51,154 nt of DNA from assembly GCA_007693955.1 (NCBI GenBank), contig RECR01000083.1:1-51154 (forward strand). The letters are read 5' to 3'. The translations under genes were made by a program, and so were the position numbers. The notes beneath the pieces were generated by a model. It saw only the letters and a list, made by a program, of their open reading frames with translations, was not told where the DNA came from and did no database searches. Shown in pieces: positions 1 to 51,154 of this stretch (the first letter of the stretch is position 1; each line of letters starts with the position of its first letter). This DNA is from Gloeocapsa sp. DLM2.Bin57. Its GTDB lineage: Bacteria > Cyanobacteriota > Cyanobacteriia > Cyanobacteriales > Gloeocapsaceae.

Positions 1-870
1 TGCCATCCGTCACTTTTAATATCTCGATAGCTAGACTCAATCCAAGAGCGAAAACCATACCATAAAGCATTACTTTGTTTTGGTTCTAAATCAGTAACAA
101 TTAACCAAGGATCTGGATAACCTTCGTCCCATCTTGCCAATAAAGTACAATCCAGGGGATTGCTGCGAAAACAAGTAACATTACCTGACCAACTGATTCC
201 TGTTTTTTCCACTACTGTACCTAAACATTTCCATTCTTGTTCTCCGGCGATTTGATAAGTTCCTTGATGATTTATTCTCTCCGAAAGGATGCCAATTCAA
301 AGTGCAAATTTCTTCAAACAGCCAATCGGCGTATAATCCTCTATCTGCCGAAACGATAACTTGCATTTCAGGAGGTACTGTATCTTTCAATGATTGAAAC
401 AGATGAAGCCAATGAGGTTTCCACGAGCCTTTTTCTGTACCTTTAACTATTTTCCAAGCAACTGGAATACCACAACCTTGATAGAGAACATGAAGAGACA
501 ACACCGTAAAATTCTGACCAACCGACGTTGCATCTATTGCTAATGGCAACCACTTTTCCTCACTATTCCATAAACTTAAAATCCATGAGAGTAAAGGTGC
601 AAAGCATTTATCGACATCTAATTCTTTCCTTTTTTTTCCCTTCTTTGCCTTACTATCCTGATACCATTCTTTTAGTCTTTGTTTGACTGTATTATTTTTT
701 TCTCCATTTATTTTGGCGATGAATTCAGATACTCTGGTAAGACTACTCGAATTAGTTATTACCATCCCAAAGCTCCAAGTAGCCAAGCCTGCTACTTCAG
801 GCAATGATAAATCACAAAAGTGATTAGAAACAATTTTTGACCAGTCTTTGAGATATTGATTATGTAACAT
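1..870 (-). pseudogene. IS4-like DDE transposase, frameshifted and running off the left edge
   Basis: The N-terminal part reads intact from an ATG at 870 and includes AIDATSVGQNF (first Asp region) and SADRGLYADW (second Asp region), typical of IS4-superfamily DDE transposases. Near position 280 the frame shifts by one base. Reading on in the next frame to the window edge restores family-like sequence, including DPWLIVTDLEP and RSWIESSYRDIKSDGW, which would carry the catalytic Glu region. The gene is therefore broken by a single-base indel and its 3' end lies outside the window. The ATG sits only 3 bases past the stop codon of the four-helix-bundle gene, so little or no upstream IS end is visible. 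Programmed frameshifting is possible in some IS families, but I see no obvious slippery heptamer. Confidence 0.75.
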
Positions 871-873
871 AGC

Positions 874-1514
874 TTAACCAATTAACCAATTTTCTGGATG
901 ATTAATCATTTTGACTAATCCACTTAACACTTGATTATAATTACTATATAATTCTCTTCCTTGTTCGGTAGATATATAGTCACATTTAACCGCAAATTTG
1001 AGCCAAACCTGAGTTTCTGCGGCTTCTGCTTCAGAGTCATTTAGCTCACGGGGTGACACAGAAGTCCTGATGTAGACAGGGTATGGGGTATCGGGTGTGG
1101 GGTGTGGTGAATTTATTTGGCGCTATTCAACGATATAGAAGTATTTTTCTCCTCAAAGAGACCAAAAATACCATAAATGGAATTTTAAATTAAATAATCC
1201 GTTGACTTTTTTCCCTACACCTACCCCCTACACCCTACCCCCTGCCTTGAGTTCAACGAAAGTTGTCACCCCGTCAGGTCATTTAGTTTAGCTACAAATG
1301 ATCCTTTATACCGACGTTTTCTCCAGGCTTCGGCAAAATTAGTACAAACTGACCGGGATGAACGTCTAATCTGGTCAGTCAAAGAGTATCTTTCTTCTAT
1401 GGGGAACTGCTGGGATAATTCAAAAATAATCATGGCTGTTTCAAACCCTTTTTGATAGATGACCAAATCTTCATGAGTTTTAATGGTTTTTTGCTCTTTT
1501 TCTCCCTTGTCCAC
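874..1514 (-). pseudogene. four-helix-bundle (S23-type) protein gene interrupted by a MITE
   Basis: The 5' part (1514 to 1278) encodes THEDLVIYQKGFETA and RRSSRSVCTNFAEAWRKRRY, the hallmark of the TIGR02436 four-helix-bundle family. The 3' part (1035 to 874) encodes SEAEAAETQVWLKFAVKCDY and ends NHPENWLIG. A 233-bp element separates the halves. Deleting it with one copy of the 9-bp duplication joins KLND to SEAEAAE in frame and gives a normal protein of about 132 residues. The insertion is thus the only lesion and looks recent. The family's function is unknown. The start shown is a GTG that lies in repeat-derived DNA, so the first dozen residues may not be native. Confidence 0.85.
1045..1277. 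mobile_element. 233-bp MITE with terminal inverted repeats and 9-bp target duplication
   Basis: The left end reads CTCACGGGGTGACAC (1045-1059) and the reverse complement of the right end (1263-1277) reads CTGACGGGGTGACAA, 13 of 15 identical. The flanks are GTCATTTAG at 1036-1044 and again at 1278-1286, a perfect 9-bp target-site duplication. No open frame inside could encode a transposase, so it must be moved in trans. G-runs lie just inside each end (1079-1102 on plus, 1242-1213 on minus). The inner part is AT-rich. The parent IS family is not recognised; the nearby IS4-like transposase is only a guess as its source. Confidence 0.85.
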
Positions 1515-1600
1515 TTTCCCCCCTTGTCTCCCTTGTCTTACCTCATGATAACTTTTCTGTAAAAAACCTACACTTGTGAGCTCTCCCCCTCTCCTCTTAA
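1501..1600. repeat. partial copy of the intergenic repeat family (one end only)
   Basis: The stretch containing CTTGTCCACTTTCCC, then GTCTTACC, then GTAAAAAACCTACACTTGTG matches, in order, the right-hand end of the repeat copy at 28033-28227 (CTTGTCCACTTTCCC, GTCTCACC, GTAAAAAACATACCCCTG). Only this end is present; the other side runs into the four-helix-bundle gene, whose GTG start lies in the repeat. Confidence 0.55.
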
Positions 1601-1620
1601 CAAAACTTAATCTAAGCTTA

Positions 1621-1658
1621 TTGACAATCTTTCTAAATAAGGCTTAAATAAATTTATT
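1621..1658 (+). promoter_or_regulatory. candidate isiA promoter with overlapping Fur-like palindrome
   Basis: TTGACA at 1621-1626 is followed after 17 bases by TTAAAT (1644-1649). Overlapping the -10 is the perfect palindrome AATAAATTTATT (1647-1658), which resembles the AT-rich iron boxes bound by FurA in cyanobacteria. isiA operons are known to be repressed by Fur when iron is plentiful, so the position fits. Binding is inferred, not shown. Confidence 0.45.
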
Positions 1659-1699
1659 GCAAGGATTTAGCAATAAGCAACGTAACAATTGAGAAAACT

Positions 1700-2728
1700 A
1701 TGCAAACGTACGATAATCCTACTGTAAAATACGATTGGTGGGCAGGGAATGCTCGATTTGCTGAACTATCAGGTTTATTTATTGCTGCTCACGTAGGTCA
1801 AGCAGCGTTGATAACCTTTTGGGCTGGGGCTTTTACCCTGTTTGAGATTTCCTGGTTTGACCCTACTTTACCTATGGGAGAACAGGGATTGATTCTGTTA
1901 CCTCACCTAGCGACTCTCGGTTTAGGTGTGGGAGAAGGGGGCCAAATCGTTGATACCTACCCTTACTTTGTCATTGGTGCTGTACACTTGATTTCTTCTG
2001 CTGTTTTGGGTGCAGGTGCGTTATTTCATACCTTCAGAGTTCCCGCTGATCTTCAAGAAACCGAAGGTAGAGCGCGCAAGTTTCACTTTAGCTGGGATGA
2101 TCCTAAACAGTTGGGAATTATTCTCGGACATCACCTTTTATTTTTAGGTGCGGGTGCATTATTACTAGTAGCTAAAGCTATGTACTGGGGTGGATTGTAT
2201 GATAGTGTCACTCAGACTGTACGGGTAATCACTGAACCAACTTTAGATCCTTTGACTATCTACGGTTATCAAACCCATTTTGCCACTATTAATAGTCTGG
2301 AAGATTTAGTGGGTGGTCATATCTACGTGGGGATAATGTTAATTGCAGGTGGTTTATGGCATATTATCGTACCACCTTTACCCTGGGCGAGAAAAGCTTT
2401 AATCTTCTCTGGAGAGGCGATTCTTTCCTACTCCCTCGGTGGTATCGCTTTAGCTGGATTCGTAGCGGCTTATTTATGTGCGGTTAATACCCTCGCTTAT
2501 CCCGTTGAGTTTTACGGTGCTCCTTTAGAAATTAAACTGGGAATTGCTCCCTATTTTGCAGATAGCGTAGAGTTACCTTTTGGACAACATACCGCTCGTT
2601 GTTGGTTAGCTAATGCACACTTTTTCTTAGCTTTCTTCTTCCTACAAGGGCATTTATGGCACGCTTTACGAGCTATGGGTTTTGATTTCCGTCGCGTAGA
2701 AAAGGCTTTAAATTCTCTAGAAGTCTAG
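1700..2728 (+). CDS. isiA: iron-stress chlorophyll-binding protein IsiA (CP43')
   Basis: IsiA is a six-helix thylakoid chlorophyll a antenna that forms rings around photosystem I under iron limitation and also dissipates excess light energy. The 342-residue product is full length for the family. Hydrophobic helices are visible near residues 25-50, 87-112, 138-160, 205-224, 240-263 and 303-325, with the His-bearing segments expected of CP43/Pcb proteins and no large lumenal loop between helices five and six. The context separates it from a Pcb light-harvesting protein: flavodoxin and isiC follow directly, the classic iron-stress operon. A candidate Fur site lies about 45 bases upstream. The Shine-Dalgarno sequence is weak. 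Confidence 0.93.
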
Positions 2729-2765
2729 TAATATCTTGTCCTTATAGTTAACTAAAAGCAAGGAA

Positions 2766-3278
2766 ATGGCAAAAATTGGCTTATTTTTCGGTACTCAAAC
2801 GGGAAATACTCAAAGTATCGCTGAATTGATTCAACGGGAATTAGGAGGAGATAGCGTAGTTGATTTACTCGATGTCTCTAATATAGAGACAGATGATTTT
2901 AATCACTACGAATATCTGATTATTGGTTGTCCTACTTGGAACGTTGGTGAGTTACAAAGCGATTGGGAAGGTCTCTACGATGAGTTAGATGATCTCAATT
3001 TTCAAGGGAAAAAAGTAGCCTATTTTGGTGCAGGTGATCAAGTGGGTTATGCTGATAATTTCCAAGATGCGATCGGTATTTTAGAGGAAAAAATCTCTTC
3101 TCTAGGTGCTAAAACCGTTGGTTATTGGTCCGTAGATGGCTATGATTTTAATGAGTCAAAAGCTTTACGTGATGGTAAGTTTGTTGGTTTGGCGATCGAT
3201 GAGGATAATCAACCTGAGTTGACTAATAGTCGCATTAAAACTTGGGTAAATCAAATACGTAGCGAGTTTGGACTATAA
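2766..3278 (+). CDS. isiB: flavodoxin
   Basis: Long-chain flavodoxin carries one electron on FMN and replaces ferredoxin as photosystem I acceptor when iron is short. The phosphate-binding loop TQTGNT is at residues 10-15. GCPTWNVGELQSDW and GAGDQVGYADNFQD supply the flavin-stacking Trp and Tyr and the long-chain insertion region. The length of 170 residues is normal. It starts 37 bases after isiA, with an AAGGA-like ribosome site just before the ATG, and shares its iron-stress operon. Confidence 0.95.
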   Translation: MAKIGLFFGTQTGNTQSIAELIQRELGGDSVVDLLDVSNIETDDFNHYEYLIIGCPTWNVGELQSDWEGLYDELDDLNFQGKKVAYFGAGDQVGYADNFQDAIGILEEKISSLGAKTVGYWSVDGYDFNESKALRDGKFVGLAIDEDNQPELTNSRIKTWVNQIRSEFGL

Positions 3279-3332
3279 CTGTTTTTTCCTTCTTCCTATT
3301 TGGGGGAAGGATTTTCATTTGGGAGATTTTTA

Positions 3333-4052
3333 ATGTTAATTGATAGTTTGTGGTTAAATGTTAGTCCTAGTTTAAATGAGTTAGATACTCCTTTACTTGA
3401 TTGTTTGGCTAAAAAGTTTAATGTTGCTCAATGGCAATATATCCAGGAATTGGATCAGCCTAATTCTCTTTGTATCGCTATGTGTCTATTAGATAGTTAT
3501 CTCGATAAGTTAAATTATCCCGTAAATCTGTTAGGACATGGTGTTAGTGGTTTATTAGCCTTATTATACGCTCGTCGTTATCCTGAAAAGGTACGTTCTC
3601 TAACTTTATTATCCGTTGGTGTCTATCCTGCGGTTGATTGGCAAGCTCATTATTATTTTAAACTGCAAATGTTGCCTTGTTCTCGACAGACTATCCTGAA
3701 AATGATGGTGCAGAATCTTTTTAATTATTCTGGTAACTTGAATAGAAAGTTTACTAGATTGTTGGATCAAGATTTACAGACTTCTTTATCTTGCCATAAT
3801 CTCTATCAACAGTTAAAAGTCTTTCCAGGGGGTGTGTCTGTACCTATGTTAATCTGTGGTAGCGCTAATGATATTGTTATTGATCTAAATTCTTATCAAG
3901 GTTGGCAAACTTGGTTAAAACCAGGCGATCGCTTGTGGTTATCTCCCTTGGGACGTTATTTTTTCCACTATTTCTATCCCCAAGCTGTTAGTGAAACTAT
4001 TCTAGATTATTGGCAATCTTTGACACCTGAAGCTAATAAAATGTTAATCTAA
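3333..4052 (+). CDS. isiC: IsiC-like alpha/beta-hydrolase-fold protein
   Basis: The third gene of the isi operon encodes an alpha/beta-hydrolase-fold protein of unknown substrate, as in other cyanobacterial isiABC loci. The ATG at 3333 is preferred over a TTG at 3300, because the reading starts on MLIDSLWLNV as expected and has GGGAGA upstream. The nucleophile elbow region reads LLGHGVSGLL: Gly70 sits where GxSxG families carry the catalytic Ser. It may therefore be non-catalytic, or use Ser72 in a shifted geometry. YARRYPEKVRSLTLLSVGV follows, typical of the fold. Family assignment rests mainly on the operon context and the fold signature. Confidence 0.75.
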   Translation: MLIDSLWLNVSPSLNELDTPLLDCLAKKFNVAQWQYIQELDQPNSLCIAMCLLDSYLDKLNYPVNLLGHGVSGLLALLYARRYPEKVRSLTLLSVGVYPAVDWQAHYYFKLQMLPCSRQTILKMMVQNLFNYSGNLNRKFTRLLDQDLQTSLSCHNLYQQLKVFPGGVSVPMLICGSANDIVIDLNSYQGWQTWLKPGDRLWLSPLGRYFFHYFYPQAVSETILDYWQSLTPEANKMLI

Positions 4053-4055
4053 GCT

Positions 4056-5543
4056 TTAAATTGCTCTCGCTAAATAACGCATTTGAGCTAATTCTTGAGA
4101 GTCTAATTTACTAAGATTAGCTAAAACTAGATTCATACGTCCTAAAGATTTAAGTTGTTGTTGATGGCGATCGAGAAAATCCCAATAAAAGAAATTAAAA
4201 GGACAAGCAGATTCACCTGTACGATGACGATAATTATAAACACAGCGATCGCAATAATTACTCATTTTATGAATATAATTAGCTGAAGCTGCATAGGGTT
4301 TAGAAGCCAAAATACCGCCATCAGCAAATTGTCCCATACCCAAGACATTTGTCTGCATCACCCAATCATAAGCATCGATAAAAACGCTATGAAACCAATG
4401 TTCTAACTCCAGAGGAGATACACCAGCAATAAGGGCAAAATTACTCAGAATCATCAAACGTTGAATATGATGCGCATAACCTGTTTGTTCAATTTGCTGC
4501 AAAACTTGTTTTAAACAATTCATCTGGGTTAATTGACTATCCCAATAAAATGCTGGTAGAGGTTGGCTATGGTTAAACCAATTCAGTTGAAAATAATCTT
4601 CTGCTACAAATTGATAAACTCCTTGCAGATATTCTCGCCATCCTAAAACCTGACGAATAAAACCCTCAACACTATTGAGAGGATATTGTTGTTCATAATA
4701 AGCTTGTTCTACCCTTTGAATGACTTCTAAAGGAGTAATTAAACCGAGATTCAGGTAAGGAGAGAGTAAACTATGCCAGAGGGTATATTCTCCTGTTAGC
4801 ATAGCGTCTTGATAAGTTCCGAAATTAGCTAAACAGTGGGTAATAAAATTTTCTAATACCTCTAAAGCTTGATCACGAGTCACACCCCAACAGAAAGGTT
4901 CAACTTCTCCGTAGAGAGGGAAATCTAGAGACTTAACCTTATTAATTACTGCTTGGGTAATTTCATCTGGTGAGAATTGAGTAAGTTTAGGGGTGGTTAA
5001 ATTAGTTTTGGGAGGTTTACGATTTTGTTGATCATAATTCCATTTTCCCCCCAAGGGTTTACCTTGATCATCTAAGAGTATCTTAAAGCGTTTACGTCCT
5101 GCTCGATAAAAATCTTCTAGCAATAATCTCTTGCGAGGATTAGCCCATTCTTGAAAATCTGCTTGACTCCACAAGAAATGATTATTAGGAAACCAACGTA
5201 AGGTACATTCTAAGGATAAACCCTCGATTAAAGTTTTAAAGGGGCGATCGCTAGGCTGCATTACCCAGAGTTCGCTGATTTGATACTGAGCTAACCAACT
5301 CTTTAAAGGGGTTTGAAAGTCATCACTGATAGCGTAGGTAACCTCCCACCCTTTAGCTTTTAAAGTTGCCCCAAAGTGACGCATAGCTGACCAAACTAGT
5401 ACCAATTTTTGACGGTGATAGGGTCTTAATTGCGCGTAATCTTGACTTTCAATTAGAATAACTGGACTAGGTGTGGGACAATTAGTTAAAGCTGCTTGAT
5501 TTGTCCAGAGTTGGTCTCCTAATACCCAAATACCAATGGTCAT
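4056..5543 (-). CDS. iron-sulfur photolyase/cryptochrome (FeS-BCP, 6-4 photolyase type)
   Basis: This 495-residue flavoprotein belongs to the bacterial photolyase-related group (COG3046, FeS-BCP/CryPro), members of which repair UV 6-4 photoproducts using light, FAD and a lumazine-type antenna. The N-terminal Rossmann domain opens with IGIWVLGDQLWTNQ. The C-terminal FAD domain contains GWREYLQGVYQ and NVLGMGQFADGG. Four cysteines, C343, C431, C434 and C447, have the spacing of the [4Fe-4S] ligands of Agrobacterium PhrB. The start overlaps the stop of the DUF3082 gene by 4 bases, implying co-translation. 6-4 activity is inferred from the family; a photoreceptor role is also possible. Confidence 0.88.
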   Translation of the reverse strand: MTIGIWVLGDQLWTNQAALTNCPTPSPVILIESQDYAQLRPYHRQKLVLVWSAMRHFGATLKAKGWEVTYAISDDFQTPLKSWLAQYQISELWVMQPSDRPFKTLIEGLSLECTLRWFPNNHFLWSQADFQEWANPRKRLLLEDFYRAGRKRFKILLDDQGKPLGGKWNYDQQNRKPPKTNLTTPKLTQFSPDEITQAVINKVKSLDFPLYGEVEPFCWGVTRDQALEVLENFITHCLANFGTYQDAMLTGEYTLWHSLLSPYLNLGLITPLEVIQRVEQAYYEQQYPLNSVEGFIRQVLGWREYLQGVYQFVAEDYFQLNWFNHSQPLPAFYWDSQLTQMNCLKQVLQQIEQTGYAHHIQRLMILSNFALIAGVSPLELEHWFHSVFIDAYDWVMQTNVLGMGQFADGGILASKPYAASANYIHKMSNYCDRCVYNYRHRTGESACPFNFFYWDFLDRHQQQLKSLGRMNLVLANLSKLDSQELAQMRYLARAI

Positions 5544-5839
5544 TGTTCTTCTTTGACGGTAAATTTTTGGATAATTAACTGTATCCCTAAGAGAATTAAA
5601 CCAATAGCAACTATCCCAAAGACACTCCCTCCTAATGCGACTAAACCTGAAACCAGAGTCCTTACTGTAATAGAGATATTAATAATAATAGGGTTAGTAG
5701 AAGTTATAGGTTTAGCGGCAAAAACGCTGTTAATCGCGCGCAACATCGCGAAAAAGGCGATCGCCAATCCTCCCGATAAACTTGCGCCAACCAAACAGCG
5801 CCAAGGTGTTACTTTTTGACTTGATGATTCTTCACTCAT
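5540..5839 (-). CDS. DUF3082-type small membrane protein
   Basis: A 99-residue protein with two hydrophobic helices near residues 16-37 and 58-88, a small cyanobacterial membrane family that I take to be DUF3082. The function is unknown. It overlaps its neighbours by 4 bases at both ends (ATGA-type junctions), so it is translationally coupled between the trypsin-TPR gene upstream and the photolyase downstream. An open frame on the opposite strand across the same bases is its antisense shadow. Confidence 0.7.
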   Translation of the reverse strand: MSEESSSQKVTPWRCLVGASLSGGLAIAFFAMLRAINSVFAAKPITSTNPIIINISITVRTLVSGLVALGGSVFGIVAIGLILLGIQLIIQKFTVKEEQ

Positions 5840-7674
5840 TTAAGTTGTTCTATAGCCTCTAAAGCGGGTTGATAATTAGGATCAATCCTTAAAGCTTGTT
5901 CAAATGAAGCTTTAGCTTCTGTATCTAATTGCAGTTGATAAAGAGTTATACCGCGATTGTACCAAGTATTGGCAGAATTAGGGTTAATCTTGATAGCTTG
6001 ATTATAGGCTTCTAGGGATTCTTCGTAAAGACCTAAATCACTCAATGCCCAACCTAGGTTATTCCAAGCTGTGGCATAATTAGAATCAAGAGCGATCGCT
6101 TGGCGCAAAACTAGCAAAGCTTCTGCAGGTTGAGCTAGGATTAGCAGAATCAATCCTTGGTTATTAAGTATAACCCGAGAGTCTGGTAATCCATAGCTAG
6201 AGCGTAGTTTTCTGGCTTCAGTAAAAGCACTTAAAGCTTCAGGGTACTGTTGTAGAGCGAATAATAGCTCGCCTTTAGTTGCCCAATCTGCAGGATTTTT
6301 ACCATTATAACCCATAGCCGTGTTAAGTGCTTCTAGGGCTGCATCGTATCTTTGTAATTGTTGGAGAGCACCAGCTTGACAGCGCCAAGAGTTATAATCA
6401 TCTGGTTGTATCTGAGTAGCTCTAGCACAAGCGCCAAAAGCTTTTTCATATTCTTGTTGAAAACCCAAAGCAAAACCTTTAGCAAACCAGGAGAGGGATA
6501 ATTGATTATTAATTTTAATAGCTTGGTCAAAAGCGGCGATCGCCTCTGAGAATCTATTTAGACGCCAATATTGATTACCCAATTCCAACCAATAAAGGGG
6601 ATTATCCTGACTAGTTACCTCTAGATTAGGTTGCCAAGAGTTATTAATTAGGGAACTATCTAGAATAGGTGGAGGAGTATTCTCTATCTTAATCATAGCC
6701 TTAATCGGTTGTGTAGTTGCCCAATTCAGGAAAGTTTGTACAGGTATTCCCGCACTCAAACCGACTTTGATTCTGAAAGAGGATAAACCCGCTTCCACGA
6801 GATATTCACGAATAATTTGGTCATTTTCGTCTATTTCCTTACCATCTGCTCTACCATGAATAGCGATTAAACGACCATTGCTATCTAAAACTGGTCCTCC
6901 ACTCATACCAGGGGAGGTTAAATTAGTATAGGTTAGTTCATAACCGCGAAAATCCTGGGTAACCTTTTCGGGATTGAGAATATCTGGATTAGAGATAGCG
7001 CTAGCCGAATTATCAAACAAGATACCTGGATTAAAGACTAATTTTGGGTTATTAAAAGCCCAACCTGCGACGAAGACATAAGGTTTATGATCATTATCTT
7101 GAAAACCCAGCTCATAATCCCGAGTTTGGTAGAGAGGATATTGATAAGAAGAGATAGTAACTACCTGATAATCTTCTTCAGCGCTAAACTCAACCAGTGC
7201 TAAATCTAGATAATCTGGGAGTTTTTGGATGTTGTTAGTATTAACCTGATGCTCTTTACCATCATGAGTTAATACTGCCATTTCCTCTCCTGGTAAAATA
7301 GATTCTACTACGTGTCTAGCTGTCAGCACATAATAGGTATTACCTTGTCTAGCGATAATTACTCCTGATCCTGGTGTAGATGATAAGAGTTTAACCGTGA
7401 CAGTGGTGGCGATGGTTTCAATGTCTGGTGGGGTAAGTTCATAATTGGTTGGTTGAGCTAGGGTGTAGGGAAGAGTCAAACTAGCACCGGACAAAGATTC
7501 TCTGGAATTAACAACTTGAATATTTTTGCGGGAAAAATAGTACTTTTGTACTGGGGCAAGATTTGGCGTGAAGGCTTGGGGGATTTGGGGTAAGATAATC
7601 ACTAATGCTGAACCCCTAGGCAAAAGGCAAAAGGCAAAAGTCAAAAGAGCGTTTCTAAATATCTTACTGCTCAT
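5836..7674 (-). CDS. secreted trypsin-like serine protease with TPR repeats
   Basis: The protein joins a trypsin-like domain to a C-terminal array of tetratricopeptide repeats. The triad is visible as LTARHVVES (His), DYLDLALVEFS (Asp) and SPGMSGGPVL (nucleophile Ser). At least five TPR units follow over the last 230 residues or so, for example WYNRGITLYQLQLDTEAKAS. A hydrophobic start, NALLTFAFCLLP, suggests export to the periplasm or lumen. I chose the ATG at 7674 over one at 7698, since it starts just before the signal segment and 4 bases after the M48 stop. It lies in a run with another protease, so a role in envelope protein quality control is likely. The substrate is unknown. Confidence 0.82.
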   Translation of the reverse strand: MSSKIFRNALLTFAFCLLPRGSALVIILPQIPQAFTPNLAPVQKYYFSRKNIQVVNSRESLSGASLTLPYTLAQPTNYELTPPDIETIATTVTVKLLSSTPGSGVIIARQGNTYYVLTARHVVESILPGEEMAVLTHDGKEHQVNTNNIQKLPDYLDLALVEFSAEEDYQVVTISSYQYPLYQTRDYELGFQDNDHKPYVFVAGWAFNNPKLVFNPGILFDNSASAISNPDILNPEKVTQDFRGYELTYTNLTSPGMSGGPVLDSNGRLIAIHGRADGKEIDENDQIIREYLVEAGLSSFRIKVGLSAGIPVQTFLNWATTQPIKAMIKIENTPPPILDSSLINNSWQPNLEVTSQDNPLYWLELGNQYWRLNRFSEAIAAFDQAIKINNQLSLSWFAKGFALGFQQEYEKAFGACARATQIQPDDYNSWRCQAGALQQLQRYDAALEALNTAMGYNGKNPADWATKGELLFALQQYPEALSAFTEARKLRSSYGLPDSRVILNNQGLILLILAQPAEALLVLRQAIALDSNYATAWNNLGWALSDLGLYEESLEAYNQAIKINPNSANTWYNRGITLYQLQLDTEAKASFEQALRIDPNYQPALEAIEQLK

Positions 7675-7678
7675 CGCT

Positions 7679-9067
7679 TTAACTATTATTAGAGCCAAAA
7701 ATGCCCTGATATTCTTCTACTCCTTCGTAAGCGTAGCGATTATAGCCATGGCTTTCAATCATTCTTTCGAGATATTCTACTCTTTCTGCTGGTGCGGGAT
7801 GAGTTAATAACCAACGAGGAGTTCTATTTTCTCGATCTAACTGTTTAAAAATACCCATAACGCTATGTAAACCATCTGCTGCATAACCACTACTAGCGAT
7901 TGCTCTTGTTCCGAGGATATCTGCTTGTTTTTCTAAGTCGCGACTATATTCTAAGTTACCCAATGTAACCAAAATATCACTTACTGGTACTATTTGACTA
8001 AAGTTTTGTAATAATGAGCCTGTTGCTATTTTTTGGAAGGTATGGGATAAGACTGCATGGGCGATTTCGTGACCGAGTAATCCTGCTAATTCTGCTTCTG
8101 AGTGCATTAATTCCAAAATACCTGTATGGACAAAAACTTTACCACCAGGTAAAGCAAAAGCATTGGGGGTAGGATCTTCTACGATCAAAAATTCATAGTC
8201 AAAGTCATTTCTACCCATCAACTGAGCTAATTTTTGTCCGATGTTATTGACATATTCTACTTGGCTAGGGTTTTCTACTAGGGTTACTTGTGATTTATAT
8301 TGTTGAGCGAATATTTCTCCTGTTTGGGCTTCTCCTTGTATGAGTAGAGAGATAACATTGGCATCAGCATAGTTATTCCCTACCATCGTAGATAACAAGA
8401 TATTACCTATACCTAAACCGATCATTTCTTCTTTGAGATTGGCTTGATATTTTTTGGTATATTCGTCAGCTAATTGTTGGTATTTAGCAGCTTCTGGATC
8501 GTCAGGATAACTGAGTGCGAATTGACGCGCGGCGATCGCTGCTTCTAACCATTGTTTCTGTTGTACCAAAACTGCAATTTTTTTCTCTAGGGGTTCTTTT
8601 AATTCGGGATATTGACTGGTAACCCTTTCGAGAATCTCTAAGGCTTTATCTGGCTGTTCATATAGTATATAAGCATCAGCATAAAGTAATTGACCTGGCA
8701 CAAATTCTGGTTGAGTTTCCGTTAATAATCTCAATGGTTCAAAAATTTTGCTCTCTAGATTTTGTTCTATTCCTTCGTTAGCGATACGCCAATATACCTT
8801 AGCTGCTGGTTTGAGATTAGCTGTATCAATAACTGCATCGATTAAGTTTTCTGTATGCTGAAAATCTGGTTTAACTTCTCTTTGTATTTCTCTAGCTTTT
8901 TCGAGATTGCCCTGTTGATAAAATCTATCTGCTTCTGCTAAGGTTTGATAACGTGAGGGGTTATAGGTTTGGGCGTCTCCTGGGGAAAGTTGATTTAATA
9001 ATAAGACTAGGGTTAAACTGATCAGGAGCAAAAACCAGAATAGTCTTTGCTGAATCGATTTAATCAT
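7679..9067 (-). CDS. M48 family zinc metalloprotease with TPR-like N-terminal region
   Basis: A secreted or membrane-anchored M48 peptidase of 462 residues. A signal segment (residues 8-25) is followed by a helical, TPR-like region (about 40-210) and then the catalytic domain. The zinc motif HEIAH is at 333-337, preceded by NAFALPGGKVFVHTGIL, the usual BepA/M48 strand. The third ligand is probably the Glu of SRDLEKQAD. The architecture resembles BepA, a periplasmic protease-chaperone for outer-membrane proteins, but the TPR is N-terminal here rather than C-terminal. It is co-directional with COP23 upstream and the trypsin-TPR gene downstream, with gaps under 10 bases. Confidence 0.85.
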   Translation of the reverse strand: MIKSIQQRLFWFLLLISLTLVLLLNQLSPGDAQTYNPSRYQTLAEADRFYQQGNLEKAREIQREVKPDFQHTENLIDAVIDTANLKPAAKVYWRIANEGIEQNLESKIFEPLRLLTETQPEFVPGQLLYADAYILYEQPDKALEILERVTSQYPELKEPLEKKIAVLVQQKQWLEAAIAARQFALSYPDDPEAAKYQQLADEYTKKYQANLKEEMIGLGIGNILLSTMVGNNYADANVISLLIQGEAQTGEIFAQQYKSQVTLVENPSQVEYVNNIGQKLAQLMGRNDFDYEFLIVEDPTPNAFALPGGKVFVHTGILELMHSEAELAGLLGHEIAHAVLSHTFQKIATGSLLQNFSQIVPVSDILVTLGNLEYSRDLEKQADILGTRAIASSGYAADGLHSVMGIFKQLDRENRTPRWLLTHPAPAERVEYLERMIESHGYNRYAYEGVEEYQGIFGSNNS

Positions 9068-9076
9068 GGTTTTTTC

Positions 9077-9601
9077 CTACCAAAGTGGTGTAGTTTCAGG
9101 AGTTTGGGAAGCTTCTTGTAAATAACTTTCAAAGTCTATATAGACTCTTCCTGTCGTTTCGTTAAGTACTGTAGATTGACTAACGCGCACAGCCATTAAT
9201 TCTAATAAGGTTTGATTGGGATTGCTATCTGGTTTTAAGGTAAACAGTAATCCTTGACAAGGACCTTGATCTTGACTGGTTACACACACTATTGACTGAC
9301 TATTCATTCTTCCTGTGGTTAGGTGTTTGATCATCCCACTATCATAGTAAGACTGAAAGCGTCGCGAAACTTCTGCACATCGTACTTCTGGAGTATAGCC
9401 AGAACCAGCAAAATGATCAGAAACCCAACGAATTATGGGGATACTTTCTGTAGGTGTTTTAGCTACTGTGGTTGGGATACCTTGATGATTTTCACAGACA
9501 AAACGAATAGTTTCTTCAGCAACAACTGATTTCTCTAGGGATACCTCAATTAATGCTAGGGAGGTTAAAGTAAGTAGTAGAGTAACTAGAGGTTTTTTCA
9601 T
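9077..9601 (-). CDS. COP23-domain secreted protein
   Basis: A 174-residue exported protein with an N-terminal signal peptide (residues 3-27) and the COP23 pattern: FVCENHQGIPTT, then IIRWVSDHF, then PEVRCAEVSRRFQSYYDSG and VCVTSQDQGPCQGLLFTLKP. The conserved cysteines probably form disulfides. COP23 was named for a circadian-cycling 23-kDa membrane-associated polypeptide of Cyanothece; its biochemical role is unknown. It heads the minus-strand run of proteases and shares a 48-base divergent promoter gap with the Ser/Thr kinase gene. Confidence 0.8.
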   Translation of the reverse strand: MKKPLVTLLLTLTSLALIEVSLEKSVVAEETIRFVCENHQGIPTTVAKTPTESIPIIRWVSDHFAGSGYTPEVRCAEVSRRFQSYYDSGMIKHLTTGRMNSQSIVCVTSQDQGPCQGLLFTLKPDSNPNQTLLELMAVRVSQSTVLNETTGRVYIDFESYLQEASQTPETTPLW

Positions 9602-9649
9602 GATCGCTAATGCTACTTGTTATAATTATCTTATCATATTTTTGTAATT

Positions 9650-11062
9650 ATGGTATTTTGTCTAAATCCTAGTTGTACTAATCCCGATAATCCTGATACT
9701 CATAAGTATTGTCAGGGTTGTGGCGCTGTTTTGGCTGATAGTACTCAAGAATATTTGTTTCGTTCACGTTTTCAGGTGATTAAAAAACTAGGACAAGGGG
9801 GATTTGGCAGAACTTATTTAGCTAAAGATTTAGATTGTCGCGATCGCTTGTGCGTCATCAAAAAGTTATTAATTCAAGGTAATGATGTTTTAATCCAAAG
9901 AGTTAAAGAGTTATTCGACAGAGAAGGAGAACAATTAGATAAATTACAACATTCTCAAATCCCTAAGTTAATCGCTTATTTTGCTTATCAAGATGGACTT
10001 TATTTAGTCCAAGAATATATCCAGGGTAAAAATTTATACGAGGAATATCAGCAGCAGGGAAGATTTTCTGAAGAGAAAATTAAGGAGCTATTATTATCTA
10101 TTCTTCCTGTCCTACAATATATTCATAGTCAACAAATTATCCATCGGGATATTAAACCTGAAAATATCATGCGTCGTGATGATGGCTCTTTAGTTTTAAT
10201 CGATTTTGGCGCTACTAAGGTTGTTTCTGAAACTGTCCCGAGTCAATCTGTGCTTATTCCTTCTAGTCCTGGTTATAGTCCCTTAGAACAGCAACAGGGA
10301 AACGCAAAAGCAGCAAGTGATATTTATAGTTTAGGTGCTACTGCTATTCGTTTATTAACTGGTTGTTTTGTTGATGATTCTAATCAAGATTCTTTATTTG
10401 ATGATTACCATAATCAGTGGATTTGGCGAGAATATTTAGAGAAAAGTAACCTTAAAATTAATCCTCAATTAGAAGCTATTCTTAATAAAATGGTAGCTGT
10501 TTCTTTGGCTAATCGTTATCAAGACGTTGCTGATATTTTAGCTGATTTCAATAATCTTTCTCAAGCATTTAATAATAGTCAAATAAACACCCAAGTGGTC
10601 AATATTGCTCCTGTATCTACATCTTCTCCACTTATTTTTAATAAAAAAATGTTAATGTTAGGAGTAGGAATAATCTTTTTAACAATTGGTAGCTTACTTT
10701 TTTTCTTCACTAGAGAAAATCCCAATCAATCAGAAATTACTACCTTAGCTTTTCCCGCAGAAGTTAATACATTTGAAGATGAGGAATTAGTAGTTATTAT
10801 TCGTAAAGATAGTCCTAGTAATTATAGCTATGAAAGTCGTAATAAAAAAACCAACCAGTTTCTCAATCTAAAAGAATCTAGTTGTCAAAATAGGCAATCA
10901 GAGCAAGATTTAGAATGTATTTGGAGTAATGAAGGGATTAAATATCAGGTACTTTATAATCCCAATAATCCTAGTGAGATTAGGTTGTTAATTTATGGTT
11001 CTTGGGGAGAGGATTCTAACGAGAGAACCCTAAAATTATCTAATACCAAACCTTTATGGTAA
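9650..11062 (+). CDS. membrane Ser/Thr protein kinase with N-terminal zinc ribbon
   Basis: A eukaryotic-type kinase of cyanobacterial Spk style. A four-Cys ribbon (C4, C9, C21, C24) comes first. The catalytic domain follows with glycine loop GQGGFGRTY (48-56), VIKKL lysine, HRDIKPEN (165-172) and DFG (185-187), so the catalytic residues look intact. One transmembrane helix (about 334-356) is followed by an outside domain of about 110 residues that could sense a ligand. The target is unknown. It is divergent from the COP23-protease run, which may hint at a shared envelope-stress theme; that link is inference only. Confidence 0.88.
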   Translation: MVFCLNPSCTNPDNPDTHKYCQGCGAVLADSTQEYLFRSRFQVIKKLGQGGFGRTYLAKDLDCRDRLCVIKKLLIQGNDVLIQRVKELFDREGEQLDKLQHSQIPKLIAYFAYQDGLYLVQEYIQGKNLYEEYQQQGRFSEEKIKELLLSILPVLQYIHSQQIIHRDIKPENIMRRDDGSLVLIDFGATKVVSETVPSQSVLIPSSPGYSPLEQQQGNAKAASDIYSLGATAIRLLTGCFVDDSNQDSLFDDYHNQWIWREYLEKSNLKINPQLEAILNKMVAVSLANRYQDVADILADFNNLSQAFNNSQINTQVVNIAPVSTSSPLIFNKKMLMLGVGIIFLTIGSLLFFFTRENPNQSEITTLAFPAEVNTFEDEELVVIIRKDSPSNYSYESRNKKTNQFLNLKESSCQNRQSEQDLECIWSNEGIKYQVLYNPNNPSEIRLLIYGSWGEDSNERTLKLSNTKPLW

Positions 11063-11106
11063 ATCAAACAACTCTCGGTGTATCTATGGGAAGGGGGAAG
11101 AGAGGG

Positions 11107-11316
11107 GCTGACAAGGGTAGGTTTTTTACAATAAGTTTGTAGTCAAGGTAAGACAAGGCAGACAAGGAGGGAAAGTAGACTCTCGAAGTATATGTATTTA
11201 AATATTACCTTGAATCAAAAACACACTTTTTGAATTGTAGTATCTACCTTGTCCCCCATTCTTCGTTCCTTCCTTGTCTCGTCTTCACCGAAATGTTAAA
11301 AACCTACACCTGTGAG
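11107..11316. repeat. intergenic repeat copy A (about 210 bp, imperfect terminal inverted repeats)
   Basis: The gene-free stretch 11063-11435 is mostly this repeat. The left end has CTGACAAGGGTAGG, then TTTGTAGTCAAGGTAAGAC. The right end has GTCTTCACCGAAATG, then TTAAAAACCTACACCTGTG. The two ends are imperfect inverses around the GTAGGTTTTT core. The same two end types occur in the opposite orientation at 28033-28227. No coding potential was seen. A further shared tail, beginning GAGTATGATATATA, lies at 11350-11388. Confidence 0.65.
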
Positions 11317-11349
11317 GAAGAGAGGGGAGCTCCGGAGCAGGGAACTTCT

Positions 11350-11388
11350 GAGTATGATATATAGGAATAATAACACCGTTCCACCTAA
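11350..11388. repeat. short repeat tail GAGTATGATATATA...CCGTTCCACC, first copy
   Basis: This tract matches 28243-28280 almost base for base in the same orientation (an A/G change after GAGTATGATATATA and a C/T change before GTTCCACC), although the adjoining repeat core is inverted between the two loci. The terminal CCGTTCCACC also occurs twice near 45183. It lies in the gap between the kinase and lyase genes. Confidence 0.6.
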
Positions 11389-11435
11389 CCCCTAGCCCCT
11401 AACTCCGAACTAACCTATAGGGAGATAGAAATTAG

Positions 11436-11972
11436 TTAAATCCTAATCTCTAGATATTGACCAATCATTTGCTCTTCCCCTGCGCGAGAAATAATCGTTT
11501 GTCTAGTACGATAATTTTTACCGATTAGCTTCAATTCTTCTTCAAACGTAGAGTTATTATACTCTGTCTTTAAATAAAGAGTTTGACTATTGAGCATTTT
11601 ATATTGAGCTTTGACTGGTTTAGGAGTAGCAAAACCGCGATCGCGATACAGAAAATTATCCCTAATACCAAATATAGTTTCTCCATGGGATAGTTTACGA
11701 ACTCGATTGATATAATTGCTTTCCCAAGTTACTTTTGCTCCTCCAAAGAAATAGTTTACATCTTCGATTTGGTGCAACTTAGCTAAATCAGCTAATTCTG
11801 TTGAACCAGATTCTAGGAAACAAATTTGTATAAAACTTATTACCTCTTCTGGATCTACTTCGTTGGTTAAAGTGTAGTAACGTCGTTGAGATTTCCACTC
11901 ACCGTGAGAATTACGAAAGAACTCTAGAGATTGAGTAATATTAGAGATTGCAGTTTGATTCAAGAGGGTCAT
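11436..11972 (-). CDS. phycobiliprotein chromophore lyase, CpcS/CpcU (CpeS/CpeU) family
   Basis: Lyases of this family attach phycocyanobilin or a related bilin to phycobiliprotein cysteines, mainly Cys84 positions, in the cytoplasm. The 178-residue product shows the family opening SLEFFRNSHGEWKSQRRYY, the central FGGAKVTWES and the C-terminal RTRQTIISRAGEEQMIGQYL; the last is closest in my memory to the CpcU/CpeU branch. CpcU usually works as a heterodimer with CpcS, which is not in this window. It stands alone, facing the kinase gene. Confidence 0.78.
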   Translation of the reverse strand: MTLLNQTAISNITQSLEFFRNSHGEWKSQRRYYTLTNEVDPEEVISFIQICFLESGSTELADLAKLHQIEDVNYFFGGAKVTWESNYINRVRKLSHGETIFGIRDNFLYRDRGFATPKPVKAQYKMLNSQTLYLKTEYNNSTFEEELKLIGKNYRTRQTIISRAGEEQMIGQYLEIRI

Positions 11973-12206
11973 TAAGTTACCTCAATAATTTATGATCCTT
12001 AAAACAGACCTTATGTCAAGTTATTTAGCTAAAATAGCTACAATTCTTAATATAACTTATTTAATTTAAAATTTTGTAAGTACAGATACTTAAGGCAAGA
12101 TGAAAAACGTTATTTATAGAAAAGTTATCTTTAGGGAATAGCTTTCAAGCTAAATTTGAACTACTAATTAAAAATATTTTGCTATCGCTAAACGACTCAA
12201 TCCTAA

Positions 12207-12279
12207 TGGAGGTAAGCGGACTCGAACCGCTGACATCCTGCGTGCAAAGCAGGCGCTCTACCAACTGAGCCATACCCCC
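12207..12279 (-). tRNA. tRNA-Ala (TGC)
   Basis: Read on the minus strand, the acceptor arms GGGGGTA and TACCTCC pair over 7 bp with one G-T. The D arm has GCTCAGTTGGTAGAGC, the anticodon loop gives TGC within CTTTGCACG, and the T arm has GGTTCGAGTCC. The discriminator is A. CCA is not encoded. The 230 bases between it and the lyase gene hold no feature I can support. Confidence 0.95.
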
Positions 12280-12359
12280 TTAGTGGTGTTTAAAAACTCA
12301 TTTGTTTTTTATCCACTTTTGCTATTATACACAATATCAAAAAAAATGCAACCCTAAAA

Positions 12360-13118
12360 ATGAAATTTGTTATAGCCAGTTTTTATAAGTTCGTCAGTTT
12401 ACCTGATTTCGTCTCTCTTAAACCCTCTTTGTTGTTAAAATGTCAGGAGGAAGGCATTAAAGGGACAATTCTGCTAGCTGCTGAGGGGATTAACGGGACT
12501 ATTTGCGGATCTAGTGAGTCTATCAGCAATATTTTAGCCTTTTTGCGCTCAGATTCTCGTTTAGCTGATTTACCTAGTTTAGAATCTAGTTGTGATTTTG
12601 TCCCCTTTGACCGTCTCAAGGTTAGACTGAAAAAAGAAATCGTTACTATTGGTATCCCGGAAGTCGATCCTACCTGTTGTGTGGGAACTTATGTCAAACC
12701 TCAAGATTGGAATAAGTTAATTAGCGATCGCGATGTTTTACTAATCGATACTCGTAACGACTATGAATATGAATTAGGCACTTTTCGAGGTGCAATTAAT
12801 CCTCAAACTGATGCTTTTGGAGAATTTCCCGACTATATACGTTCTCGTTTAGCCGAAAATCCTAACCAAAAACTCGCTTTATTTTGTACTGGTGGGATTC
12901 GGTGTGAAAAAGCTACCTCATTTTTACTCGCTCAAGGCTTTAAAGATGTATATCATCTAGAAGGAGGGATTCTACGTTATCTAGCGGAAATACCACCCAC
13001 AGAAAGTCTCTGGGAGGGTGAATGTTTTGTTTTTGACCAAAGAATTACACTTACCCATGGATTAAAACTAGGTCATCAGGTAGTTGCTAAACCCTTAGCA
13101 ATCGGATATAATGGTTAA
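12360..13118 (+). CDS. trhO: tRNA uridine(34) hydroxylase TrhO (YceA-type rhodanese)
   Basis: TrhO uses oxygen to hydroxylate U34 in the wobble position of certain tRNAs, the first step toward 5-oxyacetyl or methoxy uridine. The 252-residue protein has the N-terminal acylphosphatase-like part (GTILLAAEGINGTICGS) and a C-terminal rhodanese domain with active Cys176 in LFCTGGIRCEKA. It is shorter than E. coli YceA because it lacks the C-terminal zinc-like extension, as in other short members. It lies between two tRNA genes, a neat but probably incidental neighbourhood. Confidence 0.9.
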   Translation: MKFVIASFYKFVSLPDFVSLKPSLLLKCQEEGIKGTILLAAEGINGTICGSSESISNILAFLRSDSRLADLPSLESSCDFVPFDRLKVRLKKEIVTIGIPEVDPTCCVGTYVKPQDWNKLISDRDVLLIDTRNDYEYELGTFRGAINPQTDAFGEFPDYIRSRLAENPNQKLALFCTGGIRCEKATSFLLAQGFKDVYHLEGGILRYLAEIPPTESLWEGECFVFDQRITLTHGLKLGHQVVAKPLAIGYNG

Positions 13119-13134
13119 TTGTCTATAAAATAAA

Positions 13135-13218
13135 GCGGGACTGGCGGAATTGGTAGACGCGCTAGATTCAGGTTCTAGTGTTCGCAAGGACTTCCGGGTT
13201 CAAGTCCCGGGTTCCGCA
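13135..13218 (+). tRNA. tRNA-Leu (CAG)
   Basis: The acceptor arms GCGGGAC and GTTCCGC pair with one G-T. The D region is GGCGGAATTGGTAGACGC, the anticodon stem CTAGA/TCTAG encloses the loop TTCAGGT with anticodon CAG, and a long variable arm (TGTTCGCAAGGACTT) marks a class II tRNA. The T arm is CGGGTTCAAGTCCCG. CCA is not encoded. It follows trhO by 16 bases. Confidence 0.95.
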
Positions 13219-13260
13219 TTATTGACGACGTTATGATAGAATTCCTCTAGGACTTTGACA

Positions 13261-13335
13261 GCGGTTATCCCCATTCAGCACTATTAATTTAGTGAGGTGA
13301 GGAATCCCCATCCTTTTAGGGTGGGAGGATGTCAA
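13261..13335 (+). mobile_element. relic of an IS200/IS605-type right end (omega-RNA-like scaffold), no tnpB
   Basis: Two hairpins lie in tandem: CACTA/TAGTG with a 6-base loop (13279-13294) and CCCATCC/GGGTGGG with loop TTTTA (13307-13325). They are followed by AGGATGTCAA (13326-13335). The arrangement AATCCCC-hairpin-AGGATGTCAA is the right-end signature I know from cyanobacterial IS200/IS605 elements, where it is also the 3' scaffold of the TnpB guide RNA. No tnpA or tnpB is present. Just past the end begins the broken glycosyltransferase gene. Confidence 0.6.
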
Positions 13336-13785
13336 TAACTATTTGAGTACGCCATTGAACATCTAATCCTAGTCTAATCGCTATGTCAAGATATTCTAAT
13401 TCTTGCGTAGCGATCGTACTAGTAAGACCAAGCCTTGTTAAATCCCGTAAACCCAATAGTATCTAAAAAGATATCAGCAATAGTAAATAAATGCCAATAG
13501 TCAGTAAGATTTTTTGAGTAGGTAAGAAGATACAATAATCTTCTGCATCTAAATTGTAATCACTAAAAGCTTGTCTAATCCTGTTCCATAATTGCTGATA
13601 GATTAAGTCATTATTGCCTTTATGTACTTGAGGATGAACAAAGATAAATTTAGCCTCTGTTACTTGAGAAGCGATCGCAGGATATAAATAATCGTCTTGA
13701 ATTATTGTTTGTATTAAATAAGACTAAAAAAGCTGGATTACTTAAAAAGGGTTTAAGACATCACGATACTGCTGAGAGTCATATA
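13336..13785 (-). pseudogene. decayed O-GlcNAc-transferase-like (GT41) glycosyltransferase fragment
   Basis: Three frames of the minus strand each carry part of one protein. First comes DSQQYRDVLNPFLSNPAFL. Next is FIFVHPQVHKGNNDLIYQQL up to IFLPTQK. Last is DYWHLFTIADIFLDTIGFTG, the family's DI-LDT-G motif. After NKAWSY about 100 residues are missing, and the reading resumes with LEYLDIAIRLGLDVQWR, the usual C-terminal end. At least two frameshifts and a deletion make it dead. No TPR part or start remains. The fragment stops exactly at the IS605-like right end, so that element probably removed the rest. Confidence 0.65.
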
Positions 13786-13814
13786 ATAATATGATCCATA
13801 ATAAATCTAACTTA

Positions 13815-14591
13815 ATGATTACTAGTATAAAAAATCCTTTGATTAAAGAGATTAGGAAACTACATCAGAGTAAAACGAGACACAATCGCCAAGAAATACT
13901 ATTAGAAGGAACTAATCTTTTAACCGCAGCAGTCGAGGTAAACTATCCTCTAGAGACGGTATGTTATACCCAAATATGGCAAGAAAAACACCCCCAACTC
14001 TGGGAAAAACTATCTCAACAAAGTAAGAGAGTAGAAATAGTTACACCAGAAGTAATTGGGGCGATCGCTACTACAGTCAATCCCGATGGTATTGTCGCTA
14101 CCGCAACTAGACAGTCTCTAGTGAAACCTCCCTTAACCCTTAATTTAGGTTTAACGATCGAAAGATTGCAAGATCCAGGTAATTTAGGTACGATCATCAG
14201 AACAGCAGTAGCAACGGGTGTAGATGGACTCTGGTTAAGTCAGGGTAGTGTAGATTTAGACCATCCTAAGGTATTGAGAGCTTCAGTAGGAGCTTGGTTT
14301 AAACTACCCATGGGAATGACTTCTAGTTTAGCTGATTTGATCGTTAATTATCAACAACAGGGAATGCAAGTTATTGCTACCTTACCCCAAGCTGAGAAAA
14401 CTTATTGGGATGTAGATTTTACTTTACCGACAATTATTTTAGTTGGTAATGAAGGGGGAGGTTTATCACCAGAGTTAATCGCGATCGCCCAAGAGAAGGT
14501 AAGGATTCCCCAAGTTGAAGAGGTAGAGTCGTTAAACGCAGCGATCGCCACTGCTTTATTGTTATATGAAGCCCAAAGACAGAGAAGATGA
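13815..14591 (+). CDS. SpoU/TrmH-family RNA methyltransferase
   Basis: A SAM-dependent 2'-O-ribose methyltransferase of the SPOUT class. The N-terminal RNA-binding segment (ITSIKNPLIKEIRKLHQ) leads into the knotted catalytic domain with ERLQDPGNLGTIIRTAVATG (motif 1), ILVGNEGGGLSPEL (motif 2) and VESLNAAIATALLLYEA (motif 3). All three motifs look intact. I start it at ATG 13815, where family similarity begins; an in-frame ATG at 13791 would add 8 residues, and neither has a clear Shine-Dalgarno sequence. The target, probably 23S rRNA or a tRNA, cannot be told from sequence. Confidence 0.87.
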   Translation: MITSIKNPLIKEIRKLHQSKTRHNRQEILLEGTNLLTAAVEVNYPLETVCYTQIWQEKHPQLWEKLSQQSKRVEIVTPEVIGAIATTVNPDGIVATATRQSLVKPPLTLNLGLTIERLQDPGNLGTIIRTAVATGVDGLWLSQGSVDLDHPKVLRASVGAWFKLPMGMTSSLADLIVNYQQQGMQVIATLPQAEKTYWDVDFTLPTIILVGNEGGGLSPELIAIAQEKVRIPQVEEVESLNAAIATALLLYEAQRQRR

Positions 14592-14619
14592 CGTTTCCCT
14601 ACCTTAAGGGAAGAGAAGG

Positions 14620-15003
14620 TTAATGGGAGTTTTTGAGTAGCCAAGCTACTAGTTTTTCTTCTGACATTTCACCAGCAGCTAAAGCTAACATTACTTTAAC
14701 TACCTCTGTCTCAGGAACAATCAGATCGAAACCGTTTACTTTGAGAAAAACTGCCATAACTACAAAACCACAACGTTTATTGCCATCAATAAAAGGATGA
14801 TTTTTAACTAATCCCCAACCATAAGCTGCTGCTAACTGATAAATATTGACATTTGAATTATAAAAATAAAGGTTTTGTGGTCTAGCCAGAGCCGAAGATA
14901 GTTTTCCCTCATCAAGGATTCCGGATACCCCACCAAACAAGCTTATTTGTTGTCCATGAATTGCTTTGGTTTGAGCTTCATTTATCCAAATATATTGATT
15001 CAA
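14620..15003 (-). CDS. Doc-type (death-on-curing) Fic-fold toxin
   Basis: Doc toxins phosphorylate and inactivate elongation factor Tu. The 127-residue protein has the Fic core HPFIDGNKR at 69-77, including the catalytic His and the NKR phosphate clamp, so it appears active. The opening IWINEAQTKAIHGQQI and the GGVSGILDEGKLSSALARPQ segment are standard for the family. Its start overlaps the AbrB-like gene by 4 bases, forming an antitoxin-first pair. Confidence 0.9.
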   Translation of the reverse strand: MNQYIWINEAQTKAIHGQQISLFGGVSGILDEGKLSSALARPQNLYFYNSNVNIYQLAAAYGWGLVKNHPFIDGNKRCGFVVMAVFLKVNGFDLIVPETEVVKVMLALAAGEMSEEKLVAWLLKNSH

Positions 15004-15224
15004 TTAGCCAACTCTCGTAGAGCGTTATGATATCTATGTGTAATTTCTTGACTCGCTTCCATTACTGCTTCAAATTCAGAGCCACAGCTAGTTAATTCTA
15101 TACCCTCAGTAGTTTCATTAACATAAAGTGTATCTCCTTCTTGCCAATTGAGTTTTTCCATTATCTCCTGAGGAAAGGTTGTTCCTAAAGAATCACCAAT
15201 CTTAGTTAATTTTAATTTGATCAT
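15000..15224 (-). CDS. AbrB/MazE-type antitoxin paired with Doc
   Basis: A 74-residue SpoVT/AbrB-fold DNA-binding protein: KLTKIGDSLGTTFPQEIMEKLNWQEGDTLYV in shortened form, with KIGDSLGTTFP and LNWQEGDTLYV as the diagnostic strands, followed by an acidic C-terminal tail that would wrap the toxin. It precedes the Doc-like gene with a 4-base overlap. Such antitoxins usually repress their own promoter, expected here just upstream, 15225-15265. Confidence 0.85.
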   Translation of the reverse strand: MIKLKLTKIGDSLGTTFPQEIMEKLNWQEGDTLYVNETTEGIELTSCGSEFEAVMEASQEITHRYHNALRELAN

Positions 15225-15258
15225 TTTTTATCCATTCAACTAGCTATAATTGTATTTT

Positions 15259-15288
15259 TTGTCAAGGCGCAAAAATTGCGCCCGACAA
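15259..15288 (-). terminator. hairpin downstream of guaA
   Basis: GGCGCAA and TTGCGCC (15266-15272, 15276-15282) pair around AAA, with TTGTC and GACAA extending the stem. It lies 6 bases past the guaA stop. In the guaA direction the downstream bases are A-rich rather than T-rich, so it is not a textbook terminator. Confidence 0.45.
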
Positions 15289-15294
15289 TTAGTT

Positions 15295-16923
15295 TTATTC
15301 CCACTCTATAGTTCCAGGTGGTTTAGATGTTATATCATAAACTACTCGGTTGACTCCTTTGACTTCGTTAACGATCCGATTAGAGATTTTTTCTAGTAAA
15401 TCATAGGGAACTCGCGCCCAATCTGCGGTCATTCCATCTTCACTAGTAATTAATCGTAAGACTATGGGATGAGCATAGGTTCTGGTATCACCCATTACAC
15501 CAACACTACGGATAGGTAATAACACAGCAAAAGCTTGCCAAAAGTCGTTATACATTCCCTGTTGATGGATTTCATCTCTCACGACATAATCAGCATCGCG
15601 AAGGATTTTTAATCTTTCAGGAGTCACTTCACCGATGATGCGAATCGCTAAACCAGGTCCGGGAAAAGGATGACGACGGATAATCTCATCAGGTAACCCG
15701 ATCGCTTTACCAACTTTACGGACTTCATCTTTAAACAATTTCCTGAGAGGCTCAACCAATTTAAAGCGTAAGTCTTTAGGTAATCCACCGACGTTGTGAT
15801 GACTTTTAATTTTAACTGCGACTCTTTCTCCCGTTTTAGGATCAACATTACTATCAGCCGATTCGATGACATCGGGGTAGAGAGTTCCTTGGGCTAAATA
15901 ATCAAAAGGTCCTAGACGTCTTGATTCTTCTTCAAAGACTTGAATAAATTCATGTCCAATGCGTTTACGTTTTTCCTCTGGATCAGTCACACCTTTTAGT
16001 TGGGCTAAAAAGCGATCGCGACCATTAATATAGACTACTGGTATATGAAACTTTTGGTCAAATAATTCTACTAATCTTTCTGGTTCACCTTTACGCATGA
16101 AACCTTGATCGATAAACATACAGGTTAATTGGTCACCGATCGCCTCATGAAGGAGAAAAGCGAGGGTAGAGGAATCTACACCACCTGACAAGGCTAATAG
16201 TACTCGTTTATCTCCTACTCTAGCGCGTATTTCCCTAATTGCTTCTTCTACGAAAGCTTCTGTTGTCCAGGTAGGTTCGCAGTTACAGATATGGTAAACA
16301 AAGTTACGAATTAAAGCTATTCCCCCTTGAGAGTGAACTACTTCGGGGTGAAATTGGACACCAAAGAGTTTTTGTTCATGATTAGCGATCGCAGCCCCTG
16401 GGGTATTATCTGTATGGGCTAAAATAGTAAATCCTGGAGGTAATTCTGTACAGGAATCTGCGTGACTCATCCACATTGTTGAGCCATCTTCCACGTTGGT
16501 GAGTAAATCTGTGGGGTCATTAATGTATAATGGTGCTTTACCGTATTCTGCTAATTCTGCTCTTTCTACCTTGCCACCTAATTGTTTTACCATGAGTTGC
16601 ATTCCATAGCAAACTCCTAGAATAGGTATTCCTAGATGCCAAATTTCGCGATCGCATTCTGGGGCATTAGGATCATATACTGAATTAGGACCACCCGAGA
16701 GAATAATTCCTTTAGGATTGAGTTGACGTATTTGCTCTGCGGTGGTACGGTATGAGAGAACTTCTGAATAGACTTGGGTTTCTCTAATTCTTCTAGCGAT
16801 TAATTCAGAATATTGAGAACCAAAGTCGAGAATTACGATCATTTGGCGATTAAGTTGATTGCTTAGGGATACAGTGGCTAAATCTGCTGTATCGCTGCTA
16901 TTGGTTTCGATGTCTGTACTCAC
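15295..16923 (-). CDS. guaA: GMP synthase (glutamine-hydrolysing)
   Basis: GuaA converts XMP to GMP with ATP and glutamine-derived ammonia, in the cytoplasm. The 542-residue protein has the class I amidotransferase domain first (nucleophile elbow GVCYGMQL, triad His-Glu in QFHPEVVHS), then the ATP pyrophosphatase domain with P-loop [13 protein letters not shown], and the C-terminal dimerisation domain ending PPGTIEWE, the invariant end of the family. All key residues are present. It lies 25 bases downstream of cbiD on the same strand. Confidence 0.97.
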
Positions 16924-16948
16924 TCTTTAAATTTATCCTTCCTTTGTT

Positions 16949-18079
16949 CTATTGTACAATTAAATTTGAGATAATTTTTTGTCCTTGGGTACTAGAGATA
17001 ATCACCTGACGTTGACGATCAAAGAGAAGACATCCTACTTTTAGCTGATCGTTGTTACTTTGTTTTTTGATATATGCTTGTGAACGTTCATCGATGCTAG
17101 AAGCGATCGCCTCATAGACTTGATCTACCCAATTACTATTATTTTGAATATCTTCCTGACGTAAATAAGTTAAAGCTTCTTCTGTAGTTTGACTAGCAAA
17201 TACTGTTTTTATTATCCTACTTGGTGGGTCTAAAACTGCTAAATTAGAGGTAAGAATTTCTAGACGACCATCTGCTAAGTCATGGTGTGTATGAAAGATT
17301 CCCCCTGCTAATTTAATTAACTTCCCATGATAACCAAACAGTAACAAAGACTTTAGGGAAGTTAACCCCGCAGCTGCTAACATTGGACCTAACCAGTTAG
17401 CGGTTTTAATCATTTGTTGGGGATTTATACCCATTTTGGCGGCTAAATCCAAGCCATTTTCTCCCACACAAAAAACCAAACTATCAAACTCAGAGGCTTT
17501 TTGCAACAACTCTTGATGATATACTTCTAACTGTGCAGGAGCGCTCAAGGGTTGAGATATACCAGTCGTTCCAAGTAGTGACAATCCTTCAACCACCCCA
17601 AAAGCTTCATTAGAGGTTCTTTCTGCTAACTTACGACCTTCGGGTATAATAATAGTTACCTGAATATATTCAGTAGGAGAGATTAACTGAGAGACTAGAT
17701 TAACCGTCAACAAACGTTGAGCATAACTATATATTGCTGCTTTGTTATCATAATCAACTAGTCTCCCCACTCCCTCTCCACCAACAATAGTAACTGGTGT
17801 CTTAGCTGTGGTTAGTCTTTCTACGATAGCCCAGATAGGAGTATTGCGGGTTAAATCCAGGTTATCACCAGGATCGCTGCGAGTAATGGCTAAAGCTTGA
17901 TAATCATTAAGTTTAGCTGCTTGTTCGATGGGTATAGTTACCTTTTGGGGAGGATCTAATAAATCTATAGTCACCGTCTCGGGTGATGTTTCTAGCAAAC
18001 AACGATAAGCAGCTAAAGCTGCTGCACAAGCAAATACAGGTAGGGTATATCCAGAACGAGGTTGATTAGTAGCTGTCAA
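16949..18079 (-). CDS. cbiD: cobalt-precorrin-5B C1-methyltransferase CbiD
   Basis: CbiD methylates C1 of cobalt-precorrin-5B in the anaerobic route to cobalamin (pseudocobalamin in cyanobacteria). The 376-residue protein starts with RSGYTLPVFACAAALAA, the cyanobacterial form of the usual RTGTCAA-type start, and contains LTRNTPIWAIVERL, VGGEGVGRLVDY and VEGLSLLGTTGISQPLS. It is divergent from moaA with a 52-base gap, and precedes guaA, with which it may be co-transcribed. No cobalamin riboswitch fits in the short upstream gap. Confidence 0.92.
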   Translation of the reverse strand: MTATNQPRSGYTLPVFACAAALAAYRCLLETSPETVTIDLLDPPQKVTIPIEQAAKLNDYQALAITRSDPGDNLDLTRNTPIWAIVERLTTAKTPVTIVGGEGVGRLVDYDNKAAIYSYAQRLLTVNLVSQLISPTEYIQVTIIIPEGRKLAERTSNEAFGVVEGLSLLGTTGISQPLSAPAQLEVYHQELLQKASEFDSLVFCVGENGLDLAAKMGINPQQMIKTANWLGPMLAAAGLTSLKSLLLFGYHGKLIKLAGGIFHTHHDLADGRLEILTSNLAVLDPPSRIIKTVFASQTTEEALTYLRQEDIQNNSNWVDQVYEAIASSIDERSQAYIKKQSNNDQLKVGCLLFDRQRQVIISSTQGQKIISNLIVQ

Positions 18080-18131
18080 TTTTAGTTAATTATATGTATC
18101 CTAAAGAATAAAGTTAGCACGAGAAGCGATA

Positions 18132-19121
18132 GTGAATATAGTTGATTACCTCCGTATCAGTTTAATTGACCGTTGTAACTTTCAATGTCAGTACTGTATG
18201 CCTGAAGGAGCAGAACTTGATTATATTTTAAAACAAAACCTGCTAACTAAAGGAGAAATTTTAACCCTTCTCCAAGAAGTATTTATCCCCCTAGGATTTC
18301 AGAAATTTCGTCTCACAGGTGGTGAACCCCTTTTACGTCCTGATGTGGTAGAAATTGTTAGAGAGATTGCTACTCTCCCTGCAACAGAAGACTTAGCCAT
18401 CACTACTAATGGCTTTCTATTGCCATCTCTAGCCCAACCACTCTACGACGCGGGTTTACGAAGGATTAATATTAGTATAGATTCCCTTGACCCTGATAAT
18501 TTTGCTCGCATTATTGGTAAAAAAGGGCGTCAACATTGGCAACAAACCTGGAAAGGTATCCAAACCGCTTACCAAGTAGGTTTTAACCCTCTTAAACTCA
18601 ATGTAGTAGTGATTCCTGGGGTTAATGACCAAGAAATCCTGGATTTAGCGGCTTTAACCATTAATCAAGCGTGGCACGTACGTTTTATCGAATTTATGCC
18701 CATTGGTAATCAAGACTTATTTCAACAACAAGCTTGGATTCCTTCAGCCCAATTACGAGAACAAATTCGTCAACGTTGGGGGTTAATCGAGTCGCAAATC
18801 ACGGGTAATGGTCCTGCTGATGTGTTTAAAATACCTAAAGCGATGGGTACTCTTGGTTTTATCAGTCAGATGTCAGAATGTTTCTGCGATCGCTGTAACC
18901 GTATGCGTCTCTCGGCTGATGGTTGGTTACGTCCTTGTCTGCTTAATGAAACTGGACAAATTAACCTTAAAACCGCTTTACGTGAAGGAGTAGAATTAAC
19001 TCAGATCAGAAAACAGGTGGCGCAATTATTAGCTATTAAACCAGAAATTAACTATAAAAACAGAGACTCAGGTACTCAAGGAGAAACCTATTCTCGGACT
19101 ATGTCCCAAATTGGCGGTTAA
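18132..19121 (+). CDS. moaA: GTP 3',8-cyclase MoaA
   Basis: MoaA is the radical SAM enzyme that starts molybdenum cofactor synthesis by cyclising GTP. The SAM cluster motif is C15, C19 and C22 (CNFQCQYC). The second cluster lies in [20 protein letters not shown]. The C-terminus ends in GG, as needed for the catalytic tail. The start is a GTG, supported by family alignment since residue 3 onward reads [14 protein letters not shown]. The last 4 bases overlap the end of the convergent dndB gene. Confidence 0.95.
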
Positions 19122-20269
19122 AGCCATTCTAACTCTCTTTGGACTAAATTTATAGCTAATCTTATTGCTCCAGAACCTATAATCATCTTATATTTCTTAG
19201 TAGAATTAGTCGCATTTGTATCTAGCATAACTATATTACCATGCCACAGATTATTATCTCTTGTCCACTTAATCTTAGTCAATTGTTCAACCTTGGTTAA
19301 ATCAAAAACATGACTACTTCTATTATAAGTTAAATAGAGTAACCTTCCTAAAACTTCTAAGCCAACACTTGTACCTAAGATACAATTATCTCTGAAGTGA
19401 TAAACATCTTCTACGGTTAAATCATTAATATTATTGTTAAAAATATAACTAGTTTCCGCACATTGATTAAAAAATAAACTCAAACAATCTATTAATAATT
19501 TAGCGGAATTTTCTACCGAAAAACTTTTTAAATCATCATCTGCATTATTAGTAAAAGTCAAACTGATAAATCTCACCAGGTTATTAGTGGTATAAATTAG
19601 CTTTTTCTTAGCTGAAGCAGAAGCCTTGATTTTTTCGGTTTTATCCTGAAACATAGGGAATTGGTCGATGAGAATTTTACTGATTCCAACTCTTCCTTCA
19701 AATTCACCAAATGATAATAATAAAGACTTATCTAAAGCCTTAGTTAAAGCCATATCGCGGAAATCTGTTTGACATTGTCTAAAATCTTTCTCCAGAACTA
19801 TAGTAATCGGAAAGTCGTTATTACCAATTAATTCTGCTTGGGGACCTTCGATTAGTTCATGAATAGCTCTTTTTCTATGCTGACCATCGGTAATATCTAG
19901 TTTAACGCTTCTAGGGATAATAACCAAACAAAAACCACGACCTAAATTAATAATCTCGATTTTCTCAGGATCAACATTAGCGGTTAATGTTCCTACTAAC
20001 CAAGGTTGATCATTTTCCACTCTACCAAGAATATACTCCTTAATTTCCTCGGCGTGACCTTTTACTTCTGGTCGATTTTTCCCCGAGTCAGGATCATTGT
20101 TAGTAGAGGGTTTCGCTTGTAAAAGCGTTGGTAATTCATGGGCTGGTACGTTTATTTGTAACATAGTGCGCTTGCCTTGCTCAAAAATTAAGCCTGGATA
20201 ACACTTGTCCCTGTAATATTTGTTAAAATATGTTTGCAGAAAGTTGGCTAGTTCTTGATTTTCACTCAT
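19118..20269 (-). CDS. dndB: DNA phosphorothioation protein DndB (DGQHR domain)
   Basis: DndB regulates DNA phosphorothioation and in Streptomyces represses the dnd operon. The 383-residue protein has the family's DGQHR motif at 128-132 (within [16 protein letters not shown]) and the later conserved helices around [19 protein letters not shown]. It is transcribed away from dndC, with only 45 bases between starts and an inverted repeat in that gap. Its 3' end overlaps moaA tail to tail, suggesting the cassette was dropped in tightly beside moaA. Some DGQHR proteins lie outside dnd systems, but the neighbours make this one clear. Confidence 0.92.
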
Positions 20270-20286
20270 AATTAGGTTAAAAGTAG

Positions 20287-20305
20287 TTATAAGTTAAGTA
20301 TAACA
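20287..20305. promoter_or_regulatory. inverted repeat in the dndB-dndC divergent gap, candidate operator
   Basis: GTTATA (20287-20292) and TATAAC (20300-20305) form a perfect 6-bp inverted repeat with a 7-base centre. It is the only clear symmetry in the 45-base gap and overlaps possible -10 boxes on both strands (TATAAG on plus, TATACT on minus). DndB self-regulation is known elsewhere; binding here is inference. Confidence 0.35.
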
Positions 20306-20314
20306 GATTGAAAC

Positions 20315-21856
20315 ATGACTAATTCACAAATACCTCTATTTCCTCCAAGGACTACTGCTGAGTTAGTAGATGATATCGCTAGTCTAAGTCAAGAAATACA
20401 GGATTTATACTGTTTAGACGATATACCCTGGGTAGTTGGCTATAGTGGGGGTAAAGACAGTACAGCAGTCTTGCAATTAGTCTGGAATGCGATCGCCTCT
20501 CTGCCACCAGAGAAACGACATAAAACTATTTATGTAATTACTACAGATACTAGGGTAGAAAATCCTATCGTTTCTCTTTGGGTTAGTAAATCCTTAGAAA
20601 TAATGAAGTTAGCAGCCCAAGAGCAGCAAATGCCCATTGAACCCCATTTATTACAACCTTCAGTAAAAGATAGTTTTTGGGTATGTTTAATTGGTAAAGG
20701 TTATCCCTCACCAAGAACAGGATTTCGTTGGTGTACTGATCGTCTGAAAATTCAACCAGTTAATCATTTTATCCGTCAAATGGTGAGAAAACATGGGGAA
20801 ACTATCATTATTTTGGGCATTCGCAAAGCTGAGAGTATAACTCGATCAGCTAATATGAAAAAACATGAAGCGGGGAGATTAAGAAATCATCTTAGCCCTA
20901 ACGATCGCTTACCTAATTCTTTAATTTATTCTCCTATAGAAGACTGGCGAACCGAGGAAGTCTGGTTATATTTAATGCAGTGGCCAAATCCCTGGGGTAA
21001 TGATAATAAAAACTTATTTAGTATGTATAAAAATGCGAGTGCAGACAACGAATGTCCCCTTGTAATTGATAACTCGACACCTAGTTGTGGTGATTCTCGT
21101 TTTGGTTGTTGGGTTTGTACTATAGTAAGTCAAGATAAATCCATGGAAGCAATGATCCAAAACGATGTAGAAAAAGAATGGTTACAACCACTTTTAGATA
21201 TTCGTAATGAATTAGATGTACAAGACGATCGCGATAAACGAGACTTTCGTCGTATCCATGGTAACGTAGCCTTATTTGAAAGAAATATCTCTGGTAATAT
21301 TAGTGTTGAACCAATACCAGGACCATATACCAAAGAATCAAGGGAATATTGGTTAAGAAAACTTCTGCAAGCCCAAATAGAAATACGCAAGAATGCACCA
21401 GAAGATATGGGAGAAATAACCCTAATCAGCGAAGGAGAATTAAGAGAGATTAGGAGAATCTGGTTAGAAGAAAAACACGAATTTGAGGATAGTTTACCTC
21501 GCATTTATCAAGAAGTAACAGGAGCAGAATTTCAAGACGATAACCTCAGTAGAGTTAATATCCTTTTAGGTGGGGATGAATGGGATTTACTTCAAGATAT
21601 CTGTCAAGAAGATCAAATGCACCTAGAATTAATGGCAAAATTATTAGATACAGAACGTCAATACTATACCAAATCAAGAAGGGTAGGGATTTATGATACC
21701 CTAGAGAAGTGTTTTGCAACTAGTTCACGCGATCGCACCTCAGCTATTGAAAGAGCACATCTTAGCCGAAACCTACAAAACGCTGTAGCAGAAGCAGACG
21801 TAGATACAGTCAAACAACTTACCTGGGGAACATTAAAATTCCCTAATCAATCCTAA
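20315..21856 (+). CDS. dndC: DNA phosphorothioation sulfurtransferase DndC
   Basis: DndC is a PAPS-reductase-like ATP pyrophosphatase with a [4Fe-4S] cluster that activates the DNA backbone for sulfur insertion. The 513-residue product has the P-loop SGGKDST at 44-50, then GFRWCTDRLKIQPVNHFIR, and the cysteine cluster TPSCGDSRFGCWVCTIV. The C-terminal third is helical and dnd-specific. It is the first gene of dndC-dndD, with 2 bases between the stop codon and the dndD start. All catalytic elements seem intact. Confidence 0.95.
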   Translation: MTNSQIPLFPPRTTAELVDDIASLSQEIQDLYCLDDIPWVVGYSGGKDSTAVLQLVWNAIASLPPEKRHKTIYVITTDTRVENPIVSLWVSKSLEIMKLAAQEQQMPIEPHLLQPSVKDSFWVCLIGKGYPSPRTGFRWCTDRLKIQPVNHFIRQMVRKHGETIIILGIRKAESITRSANMKKHEAGRLRNHLSPNDRLPNSLIYSPIEDWRTEEVWLYLMQWPNPWGNDNKNLFSMYKNASADNECPLVIDNSTPSCGDSRFGCWVCTIVSQDKSMEAMIQNDVEKEWLQPLLDIRNELDVQDDRDKRDFRRIHGNVALFERNISGNISVEPIPGPYTKESREYWLRKLLQAQIEIRKNAPEDMGEITLISEGELREIRRIWLEEKHEFEDSLPRIYQEVTGAEFQDDNLSRVNILLGGDEWDLLQDICQEDQMHLELMAKLLDTERQYYTKSRRVGIYDTLEKCFATSSRDRTSAIERAHLSRNLQNAVAEADVDTVKQLTWGTLKFPNQS

Positions 21857-21858
21857 AC

Positions 21859-23832
21859 ATGATTTTTCGCGAACTAGTTTTAGAAAACTTTGGACCATAT
21901 CGAGGACGTCACGTTATCGATTTAAGCATAGAATCTAATCGTCCCATTATTTTATTGGGGGGGATGAATGGGGGAGGTAAAACAACCCTCATGGATGCGA
22001 TTCGTTTAGCTTTATATGGACAACGAGCACAATGTTCCACTCGTGGTAACCTTAGTTATAGCGATTTTCTCAGTCAATGTGTACATTCCCAAATAGCTAT
22101 GGGAGAAGGAACTAGGTTAGAATTAGCCCTAGAACATGTACGTCATGACCAATGGGTAGATCTTAGGATAGTTAGAAGTTGGACAAAACCCCCCAAAGAT
22201 GGTAAAGATCAATTAGGTATCCTAGAAAATGATTGGCCCGATACAGCTTTAGCTAATACCTGGGATGAGTATATTGAGAATATCCTACCCATTGGTATCT
22301 CTAATCTATTTTTATTTGATGGAGAACAAGTTAAGGAATTAGCCGAATTAGAATCACCACCAGAAACCGTAATTAACGCTATCTCCACTCTGTTAGGTTT
22401 AGAATTAGTGGAACGTCTCGATACAGATTTAGACGTGTTAGCTAATCGTAAACGTAAAGCTTTAGCTAGTAAAACTCAGTTAGCTACTTTAGAAGCGATC
22501 GAAGGGAAGTTACAACAACAGCAAGAAACTGCTACTAAAACTAAAGAAGAGTTAGTCTCCCTAGAAAATCAACTTCTCAAAGCACAACAAAAACATCGTG
22601 ACACCGATACAGACTTTAGAATTGAAGGTGGAAAAATAGCCGCCGAAAAAAGTAAATTAGAAACTGAACTTAGGAATATCTCTCTGTCTCGGGATAATCA
22701 TCGTGATCAGTTACGTCAGTTAAGTCAGGAGTACCTACCTCTAAGCTTGATTTTACCACTACTGCAACAAGCTAAAACTCAAGCTCAAATAGAGTTAGAA
22801 TATCAAGAAGCGAAAATAACCCGAGATGTATTAGGGAAAAGAGATGAGAAGTTATTAAATTATTTAGCTCAACTGGAGTTAACAGAAGAGATAATTAGTA
22901 AAGTTAAGGAGTTTCTCACTACAGAAAATCAACATCTAACCGAGAAAATCACTAATCATCCTACTCCCTGGTTGGGTTTGGATACAGAAGGGTTAAAAGC
23001 TTTAGAAAATACGCTCGAGAATCAGTTACCCCAACAGATGGAGTTAGCAACAATAACTCTCACCACCTTGACAGAATTAGACAAACAAATCGAAAGTTAT
23101 GAGAGACGTTTAGCTGTAGCTGCTTCTCCTGAAGCTTATGAAAAGTTAGCAGCAGCTGTACAACAAGCCCAACAAGAGTTATTATCAGCTCAAAGTGCTT
23201 ATGATTTGGGTAAACGTCGTTGGGAAGAAACCTTAAAAGCGATCGCTTCTACTAAAAAAGAGTTAGAACAATATACCGAACAAAGTTTACAGTATCAGGA
23301 TAATGAGCATATTATTCAATCTATCACTAAGGTTAAAAAAACTTTACAATTATTTCGCGAACGTCTCACCCTGAAAAAACTCAATAAATTAGAAACAGAA
23401 GTAACCGACTGTTTTCGTTATCTTCTCCATAAATCGGATTTAGTCTATCGTGTCTCTATTGATACCCAAAACTTCTCCCTGACTCTCTACGATTACCAAG
23501 GAAAATTAGTACCCAAACACCGACTCTCCGCGGGAGAAAAACAAATGTTAGCGATCGCCTTTTTATGGGGTTTAGCTCGTGTATCAGGACGTAGTTTACC
23601 TATAGCTATAGATACTCCTCTTGGTAGGTTAGACTCCTCCCATCGTTATAATCTAATTGAACGTTATTTCCCCTCTGCTTCTCATCAAGTAATTCTCCTT
23701 TCTACTGATACCGAGATAGCACAAACAGAAGTTAAAATACTACGAAAAAATCAGGCGATCGCCCGTGAATATCTACTTAAATACGACTCTAGTCAACGTC
23801 AAACCGCTGTTAAACCAGGTTATTTCTGGTGA
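21859..23832 (+). CDS. dndD: DNA phosphorothioation ATPase DndD (SMC-like)
   Basis: DndD is an SMC/RecN-like ATPase thought to open or nick DNA for the sulfur-modification complex. The 657-residue protein has Walker A in LLGGMNGGGKTT (about 32-43), a long central coiled coil (about 200-520), the ABC signature LSAGEKQ near 556 and Walker B LPIAIDTPLGRLDSS near 580. It ends 140 bases before flv3. That gap has no open frame that could be dndE, whose product normally completes the complex. Confidence 0.95.
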   Translation: MIFRELVLENFGPYRGRHVIDLSIESNRPIILLGGMNGGGKTTLMDAIRLALYGQRAQCSTRGNLSYSDFLSQCVHSQIAMGEGTRLELALEHVRHDQWVDLRIVRSWTKPPKDGKDQLGILENDWPDTALANTWDEYIENILPIGISNLFLFDGEQVKELAELESPPETVINAISTLLGLELVERLDTDLDVLANRKRKALASKTQLATLEAIEGKLQQQQETATKTKEELVSLENQLLKAQQKHRDTDTDFRIEGGKIAAEKSKLETELRNISLSRDNHRDQLRQLSQEYLPLSLILPLLQQAKTQAQIELEYQEAKITRDVLGKRDEKLLNYLAQLELTEEIISKVKEFLTTENQHLTEKITNHPTPWLGLDTEGLKALENTLENQLPQQMELATITLTTLTELDKQIESYERRLAVAASPEAYEKLAAAVQQAQQELLSAQSAYDLGKRRWEETLKAIASTKKELEQYTEQSLQYQDNEHIIQSITKVKKTLQLFRERLTLKKLNKLETEVTDCFRYLLHKSDLVYRVSIDTQNFSLTLYDYQGKLVPKHRLSAGEKQMLAIAFLWGLARVSGRSLPIAIDTPLGRLDSSHRYNLIERYFPSASHQVILLSTDTEIAQTEVKILRKNQAIAREYLLKYDSSQRQTAVKPGYFW

Positions 23833-23974
23833 TTGACACTCCCCCTACTCCCCCTCTCCGAAGTCTCCCTTCTGTTATATTTTTAGCTTTCTTTCAATCC
23901 ATTTCAGATTAATCTTTGCCTATCTTGCTATAATGAATAAAAATTTAACAAAACTTTAAAAAAGGGGGGAAGAG

Positions 23975-25693
23975 ATGGTTAGTACACCCACAAAAAGATT
24001 AACTATGCAAACAAGTAGTCTAGTCCAAGATACAACAGCCATACGTTCCCTAGATTGGGATCGCGATCGCTTTGATATCGAATTCGGTCTCCAAAATGGC
24101 ACTACCTATAACTCCTATATCATCAAAGGAGAAAAAACTGCTCTTATCGATACATCTCATGCTAAATTTCGCAATCTTTATCTAGATAACCTTAAGCAAC
24201 TAATTGATCCAAGTACCATAGATTATTTAATTATCAGTCATACAGAGCCAGATCATAGCGGTTTAGTTAAAGATATTTTACAACTTGCTCCCGAAGTAAC
24301 CGTAATTGGGTCAAAAGTAGCCTTACAATTTTTAGATAACTTTCTTCATCAACCCTTTAAACGTCGTCAGGTAAAAAATGGGGACCAATTAGACTTAGGT
24401 AATGGTCATGTTTTAGAGTTTGTCAATGCACCAAATCTCCATTGGCCCGATACTATCTTAACCTATGATCACCTCACTCAGACAATTTTTACCTGTGATG
24501 TTTTTGGGATGCACTATTGTAGTGATGCTCTCTTCGATGAGAAATTAAGCAATATAGCCCCAGATTACCGCTTCTATTATGAATGCTTAATGGGTCCTAA
24601 CGCTCGTTCCGTAATAGGCGCTATGAAGCGTATGCAGCCCTTAGGAGAGATAAATTTAGTAGCTAATGGTCATGGACCTTTACTCAAGTATAATATTCAA
24701 GAGTTACTGCAAAATTATTGGGATTGGAGTCAACAAGTCGCTAAAGCAGAAAAAACTGTAGCTTTATTCTACCTCTCAGACTACGGTTACAGCGATCGCC
24801 TCTCTCAAGCTATCGCCAAAGGAATCAACAAAACCGAAGTAGCGGTAGAAATGGTAGATCTCAAAACCGCAGATCCCCAAGAAGTACAAGAGTTAGTTAA
24901 AGAATCACAAGCAATCGTACTAGGAATGCCTTCTCTTTCAGGTAACAACCTCTCAGAAACCACCACCAACTTAGGAACGATTTTAGCAGCAGCGCACCCA
25001 CCCCAATTAATTGGTCTCTATGAGTCCTACGGCGGTGATGACGAGCCAATTGACCCACTTTTGACTAAATTAATCGAAACAGGGCTACAACAAGCCTTTA
25101 AACCGATAAAAGTGAAAAATACTCCCGATGAAGCCCTCTATCAACTCTGTGAAGAAGCGGGCACAGATTTAGGTCAAGCTTTAACCCAACAAGAGTTAAT
25201 TAAACAACGTAAATCCCTAGATAATGAATTGAGTAAAGCCATTGGGCGCATTAGTGGAGGCTTATATATTATAACCGCCCAAAAAGGTGATAGCCGTAGT
25301 GCGATGTTGGCTTCTTGGGTATCTCAAGCTAGTTTTGACCCACCAGGTTTAAGTATAGCTGTCGCTAAAGATAGAGCAATAGAATCTCTGATGCAAGTAG
25401 GCGATCGCTTTGTCTTAAATATCCTCGAAGAAGGTAATTATCAAAACTTGATGAAACACTTCCTCAAACGCTTCCCCCCCGGTGCGGATAGATTCGCAGG
25501 AGTTAACACCCAAACCGCTAGTAATGGTTCACCAATTCTCACCGACGCTTTAGCCTACTTAGAATGCGTTGTGAGTAGTAGAATGGAAACTAGCGATCAC
25601 TGGATAGTTTATAGTGAAGTTAGCCAAGGAAGAGTATCTAAAGCGGAAGGATTGACCGCTGTTCATCATCGCAAAGTAGGTAATTATTACTAA
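23975..25693 (+). CDS. flv3: flavodiiron protein, Flv3 type
   Basis: Flv3 works, usually with Flv1, in light-dependent reduction of O2 to water downstream of photosystem I. Three domains are visible. A diiron beta-lactamase-like domain holds the canonical ligands H89, E91 and D93 in HTEPDHSG. A flavodoxin domain starts near 260 (TVALFYLSDYGYSDRLSQ). A C-terminal flavin-reductase domain (from about 415, GRISGGLYIITAQKGDSRSA) marks the cyanobacterial class C. The full canonical ligand set and the SLDWDRDRFDIEFGLQNG opening favour Flv3 over Flv1. A TATAAT lies at 23929-23934 and a strong ribosome site (GGGGGGAAG) precedes the ATG. No flv1 is in the window. Confidence 0.92.
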   Translation: MVSTPTKRLTMQTSSLVQDTTAIRSLDWDRDRFDIEFGLQNGTTYNSYIIKGEKTALIDTSHAKFRNLYLDNLKQLIDPSTIDYLIISHTEPDHSGLVKDILQLAPEVTVIGSKVALQFLDNFLHQPFKRRQVKNGDQLDLGNGHVLEFVNAPNLHWPDTILTYDHLTQTIFTCDVFGMHYCSDALFDEKLSNIAPDYRFYYECLMGPNARSVIGAMKRMQPLGEINLVANGHGPLLKYNIQELLQNYWDWSQQVAKAEKTVALFYLSDYGYSDRLSQAIAKGINKTEVAVEMVDLKTADPQEVQELVKESQAIVLGMPSLSGNNLSETTTNLGTILAAAHPPQLIGLYESYGGDDEPIDPLLTKLIETGLQQAFKPIKVKNTPDEALYQLCEEAGTDLGQALTQQELIKQRKSLDNELSKAIGRISGGLYIITAQKGDSRSAMLASWVSQASFDPPGLSIAVAKDRAIESLMQVGDRFVLNILEEGNYQNLMKHFLKRFPPGADRFAGVNTQTASNGSPILTDALAYLECVVSSRMETSDHWIVYSEVSQGRVSKAEGLTAVHHRKVGNYY

Positions 25694-25767
25694 GTTATCC
25701 AAGTTGGAATAGGCTTAAAATATTTAGGTCTATTTCCATTTCAACCAATCGTTAATTAAAACTAATT

Positions 25768-26787
25768 ATGACACCTGCTGTTTTAGTAGAAAACTTACAA
25801 AAATCCTATGGCTCAGTAACCGCGGTTAAGCAAATATCCTTTAAAGTACAACCAGGGGAAATATTCGGGTTACTAGGTCCTAATGGTGCAGGAAAAACTA
25901 CGACAATTCGTTGTATCTGTACCCTAACTAAACCCGATGGGGGTAAAATAGAAGTATGTGGTCTATCGGCGATCGCCAATCCTACCGCGGTACGTCGTCA
26001 AATCGGTTATGTAGCTCAAGAAGTAGCGATCGATAAGATTCTCACGGGTCAAGAATTACTAGAGTTACAAGCAGCATTATATCATCTCCCTCGCACTCTA
26101 GCTAAACAACGTATCCCTGAATTAATCGAATTACTCGGCTTAACTAACTACGCTAACCAAAAAACAGGGACTTATTCTGGTGGGTTGCGTCGTCGTCTGG
26201 ATTTAGCCGCAGGTTTACTCCATAAACCCGAAGTGTTAATCTTAGATGAACCTACTGTAGGTTTAGATATCGAAAGTCGTCTGGTAGTTTGGAATTTTTT
26301 ACGCAGTTTAAAAGAACAAGGTACAACAGTACTAATCACCAGTCACTATCTAGAGGAAATTGATGCACTCTGCGATCGCCTGGCTATCATTGACCAAGGT
26401 GTAGTTATCGCCGAAGGTACACCTAGTCAACTTAAAGATAGAATAGGAGGAGAACGCATTACCTTACGTCTCAAAGAATTTGCTACAGTAGAAGAAGCAG
26501 AACAAGCTACTCTAGCCCTAAAAACTCTACCCTTTGTGCAAGAAATCATCACTAATCAAGCTCAGGGTAATTCTCTCAACCTGGTAGTAACTCCAGAAGC
26601 TAACTGTTTAAGCCAAATAGAGCAAACTTTAACCAAGGCTAACTTCTCTATTTTTAGTATGACCCAATCTCGCCCTAGTTTAGATGATGTCTATCTAGCA
26701 GCTACAGGAAAAACCCTGATGGATGCAGAATTAGCAGCACAGGGTACAAGAGATCTCAAAGCTGAAAAAAAACAACAAATGAAATAA
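25768..26787 (+). CDS. ABC-2 type exporter, ATP-binding subunit (DrrA-like)
   Basis: The 339-residue ATPase drives the permease encoded 11 bases downstream. Walker A is GPNGAGKTTT, the signature TYSGGLRRRLDLAAGL, Walker B LILDEPTVGLD, and the switch His lies in LITSHYLEE. The DrrA-like C-terminal extension (ITLRLKEFATVEEAEQATL and SRPSLDDVYLAATGKTL) places it with the drug/lipid export class of ABC-2 systems. The substrate cannot be inferred. A 74-base gap to flv3 upstream suggests a separate promoter. Confidence 0.92.
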   Translation: MTPAVLVENLQKSYGSVTAVKQISFKVQPGEIFGLLGPNGAGKTTTIRCICTLTKPDGGKIEVCGLSAIANPTAVRRQIGYVAQEVAIDKILTGQELLELQAALYHLPRTLAKQRIPELIELLGLTNYANQKTGTYSGGLRRRLDLAAGLLHKPEVLILDEPTVGLDIESRLVVWNFLRSLKEQGTTVLITSHYLEEIDALCDRLAIIDQGVVIAEGTPSQLKDRIGGERITLRLKEFATVEEAEQATLALKTLPFVQEIITNQAQGNSLNLVVTPEANCLSQIEQTLTKANFSIFSMTQSRPSLDDVYLAATGKTLMDAELAAQGTRDLKAEKKQQMK

Positions 26788-26798
26788 GTTAAATAACT

Positions 26799-27665
26799 AT
26801 GAGTCAAAGTCTAACAACTACCCAATTTAGAGAAAATACCTTATCTACGACTAATCCTGTTGGGGATTTTATTCAAGAAACCCTAGCTTTAACCAAACGT
26901 CTATTTATTCAACTATTAAGACGTCCTTCCACTCTAGTAGCTGGGGTGATTCAACCCTTTATCTGGTTGATCTTGTTTGGTGCTCTTTTTTATAATGCAC
27001 CTGTTGGTCTTTTTGGTGATGATACCAATTATGCTAGATTTCTCGCTCCAGGAATTATCGTCTTTACCGCTTTTTCTGGTGCTTTAAACGCAGGGTTACC
27101 CGTAATGTTCGATCGCGAGTTCGGTTTTCTTAATCGTCTTCTCGTCGCTCCTCTTGCTTCTCGCTACTCCATTGTAGCTGCATCTACTATTTATATAGTG
27201 GCGCTGAGTTTTATTCAAAGTAGCGTAATCGTTATGGCTAGTGCTTTTGTAGGGGCAGGATTACCTAATCTAGTAGGATTAGCAGCGATCGCCCTGATTG
27301 TACTCTTAATAGTCTTAGGGGTAACCGCTTTAAGTTTAGGTCTAGCTTTTGCTTTACCTGGTCATATAGAATTAATCGCGATCATCTTTGTCGCTAATCT
27401 TCCCCTACTTTTTGCTAGTACCGCTTTAGCTCCACTTAATTTTATGGCAGTATGGTTACAAGCGATCGCCCTATTTAATCCCTTAACTTATGCGATCGAA
27501 CCGATTCGCTATCTTTATCTACATCCCGATTGGAGTTTAACTAGCACTGTTTTACAATCTCCCTGGTTATCCCTTAACTTTACTCAAGTTATTTTCGTAC
27601 TGTCACTCTTTGCTATTTTTGCTCTGATTGCGATTCAACCTCTGTTACGTCGTCGTCTATCATAA
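26799..27665 (+). CDS. ABC-2 type exporter, permease subunit
   Basis: A 288-residue ABC-2 permease with six hydrophobic segments. The opening ALTKRLFIQLLRRPSTLVAGVIQPFIW and the motif NRLLVAPLASRYSIV are typical of DrrB-like permeases, as is the final QPLLRRRLS. It forms the exporter with the preceding ATPase. The next gene begins 8 bases later and encodes a small exported protein, possibly co-transcribed. Confidence 0.9.
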   Translation: MSQSLTTTQFRENTLSTTNPVGDFIQETLALTKRLFIQLLRRPSTLVAGVIQPFIWLILFGALFYNAPVGLFGDDTNYARFLAPGIIVFTAFSGALNAGLPVMFDREFGFLNRLLVAPLASRYSIVAASTIYIVALSFIQSSVIVMASAFVGAGLPNLVGLAAIALIVLLIVLGVTALSLGLAFALPGHIELIAIIFVANLPLLFASTALAPLNFMAVWLQAIALFNPLTYAIEPIRYLYLHPDWSLTSTVLQSPWLSLNFTQVIFVLSLFAIFALIAIQPLLRRRLS

Positions 27666-27673
27666 GTAAGATC

Positions 27674-27982
27674 ATGTTTACTTTAAAATCCCTTTCCCTA
27701 ACCTTATGTTGTTGTGTTTCCTGGTTTTATCTGTTATCTCCTGCTTTAGCTCAAGTTAATTCTACAGATAATCCCAACTATCAACAAAGCGAGTATAATT
27801 CTCTGACAGGTCCTGCGGGATTAAACCCTCTTGATTTGATTCATCGTGCTAATTTCGGTACATCGAGAACCTCAGACCAATTTCAAAGCGATAGTCAACA
27901 AAACTTAGACAACGCTGCAACGGACTTTAAACGTCAGCAACAAGAACTCTGGGAAAATCAACAACAAACTACCCCAGAATAA
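27674..27982 (+). CDS. small secreted protein of unknown function
   Basis: I do not recognise a named family. The 102-residue product has a clear signal peptide (residues 5-26, hydrophobic, ending PALAQ) and a mature part rich in Gln, Asn and Ser. It has the segment NPLDLIHRANFGTSRTSDQF and a Gln-rich C-terminus, and the mature part contains no cysteine. It starts 8 bases after the permease gene, so it is likely expressed with the exporter. It may be a periplasmic partner, but nothing in the sequence proves this. Confidence 0.6.
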   Translation: MFTLKSLSLTLCCCVSWFYLLSPALAQVNSTDNPNYQQSEYNSLTGPAGLNPLDLIHRANFGTSRTSDQFQSDSQQNLDNAATDFKRQQQELWENQQQTTPE

Positions 27983-28032
27983 TAATAAGTAAACCAAGAA
28001 TGGTTATAGCCGGCAAGAGGGAGGCGATGGGG

Positions 28033-28227
28033 GCTCTTAAGGGTAGGTTTTTAACATTTCGGTGAAGATGAGACTCTCGGAGGAAAGAAGACAGGTAGAA
28101 AAGGTGGATAATACACCTGACGGTGTTTTTGTACTATAATATATATACTTCCTTGTCCACTTTCCCAGATTGTCTTCGGAGTCTCACCCTAACTACAAAA
28201 TCTTGGTAAAAAACATACCCCTGAAAG
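28033..28227. repeat. intergenic repeat copy B (about 195 bp, opposite orientation to copy A)
   Basis: The gene-poor stretch 27983-28293 holds this element. Its left end has GGGTAGGTTTTTAACATTTC and CGGTGAAGATGAGAC, the inverse of the right end of the copy near 11.3 kb. Its right end (GTCTCACCCTAACTACAAAA, then GTAAAAAACATACCCCTG) is the inverse of that copy's left end. The middle contains a short symmetrical tract, CACCTGACGGTG. No coding potential was seen. Confidence 0.65.
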
Positions 28228-28242
28228 AGAGAGGGGAGTAGG

Positions 28243-28297
28243 GAGTATGATATATAAGAATAATAACACTGTTCCACCGTTCCACCGTTCTACCTAA
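28243..28297. repeat. short repeat tail GAGTATGATATATA...CCGTTCCACC, second copy
   Basis: This tract matches 11350-11388 in the same orientation and adds a small tandem of the 10-mer CCGTTCCACC-type unit (GTTCCACC, CCGTTCCACC, CCGTTCTACC). It runs straight into the truncated hicB reading frame, whose last few codons come from the repeat. Confidence 0.6.
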
Positions 28298-28413
28298 CTC
28301 AACAAAAGCATTTTATTTTCCATACCTTGACTTTGGCATCCTGGTAATTGTGGACAATAGCCATAGTAACCATCGAGATCTTTTTCGACAATAATACTAA
28401 TTTTATAAAACAT
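28294..28413 (-). pseudogene. HicB-type antitoxin gene truncated by a repeat
   Basis: From the ATG at 28413 the frame reads MFYKISIIVEKDLDGYYGYC and then PQLPGCQSQG, the standard opening of HicB-family antitoxins. It then diverges to MENKMLLLS and stops. The last codons lie in the repeat next door, so the C-terminal DNA-binding part has been lost. No hicA toxin is adjacent. It is a remnant of about 30 native residues. Confidence 0.7.
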
Positions 28414-28477
28414 TGAATAACTCCCGAAAGCATAGGATAATGATAGTATTTTCCAATACCGTTTTGACCCAGTAATT

Positions 28478-29650
28478 ATGCAGTTTGCTAAACGCTTAGA
28501 CAAGATTCCTCCTTACTTATTCGCTGAACTCGATCGCCAAAGAGATGAACTCATCAGCAAAGGTGTTGATATCATTAATATGGGAGTAGGAGACCCTGAT
28601 CAGCCTACACCTGCACACGTGGTTAGTACTATGCACCAAGCTATTGATGATCCTTCTACCCACAATTACCCTCCCTATCAGGGTACTAAAGAATATCGTC
28701 AAGCTGCGGTAGCGTGGATGGAAAAACGCTTTGGTGTGACTGGATTAAATCGGGATCTTGAGGTAGTCTCCTCTATAGGTTCTAAAGAAGCTATTCATAA
28801 CACTTTTTTAGCTTTTGTTGAACCAGGAGATTATGTACTCATACCTGATCCTGGTTATCCTGTTTATCGCACTTCTACTATTTTTGCAGGTGGCGAATCC
28901 TATGTCATGCCTTTGTTACCTGAAAATCAGTTTTTACCTGATTTAAGCACTATTCCCTCAGATATAGCCCGTCAAGCTAAATTATTGTGGATTAATTATC
29001 CTAATAATCCTACAGGGGCGATCGCTACTTTAGAGTTTTTCGGTGACTTAGTGGCTTTTTGTCGAGAATATGATATCCTACTCTGTCACGACCATGCCTA
29101 CTCAGAAATGGCTTATGATGGTTATCAACCTCCTAGTATCTTACAAGTTCCTGGAGCTAAAGATGTAGCGATTGAGTTTCACAGTACATCAAAATCTTAT
29201 AATATGACAGGATGGCGTGTAGGCTTTGTGGTTGGTAACGCTACTGGGATTAAGGGATTAGGTCAAGTTAAAACTAATGTAGATTCTGGTGTCTTTAAAG
29301 CTGTCCAAAAAGCCGCGATCGCCGCTTTCGGAACTCCCCCTACTGACTTAGCTAAGCTCATGTCTGTCTATCAACGTCGTCGGGATCTGATTGTGGAAGG
29401 GTTACAATCTTTAGGATGGCCCATCGAAGCGCCTAAAGCTACTCTCTATGTTTGGGTACGCGTTCCTTCTGGTTATACTTCGACAGAATTTGTTAGCCTA
29501 TTACTAGAAAAATGCGGTATTCTTGTTCCACCAGGAAATGGTTATGGTCAAGCGGGAGAAGGTTTCTTCCGTATTGCTTTAACTGTAGCTGATGAACGGA
29601 TTAAAGAAGCGATTCAACGTCTTAAAGAGGCGGGAATTAGTTATCAATAA
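28478..29650 (+). CDS. dapL: PLP aminotransferase, LL-diaminopimelate aminotransferase (DapL) type
   Basis: A fold-type I, class I/II aminotransferase of 390 residues. The opening VDIINMGVGDPDQPTPAHVV and the PLP-lysine motif STSKSYNMTGWRVGF (Lys in SKS) match enzymes annotated as LL-diaminopimelate aminotransferase, which make the lysine and peptidoglycan precursor in one step. The canonical plant-like DapL is slightly longer, and related aspartate or alanine aminotransferases share these motifs, so the substrate is less certain than the class. A large hairpin spans its stop codon. Confidence 0.72.
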   Translation: MQFAKRLDKIPPYLFAELDRQRDELISKGVDIINMGVGDPDQPTPAHVVSTMHQAIDDPSTHNYPPYQGTKEYRQAAVAWMEKRFGVTGLNRDLEVVSSIGSKEAIHNTFLAFVEPGDYVLIPDPGYPVYRTSTIFAGGESYVMPLLPENQFLPDLSTIPSDIARQAKLLWINYPNNPTGAIATLEFFGDLVAFCREYDILLCHDHAYSEMAYDGYQPPSILQVPGAKDVAIEFHSTSKSYNMTGWRVGFVVGNATGIKGLGQVKTNVDSGVFKAVQKAAIAAFGTPPTDLAKLMSVYQRRRDLIVEGLQSLGWPIEAPKATLYVWVRVPSGYTSTEFVSLLLEKCGILVPPGNGYGQAGEGFFRIALTVADERIKEAIQRLKEAGISYQ

Positions 29651-29696
29651 CCATGATTAAAGGGGTAGTTCTGAGTGAACTTACCCCTATGGTTAT
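29647..29696. terminator. long two-tier hairpin spanning two convergent stop codons
   Basis: Outer arms ATAACCAT (29647-29654) and ATGGTTAT (29689-29696) pair perfectly. Inner arms AGGGGTAGTTC and GAACTTACCCCT pair with one bulge around TGAGT. The structure covers the stop codon of the aminotransferase gene and that of the convergent ParE-like gene, so it probably ends or protects both transcripts. No long T-run follows on either side. Confidence 0.55.
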
Positions 29697-29986
29697 GCTT
29701 CTAAACTGAGTAAAGCTTTACTGTGGACTACAGTAGCTATAATCACGGTTTCTGCTTCTATTTGGTAAATTACCCGATAACTGTAAGTTAAGACTTCCCT
29801 CAGATTAGCATCATCACACTCAAAAACAGGATTACCTGCAAAGGGCGAATGACGTAACTGTCTGACTTCCTCTAGTAATTTTCTGACCATAGCTGCAGCA
29901 TAGGAAGGCGAGTCACGCGCAATATAACTCGCGATCGCCTCGATGTCTCCAATTGCTTCTGAAGACCAAACTACCTGATAAGCCAT
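29693..29986 (-). CDS. RelE/ParE-family toxin
   Basis: A 97-residue toxin of the ParE branch: VVWSSEAIGDIEAIASYIAR at the start, then YAAAMVRKLLEEVRQLRHSP and the late LREVLTYSYRVIYQIEAETV strand pair. ParE toxins block DNA gyrase, RelE toxins cut mRNA; the WS-EA-DIEAIASYIA start favours ParE. The gene overlaps the end of the antitoxin gene by 16 bases and is transcribed after it. Confidence 0.88.
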   Translation of the reverse strand: MAYQVVWSSEAIGDIEAIASYIARDSPSYAAAMVRKLLEEVRQLRHSPFAGNPVFECDDANLREVLTYSYRVIYQIEAETVIIATVVHSKALLSLEA

Positions 29987-30159
29987 TTACCTAGAATTCC
30001 CTCCGCTTCTTCTTGTTTAAACTTTTTACCCTGTTTGACGATTTCTAAGCCTTGATGAATTTTTTCGATAACATAGATATGGTACTGAATGTCTTCTACA
30101 GCAAATTCCTCGGGTAATTTAGTTAAGAGCGATACTAATTTTTGTTTGAGTTTCTTCAT
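29971..30159 (-). CDS. small antitoxin partner of the ParE-like toxin
   Basis: A 62-residue helical protein, KLKQKLVSLLTKLPEEFAVE near the start, ending EEAEGILGKWLI. I know this form from cyanobacterial ParE loci, where it is annotated as the antitoxin of the pair, but it is short and has no strong fold signature. The 16-base overlap with the toxin gene is the best evidence of pairing. Confidence 0.7.
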   Translation of the reverse strand: MKKLKQKLVSLLTKLPEEFAVEDIQYHIYVIEKIHQGLEIVKQGKKFKQEEAEGILGKWLIR

Positions 30160-30355
30160 CAGGCTTGATTTGGATTAGAAATTGGCTCTGAGTTAATATA
30201 CTATCCGATTATGGTCAATTTTACTTTAAGAATATGTTAAGTATTTTTACTATCAGAAGCATTTTTATGTAATATTTACTTGATTAAGCGTTATACATAA
30301 TATACTAATAATTAAAGACAAACCAGGTTGTAAGCACTAACTAAGGATGTCAAGT

Positions 30356-31651
30356 ATGACAACTAATCAATCAATCAACCTCAATTCTATTTGTGATGGA
30401 GTAGTCAGGATACTTTTTTTAATTCACAACAAGCATCCGAACTGGTTAAAAGAACAGTTTAGAAGTTATCCATGGCAAGATGTTAATTTTCAAAACAAGT
30501 TCAAACAAAAATTACAAAAAAAATTTAACAACATCGAAAATCATGATGATTTAATCAATAAGTTAATAGATTTACTCTCTTATTTAGTTTATCCAATTTT
30601 TTTCAAATCTTTTTATTTTCGAGAGTTTATGCACAATGCTATTAACTATCATTTCACGAATAATCATCAACAAGAACTAGATTTTTACTTAGCCATTTTA
30701 TTATTAGATACCGAAAATCTCTATCTTGATATTAACAGCGAAAAATTTTTAAGTACAGTATGTTATTATCCCATTAAGTTAAAATTTGCTTTTGGTAATT
30801 GGCGCAACCTAGGCAAAAAAGACGTAGAATTTTACGAGAGAGGATATGAATTATTACACGTTCCACCTGGAAAAAATAGCGCTGATTTAAAAATGATTTC
30901 CTTTGGGTCATCAATTTGGTTAAATTATCCTAAAGCAAAAGAAGTCTTAATCTGTTCTTCTGATGGAGATTTAAATCATTTATCAACAGCATTACAACAT
31001 CATGGTCTGACGGTTTATAAAGTCTCTCGTCGTGGCGATGAGTTAATAGTTTTGAATAGTCAAACTGCACAAATGCAAAGATTTGCTCTCAGTAAAATTA
31101 CTGAATATCCTAGTATCAATCAATGTTTTGAGGAAGTAAAAAGTCTAATAACCAGTGAACAAAAACGAACGGGTAAAATCTGGATTAAACTAACACGTCT
31201 GATCCAAATGTTTAAGAAAAAGCTCAATTTAAATTTATCAGAAGTAATAGAATATTATTTCCCCCAACAAGGAATAGAAGAGGTATTATCAGACTCAAAA
31301 CATGGTTTAGTGTTTCATAAACCTACTTCAGATAGTGATGTATATCTAACGGTTTTTACTGATAAAGTTGACGAAAGTATTAAAGAAAAAGAAATAGTCA
31401 AAATAGATTCTCCCGTTAACTTAGAAATCGTTTTAGTGAGAATCATCCGTAAACTAATTCAAGAATCAAACCAAGAATATGTACCTATCAGTCAAGTAGC
31501 GAGTGAGTATCAAAAGAAGTACCAAGTTTCTATTACTAAAACCATGGAGAAGCTGCAATTAGGCAAAAAATTTGCCCAACTGATCGCTTCCTATGAATCT
31601 TTAGAACTTAAAAAGCAAGAAAGTGTTTACTATGTAGGAATTAATTATTGA
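30356..31651 (+). CDS. NYN-domain (PIN-like) ribonuclease-like protein with C-terminal LOTUS/OST-HTH domain
   Basis: The central NYN domain, a PIN-like metal-dependent RNase fold, shows its acidic positions in order: D118 and N121 in LLLDTENLYLD, D177 in PPGKNSADLKM, and D203 and D205 in CSSDGDLNHL. The last 80 residues or so (VRIIRKLIQESNQEYVPISQ, ending ESVYYVGINY) look like an OST-HTH/LOTUS RNA-binding domain. The first 110 residues are helical and unassigned. The ATG at 30356 is preferred over 30347, because AAGGA then sits 8 bases upstream. It stands alone, convergent with the dipeptidase gene (11-base overlap). The likely role is RNA cleavage or surveillance; the target is unknown. Confidence 0.8.
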   Translation: MTTNQSINLNSICDGVVRILFLIHNKHPNWLKEQFRSYPWQDVNFQNKFKQKLQKKFNNIENHDDLINKLIDLLSYLVYPIFFKSFYFREFMHNAINYHFTNNHQQELDFYLAILLLDTENLYLDINSEKFLSTVCYYPIKLKFAFGNWRNLGKKDVEFYERGYELLHVPPGKNSADLKMISFGSSIWLNYPKAKEVLICSSDGDLNHLSTALQHHGLTVYKVSRRGDELIVLNSQTAQMQRFALSKITEYPSINQCFEEVKSLITSEQKRTGKIWIKLTRLIQMFKKKLNLNLSEVIEYYFPQQGIEEVLSDSKHGLVFHKPTSDSDVYLTVFTDKVDESIKEKEIVKIDSPVNLEIVLVRIIRKLIQESNQEYVPISQVASEYQKKYQVSITKTMEKLQLGKKFAQLIASYESLELKKQESVYYVGINY

Positions 31652-32336
31652 TTATACCATAACGAGCAGAGGATTGACCGGATAACCAACACCACATCTG
31701 ATCACCTAAACAAAAATGCCACCATTCCCCGGGATGACGACAGAAACCAGCGTGACACATAACCTCATTTAGTAACTCTCGGCGTTGGTGATATTCTTGA
31801 GAAGATGAATCCTGTTGAGCCAAATAATAATCGGGATGAGATCGCGGGGATAACTCATCAATAACCGAACCAAAATCAAGAATTAAACCCCTATCATCAA
31901 TTATAGTCAAATCTACTGCACCTCCTGTGCTATGGGGAGGGGGAGTCAGGGGGTTAGTACTAGGGATAGCCCAAATCTGATAGACTTGTTCATAAATAGC
32001 CTCAATTTCAGTAGGAGTTAAATTATCTTTAACCAATCCCTGAGAGATTAAACAGCTATTAAAGGTATAGTCAACCATAAACTGTTGTACAGCAACAGGA
32101 CGATAAGCGTCAAAAATATGCAAGCGCCAATTAGGGTAAAGTTGTTGTAGATTGTTTTGGGCGTTTTGTAAAGCTTCGACAACCCCTTCACGCAGATAAT
32201 AGGGAGATAACCCCCCATAATTTGCCCCTAATTTAAGATAGGGGGGAGGAGATTCGACAGAGAAGATATCTAGGGGAATCGCTACCAAAGATTCTCCACA
32301 GTCTTGAATAGCTATCTGATGATAGGGTTTTAACAT
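31641..32336 (-). CDS. D-alanyl-D-alanine dipeptidase, VanX/DdpX type
   Basis: A zinc dipeptidase of the M15D class that cleaves D-Ala-D-Ala, in murein recycling or turnover. The zinc ligands are visible: H135 and D142 in HSTGGAVDLT, and H207 with catalytic E204 in EWWHF. The substrate Arg lies in DAYRP. I start it at the ATG at 32336, since the in-frame TTG at 32345 is less likely. The 231-residue length is normal. It has no signal peptide, so it probably acts in the cytoplasm. It is last in the run with cofG, 10 bases after it. Confidence 0.85.
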   Translation of the reverse strand: MLKPYHQIAIQDCGESLVAIPLDIFSVESPPPYLKLGANYGGLSPYYLREGVVEALQNAQNNLQQLYPNWRLHIFDAYRPVAVQQFMVDYTFNSCLISQGLVKDNLTPTEIEAIYEQVYQIWAIPSTNPLTPPPHSTGGAVDLTIIDDRGLILDFGSVIDELSPRSHPDYYLAQQDSSSQEYHQRRELLNEVMCHAGFCRHPGEWWHFCLGDQMWCWLSGQSSARYGIINN

Positions 32337-32346
32337 TTGTCTCAAT

Positions 32347-33255
32347 CTATTTCAAATAATATTGGGGATAAACGGGTAATCGTGGAACTAAACGCCAACC
32401 CGCGCTAGCTAGAATATCGCTGAGTTTATCTATTTGTAAATGCTCAAAATCAGGGTTAACCACGTCTATTGGTCCAATTCCGCCTAAATCCCTTGCTCCT
32501 GCTTCTAGACAAGCTAAGATAAATTTAACGTCAGGTACTAAATTAGGGGGAATCTGAATAGTGATACTTTCAGGAAGAAGCGATCGCGCAATTTTGATTA
32601 AATCAATCAACTCTTGAGGAGAAAAAGCAGCAGCAGTAAAAGATTGTTTTTGACCGGGGCTATGAGGTTGTAAAATAACCTCTTGGATATGACCCCATGA
32701 GGATTGTATTTGAGCGATCGCTTCTAAGGTTTCGATTCTGTCTTGGGGAGTTTCCCCTATCCCTAAAAGTAAGCCTGTAGTAAAGGGTATCTGTAATTCT
32801 CCCGCCCAAATCAGTTGTTGTAAACGCAATTGGGGGACTTTACTAGGTGCGTGTTTATGTACAGTTTCTAATAATTTTGGTGTCAATTGTTCTAACATTA
32901 AGCCCATGGAGACATTGACTTCTTTGAGTTTAGCCATCTCAGTAAAAGTTAATGGACCTGCGTTAGTATGGGGATAGAAACCTAGATCTAAAGCTAATTT
33001 AGACAAATCATAGATTAACTCTAACCAAGCTTGACGTCTAGACTCTTGGGGGTGAACTTCCCCTGAGAGAATCAGAATTTCTGTGACACCACTATTTTGT
33101 AGCTTTTCTAATTGTCTTCTTGCTTCTGTAAGGGTTAACCAAGGACTTTTCCCTACATCAGTGCGAAAGTTACAATAACTGCAACGATTAAAACATTCAT
33201 AAGTAGGAACTAGGGTATAACTAGGACTATAAGTAATGATCTGCTTATTTGACAT
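32347..33255 (-). CDS. cofG: 7,8-didemethyl-8-hydroxy-5-deazariboflavin synthase subunit CofG
   Basis: CofG is a radical SAM enzyme which, with CofH, makes the deazaflavin FO, the chromophore of F420 and the antenna of many cyanobacterial photolyases. The cluster motif is C21, C25 and C28 (CFNRCSYC). PHTNAGPLTFTEMAKLKEVN, LGIGETPQDR and the GARDLGGIGPIDVVNP end are typical. The ATG at 33255 (302 residues) is chosen over an upstream start that would overlap the GTPase gene, leaving a 2-base gap. CofH is not in the window. Confidence 0.9.
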   Translation of the reverse strand: MSNKQIITYSPSYTLVPTYECFNRCSYCNFRTDVGKSPWLTLTEARRQLEKLQNSGVTEILILSGEVHPQESRRQAWLELIYDLSKLALDLGFYPHTNAGPLTFTEMAKLKEVNVSMGLMLEQLTPKLLETVHKHAPSKVPQLRLQQLIWAGELQIPFTTGLLLGIGETPQDRIETLEAIAQIQSSWGHIQEVILQPHSPGQKQSFTAAAFSPQELIDLIKIARSLLPESITIQIPPNLVPDVKFILACLEAGARDLGGIGPIDVVNPDFEHLQIDKLSDILASAGWRLVPRLPVYPQYYLK

Positions 33256-33257
33256 AA

Positions 33258-34826
33258 TTACCAATCTGACTCTTGATAATCGATTTCGAGCGGTTCCCAA
33301 TTTTCCCCTAAACTCTCGGTTAAGGGTTGAACTACTTTGTCTAAAGCGTCTTTAACAAAACCTTTGACGAATTCATCTTTACGACTGAGTTTAAACTGTT
33401 CTTTAACTACTTCTGTAATGCCACCGTCTCCCCAATCCTGATCTTGGCGAAAATATTCGACAAAACTTTTACCCGCAATGCGCGTTAAATAAGCTGCGGT
33501 TACTCCTTGAATCGCTTTTCCTAAAACATAGGTAGCTATATTCAATTGCAATAATTTGGCGAATAAGTCTATAGCACCTTTGACTACACCTAGACTAATT
33601 AGGGTTTTACCTAAAGATAAGGCTAACTCTTGTCCGCGATCGCGATTTAGTTCACAACCATAGACTTGACCGATTTCTACCACCATTTGGGCGTTAACAG
33701 CAGCTGTAGCTAACATATCCACCACGGGTAAGGGAGTCATAGCGATTACTCCTGCGCCAATCCATTGATAGCGATCGATGATTCTGTCTGCTTGTCTTTT
33801 CCGTTGTTCTTCCAGAAGCGATCGCGCTTGCTCTCCGAGACGTTGAGATTGTAAGAGAATGTTATCAGCGATTAAATCTTCACCTTCGGCGCGTAAAATC
33901 GCTACTAAACGACGAATCAAGGGGAGAATCTCTGGTTCAGGATTTACTAAATCACCACTAGCTAATTTTACTGGTTGGGGGTTAGCAGCGATGGCGATGA
34001 TATCTTGAGGAGATAAAAAAGCTTTCACCCTCCGTTGTAGAGTAGTCAAGATTAACTCCCCATCTTCATCGCTATAGAGGTCAATTTTATTAAAGATTAA
34101 CAGCGATCGCTTACCGATTTCTACTAAAGTTTTTAAAGGTTCATATTCTGACTGACGTATATCATTATCAACCACGAACAATAATAAATCAGCTTCGGTA
34201 GCCAATTCACAAGCTAAATTTTCTCTTTGGTTTCCTTCTATCCCCATTTCTAGGATTCCTGGAGTATCAGTAATAACGATCTTTCTGGTTAATCCTGGTA
34301 GATGAAGAGAGTAGCTTTCTCCTAGTTTAGTAGTTCCCATAGTTGCTTCAACTTGACCGACTATTTCTCCGAATAAAGCGTTAACTAGGGAAGTTTTTCC
34401 CGCTGATCCCGTTCCAAAAATAATGACCTGATACTCTCCCCTGGCTAAATTTTCCTCTATTTCCTGAGACCGTTTTAACAAAGCTTCTCTAGCTACTTCA
34501 TCCTGTACTTGTTCTAATTGTTTACGTATCGCTTTGAGAGTTTCGCTAGCTGCTGTGGTTTTTTCTAGGGGAACTTCTAATTTTTTTCTCCCTGATTTTG
34601 GGGATTTACGAGAACCTCGCAACCAAGGTATATTAAAGTAATAGAGGAAAACCCCGATCAATGTGGCTAGTAAAGCTATCAACAAGATTACCAACAGATT
34701 AGCTAACAAAGTACTAGTAAAAGCAATCTGAATATAGAGTTGAGAGATAGACCCAATTAGCCACAACATCAACCCAATAATCAAACCTACACCGAAGATA
34801 ATCGTCAGGAAACGAGGTAAAGACAT
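33258..34826 (-). CDS. membrane-anchored GTPase with DUF697 domain
   Basis: A 522-residue Era-like GTPase. Two N-terminal helices (about 5-28 and 34-64) anchor it. The G domain shows FGTGSAGKTSLVNALFG (Walker A, near 138-145), DTPGILEMG (G3, near 187) and IFNKIDLY (G4). The C-terminal DUF697 part contains GAGVIAMTPLPVVDMLATAA and ALSLGKTLISLGVVKG, hydrophobic helices that may insert in membrane. Such proteins are common in cyanobacteria and chloroplasts but their role is unclear. It lies in one transcript with the SUI1-like and cofG genes (gaps of 2-3 bases). Confidence 0.85.
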   Translation of the reverse strand: MSLPRFLTIIFGVGLIIGLMLWLIGSISQLYIQIAFTSTLLANLLVILLIALLATLIGVFLYYFNIPWLRGSRKSPKSGRKKLEVPLEKTTAASETLKAIRKQLEQVQDEVAREALLKRSQEIEENLARGEYQVIIFGTGSAGKTSLVNALFGEIVGQVEATMGTTKLGESYSLHLPGLTRKIVITDTPGILEMGIEGNQRENLACELATEADLLLFVVDNDIRQSEYEPLKTLVEIGKRSLLIFNKIDLYSDEDGELILTTLQRRVKAFLSPQDIIAIAANPQPVKLASGDLVNPEPEILPLIRRLVAILRAEGEDLIADNILLQSQRLGEQARSLLEEQRKRQADRIIDRYQWIGAGVIAMTPLPVVDMLATAAVNAQMVVEIGQVYGCELNRDRGQELALSLGKTLISLGVVKGAIDLFAKLLQLNIATYVLGKAIQGVTAAYLTRIAGKSFVEYFRQDQDWGDGGITEVVKEQFKLSRKDEFVKGFVKDALDKVVQPLTESLGENWEPLEIDYQESDW

Positions 34827-34829
34827 AAG

Positions 34830-35156
34830 TTACCCGCCGCTAATTTTTGCTTTATATCCTAGTTTAATCAAAGTTTGTCGGATCTTTTCTTTGTGGTCTC
34901 CTTGAATCTCAATAGTATTTTCTTTGCTTGTACCTCCACTACCACATTGGGTTTTTAACTGTTTGAGTATTTGGTTAAGAGTTTCAGGCGTAGTGACAAA
35001 ACCGCTGATAATCGTTACGATTTTACCCTTACGTCCCGCTTTTGAGGTTTGTATTCTCAGGTTTTGTTGTTGGGGTGGTAAATCAAGGGTTTCTGCTTCT
35101 TCTGTTTCTCTCGTACCGAATTCTTGGTAAACGACGCGTTTTTTTTCTGAAGGCAT
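34830..35156 (-). CDS. SUI1/eIF1-like translation factor (YciH type)
   Basis: A 108-residue protein ending in the SUI1 domain: GRKGKIVTIISGFVTTPETL, then LKTQCGSGGTSKENTIEIQG and KIRQTLIKLGYKAKISGG. The GSGGT loop is the hallmark. Bacterial YciH can influence start-codon fidelity as eIF1 does. The first 35 residues are polar and unstructured. It heads the minus-strand run with the GTPase gene 3 bases on. The 226 bases upstream hold no gene. Confidence 0.9.
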   Translation of the reverse strand: MPSEKKRVVYQEFGTRETEEAETLDLPPQQQNLRIQTSKAGRKGKIVTIISGFVTTPETLNQILKQLKTQCGSGGTSKENTIEIQGDHKEKIRQTLIKLGYKAKISGG

Positions 35157-35283
35157 AATATTTTAGGTACTCATGCAATAGGAAAATGAAGAATGAAGAA
35201 TTAATTGTTTTTTCGCACATTCTCAATTCTAAATTTACCTCACAACATAAATCTTAACCTTAACCGAGTAGTATTGCTCCTAA

Positions 35284-37150
<1,867 letters not shown>

Positions 37151-37154
<4 letters not shown>

Positions 37155-37444
37155 ATAAGTCTAGACCTTTTTGGCATAGTTTTCACCACCAAATTAGTAA
37201 AAAAACTCAACGCAAACTCAAAGCTAGACAAGAAGCTAAAACCGTTTGGTTTGGTTTGGGTATGTTTGGTATGGTAGGTTGGTCTGTAAGTATTCCTATC
37301 TTAATTGGTATCGCGATCGGTAGTTGGATAGATAAACATTTTGCTAGCCCCTATTCTTGGACTTTAATGTTTTTATTTATTGGTGTGGTTGTGGGGTGTT
37401 TTAACGCTTGGTATTGGATTAGTAAAGAAAGCAAAATTAAATAG
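37151..37444 (+). CDS. atpQ: N-type F-ATPase accessory membrane protein AtpQ (AtpI/AtpZ-like)
   Basis: A 97-residue protein with a basic N-terminus (HHQISKKTQRKLKARQEAKT) and two transmembrane helices near 35-58 and 68-90, a typical AtpI/AtpZ-like member. It may help c-ring assembly or take up Mg2+, as suggested for AtpI-type proteins. In described N-ATPase operons a second small gene, atpR, usually follows; here atpB starts only 12 bases later. Confidence 0.85.
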
Positions 37445-37456
37445 CAGTCAAAAACT

Positions 37457-38161
37457 ATGAATCTAACTCCAGATCAAATCATTCTTTGGCAACGAGGATT
37501 TATCACTATCAATGCTACTCTAGTTTTTACTTGGCTAGTTATGGCTTTACTAGTCTTATTTTCTTGGTTAGTCACCCGTAAACTTTCCCCAAAAATCAGT
37601 ATTAGTCGAGGACAAAATATTTTAGAAGTAATAGTCTTAACTATTAATCAACAAATTGAGGAAATCAGCCAACAAAAAGCAGATGATTATTTACCTTTTA
37701 TTGGGACTTTGTTTATTTTTATCGCTGTTTCCAATCTTTTAACAATTTTCCCTGGTTATCATCCACCCACAGGTTCACTATCTACTACTGTTGCTTTGGC
37801 TATTTGTGTTTTCTTTGCTGTTCCCTTCTACGGTATCAAAAAACAAGGATTATTGAACTATTTCAAACGTTACTATCTTCAACCTACACCGATTATGTTG
37901 CCTTTTAATATTATTGGTCGGTTTTCTAATACGATTTCTTTATCAGTTAGACTATTTGGTAATGTCATGAGTGGCACGATGATTGTAGCTATCCTCTTAT
38001 CTATCGCTCCTCTATTTTTACCAATAGTTATGCAAGCTATGGGGTTAATAACTGGTTTGATTCAAGCTTTTATTTTTGCTATTTTAGCTACGGTTTTTAT
38101 TAGTGCAGCTACACAAGTAGAAGCAAAAGATTTAAATACAATTGAGGAAACAAAATCATGA
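37457..38161 (+). CDS. atpB: N-type F-ATPase subunit a
   Basis: Subunit a forms the ion path beside the c ring. The 234-residue protein has five or six hydrophobic helices. The essential Arg is R165, in SLSVRLFGNVMSG, and the final helix reads LITGLIQAFIFAILATVFIS. It is translationally coupled to atpE, overlapping by 4 bases. Confidence 0.95.
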   Translation: MNLTPDQIILWQRGFITINATLVFTWLVMALLVLFSWLVTRKLSPKISISRGQNILEVIVLTINQQIEEISQQKADDYLPFIGTLFIFIAVSNLLTIFPGYHPPTGSLSTTVALAICVFFAVPFYGIKKQGLLNYFKRYYLQPTPIMLPFNIIGRFSNTISLSVRLFGNVMSGTMIVAILLSIAPLFLPIVMQAMGLITGLIQAFIFAILATVFISAATQVEAKDLNTIEETKS

Positions 38162-38436
38162 ATACTCTAACTATTATCGCTGCTATTTCTATCTTTACAG
38201 CTGGTATAACTATGGGTATAGGCTCTATAGGCTCAGCTTTAGGGGAAGGAAGAGCATTATCTCAAGCTTTAATCGCTTTAGCCCAACAACCAGACGAAGC
38301 TAATACAATTACCCGAACTCTTTTTGTGGGAATGGCTTTAATAGAATCTACATCTATTTATTGTTTAGTAATTAGTTTAATCTTGATTTTTGCTAATCCT
38401 TTTTGGGGTTATTTTTTAAGTCACAGTGGAGGCTAA
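38158..38436 (+). CDS. atpE: N-type F-ATPase subunit c
   Basis: The 92-residue proteolipid forms the rotor ring. Helix 2 carries E63, S64, T65 and Y68 in IESTSIY, the set that binds Na+ in Ilyobacter c subunits. Helix 1 has E30 (SALGEGRAL) at the place of Gln32 of Ilyobacter, giving two carboxylates per subunit, as in other N-type c rings. Whether Na+ or H+ is carried cannot be settled from sequence alone: a Burkholderia N-type ring with two carboxylates was described as proton-binding, while halotolerant cyanobacterial members are Na+-dependent. Sodium is the likelier, given the Mrp genes nearby. Confidence 0.93.
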   Translation: MNTLTIIAAISIFTAGITMGIGSIGSALGEGRALSQALIALAQQPDEANTITRTLFVGMALIESTSIYCLVISLILIFANPFWGYFLSHSGG

Positions 38437-38439
38437 ATT

Positions 38440-39150
38440 ATGCTGATTGATGGCTTTACTATTTTCGCTCAAATAGTTAATTTTTTGATTTTAGTTGCTC
38501 TGTTAAAGCATTTTCTTTATCAACCAATTCTGAAGGCGATGGAGCAAAGAGAGTCCAATATTAAAAACCGTGTTAGAGAAGCTTCTCTACAACTAGAAAA
38601 CGCCGAAAATCAAGCTTTAATCTATCAAAAAAAACAACGAGAATTAGAAGCTAAAAAAGAAGCTTGGTTATCAGACGCTCAAGCAGAAGTAAGGGAAGAG
38701 AAAGAAAGACTTTTACAACAAGTTAAAGAAGAAGTAGAAGAGGTAAAGTTAGTACTATCTCAACAATTAGAGAGAGAAAAAGAAGCTTATTTAGATAACT
38801 TTCAGCAACAAATTAGTCAACAAGTTATCTCGATTACTCGTCAGATTTTGAAAGATTTAGCTAATAGGGATTTGGAGGAAGAAATAATTAATGTCTTTAG
38901 ACAAGGTTTAACTGATAAGAAATTATCCCTTAGCGAGCCAATTATTATTAAAACCACTTTTGCTTTAACTTCAGAACAACAACAAAAATTACTGGAGGTT
39001 TTAGCACAAAATCAAGTTGAGTTTCAAACCTTACCAGGGTTAATCTGTGGTATTGAATTAAGCAATCAAAGTTATCAATTAACTTGGAATGTTGAACAAT
39101 ATTTACAGGGATTAGAACAAGCCCTAAAATGTAAAAGTTATCTTGCTTAA
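38440..39150 (+). CDS. atpF: N-type F-ATPase subunit b (long, with delta-like C-terminus)
   Basis: At 236 residues this b subunit is much longer than a usual one of 155-180. One N-terminal helix (about 8-28, FTIFAQIVNFLILVALLKHF) is followed by a long charged coiled coil. The last 80 residues or so (IIIKTTFALTSEQQQKLLEV, LPGLICGIEL) look like the C-terminal part of a delta subunit. That would explain why the operon has no separate delta gene. It lies 3 bases after atpE and 9 bases before atpA. Confidence 0.9.
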   Translation: MLIDGFTIFAQIVNFLILVALLKHFLYQPILKAMEQRESNIKNRVREASLQLENAENQALIYQKKQRELEAKKEAWLSDAQAEVREEKERLLQQVKEEVEEVKLVLSQQLEREKEAYLDNFQQQISQQVISITRQILKDLANRDLEEEIINVFRQGLTDKKLSLSEPIIIKTTFALTSEQQQKLLEVLAQNQVEFQTLPGLICGIELSNQSYQLTWNVEQYLQGLEQALKCKSYLA

Positions 39151-39159
39151 AGATTCAAT

Positions 39160-40677
39160 ATGTCTAACCAAATACCCAATTTAAAAACCTTTGTTACCGA
39201 AAGTTTGCAAACAACCAATGATATTGTTAGCAATTATTATCCTCAATTAGAAGTAGCAGAAATTGGCAAGATTACTTATCTAGGAGAAGGTATCGCTAAA
39301 GCAACTGGGTTACCATCAGTAGGAATTGAAGAGTTAGTAGAATTACCAGAAAATCAATTAGCGATGGTGTTTAATCTAGATCCAGAAGAAGTAGGATTAA
39401 TTCTTTTAGATAAAAGTCGAACTATTACAGCAGGTTGTCAAGTAAGACGTACAGGTAGAGTATTAGATACACCAGTAGGAGAAAGTTTATTAGGTAGGGT
39501 TGTAGATGGGATAGGTCGTCCTCTTGATGGTGAGGGTACTATTGTACCAGTAGAATTACGTCCGATTGAAAAACCAGCACCAAAAATAATGGCAAGAGCC
39601 CCAGTTACAGTACCCTTACAAACGGGTATAAAAGTAATTGATGCTTTAATTCCCATCGGAAAAGGACAACGAGAGTTAATTTTAGGCGATCGTCAAACGG
39701 GAAAAACCGCGATCGCCCTAGATACTATTCTCAATCAAAAGGGTAAAAATGTTATTTGTATTTATTGTGCTATTGGTCAACGTAGTTCAGCGGTAGCTAA
39801 AATTATTGCTCAGTTAAAATCACGAGATGCTCTGAGTTATTCTATTGTAGTGGTAGCTTCGGGAGATAGTACTCCAGGATTGCAGTACGTCACTCCCTAC
39901 GCAGCTACTACTATGGCTGAGTATTTTATGGATCAAGGAAAGGACGTTTTAATTATCTATGATGATTTGATTCAACACGCGAGAGCGTATCGAGAATTAT
40001 CTTTGTTATTACGTCGTCCTCCCGGAAGAGAAGCTTTCCCTGGTGATATATTTTATATCCATTCTCGTTTATTGGAAAGAGCGACTCATTTACGTCCCGA
40101 GTTTGGGGGTGGATCTCTAACCGCTTTACCCATTGTAGAAACCGAAGCACAAAATTTATCCGCTTATATCCCTACTAACTTGATTTCCATTACCGATGGA
40201 CAAATTTATCTCACCCCTACCTTATTTCAAAAGGGTATTTTACCCGCGGTAGATGTGGGTAAGTCTGTATCGAGAGTAGGTGGAAAAACCCAATTACCCG
40301 CTTATCGAGAGGTAGCAGGTGCTTTACGGTTATCCTACGCTCAATTTACAGAATTAGAGGCTTTTTCTCGTTTTGATACTAGATTAGATAGTAAAACTCG
40401 TCAAACCCTAGAAAGAGGACGTAGAGTTACAGAGGTATTAAAACAGTCTTGTTATCAACCCATACCAGTAGCTGAACAAATCATAGTCTTATTAGCGGTT
40501 ACCCATGGTTTTTTTGATTCTCTACCCTTAGCAGAAATAGCTACAGCAGAAAGTATGATCCGTCAAAACTTTAGAGAAAGGTTACCCCGTATCTGTGAAC
40601 GTATCGAAAGGGGAGAAAAACTAACCCACCATGATTTAACACATATTCATCAACTTTTTTCATTATGCCATCTTTAG
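39160..40677 (+). CDS. atpA: N-type F-ATPase subunit alpha
   Basis: The 505-residue non-catalytic nucleotide-binding subunit of F1. Walker A is [13 protein letters not shown], preceded by GKGQRELI. The Arg finger region [10 protein letters not shown] and the [20 protein letters not shown] segment are typical. Gene order (after b, before gamma) and coupling to the N-type subunits assign it to this complex rather than to the main ATP synthase. It overlaps atpG by 13 bases. Confidence 0.96.
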
Positions 40678-41543
40678 AAACCTGGAAACGAAAAATAGAG
40701 ACTGTAGAAGATTTACAGTTAGTGGTTAAAACCATGAAAGCTTTAGCTGCGGTTAATATTCATCAATACGAGAAAGCTGTAAACTCCTTAATTGAATATG
40801 AACGCACTTTGACGATGGGGATACAGATTTTACTCAAAAATCATCCCCAAGCGTTATTAAGTATGAAAGCAATCGTTAATCAAAGATTAGCTGTGGTTGT
40901 CTTTGGATCAGATCAGGGTATGTGTGGTCAATTTAACGAAAAAATAACTCAATTTACTTTAGATAATCTTGAATCAGTAGAGTATCCCTGGGTTTTAACT
41001 ATAGGGGGAAGAATTAGCGATCGCCTCGAAGCTAAAGGTTATCAGAGTCAACTATGTTTAAGAGTACCTAGTTCTTTAACTGGAATTACCACAATTGTAC
41101 AAGAGATTGTCATAACTCTAGAAGATTGGCTTAGAGAAAAACAGATCAATCAGATTTGGGTATTTTATAATCAATTTCAGTCGGGGGTAGTTTATCACCC
41201 TGAAAAGGTGCAGATTTTTCCGTTAAATTTAGTCTGGTTACGTGAGTTACAACGTCAAAAATGGGTTTCTTCTACCTTACCCATGATCACTCTTCCCCCC
41301 AAATTTTTAGCTTCTGCTTTATTTCGTCAATATTTCTTTGTTTGTCTTTATCGCGCTTGCGCAGAATCCCTCGCTAGTGAAAACGCTAGTCGTCTCGCTT
41401 CGATGCAAGCTGCTGAAAAGAATATTACTGAGAGATTAACCGAGTTACAAGCACAATTTCAACATCAACGTCAAACTAATATTACTGAAGAGTTATTAGA
41501 TATTATCGCTGGTTTTGAAGCACTAAGTTATACTAGTATTTGA
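40665..41543 (+). CDS. atpG: N-type F-ATPase subunit gamma
   Basis: The central stalk subunit of 292 residues. The N-terminal helix includes [20 protein letters not shown] and the C-terminal helix [18 protein letters not shown], which together form the coiled-coil shaft. Identity to the usual gamma is low, as expected for this branch, and no chloroplast-type redox loop is seen. It is the last gene of the operon; a hairpin terminator follows 50 bases on. Confidence 0.92.
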
Positions 41544-41592
41544 CGTGCGGAATGTCGGATTCAGGCTAGATAATAGAAGTACATATTAAGTA

Positions 41593-41624
41593 TGGAAAAT
41601 CCACTCTTGACTGTGGACTTTCCA
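41593..41624 (+). terminator. hairpin terminator between atpG and the DUF6391 gene
   Basis: TGGAAAATCCAC (41593-41604) and GTGGACTTTCCA (41613-41624) pair over 12 positions with one mismatch around an 8-base loop, and a T-rich tract follows. The genes on either side are convergent, so it can serve both. Confidence 0.65.
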
Positions 41625-41629
41625 GTTTC

Positions 41630-42226
41630 TTAAAGATTCTCTTGCCAATCTAGACGCACAAAATAAGCTTCACGTCCCCAAAAGTCTTTACTCAGACTGA
41701 TGTTAACTAATTTAAGGTTAAAAGGAATCCCTGTCGTAAGATATTTTTGCACTGAACTACCTATTTCTGGTGCTAGTTGTAAACTCAAATTAGCTGCTAC
41801 ACCCAAACCGAGTAATTGGGTTAAGGGATTGCGAGGTAAAAGTAGATGAGTTCCTATAGCTAAACCTGTAGCTAAAACCATGGCTACTGATAAATTAGTG
41901 CCACAACGTGGGTGAATTGCTAAGTTCCATTCTCCCTTTTGTAAACGTTGTAAAGCGTTATTGACTGCTCTTTTGAGATGATCTAGATTAACCTGACCAT
42001 AGAGATAAAATCCTTTTTCTGTGGATAATCCTCCTAGGCTTTGGTTATCTGTTCCCTGACTTAGTAGCCAAATTGTCCCGTGTTCTAATGCGTGTACTTG
42101 TCGAAGTGTGAGTAATTCTTGTAAGCCAGGAATAAACCCTAAATTTTGTAGTAATTCGCTGTCTTGTTCACGACGAGGTTGAAAATAGGGAGTTTCCCAA
42201 AAACTTTGATTAGTAGTGCTATTCAT
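41630..42226 (-). CDS. DUF6391-type cyanobacterial protein
   Basis: A 198-residue protein that I take to be DUF6391, of unknown role. It has RQVHALEHGTIWLLSQ, then IHPRCGTNLSVAMVLATGLA, which leads into one or two hydrophobic helices (about 112-150), and ends near GREAYFVRLDWQ. The His-Glu-His pattern (HALEH) and the HPRCGTN motif look conserved and could bind metal, but that is a guess. It lies 15 bases after argC on the same strand. Confidence 0.72.
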   Translation of the reverse strand: MNSTTNQSFWETPYFQPRREQDSELLQNLGFIPGLQELLTLRQVHALEHGTIWLLSQGTDNQSLGGLSTEKGFYLYGQVNLDHLKRAVNNALQRLQKGEWNLAIHPRCGTNLSVAMVLATGLAIGTHLLLPRNPLTQLLGLGVAANLSLQLAPEIGSSVQKYLTTGIPFNLKLVNISLSKDFWGREAYFVRLDWQENL

Positions 42227-42241
42227 AGATACTCCTAGAGA

Positions 42242-43297
42242 TTAAGGATAAAAACTCAATTTAGGTAACCCTAGGGTTTCTTCCCAACCCATCATCAGGT
42301 TGAGACATTGTACAGCTTGACCCGCTTGACCTTTAATTAGGTTATCAATCGCTGACATGACGATAACGCGATCGGTACGGGTGTCAACTTCTAAACCGAT
42401 ATAACAGAGATTTGTTCCCCAAGCCCATTTAGTTTGAGGATAGATACCATTGGGTAAAATTTTCACAAAGGGAGAGTAACGGTAAAAAGCGCTATAAATG
42501 GTCAGTAAATCATCTCTAACTAAACCAGGATCGCGTAATGTTCCATAGACCGTAGCTAAGATACCGCGTACCATGGGGATTAAATGGGGGGTAAACTGAA
42601 TTTTCACCTCAAATCCACTTAAATCTGTACAGATTTGTTCTATCTCTGGTGTATGTCTATGTTTAGCTACACCATAAGCTCCTAAACTCCCTTCTGCTTC
42701 GGCTAGAAGTAAGTTAGTTTTGGCTTGGCGTCCCCCTCCCGATGCTCCCGATTTGGCGTCGATAATCGCTGTTTCGGGTAAGATTAGACCTTGTTTAAAT
42801 AAGGGTGCTAACGCTAGTAAACTAGCGGTAGGATAACAACCCGGACAACCAATTAGTTGACCTCCTTTAATTTTATCTCGATATAGTTCTGGTAAACCAT
42901 AAACGGCGGTTGAGGCGATCGCCTGGTCATGACGTTCTTCTTTATACCAGCTAACATAGGTATCTAGGTTAAAAAAGCGATAATCTGCCGATAAGTCTAA
43001 CACTTGACAACCTTTGGCTAATAATTGCCCAGCCATTTGACAAGCTAAACCATTGGGTAAACCTAGAAACACTACCTCACAACGAGAAGCGATTAGGTCT
43101 AGATCGATACTTTCTACGGTTAGATTAAAAGAATGGGTTAAATGGGGATAGATTTCAGCGTATTGTTTACCCGCGCTACTATCTCCCCCTAGATACACGA
43201 TTTCTACTTCGGGATGGTCGAGGAGTATTCTGACAAGTTGTATTCCACCGTATCCGGAAGCGCCGATAATTCCTACTGGTATTTTTGGTTTGCTCAT
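42242..43297 (-). CDS. argC: N-acetyl-gamma-glutamyl-phosphate reductase
   Basis: ArgC reduces N-acetylglutamyl phosphate with NADPH, the third step to arginine. The 351-residue protein opens with [17 protein letters not shown], the NADP-binding loop. The catalytic Cys lies in [17 protein letters not shown] and SGASGGGRQ follows. His in the HRHTPEI segment completes the site. No other arg genes are close, as is common in cyanobacteria. Confidence 0.96.
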
Positions 43298-43454
43298 AAA
43301 TTTATCTTCAGCTTTTTAAACATTTTAAGCATAGTAAGTGAGATACTTCTACAGCAAATTAAGTAGTATAGTAAACTAATTTGAGCTAACAGCCCGGAGC
43401 TTCTAGCTTCATAGGTTGGTACAATACTCTTATTTCTTATTAAGGTCTAATAAT

Positions 43455-43711
43455 TAATGGTCAGAAAATTTAGGAGCAGATGCAGTAGATTAGGCGATCG
43501 CCGAAGGTCTTGATCTCGATGGTTCACCAATTCCTGAACAGAAACTGAAGTTAGATCAACAGGTGATGGCTTTAGAAGCGGGGAGACAACGTAGCGGGGT
43601 GAGTAATACTATGCGCTCTCGGATCGTGCGGATTGGGGCTAAACATCTCCCCCAAGCTGAGTTGAATCAATTCTCAAAGATAAAGAAATAGCCTTCTACT
43701 ATAACTCTTAG
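43455..43711 (+). pseudogene. remnant of a small cyanobacterial protein gene (DUF4090-like)
   Basis: The gene-free stretch 43298-43767 hides a decayed frame. It reads WSENLGADAVD, a TAG stop at 43491, AIAEGLDLDGSPIPEQKLKL, then MALEAGRQRSGVSNTMRSRI and VRIGAKHLPQAELNQ. One lost base then shifts the frame, after which ILKDKEIAFYYNS completes a plausible end. No start codon is present. The pattern reminds me of DUF4090, about 85-90 residues, but I am not sure. The stop, the frameshift and the missing start mark it as dead. Confidence 0.55.
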
Positions 43712-43731
43712 TGGTCATTTCCGTTGTATAA

Positions 43732-44760
<1,029 letters not shown>

Positions 44761-44769
44761 GAAATTATC

Positions 44770-44804
44770 AATAGCGTGGTAGAGTTAATTTTAACCGCGC
44801 TATT
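44770..44804 (+). terminator. ilvC terminator hairpin
   Basis: AATAGCGTGGT pairs with ACCGCGCTATT (one T-G) around a loop of about 13 bases, followed by TATTTTCTTT-type T-rich bases. It ends on the stop codon of the convergent small gene. Confidence 0.7.
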
Positions 44805-45016
44805 TATTTTCTTTCGATTTGCCTGATAATTTCATCGTTTCTACCGTAAGGACTTTCTATCTCTTTGTCGGGGAAGATACTGACTAGATAGTTATTAATT
44901 TTTTGACGAGTGGAACTGCTATATTGACCTAGATTTGCTGGGAGGAAACTATCCCCTACCGCTACATAAGCTACTAGCAACAGGGGAACAATCTTCCCTA
45001 AACTACTTTTGAGCAT
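44804..45016 (-). CDS. small exported or membrane-anchored cyanobacterial protein
   Basis: A 70-residue protein with one N-terminal hydrophobic segment (about 8-20, GKIVPLLLVAYVAVGD), then FLPANLGQYSSSTRQKINNY and an acidic-basic tail. I recall similar short proteins in other cyanobacteria but no name or role. The frame is bounded by the ilvC terminator and looks genuine from its position and composition. Confidence 0.55.
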   Translation of the reverse strand: MLKSSLGKIVPLLLVAYVAVGDSFLPANLGQYSSSTRQKINNYLVSIFPDKEIESPYGRNDEIIRQIERK

Positions 45017-45175
45017 AAAACTACCCCAATTAACTAAGTATTTGTACTAAGAAAAAGTTGGTTTTTACTAATACTAACCTGCTCCCTAGTATAGCTTGAT
45101 AAATTAGTTAATGGCAAGGGATCTTAAAGGGAAAAGGGGGGAGAAGGGAGAGGGGAGAATTCCGAAGAAAGGAAT

Positions 45176-45212
45176 ACGGAATACCGTTCCACCGTTCCAC
45201 CTAATACCTAAC
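45176..45212. repeat. short repeat with tandem CCGTTCCACC, third locus
   Basis: CCGTTCCA and CCGTTCCACC stand in tandem after GGAATACGGAATA, resembling the tails at 11350-11388 and 28243-28297. Next to it lies a purine-rich tract (45125-45159, runs of G and GA). The repeat core seen at the other two loci is absent or unrecognisable here. Confidence 0.45.
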
Positions 45213-45229
45213 CTCCTCGGAACCCTATA

Positions 45230-47482
45230 TTATTCGTCTTCTAAATCTTCTCTAGTAGCGGCAACACCGCCACTAACGGTAACTAAATCGATTTGTTGAC
45301 GATAATAATCGACGCTTTTGACTTCAACTTCTACGTATTCTCCTAATTTATAAGCGGTATGATTTTTACGTCCTATTAGACAACTATGACGTGAACGATA
45401 TTCATACCAATCGTCTTTGAGAGAACTAACGTGGACTAAACCTTCAACTAAAAGGTCTTCTATTTCTACAAAAAAGCCATAGGATTGAACACCAGTAATT
45501 AAACCTTTAAAAATCTGACCTGTACGTTCTTTCATTTTTTCAGCTTTTTTCAATCCTCTTAAGTCTTTTTCTGCGTCTTCGGCTATTTTTTCCCTTTCGT
45601 TAAGATGATGAATAATATGGTGTAACTCTTCTTCTAGTTCTTTTTGTAAAGAGGGTGGTAAAACACTCCAACTGATTTGACCATGACAACTATTACTGTA
45701 TAAATCAACACCTTTTTTGGAGTTACTACTACGGCGATCGCGTCCTTGGCTAAATAAAGCTTTAATTATTCTTTGATTCCATAAATCAGCGTAGCGTTGT
45801 CCTGGTGAGATAAAATGAGTATATTCATCTTGATAAGCTAAACCAAAATGGTTACCAGGTTTACTGCTATATTTAACAGCTTTTAAAGTTCCTAAGAGTA
45901 AATGATTGAGGACTTTACGAGAAGGAGATTTAGCGAAAACTTCCGTTAGATGGCGACAATCTTCGGGTAAAATATCTTCATCGCTACTCAGACTCATATC
46001 TAAGCCGAGATTAACACCTAATTTGAGTAAATCTTCTAATTCATCCCAATCGGGTACGGATTGATGAGAAAAGATTCCAGGGAGATTAAGTGCGTATAGA
46101 TGTTCAGCGAAGAGTTTACCTGCTAGAATAATCATCTCACTTAATTGCGCTCTTACCGCTAAACTAGAATCAACGATAATTACGCCGCTTCTTCCTTCGT
46201 CTTTATAGGGGGGTTGACTTTGATTGAGGGTTATTTCAAAACTACCTCTTAAGGATCGTTGGGCTTTAACTTCGGGTATAATTTTTTCAAACAATTGGGT
46301 TAGTTTTTCTTTTAGCGGCAACATTTCTGCAGCTGTTTCCTCGTCACTAGCTAAAAGAGACTGTATCTGTTGATAGGTTAAATGTTGATCTACTTTAATA
46401 ACGCTTGGGAAAATGTTATATTCTTTTACTTGTCCTGATTGATCTAAAGTAATGACAATAGAAACTGTCAAATGTTCTGTTTCTGGGGTTAGACTATAAA
46501 GGTTTTTAACTGCTTCGGGAAATAAGGGTAAAATTCTCTCTCCTAAATAGATAGAAGTACCTCTTTTTTCTGCTTCTTCAATTAAGGGTGAATCTTCCTG
46601 AAGATAATGGGCTATATCTACGACATGAATACCAAATTCCCAGTCACCTGTAGGGGTAGTTTCTAGGGTAAAAGCGTTTTCTCGCCAATTATTCAGCGCG
46701 TCAGAATCTGATTCTATCGTAATAGTGGGAATTGCGCGCAAATCCTGACGACTTTCTAAATCCTCACTAGTAATTGTTTTAGTTAATTCTTGGGCTAGAT
46801 TGAGAAGACTATCAGAGAAATCTTGGGGTAAGTCGTGTTTACAGCTAACTATATCTGTATCTGCTGCTGCTTCAGCGTCACTACCTAGGATACGGGTAAT
46901 TTTAGCTAGAGGTGGATATTGTCCTATCGGATAGCGTAATACATTGATGTGCACTAAATGCTCAATAGCATCAGCAGGATTATTACCATTAGCTATTAAT
47001 TGTAGTTCAAAAAGCAGGCGATCGTCTAGGGGAATAGCGATAAAGTCTTCATCTTCTTGGATTACCCTAGCTAGTAAGGAGGGGTTAGCCCTTTCTAAGA
47101 TTAACCTAACTTCTCCTTCGGGTGAACGTTTTCTTGTCCCTTCTTTGGTGACTTTAACTAAAACGCGATCGCCATTCCAAGCGTTACTTAGATTACTTTC
47201 ACGTACATAAATATCTTCTGCTTCTTCCTCATCTTGAATTGCGAAGCAAAACCCTTTACTCGAACATCTGAGTTTAGCTTCGATTAACTCTTCTGTATTG
47301 TTGCGACGGTATTTACCCCTTTCTTTAGCGATTATACCTAATTTTTCTAAAGCATCTAGGGCTATTTGTAATTTTTCTCTACTGATTTCGTCTTGACAAT
47401 CGAGATTTTTTTCGAGAATTTTACCTGCAACTAATTTATTTTCACTAAATTGGGCTAAAAGTGTAGCGATAGAAAATTCCAT
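45230..47482 (-). CDS. zam: RNB-family (RNase II/R-like) protein, probably Zam
   Basis: The 750-residue protein has an N-terminal winged-helix region (LVAGKILEKNL, ALDALEKLGIIAKERGKYRR), a cold-shock-like domain (RCSSKGFCFAIQD, NAWNGDRVLVKVTKEG), the RNB domain (about 250-610) and a C-terminal S1 domain (GLITGVQSYGFFVEI). The RNB motif that normally holds the catalytic Asp cluster reads WRENAFTL, giving Trp266, Glu268 and Asn269 where active enzymes have Asp. Such changes define the cyanobacterial Zam clade, reported to lack exonuclease activity and linked to acetazolamide resistance and photosynthesis. It may alternatively be a divergent RNase R. Confidence 0.75.
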   Translation of the reverse strand: MEFSIATLLAQFSENKLVAGKILEKNLDCQDEISREKLQIALDALEKLGIIAKERGKYRRNNTEELIEAKLRCSSKGFCFAIQDEEEAEDIYVRESNLSNAWNGDRVLVKVTKEGTRKRSPEGEVRLILERANPSLLARVIQEDEDFIAIPLDDRLLFELQLIANGNNPADAIEHLVHINVLRYPIGQYPPLAKITRILGSDAEAAADTDIVSCKHDLPQDFSDSLLNLAQELTKTITSEDLESRQDLRAIPTITIESDSDALNNWRENAFTLETTPTGDWEFGIHVVDIAHYLQEDSPLIEEAEKRGTSIYLGERILPLFPEAVKNLYSLTPETEHLTVSIVITLDQSGQVKEYNIFPSVIKVDQHLTYQQIQSLLASDEETAAEMLPLKEKLTQLFEKIIPEVKAQRSLRGSFEITLNQSQPPYKDEGRSGVIIVDSSLAVRAQLSEMIILAGKLFAEHLYALNLPGIFSHQSVPDWDELEDLLKLGVNLGLDMSLSSDEDILPEDCRHLTEVFAKSPSRKVLNHLLLGTLKAVKYSSKPGNHFGLAYQDEYTHFISPGQRYADLWNQRIIKALFSQGRDRRSSNSKKGVDLYSNSCHGQISWSVLPPSLQKELEEELHHIIHHLNEREKIAEDAEKDLRGLKKAEKMKERTGQIFKGLITGVQSYGFFVEIEDLLVEGLVHVSSLKDDWYEYRSRHSCLIGRKNHTAYKLGEYVEVEVKSVDYYRQQIDLVTVSGGVAATREDLEDE

Positions 47483-47644
47483 TCAAAATCATCCTTGGTA
47501 CTAAGTTGTCTATTCCAGGTCAAAAAACGAGTAATGGAGAAAGTTCGTCTTCTACCCTTGGGTTAAACTAAAATTTTTGGCTTTTTGTAACGGAAAAATT
47601 GTAGTTATGCTAACATCATAATTTATTTTAGCCCACATTAGAGT

Positions 47645-48310
47645 TTAGAGTAACCCTCGATAACGAATAAAAATTAAAATCACAGCCCAAGAACCCAAAG
47701 CTACTTTCAGAGCGACTAAGATATTTAAAATAGGAATAATCCCACCACTAACTAAAGTACCTAATTCACCTTGGGGTAAAGCGAAACCACAAAGAGTCAA
47801 TATTGCTAAAAAAATAAAAATCACTACCGAGACTTTTTCCCAGATAGCTGCTGAAAAACGTAGATAGATTGCTTGTAACCATTCTGGAGAAGCTGTAATG
47901 GCTATCAATCCAATAGCTGTACCTCCTGCTACTCCTGCAGCAAAACCACCACCGGGACTTAAATGACCTCTAATCGCTAATTCAATACTCACTAACGCAC
48001 TTATTGTAGCACCTAAACGAGCTAAAACGATCGAAGGTTCATCGGTGAAGCGTTCTACTTTTACTAGGGGTTTTTCGTTGGAGACTAGATAACCTGCACC
48101 TAAAATAGCTAGAGTAAATACCACTACCTCAAAGACAGTATCATAGAGGCGATTGCGAAAAATTATCCCTGTTACCGCATTGGGAACGCCACTATCTGCT
48201 ACTATCCCTTCTATATATACATAGGATTCTTCTACATCTACTGCGGGATTAGGAATAACTAACATCTTGATAAATAGCGCGATACCTGCGAGTATATATA
48301 TCCATCTCAT
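47645..48310 (-). CDS. mnhB: Mrp antiporter subunit B (MnhB)
   Basis: This 221-residue subunit belongs to an Mrp-type Na+/H+ antiporter. The first half has DSGVPNAVTGIIFRNRLYDT, and the MnhB core contains ISALVSIELAIRGHLSPGGG, the most conserved part of the family. Five or six helices are visible. It is the last gene of the operon; 160 bases separate it from the Zam-like gene. Confidence 0.9.
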   Translation of the reverse strand: MRWIYILAGIALFIKMLVIPNPAVDVEESYVYIEGIVADSGVPNAVTGIIFRNRLYDTVFEVVVFTLAILGAGYLVSNEKPLVKVERFTDEPSIVLARLGATISALVSIELAIRGHLSPGGGFAAGVAGGTAIGLIAITASPEWLQAIYLRFSAAIWEKVSVVIFIFLAILTLCGFALPQGELGTLVSGGIIPILNILVALKVALGSWAVILIFIRYRGLL

Positions 48311-48849
48311 GGGTGTTTTTGCTCCGTTGTTTTACAATAATCAAGACTTAGGTTGGTGGAATTCCAATCGCGATCGCTTGCGATAATGTCATAGAGTCGT
48401 TGAACTCTTATACTGGTAAGATAAACCTGGTCAGTTTCTAAACAGGTAGCGTGTATTTCTTTGGCTAAGAGAGCTTTTTCTAAGGCTACGTCGTCTTCAT
48501 AGGGGACTAATTCTAGACGCATGTGACGTTTAACGAGGATTTGACGCAAACTAGCTAATATTCTTTGAAAATCAACGTTTTTATTATTCTTACTTCCTTC
48601 TAGTACGCCTAAACGCATAATCAGTGAAGAACGTACCGCTACTACATAAAGGGTTATGGAGAGCATTGTACCTACTAAAGCTTCGGTTAAAGCTACGTCA
48701 GCTCCACCTAAGACAGCGTAAACCATCGCAGCTATTGCACCTAATACCCCACGGATAACTAAAGCGTGGTAGGGGTTAACTTGGATGACTACCAAGATTG
48801 CGCTCAAGGGTAATAACGCTACAATAAAATAAATATATGGTTCATTCAT
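48307..48849 (-). CDS. Mrp antiporter MrpA C-terminal-like subunit (DUF4040)
   Basis: In many bacteria this segment is the C-terminal part of the large MrpA protein; cyanobacterial operons encode it separately. YHALVIRGVLGAIAAMVYAV and GGADVALTEALVGTML are the DUF4040 hallmarks, and a soluble tail of about 80 residues follows (to KTTEQKHP). The ATG at 48849 is chosen over an upstream TTG. It overlaps mnhB by 4 bases and mnhG by 8. Confidence 0.85.
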   Translation of the reverse strand: MNEPYIYFIVALLPLSAILVVIQVNPYHALVIRGVLGAIAAMVYAVLGGADVALTEALVGTMLSITLYVVAVRSSLIMRLGVLEGSKNNKNVDFQRILASLRQILVKRHMRLELVPYEDDVALEKALLAKEIHATCLETDQVYLTSIRVQRLYDIIASDRDWNSTNLSLDYCKTTEQKHP

Positions 48850-49126
48850 TGCTATCCTCAATATTACTACTAGAACAATAAGCTAATACGTAACCCAGTA
48901 CTGTATTCCAAATCGCTAAAGAAATTATCCCTAAAATCAATAAGGGCCATTCTCGGGGTATCTTGATTAATAATCCTATCACGATTAACATTGAGCCTAG
49001 GGTATCAGAAACTGAGAGACTATGGAGTTTAAATAACACTGAGCGATCGCTCAGTAAATGAGATGTCCCCCAAAACCACAAAAATAAACCGATAATTATT
49101 AAGAAATTACTCAACAGATTGCTCAT
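48842..49126 (-). CDS. mnhG: Mrp antiporter subunit G
   Basis: A small membrane subunit with three helices: IIIGLFLWFWGTSHLL, then LHSLSVSDTLGSMLIVIGLL and PLLILGIISLAIWNTVLGYV. The KLHSLSVSDTLGS loop is the PhaG/MnhG signature. I use the third of three close ATGs (49126; others at 49132 and 49138). It overlaps the end of mnhF by 20 bases. Confidence 0.88.
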   Translation of the reverse strand: MSNLLSNFLIIIGLFLWFWGTSHLLSDRSVLFKLHSLSVSDTLGSMLIVIGLLIKIPREWPLLILGIISLAIWNTVLGYVLAYCSSSNIEDSNE

Positions 49127-49379
49127 AATCATAATCATTGATGCGTTTAATTAACTGTGCTAATAACATTAAAGCTGCATTCCCTACACTGAGAATAATG
49201 ATACCTACTACCCCAATCATCCAATCGTCATGCCAAACTGAGATAACTAAAATCATGATGGATGTTTTGGTAGCAATACTGGCGAAAGCTAACATTTTTT
49301 GCCAAATCTCGTCATATTGCCAAGATTGATAAATGGGGATTAACAAACTTACAATCATGGTAATAATTAATATATTCAT
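49107..49379 (-). CDS. mnhF: Mrp antiporter subunit F
   Basis: A 90-residue subunit with three hydrophobic helices (about 2-15, 27-46 and 52-75). FASIATKTSIMILVISVWHD and IGVVGIIILSVGNAALM match MnhF/MrpF, though it is divergent from the bacillus protein. Its place between E and G supports the call. It lies 5 bases after mnhE. Confidence 0.85.
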   Translation of the reverse strand: MNILIITMIVSLLIPIYQSWQYDEIWQKMLAFASIATKTSIMILVISVWHDDWMIGVVGIIILSVGNAALMLLAQLIKRINDYDYEQSVE

Positions 49380-49384
49380 TGTTT

Positions 49385-49765
49385 TTACCTTTTAACCCAA
49401 TGTACTTGATACCAACCGTTTTGATCATATCTAACTACTATCGTTTTTGGTGTGAAAGTAATTAGAAAGATATCTAGAAAAATTAACCCTGGTGTTCGTG
49501 CTGGTTTCACTCTTTCTCTAAGTATTTCTTCACGATTATGGGGACGAAAGATAATTTCTATAGCTTCTTTATAAGCAATGGGAATCGCTGCGACAATTTT
49601 AACCAGAATATCTATCCATTCTTTTAAGGTTTCTTTTTGGACACGTCCTTGGGGTAAAATCAGAGCAATAGTCACACCAATGACGATATTAACTAAACTC
49701 AAATCCGAGGTTAACAAAAACCAAATAGCTAAGCGTAAAACCAAATTGAGAGGATTAATTCTCAT
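49385..49765 (-). CDS. mnhE: Mrp antiporter subunit E
   Basis: The 126-residue subunit reads RLAIWFLLTSDLSLVNIVIG, then ILVKIVAAIPIAYKEAIEII and IVVRYDQNGWYQVHWV, as in MnhE. I start at the ATG at 49765, which overlaps the mnhD stop by 4 bases, rather than at 49783. Compared with typical members of about 160 residues it is short at the N-terminus. Confidence 0.87.
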   Translation of the reverse strand: MRINPLNLVLRLAIWFLLTSDLSLVNIVIGVTIALILPQGRVQKETLKEWIDILVKIVAAIPIAYKEAIEIIFRPHNREEILRERVKPARTPGLIFLDIFLITFTPKTIVVRYDQNGWYQVHWVKR

Positions 49766-51154
49766 ACTGTTAACACCATCCAAAATATTAGAATCAACAT
49801 TAAACTCATAAAACCAATTAGGTTGTCAAATTGTTCTAAAACCCGATTTAAGGTTATATTGATTTTGCGGAAAATTAGCCCATAAGCTAAACAACCTGCC
49901 AAGATAATTATTAAAGCTTTGCTTAAATTAGCTATGGTATAAGCTTCTAAATAGAAAGCATTCCCTAAGCATAAACCAACTATTAAAACAATTACTCCAG
50001 ACCAAAAAGTTGGTCTAACCTGTTGTTTTCCTCCAAAGGGTAAAAAGATAAATTTAGCGTAAACTATCGATGTAGAAACAGCTGCTATATTCATGATTAC
50101 AATTTGCCAAGGTAACAGGTTTTTAACTGTTAAACTTTTAGCTGCAAAACCTACTAATAGAGGAAATCCCATCATCGATAAACTCGCTATAGTTAACACT
50201 ATCCAGAGAGGAGTATTGATTTTTTGGCGTTCTAATTCTCGAAAATCTCGACTTGGTAATGTTCCCGCTGTTAAGAAAAGCGACGCTTTAGCTAATCCAT
50301 GACTTAACGCATAAAATCCCCCTACCGCGGGAGCTGCGAGAATCCAACCTAGTTGAGAAATAGTACTTAAAGCGAGGGTACGTTTGGTATCTTGTTCAAA
50401 AATGGCATAAACACCCCCAATCAGAGCCGTAGCCACTCCAAAAATCCTCAGAATCTCTCCCACCCCATCGCTAACCTCAGCGAAGCGTAAGAGGGGAAAT
50501 ACCCCGGCTTTCACCACAACTCCTGATAAGATAGCTGATACCGGTGTTTCTGATTCTGAATGGGTTAAGGGTAACCATAATCCTGAGATAAATACTCCTC
50601 CTTTGCTTAATAGTGCCATAATCATTAAAGCTAAGGCTTCTGGTGGAGCATTGTTTATCCCTGTTATGGCAAAGGAATAGTTAGCTTTATAGACTAATAT
50701 TGCTCCTATTAGATAAAAAAGCATAGCTACGTTACTAATAAATAAATAACGTAATGCTACCCAAATTGAGCGATCGCTGCGAGGATAAGCAACTAATAAA
50801 AAAGCTGCTATACCAATTACTTCTAGCGCTACGTATATACTGATTAAATCAGCACAAATAAAGATAGCATTGACACTACCATGGAGAATGGTTAACTGAG
50901 TATAAAAAAACGCTGTTTTTCCAGTATGCCAACAGTATAAAATTACTGCTAGAGTTACTAAAGCGTTGGTGAGGATAAAATAACCACTTAATTGGTCAAT
51001 TTCGAGAACCACACCAAAATTATCTAGTAGATCTAAATCTAAGGAGGTTTGAGAGATTAATAACCAAACTGCATAAACTATGGATAGACAAGCAGTGGTT
51101 AAGCTTAAATATGCTCCTAGTTTCGGGAAGAGATAAATAACAAATCCTAGTAAT
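49762..51154 (-). CDS. mnhD: Mrp antiporter subunit D (partial, 5' end beyond window)
   Basis: A NuoN/MrpD-like proton-channel subunit. The frame stays open to the window edge (LLGFVIYLFPKLGAYLSLTT in the last bases), so the GTG at 51012 is not its start. Core motifs include ISIYVALEVIGIAAFLLVAY (the helix with conserved Glu), LLSKGGVFISGLWLPLTHSE (Lys-Trp-Leu-Pro helix) and SHGLAKASLFLTAGTL (conserved Lys). At least 464 residues are seen. Together with genes E, F, G, the MrpA-like segment and B it forms a cyanobacterial Mrp operon. Confidence 0.9.
   Translation of the reverse strand, partial: LLGFVIYLFPKLGAYLSLTTACLSIVYAVWLLISQTSLDLDLLDNFGVVLEIDQLSGYFILTNALVTLAVILYCWHTGKTAFFYTQLTILHGSVNAIFICADLISIYVALEVIGIAAFLLVAYPRSDRSIWVALRYLFISNVAMLFYLIGAILVYKANYSFAITGINNAPPEALALMIMALLSKGGVFISGLWLPLTHSESETPVSAILSGVVVKAGVFPLLRFAEVSDGVGEILRIFGVATALIGGVYAIFEQDTKRTLALSTISQLGWILAAPAVGGFYALSHGLAKASLFLTAGTLPSRDFRELERQKINTPLWIVLTIASLSMMGFPLLVGFAAKSLTVKNLLPWQIVIMNIAAVSTSIVYAKFIFLPFGGKQQVRPTFWSGVIVLIVGLCLGNAFYLEAYTIANLSKALIIILAGCLAYGLIFRKINITLNRVLEQFDNLIGFMSLMLILIFWMVLTV

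Follow-up and report, generated by a model that had tools for sequence, protein, structure and literature searches.

A 233-bp non-coding element interrupts a gene near the start of contig C83 of the cyanobacterium Gloeocapsa sp. DLM2.Bin57 (the host, G000), a 3.45-Mb draft genome in 138 contigs. This raises the question of what kind of mobile element it is, which transposase moved it there, and whether that transposase still resides in the same genome. In addressing these, we refer to the entire stretch of 51,154 nucleotides analyzed here, i.e., contig C83, as the window.

The element and the gene that it interrupts

Direct reading of the window recovers the element along with the features listed in the Table. 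Its two termini, CTCACGGGGTGACA and CTGACGGGGTGACA, are equal in 13 of 14 bases, with a mismatch at base 15 accounting for the 13 of 15 initially counted. The 9-bp target duplication (TSD) GTCATTTAG is perfect on both sides, and no ORF of at least 60 aa is confined to the element, which thus lacks a transposase gene. These observations bear out the original prediction on the structure of the element. Such an arrangement occurs once in the 51-kb window: there is no second pair of 9-bp direct repeats around ends matching at 12 or more of 14 positions with a spacing of 60–600 bp, and the end motif is not found elsewhere in the window beyond the two termini. Likewise, 60 single-base shuffles of the window yielded zero structures combining 9-bp repeats with matching ends. 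The element is short, is bounded by terminal inverted repeats and a TSD, has no transposase, is present in more than one copy and shares its ends with an autonomous element (see below), confirming that it is a MITE.

The target gene codes for a four-helix-bundle protein, and its two halves match the Pfam model PF05635 (23S_rRNA_IVP) at profile positions 1–63 and 60–103, respectively, with the second half on its own scoring just below the gathering score. The frame starting at 1514 reaches a stop at 1266 after three MITE codons, resulting in a truncated protein of 82 residues, the final three of which are read from the MITE. As had been predicted, removal of the MITE together with one TSD copy restores an uninterrupted frame, here of 132 aa. 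The joined flanks align gap-free with the uninterrupted G026 homolog over 378 bp (75%), and the homologs in six other genomes (G026, G025, G010, G008, G035 and G006) run without interruption through the empty site, an alignment that had been proposed as a check on the insertion.

Table. Features at the beginning of the window (positions are those of the window)
Feature	Position	Strand	Remarks
Broken IS4-type transposase gene	3..870	-	Frame broken near 181-212; weak match to NF033591, 29 bits
3' part of interrupted 23S_rRNA_IVP gene	874..1035	-	
Left TSD copy, GTCATTTAG	1036..1044	.	Direct reading
233-bp MITE	1045..1277	.	Inverted-repeat ends and 9-bp duplications; second full copy at G000:C122:186-418, 98% identity
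Left terminal inverted repeat, CTCACGGGGTGACA	1045..1058	+	
GGGTATG-type heptamer array, 4.1 copies	1079..1107	+	Inside MITE
CCCTACA-type heptamer array, about 4.6 copies	1213..1243	+	Inside MITE; pairs with left array in predicted fold
Right terminal inverted repeat, CTGACGGGGTGACA	1264..1277	-	Identical to ends of IS4-family ISs in other cyanobacteria
Right TSD copy, GTCATTTAG	1278..1286	.	Direct reading
5' part of interrupted 23S_rRNA_IVP four-helix-bundle gene	1287..1514	-	Frame crosses TSD

The parent IS4 family across cyanobacteria

An exact search for CTGACGGGGTGACA in 388 cyanobacterial genomes, with the reversed motif as the control, retrieved over 100 sites as compared to about ten for the control. 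These come from 32 of the genomes, several of which contain facing pairs. In a separate search for the end motif with 3 mismatches allowed, the counts were close, at 143 for the motif and 113 for the reversed control; hence, the exact sites alone were used. Pairs about 1.27 kb apart enclose a single frame of 380–387 aa, which is intact in G359, G029 and Nostoc cf. commune and broken in G034. These represent full-length ISs of 1267–1273 bp with perfect 9-bp TSDs, with three copies in G359, while the Nostoc version is located on a plasmid and shows 1–2 changes in its ends. The transposases of ISs with these ends score 241 and 258 against NF033591 (transpos_IS4_2; cut-off 152), and visual inspection of the G029 transposase revealed the Y-R-E-K signature. 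By these sequence features, the transposase of the ISs ending in CTGACGGGGTGACA is assigned to the IS4 family.

In contrast, facing pairs separated by 234–251 bp are MITEs comparable to that in the window in both ends and size, namely those of G359 (244 bp), G029 (251 bp) and G272 (234 bp), with 9-bp duplications in G359 and G272. Their interiors, however, differ from that of the window MITE. On its two sides (103 and 154 bp), the G029 MITE is 98% identical to the corresponding ends of the G029 IS, indicating that it is a direct internal deletion of that IS. Thus, the sequences show origin by internal deletion in this IS4 family for the G029 MITE, but not for the window copy, which is untraceable beyond its ends. 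The latter has terminal repeats and 9-bp duplications in common with the full-length ISs but differs from them in having no transposase, an interior unrelated to any of them and one change in its left end (CTCACGG). As just the terminal ~16 bp are held in common, we place its parent to the family level and no further. The search for a full-length IS with the same ends, suggested by the original prediction, succeeded in other cyanobacteria but recovered no intact version from the host.

Taken together, we posit that the window element is very probably a MITE of the cyanobacterial IS4 family with CTGACGGGGTGACA ends and 9-bp target duplications, and that it was moved in trans by the DDE transposase of this family. 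That transposase would have inserted this copy into GTCATTTAG of the 23S_rRNA_IVP gene, giving rise to the TSD and shortening the protein. The transposition presumably proceeded by cut and paste, a mechanism known for the IS4-family members IS10 and IS50. The helper may since have been lost from the host or may have been supplied from outside. The unrelated interior, the absence of an intact helper in the host assembly and a second copy without matching duplications speak against this reading.

A potential alternative source of the transposase is the gene at window 3–870, which adjoins the MITE and is detected, weakly, by the same broad NCBIfam profile. Yet this gene is itself broken, shows no tblastn match to the helper transposase, has no CTGACGGGGTGACA-type end in the window and is of another subgroup than the likely helper, being a neighbor outside the MITE. 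We therefore consider mobilization by this other IS4-type transposase highly improbable.

Copies in the host genome and the fate of the helper

A search of the host genome with the MITE detected, as anticipated, other copies: the full copy on C122 and a right-half copy at C33:29840–29944. The further expectation of flanking 9-bp duplications failed for the C122 copy, as the duplications on its two sides do not match. No base differs between the window and C122 copies in the first ~190 bp; what sets them apart is a single heptamer-array base and, mainly, a short block close to the right end. At the latter (window 1255–1262 and L037 200–210), the segment between CAAC and GTTG reads GAAAG in one and CTTG in the other, which could reflect a change in a small hairpin loop.

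The near-identity of these two copies offers good evidence for recent spread and, along with the perfect duplication and the open flanking frames, supports the earlier suggestion that the MITE moved fairly recently. One might instead invoke an older insertion with a duplication that happened to escape decay, given that a same-genus genome holds just an 82-bp piece of the family. The perfect 9-bp duplication, the open frames and the zero differences over the initial ~190 bp speak against this, and we see it as improbable. A scan for the left end in the genome collection, from which the host's own records were possibly left out, returned no match.

The right MITE ends on C122 and C33 both abut CAAGAATTC inside an IS200-type tnpA (Pfam Y1_Tnp), and the tnpA copies at the ends of C68, C90 and C130 display the same site uninterrupted, i.e., as an empty site. 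Two halves of one tnpA are found at L037 (G000:C122) 1–199 and L003 (G000:C33) 1590–1846, with the same 9-bp copy CAAGAATTC, while the other flank of the C122 copy is CTAAATATG, which does not match it. This pattern points to a two-element transposition, a rearrangement or a mis-assembly. A single insertion cannot place the same right end on both tnpA halves, whereas this outcome would follow from an intramolecular event to which two copies contributed their right ends. Hence, we tentatively raise the possibility, which we do not favor, that the paired ends of two separate MITE copies jointly attacked one target. If true, a low-copy MITE would have rearranged the chromosome even though no autonomous IS is now found.

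The original prediction also held that an active helper probably exists in this genome, and it is here that this assembly lends it no support. With the G359 transposase as the query, tblastn returned nothing from the host (E≤0.001), as against six fragments in the same-genus genome G001. Similarly, a search of the host with the IS4_2 profile gave nothing above the cut-off, only weak matches, the best of which is the broken gene beside the MITE and the rest remote transposases. The helper family is nevertheless present in G001 and many other cyanobacteria. We also considered the PF01609 transposases of the host (on C66, C74, C131, C72 and C95) as potential helpers; these were set aside as no terminal repeats with 7–12-bp duplications were found around them.

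In the host, each of the eight exact end sites could be assigned, whether to a resolved MITE, to a relic or to a solo end. The relic is a 480-bp element at C90:7438–7917 (L039 3439–3918) that has a perfect 14-bp end on either side and lacks matching duplications; both ends are similar to the G001 IS, and by this resemblance it is a deletion relic of the IS. The solo end, at C34:61, likewise resembles the G001 IS. The most straightforward interpretation is that the autonomous IS was once present in the lineage of the host and has since been lost, with the MITEs remaining.

The main alternative to such a loss is that the host does contain an active helper that is absent from the draft assembly, a common fate of repeated ISs. 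The near-identical MITE copies and the perfect TSD do imply that a transposase was available not long ago, and a draft in 138 contigs leaves some room for it. However, an unassembled multicopy IS would be expected to leave outward-facing ends near contig edges. Such is the case in G001, where several IS ends face contig edges (C84, C144, C194 and C207), but none of the eight exact ends in the host is so placed. Combined with the lack of any transposase fragment in the tblastn and IS4 profile searches, this makes a resident helper unlikely, if still the readiest competitor to loss. On the preferred reading of loss, the host would present a case of near-identical MITE copies in which the autonomous IS survives only as relics.

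Internal arrays, comparable elements and neighboring features

The transcript of the MITE is predicted to fold into a long stem formed by the two opposed heptamer arrays, with z values of -4.9 and -4.1 for the two strands. The left MITE end with heptamers occurs once in G001 and the right end with heptamers once in G017; from this, the array seems to have traveled together with these ends. Several apparent matches to the MITE in the host (on C93, C50, C41, C81 and others) were rejected as copies because they comprise heptamer arrays only.

Among known systems, Nezha has been described as a MITE of cyanobacteria (Zhou et al. 2008, as cited in PMC10969869), and, according to PMC3049150, its mobilization by ISNpu3-like elements has been proposed. 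By description, it and the window MITE are alike in that each is a MITE from cyanobacteria ascribed to an IS whose ends match its own. Nezha is shorter than the window MITE and has longer terminal repeats. A MITE of Porphyromonas gingivalis contains a minisatellite (PMC4596501) and, again by description, resembles the window MITE in having tandem repeats inside. It differs in its host and in that the window MITE carries its heptamers in two opposed arrays. In the literature searched, the end sequence was not found in a relevant context. Overall, there is good support for reading the window element as an ordinary MITE of a type already known. Its interest lies in linking a set of cyanobacterial MITEs to one IS4-family transposase through common ends and 9-bp duplications; otherwise, it represents routine IS biology that aids annotation.

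As for the surroundings, the broken transposase gene lies right at the start of the contig, and a few bases separate its start codon from the point where the interrupted gene ends. On the other side, window 1700–2728 codes for what we take, from the translation, to be a Pcb/IsiA-like chlorophyll-binding protein; such gene content, like the relatives of the window, marks it as cyanobacterial. Between the latter and the interrupted gene, a segment of ~70 bp (window 1526–1598) shares 95–100% identity with edge sequences of at least seven other contigs (C7, C10, C14, C17, C39, C63 and C125), which makes it probably the terminus of a repeat element that interrupts the assembly.
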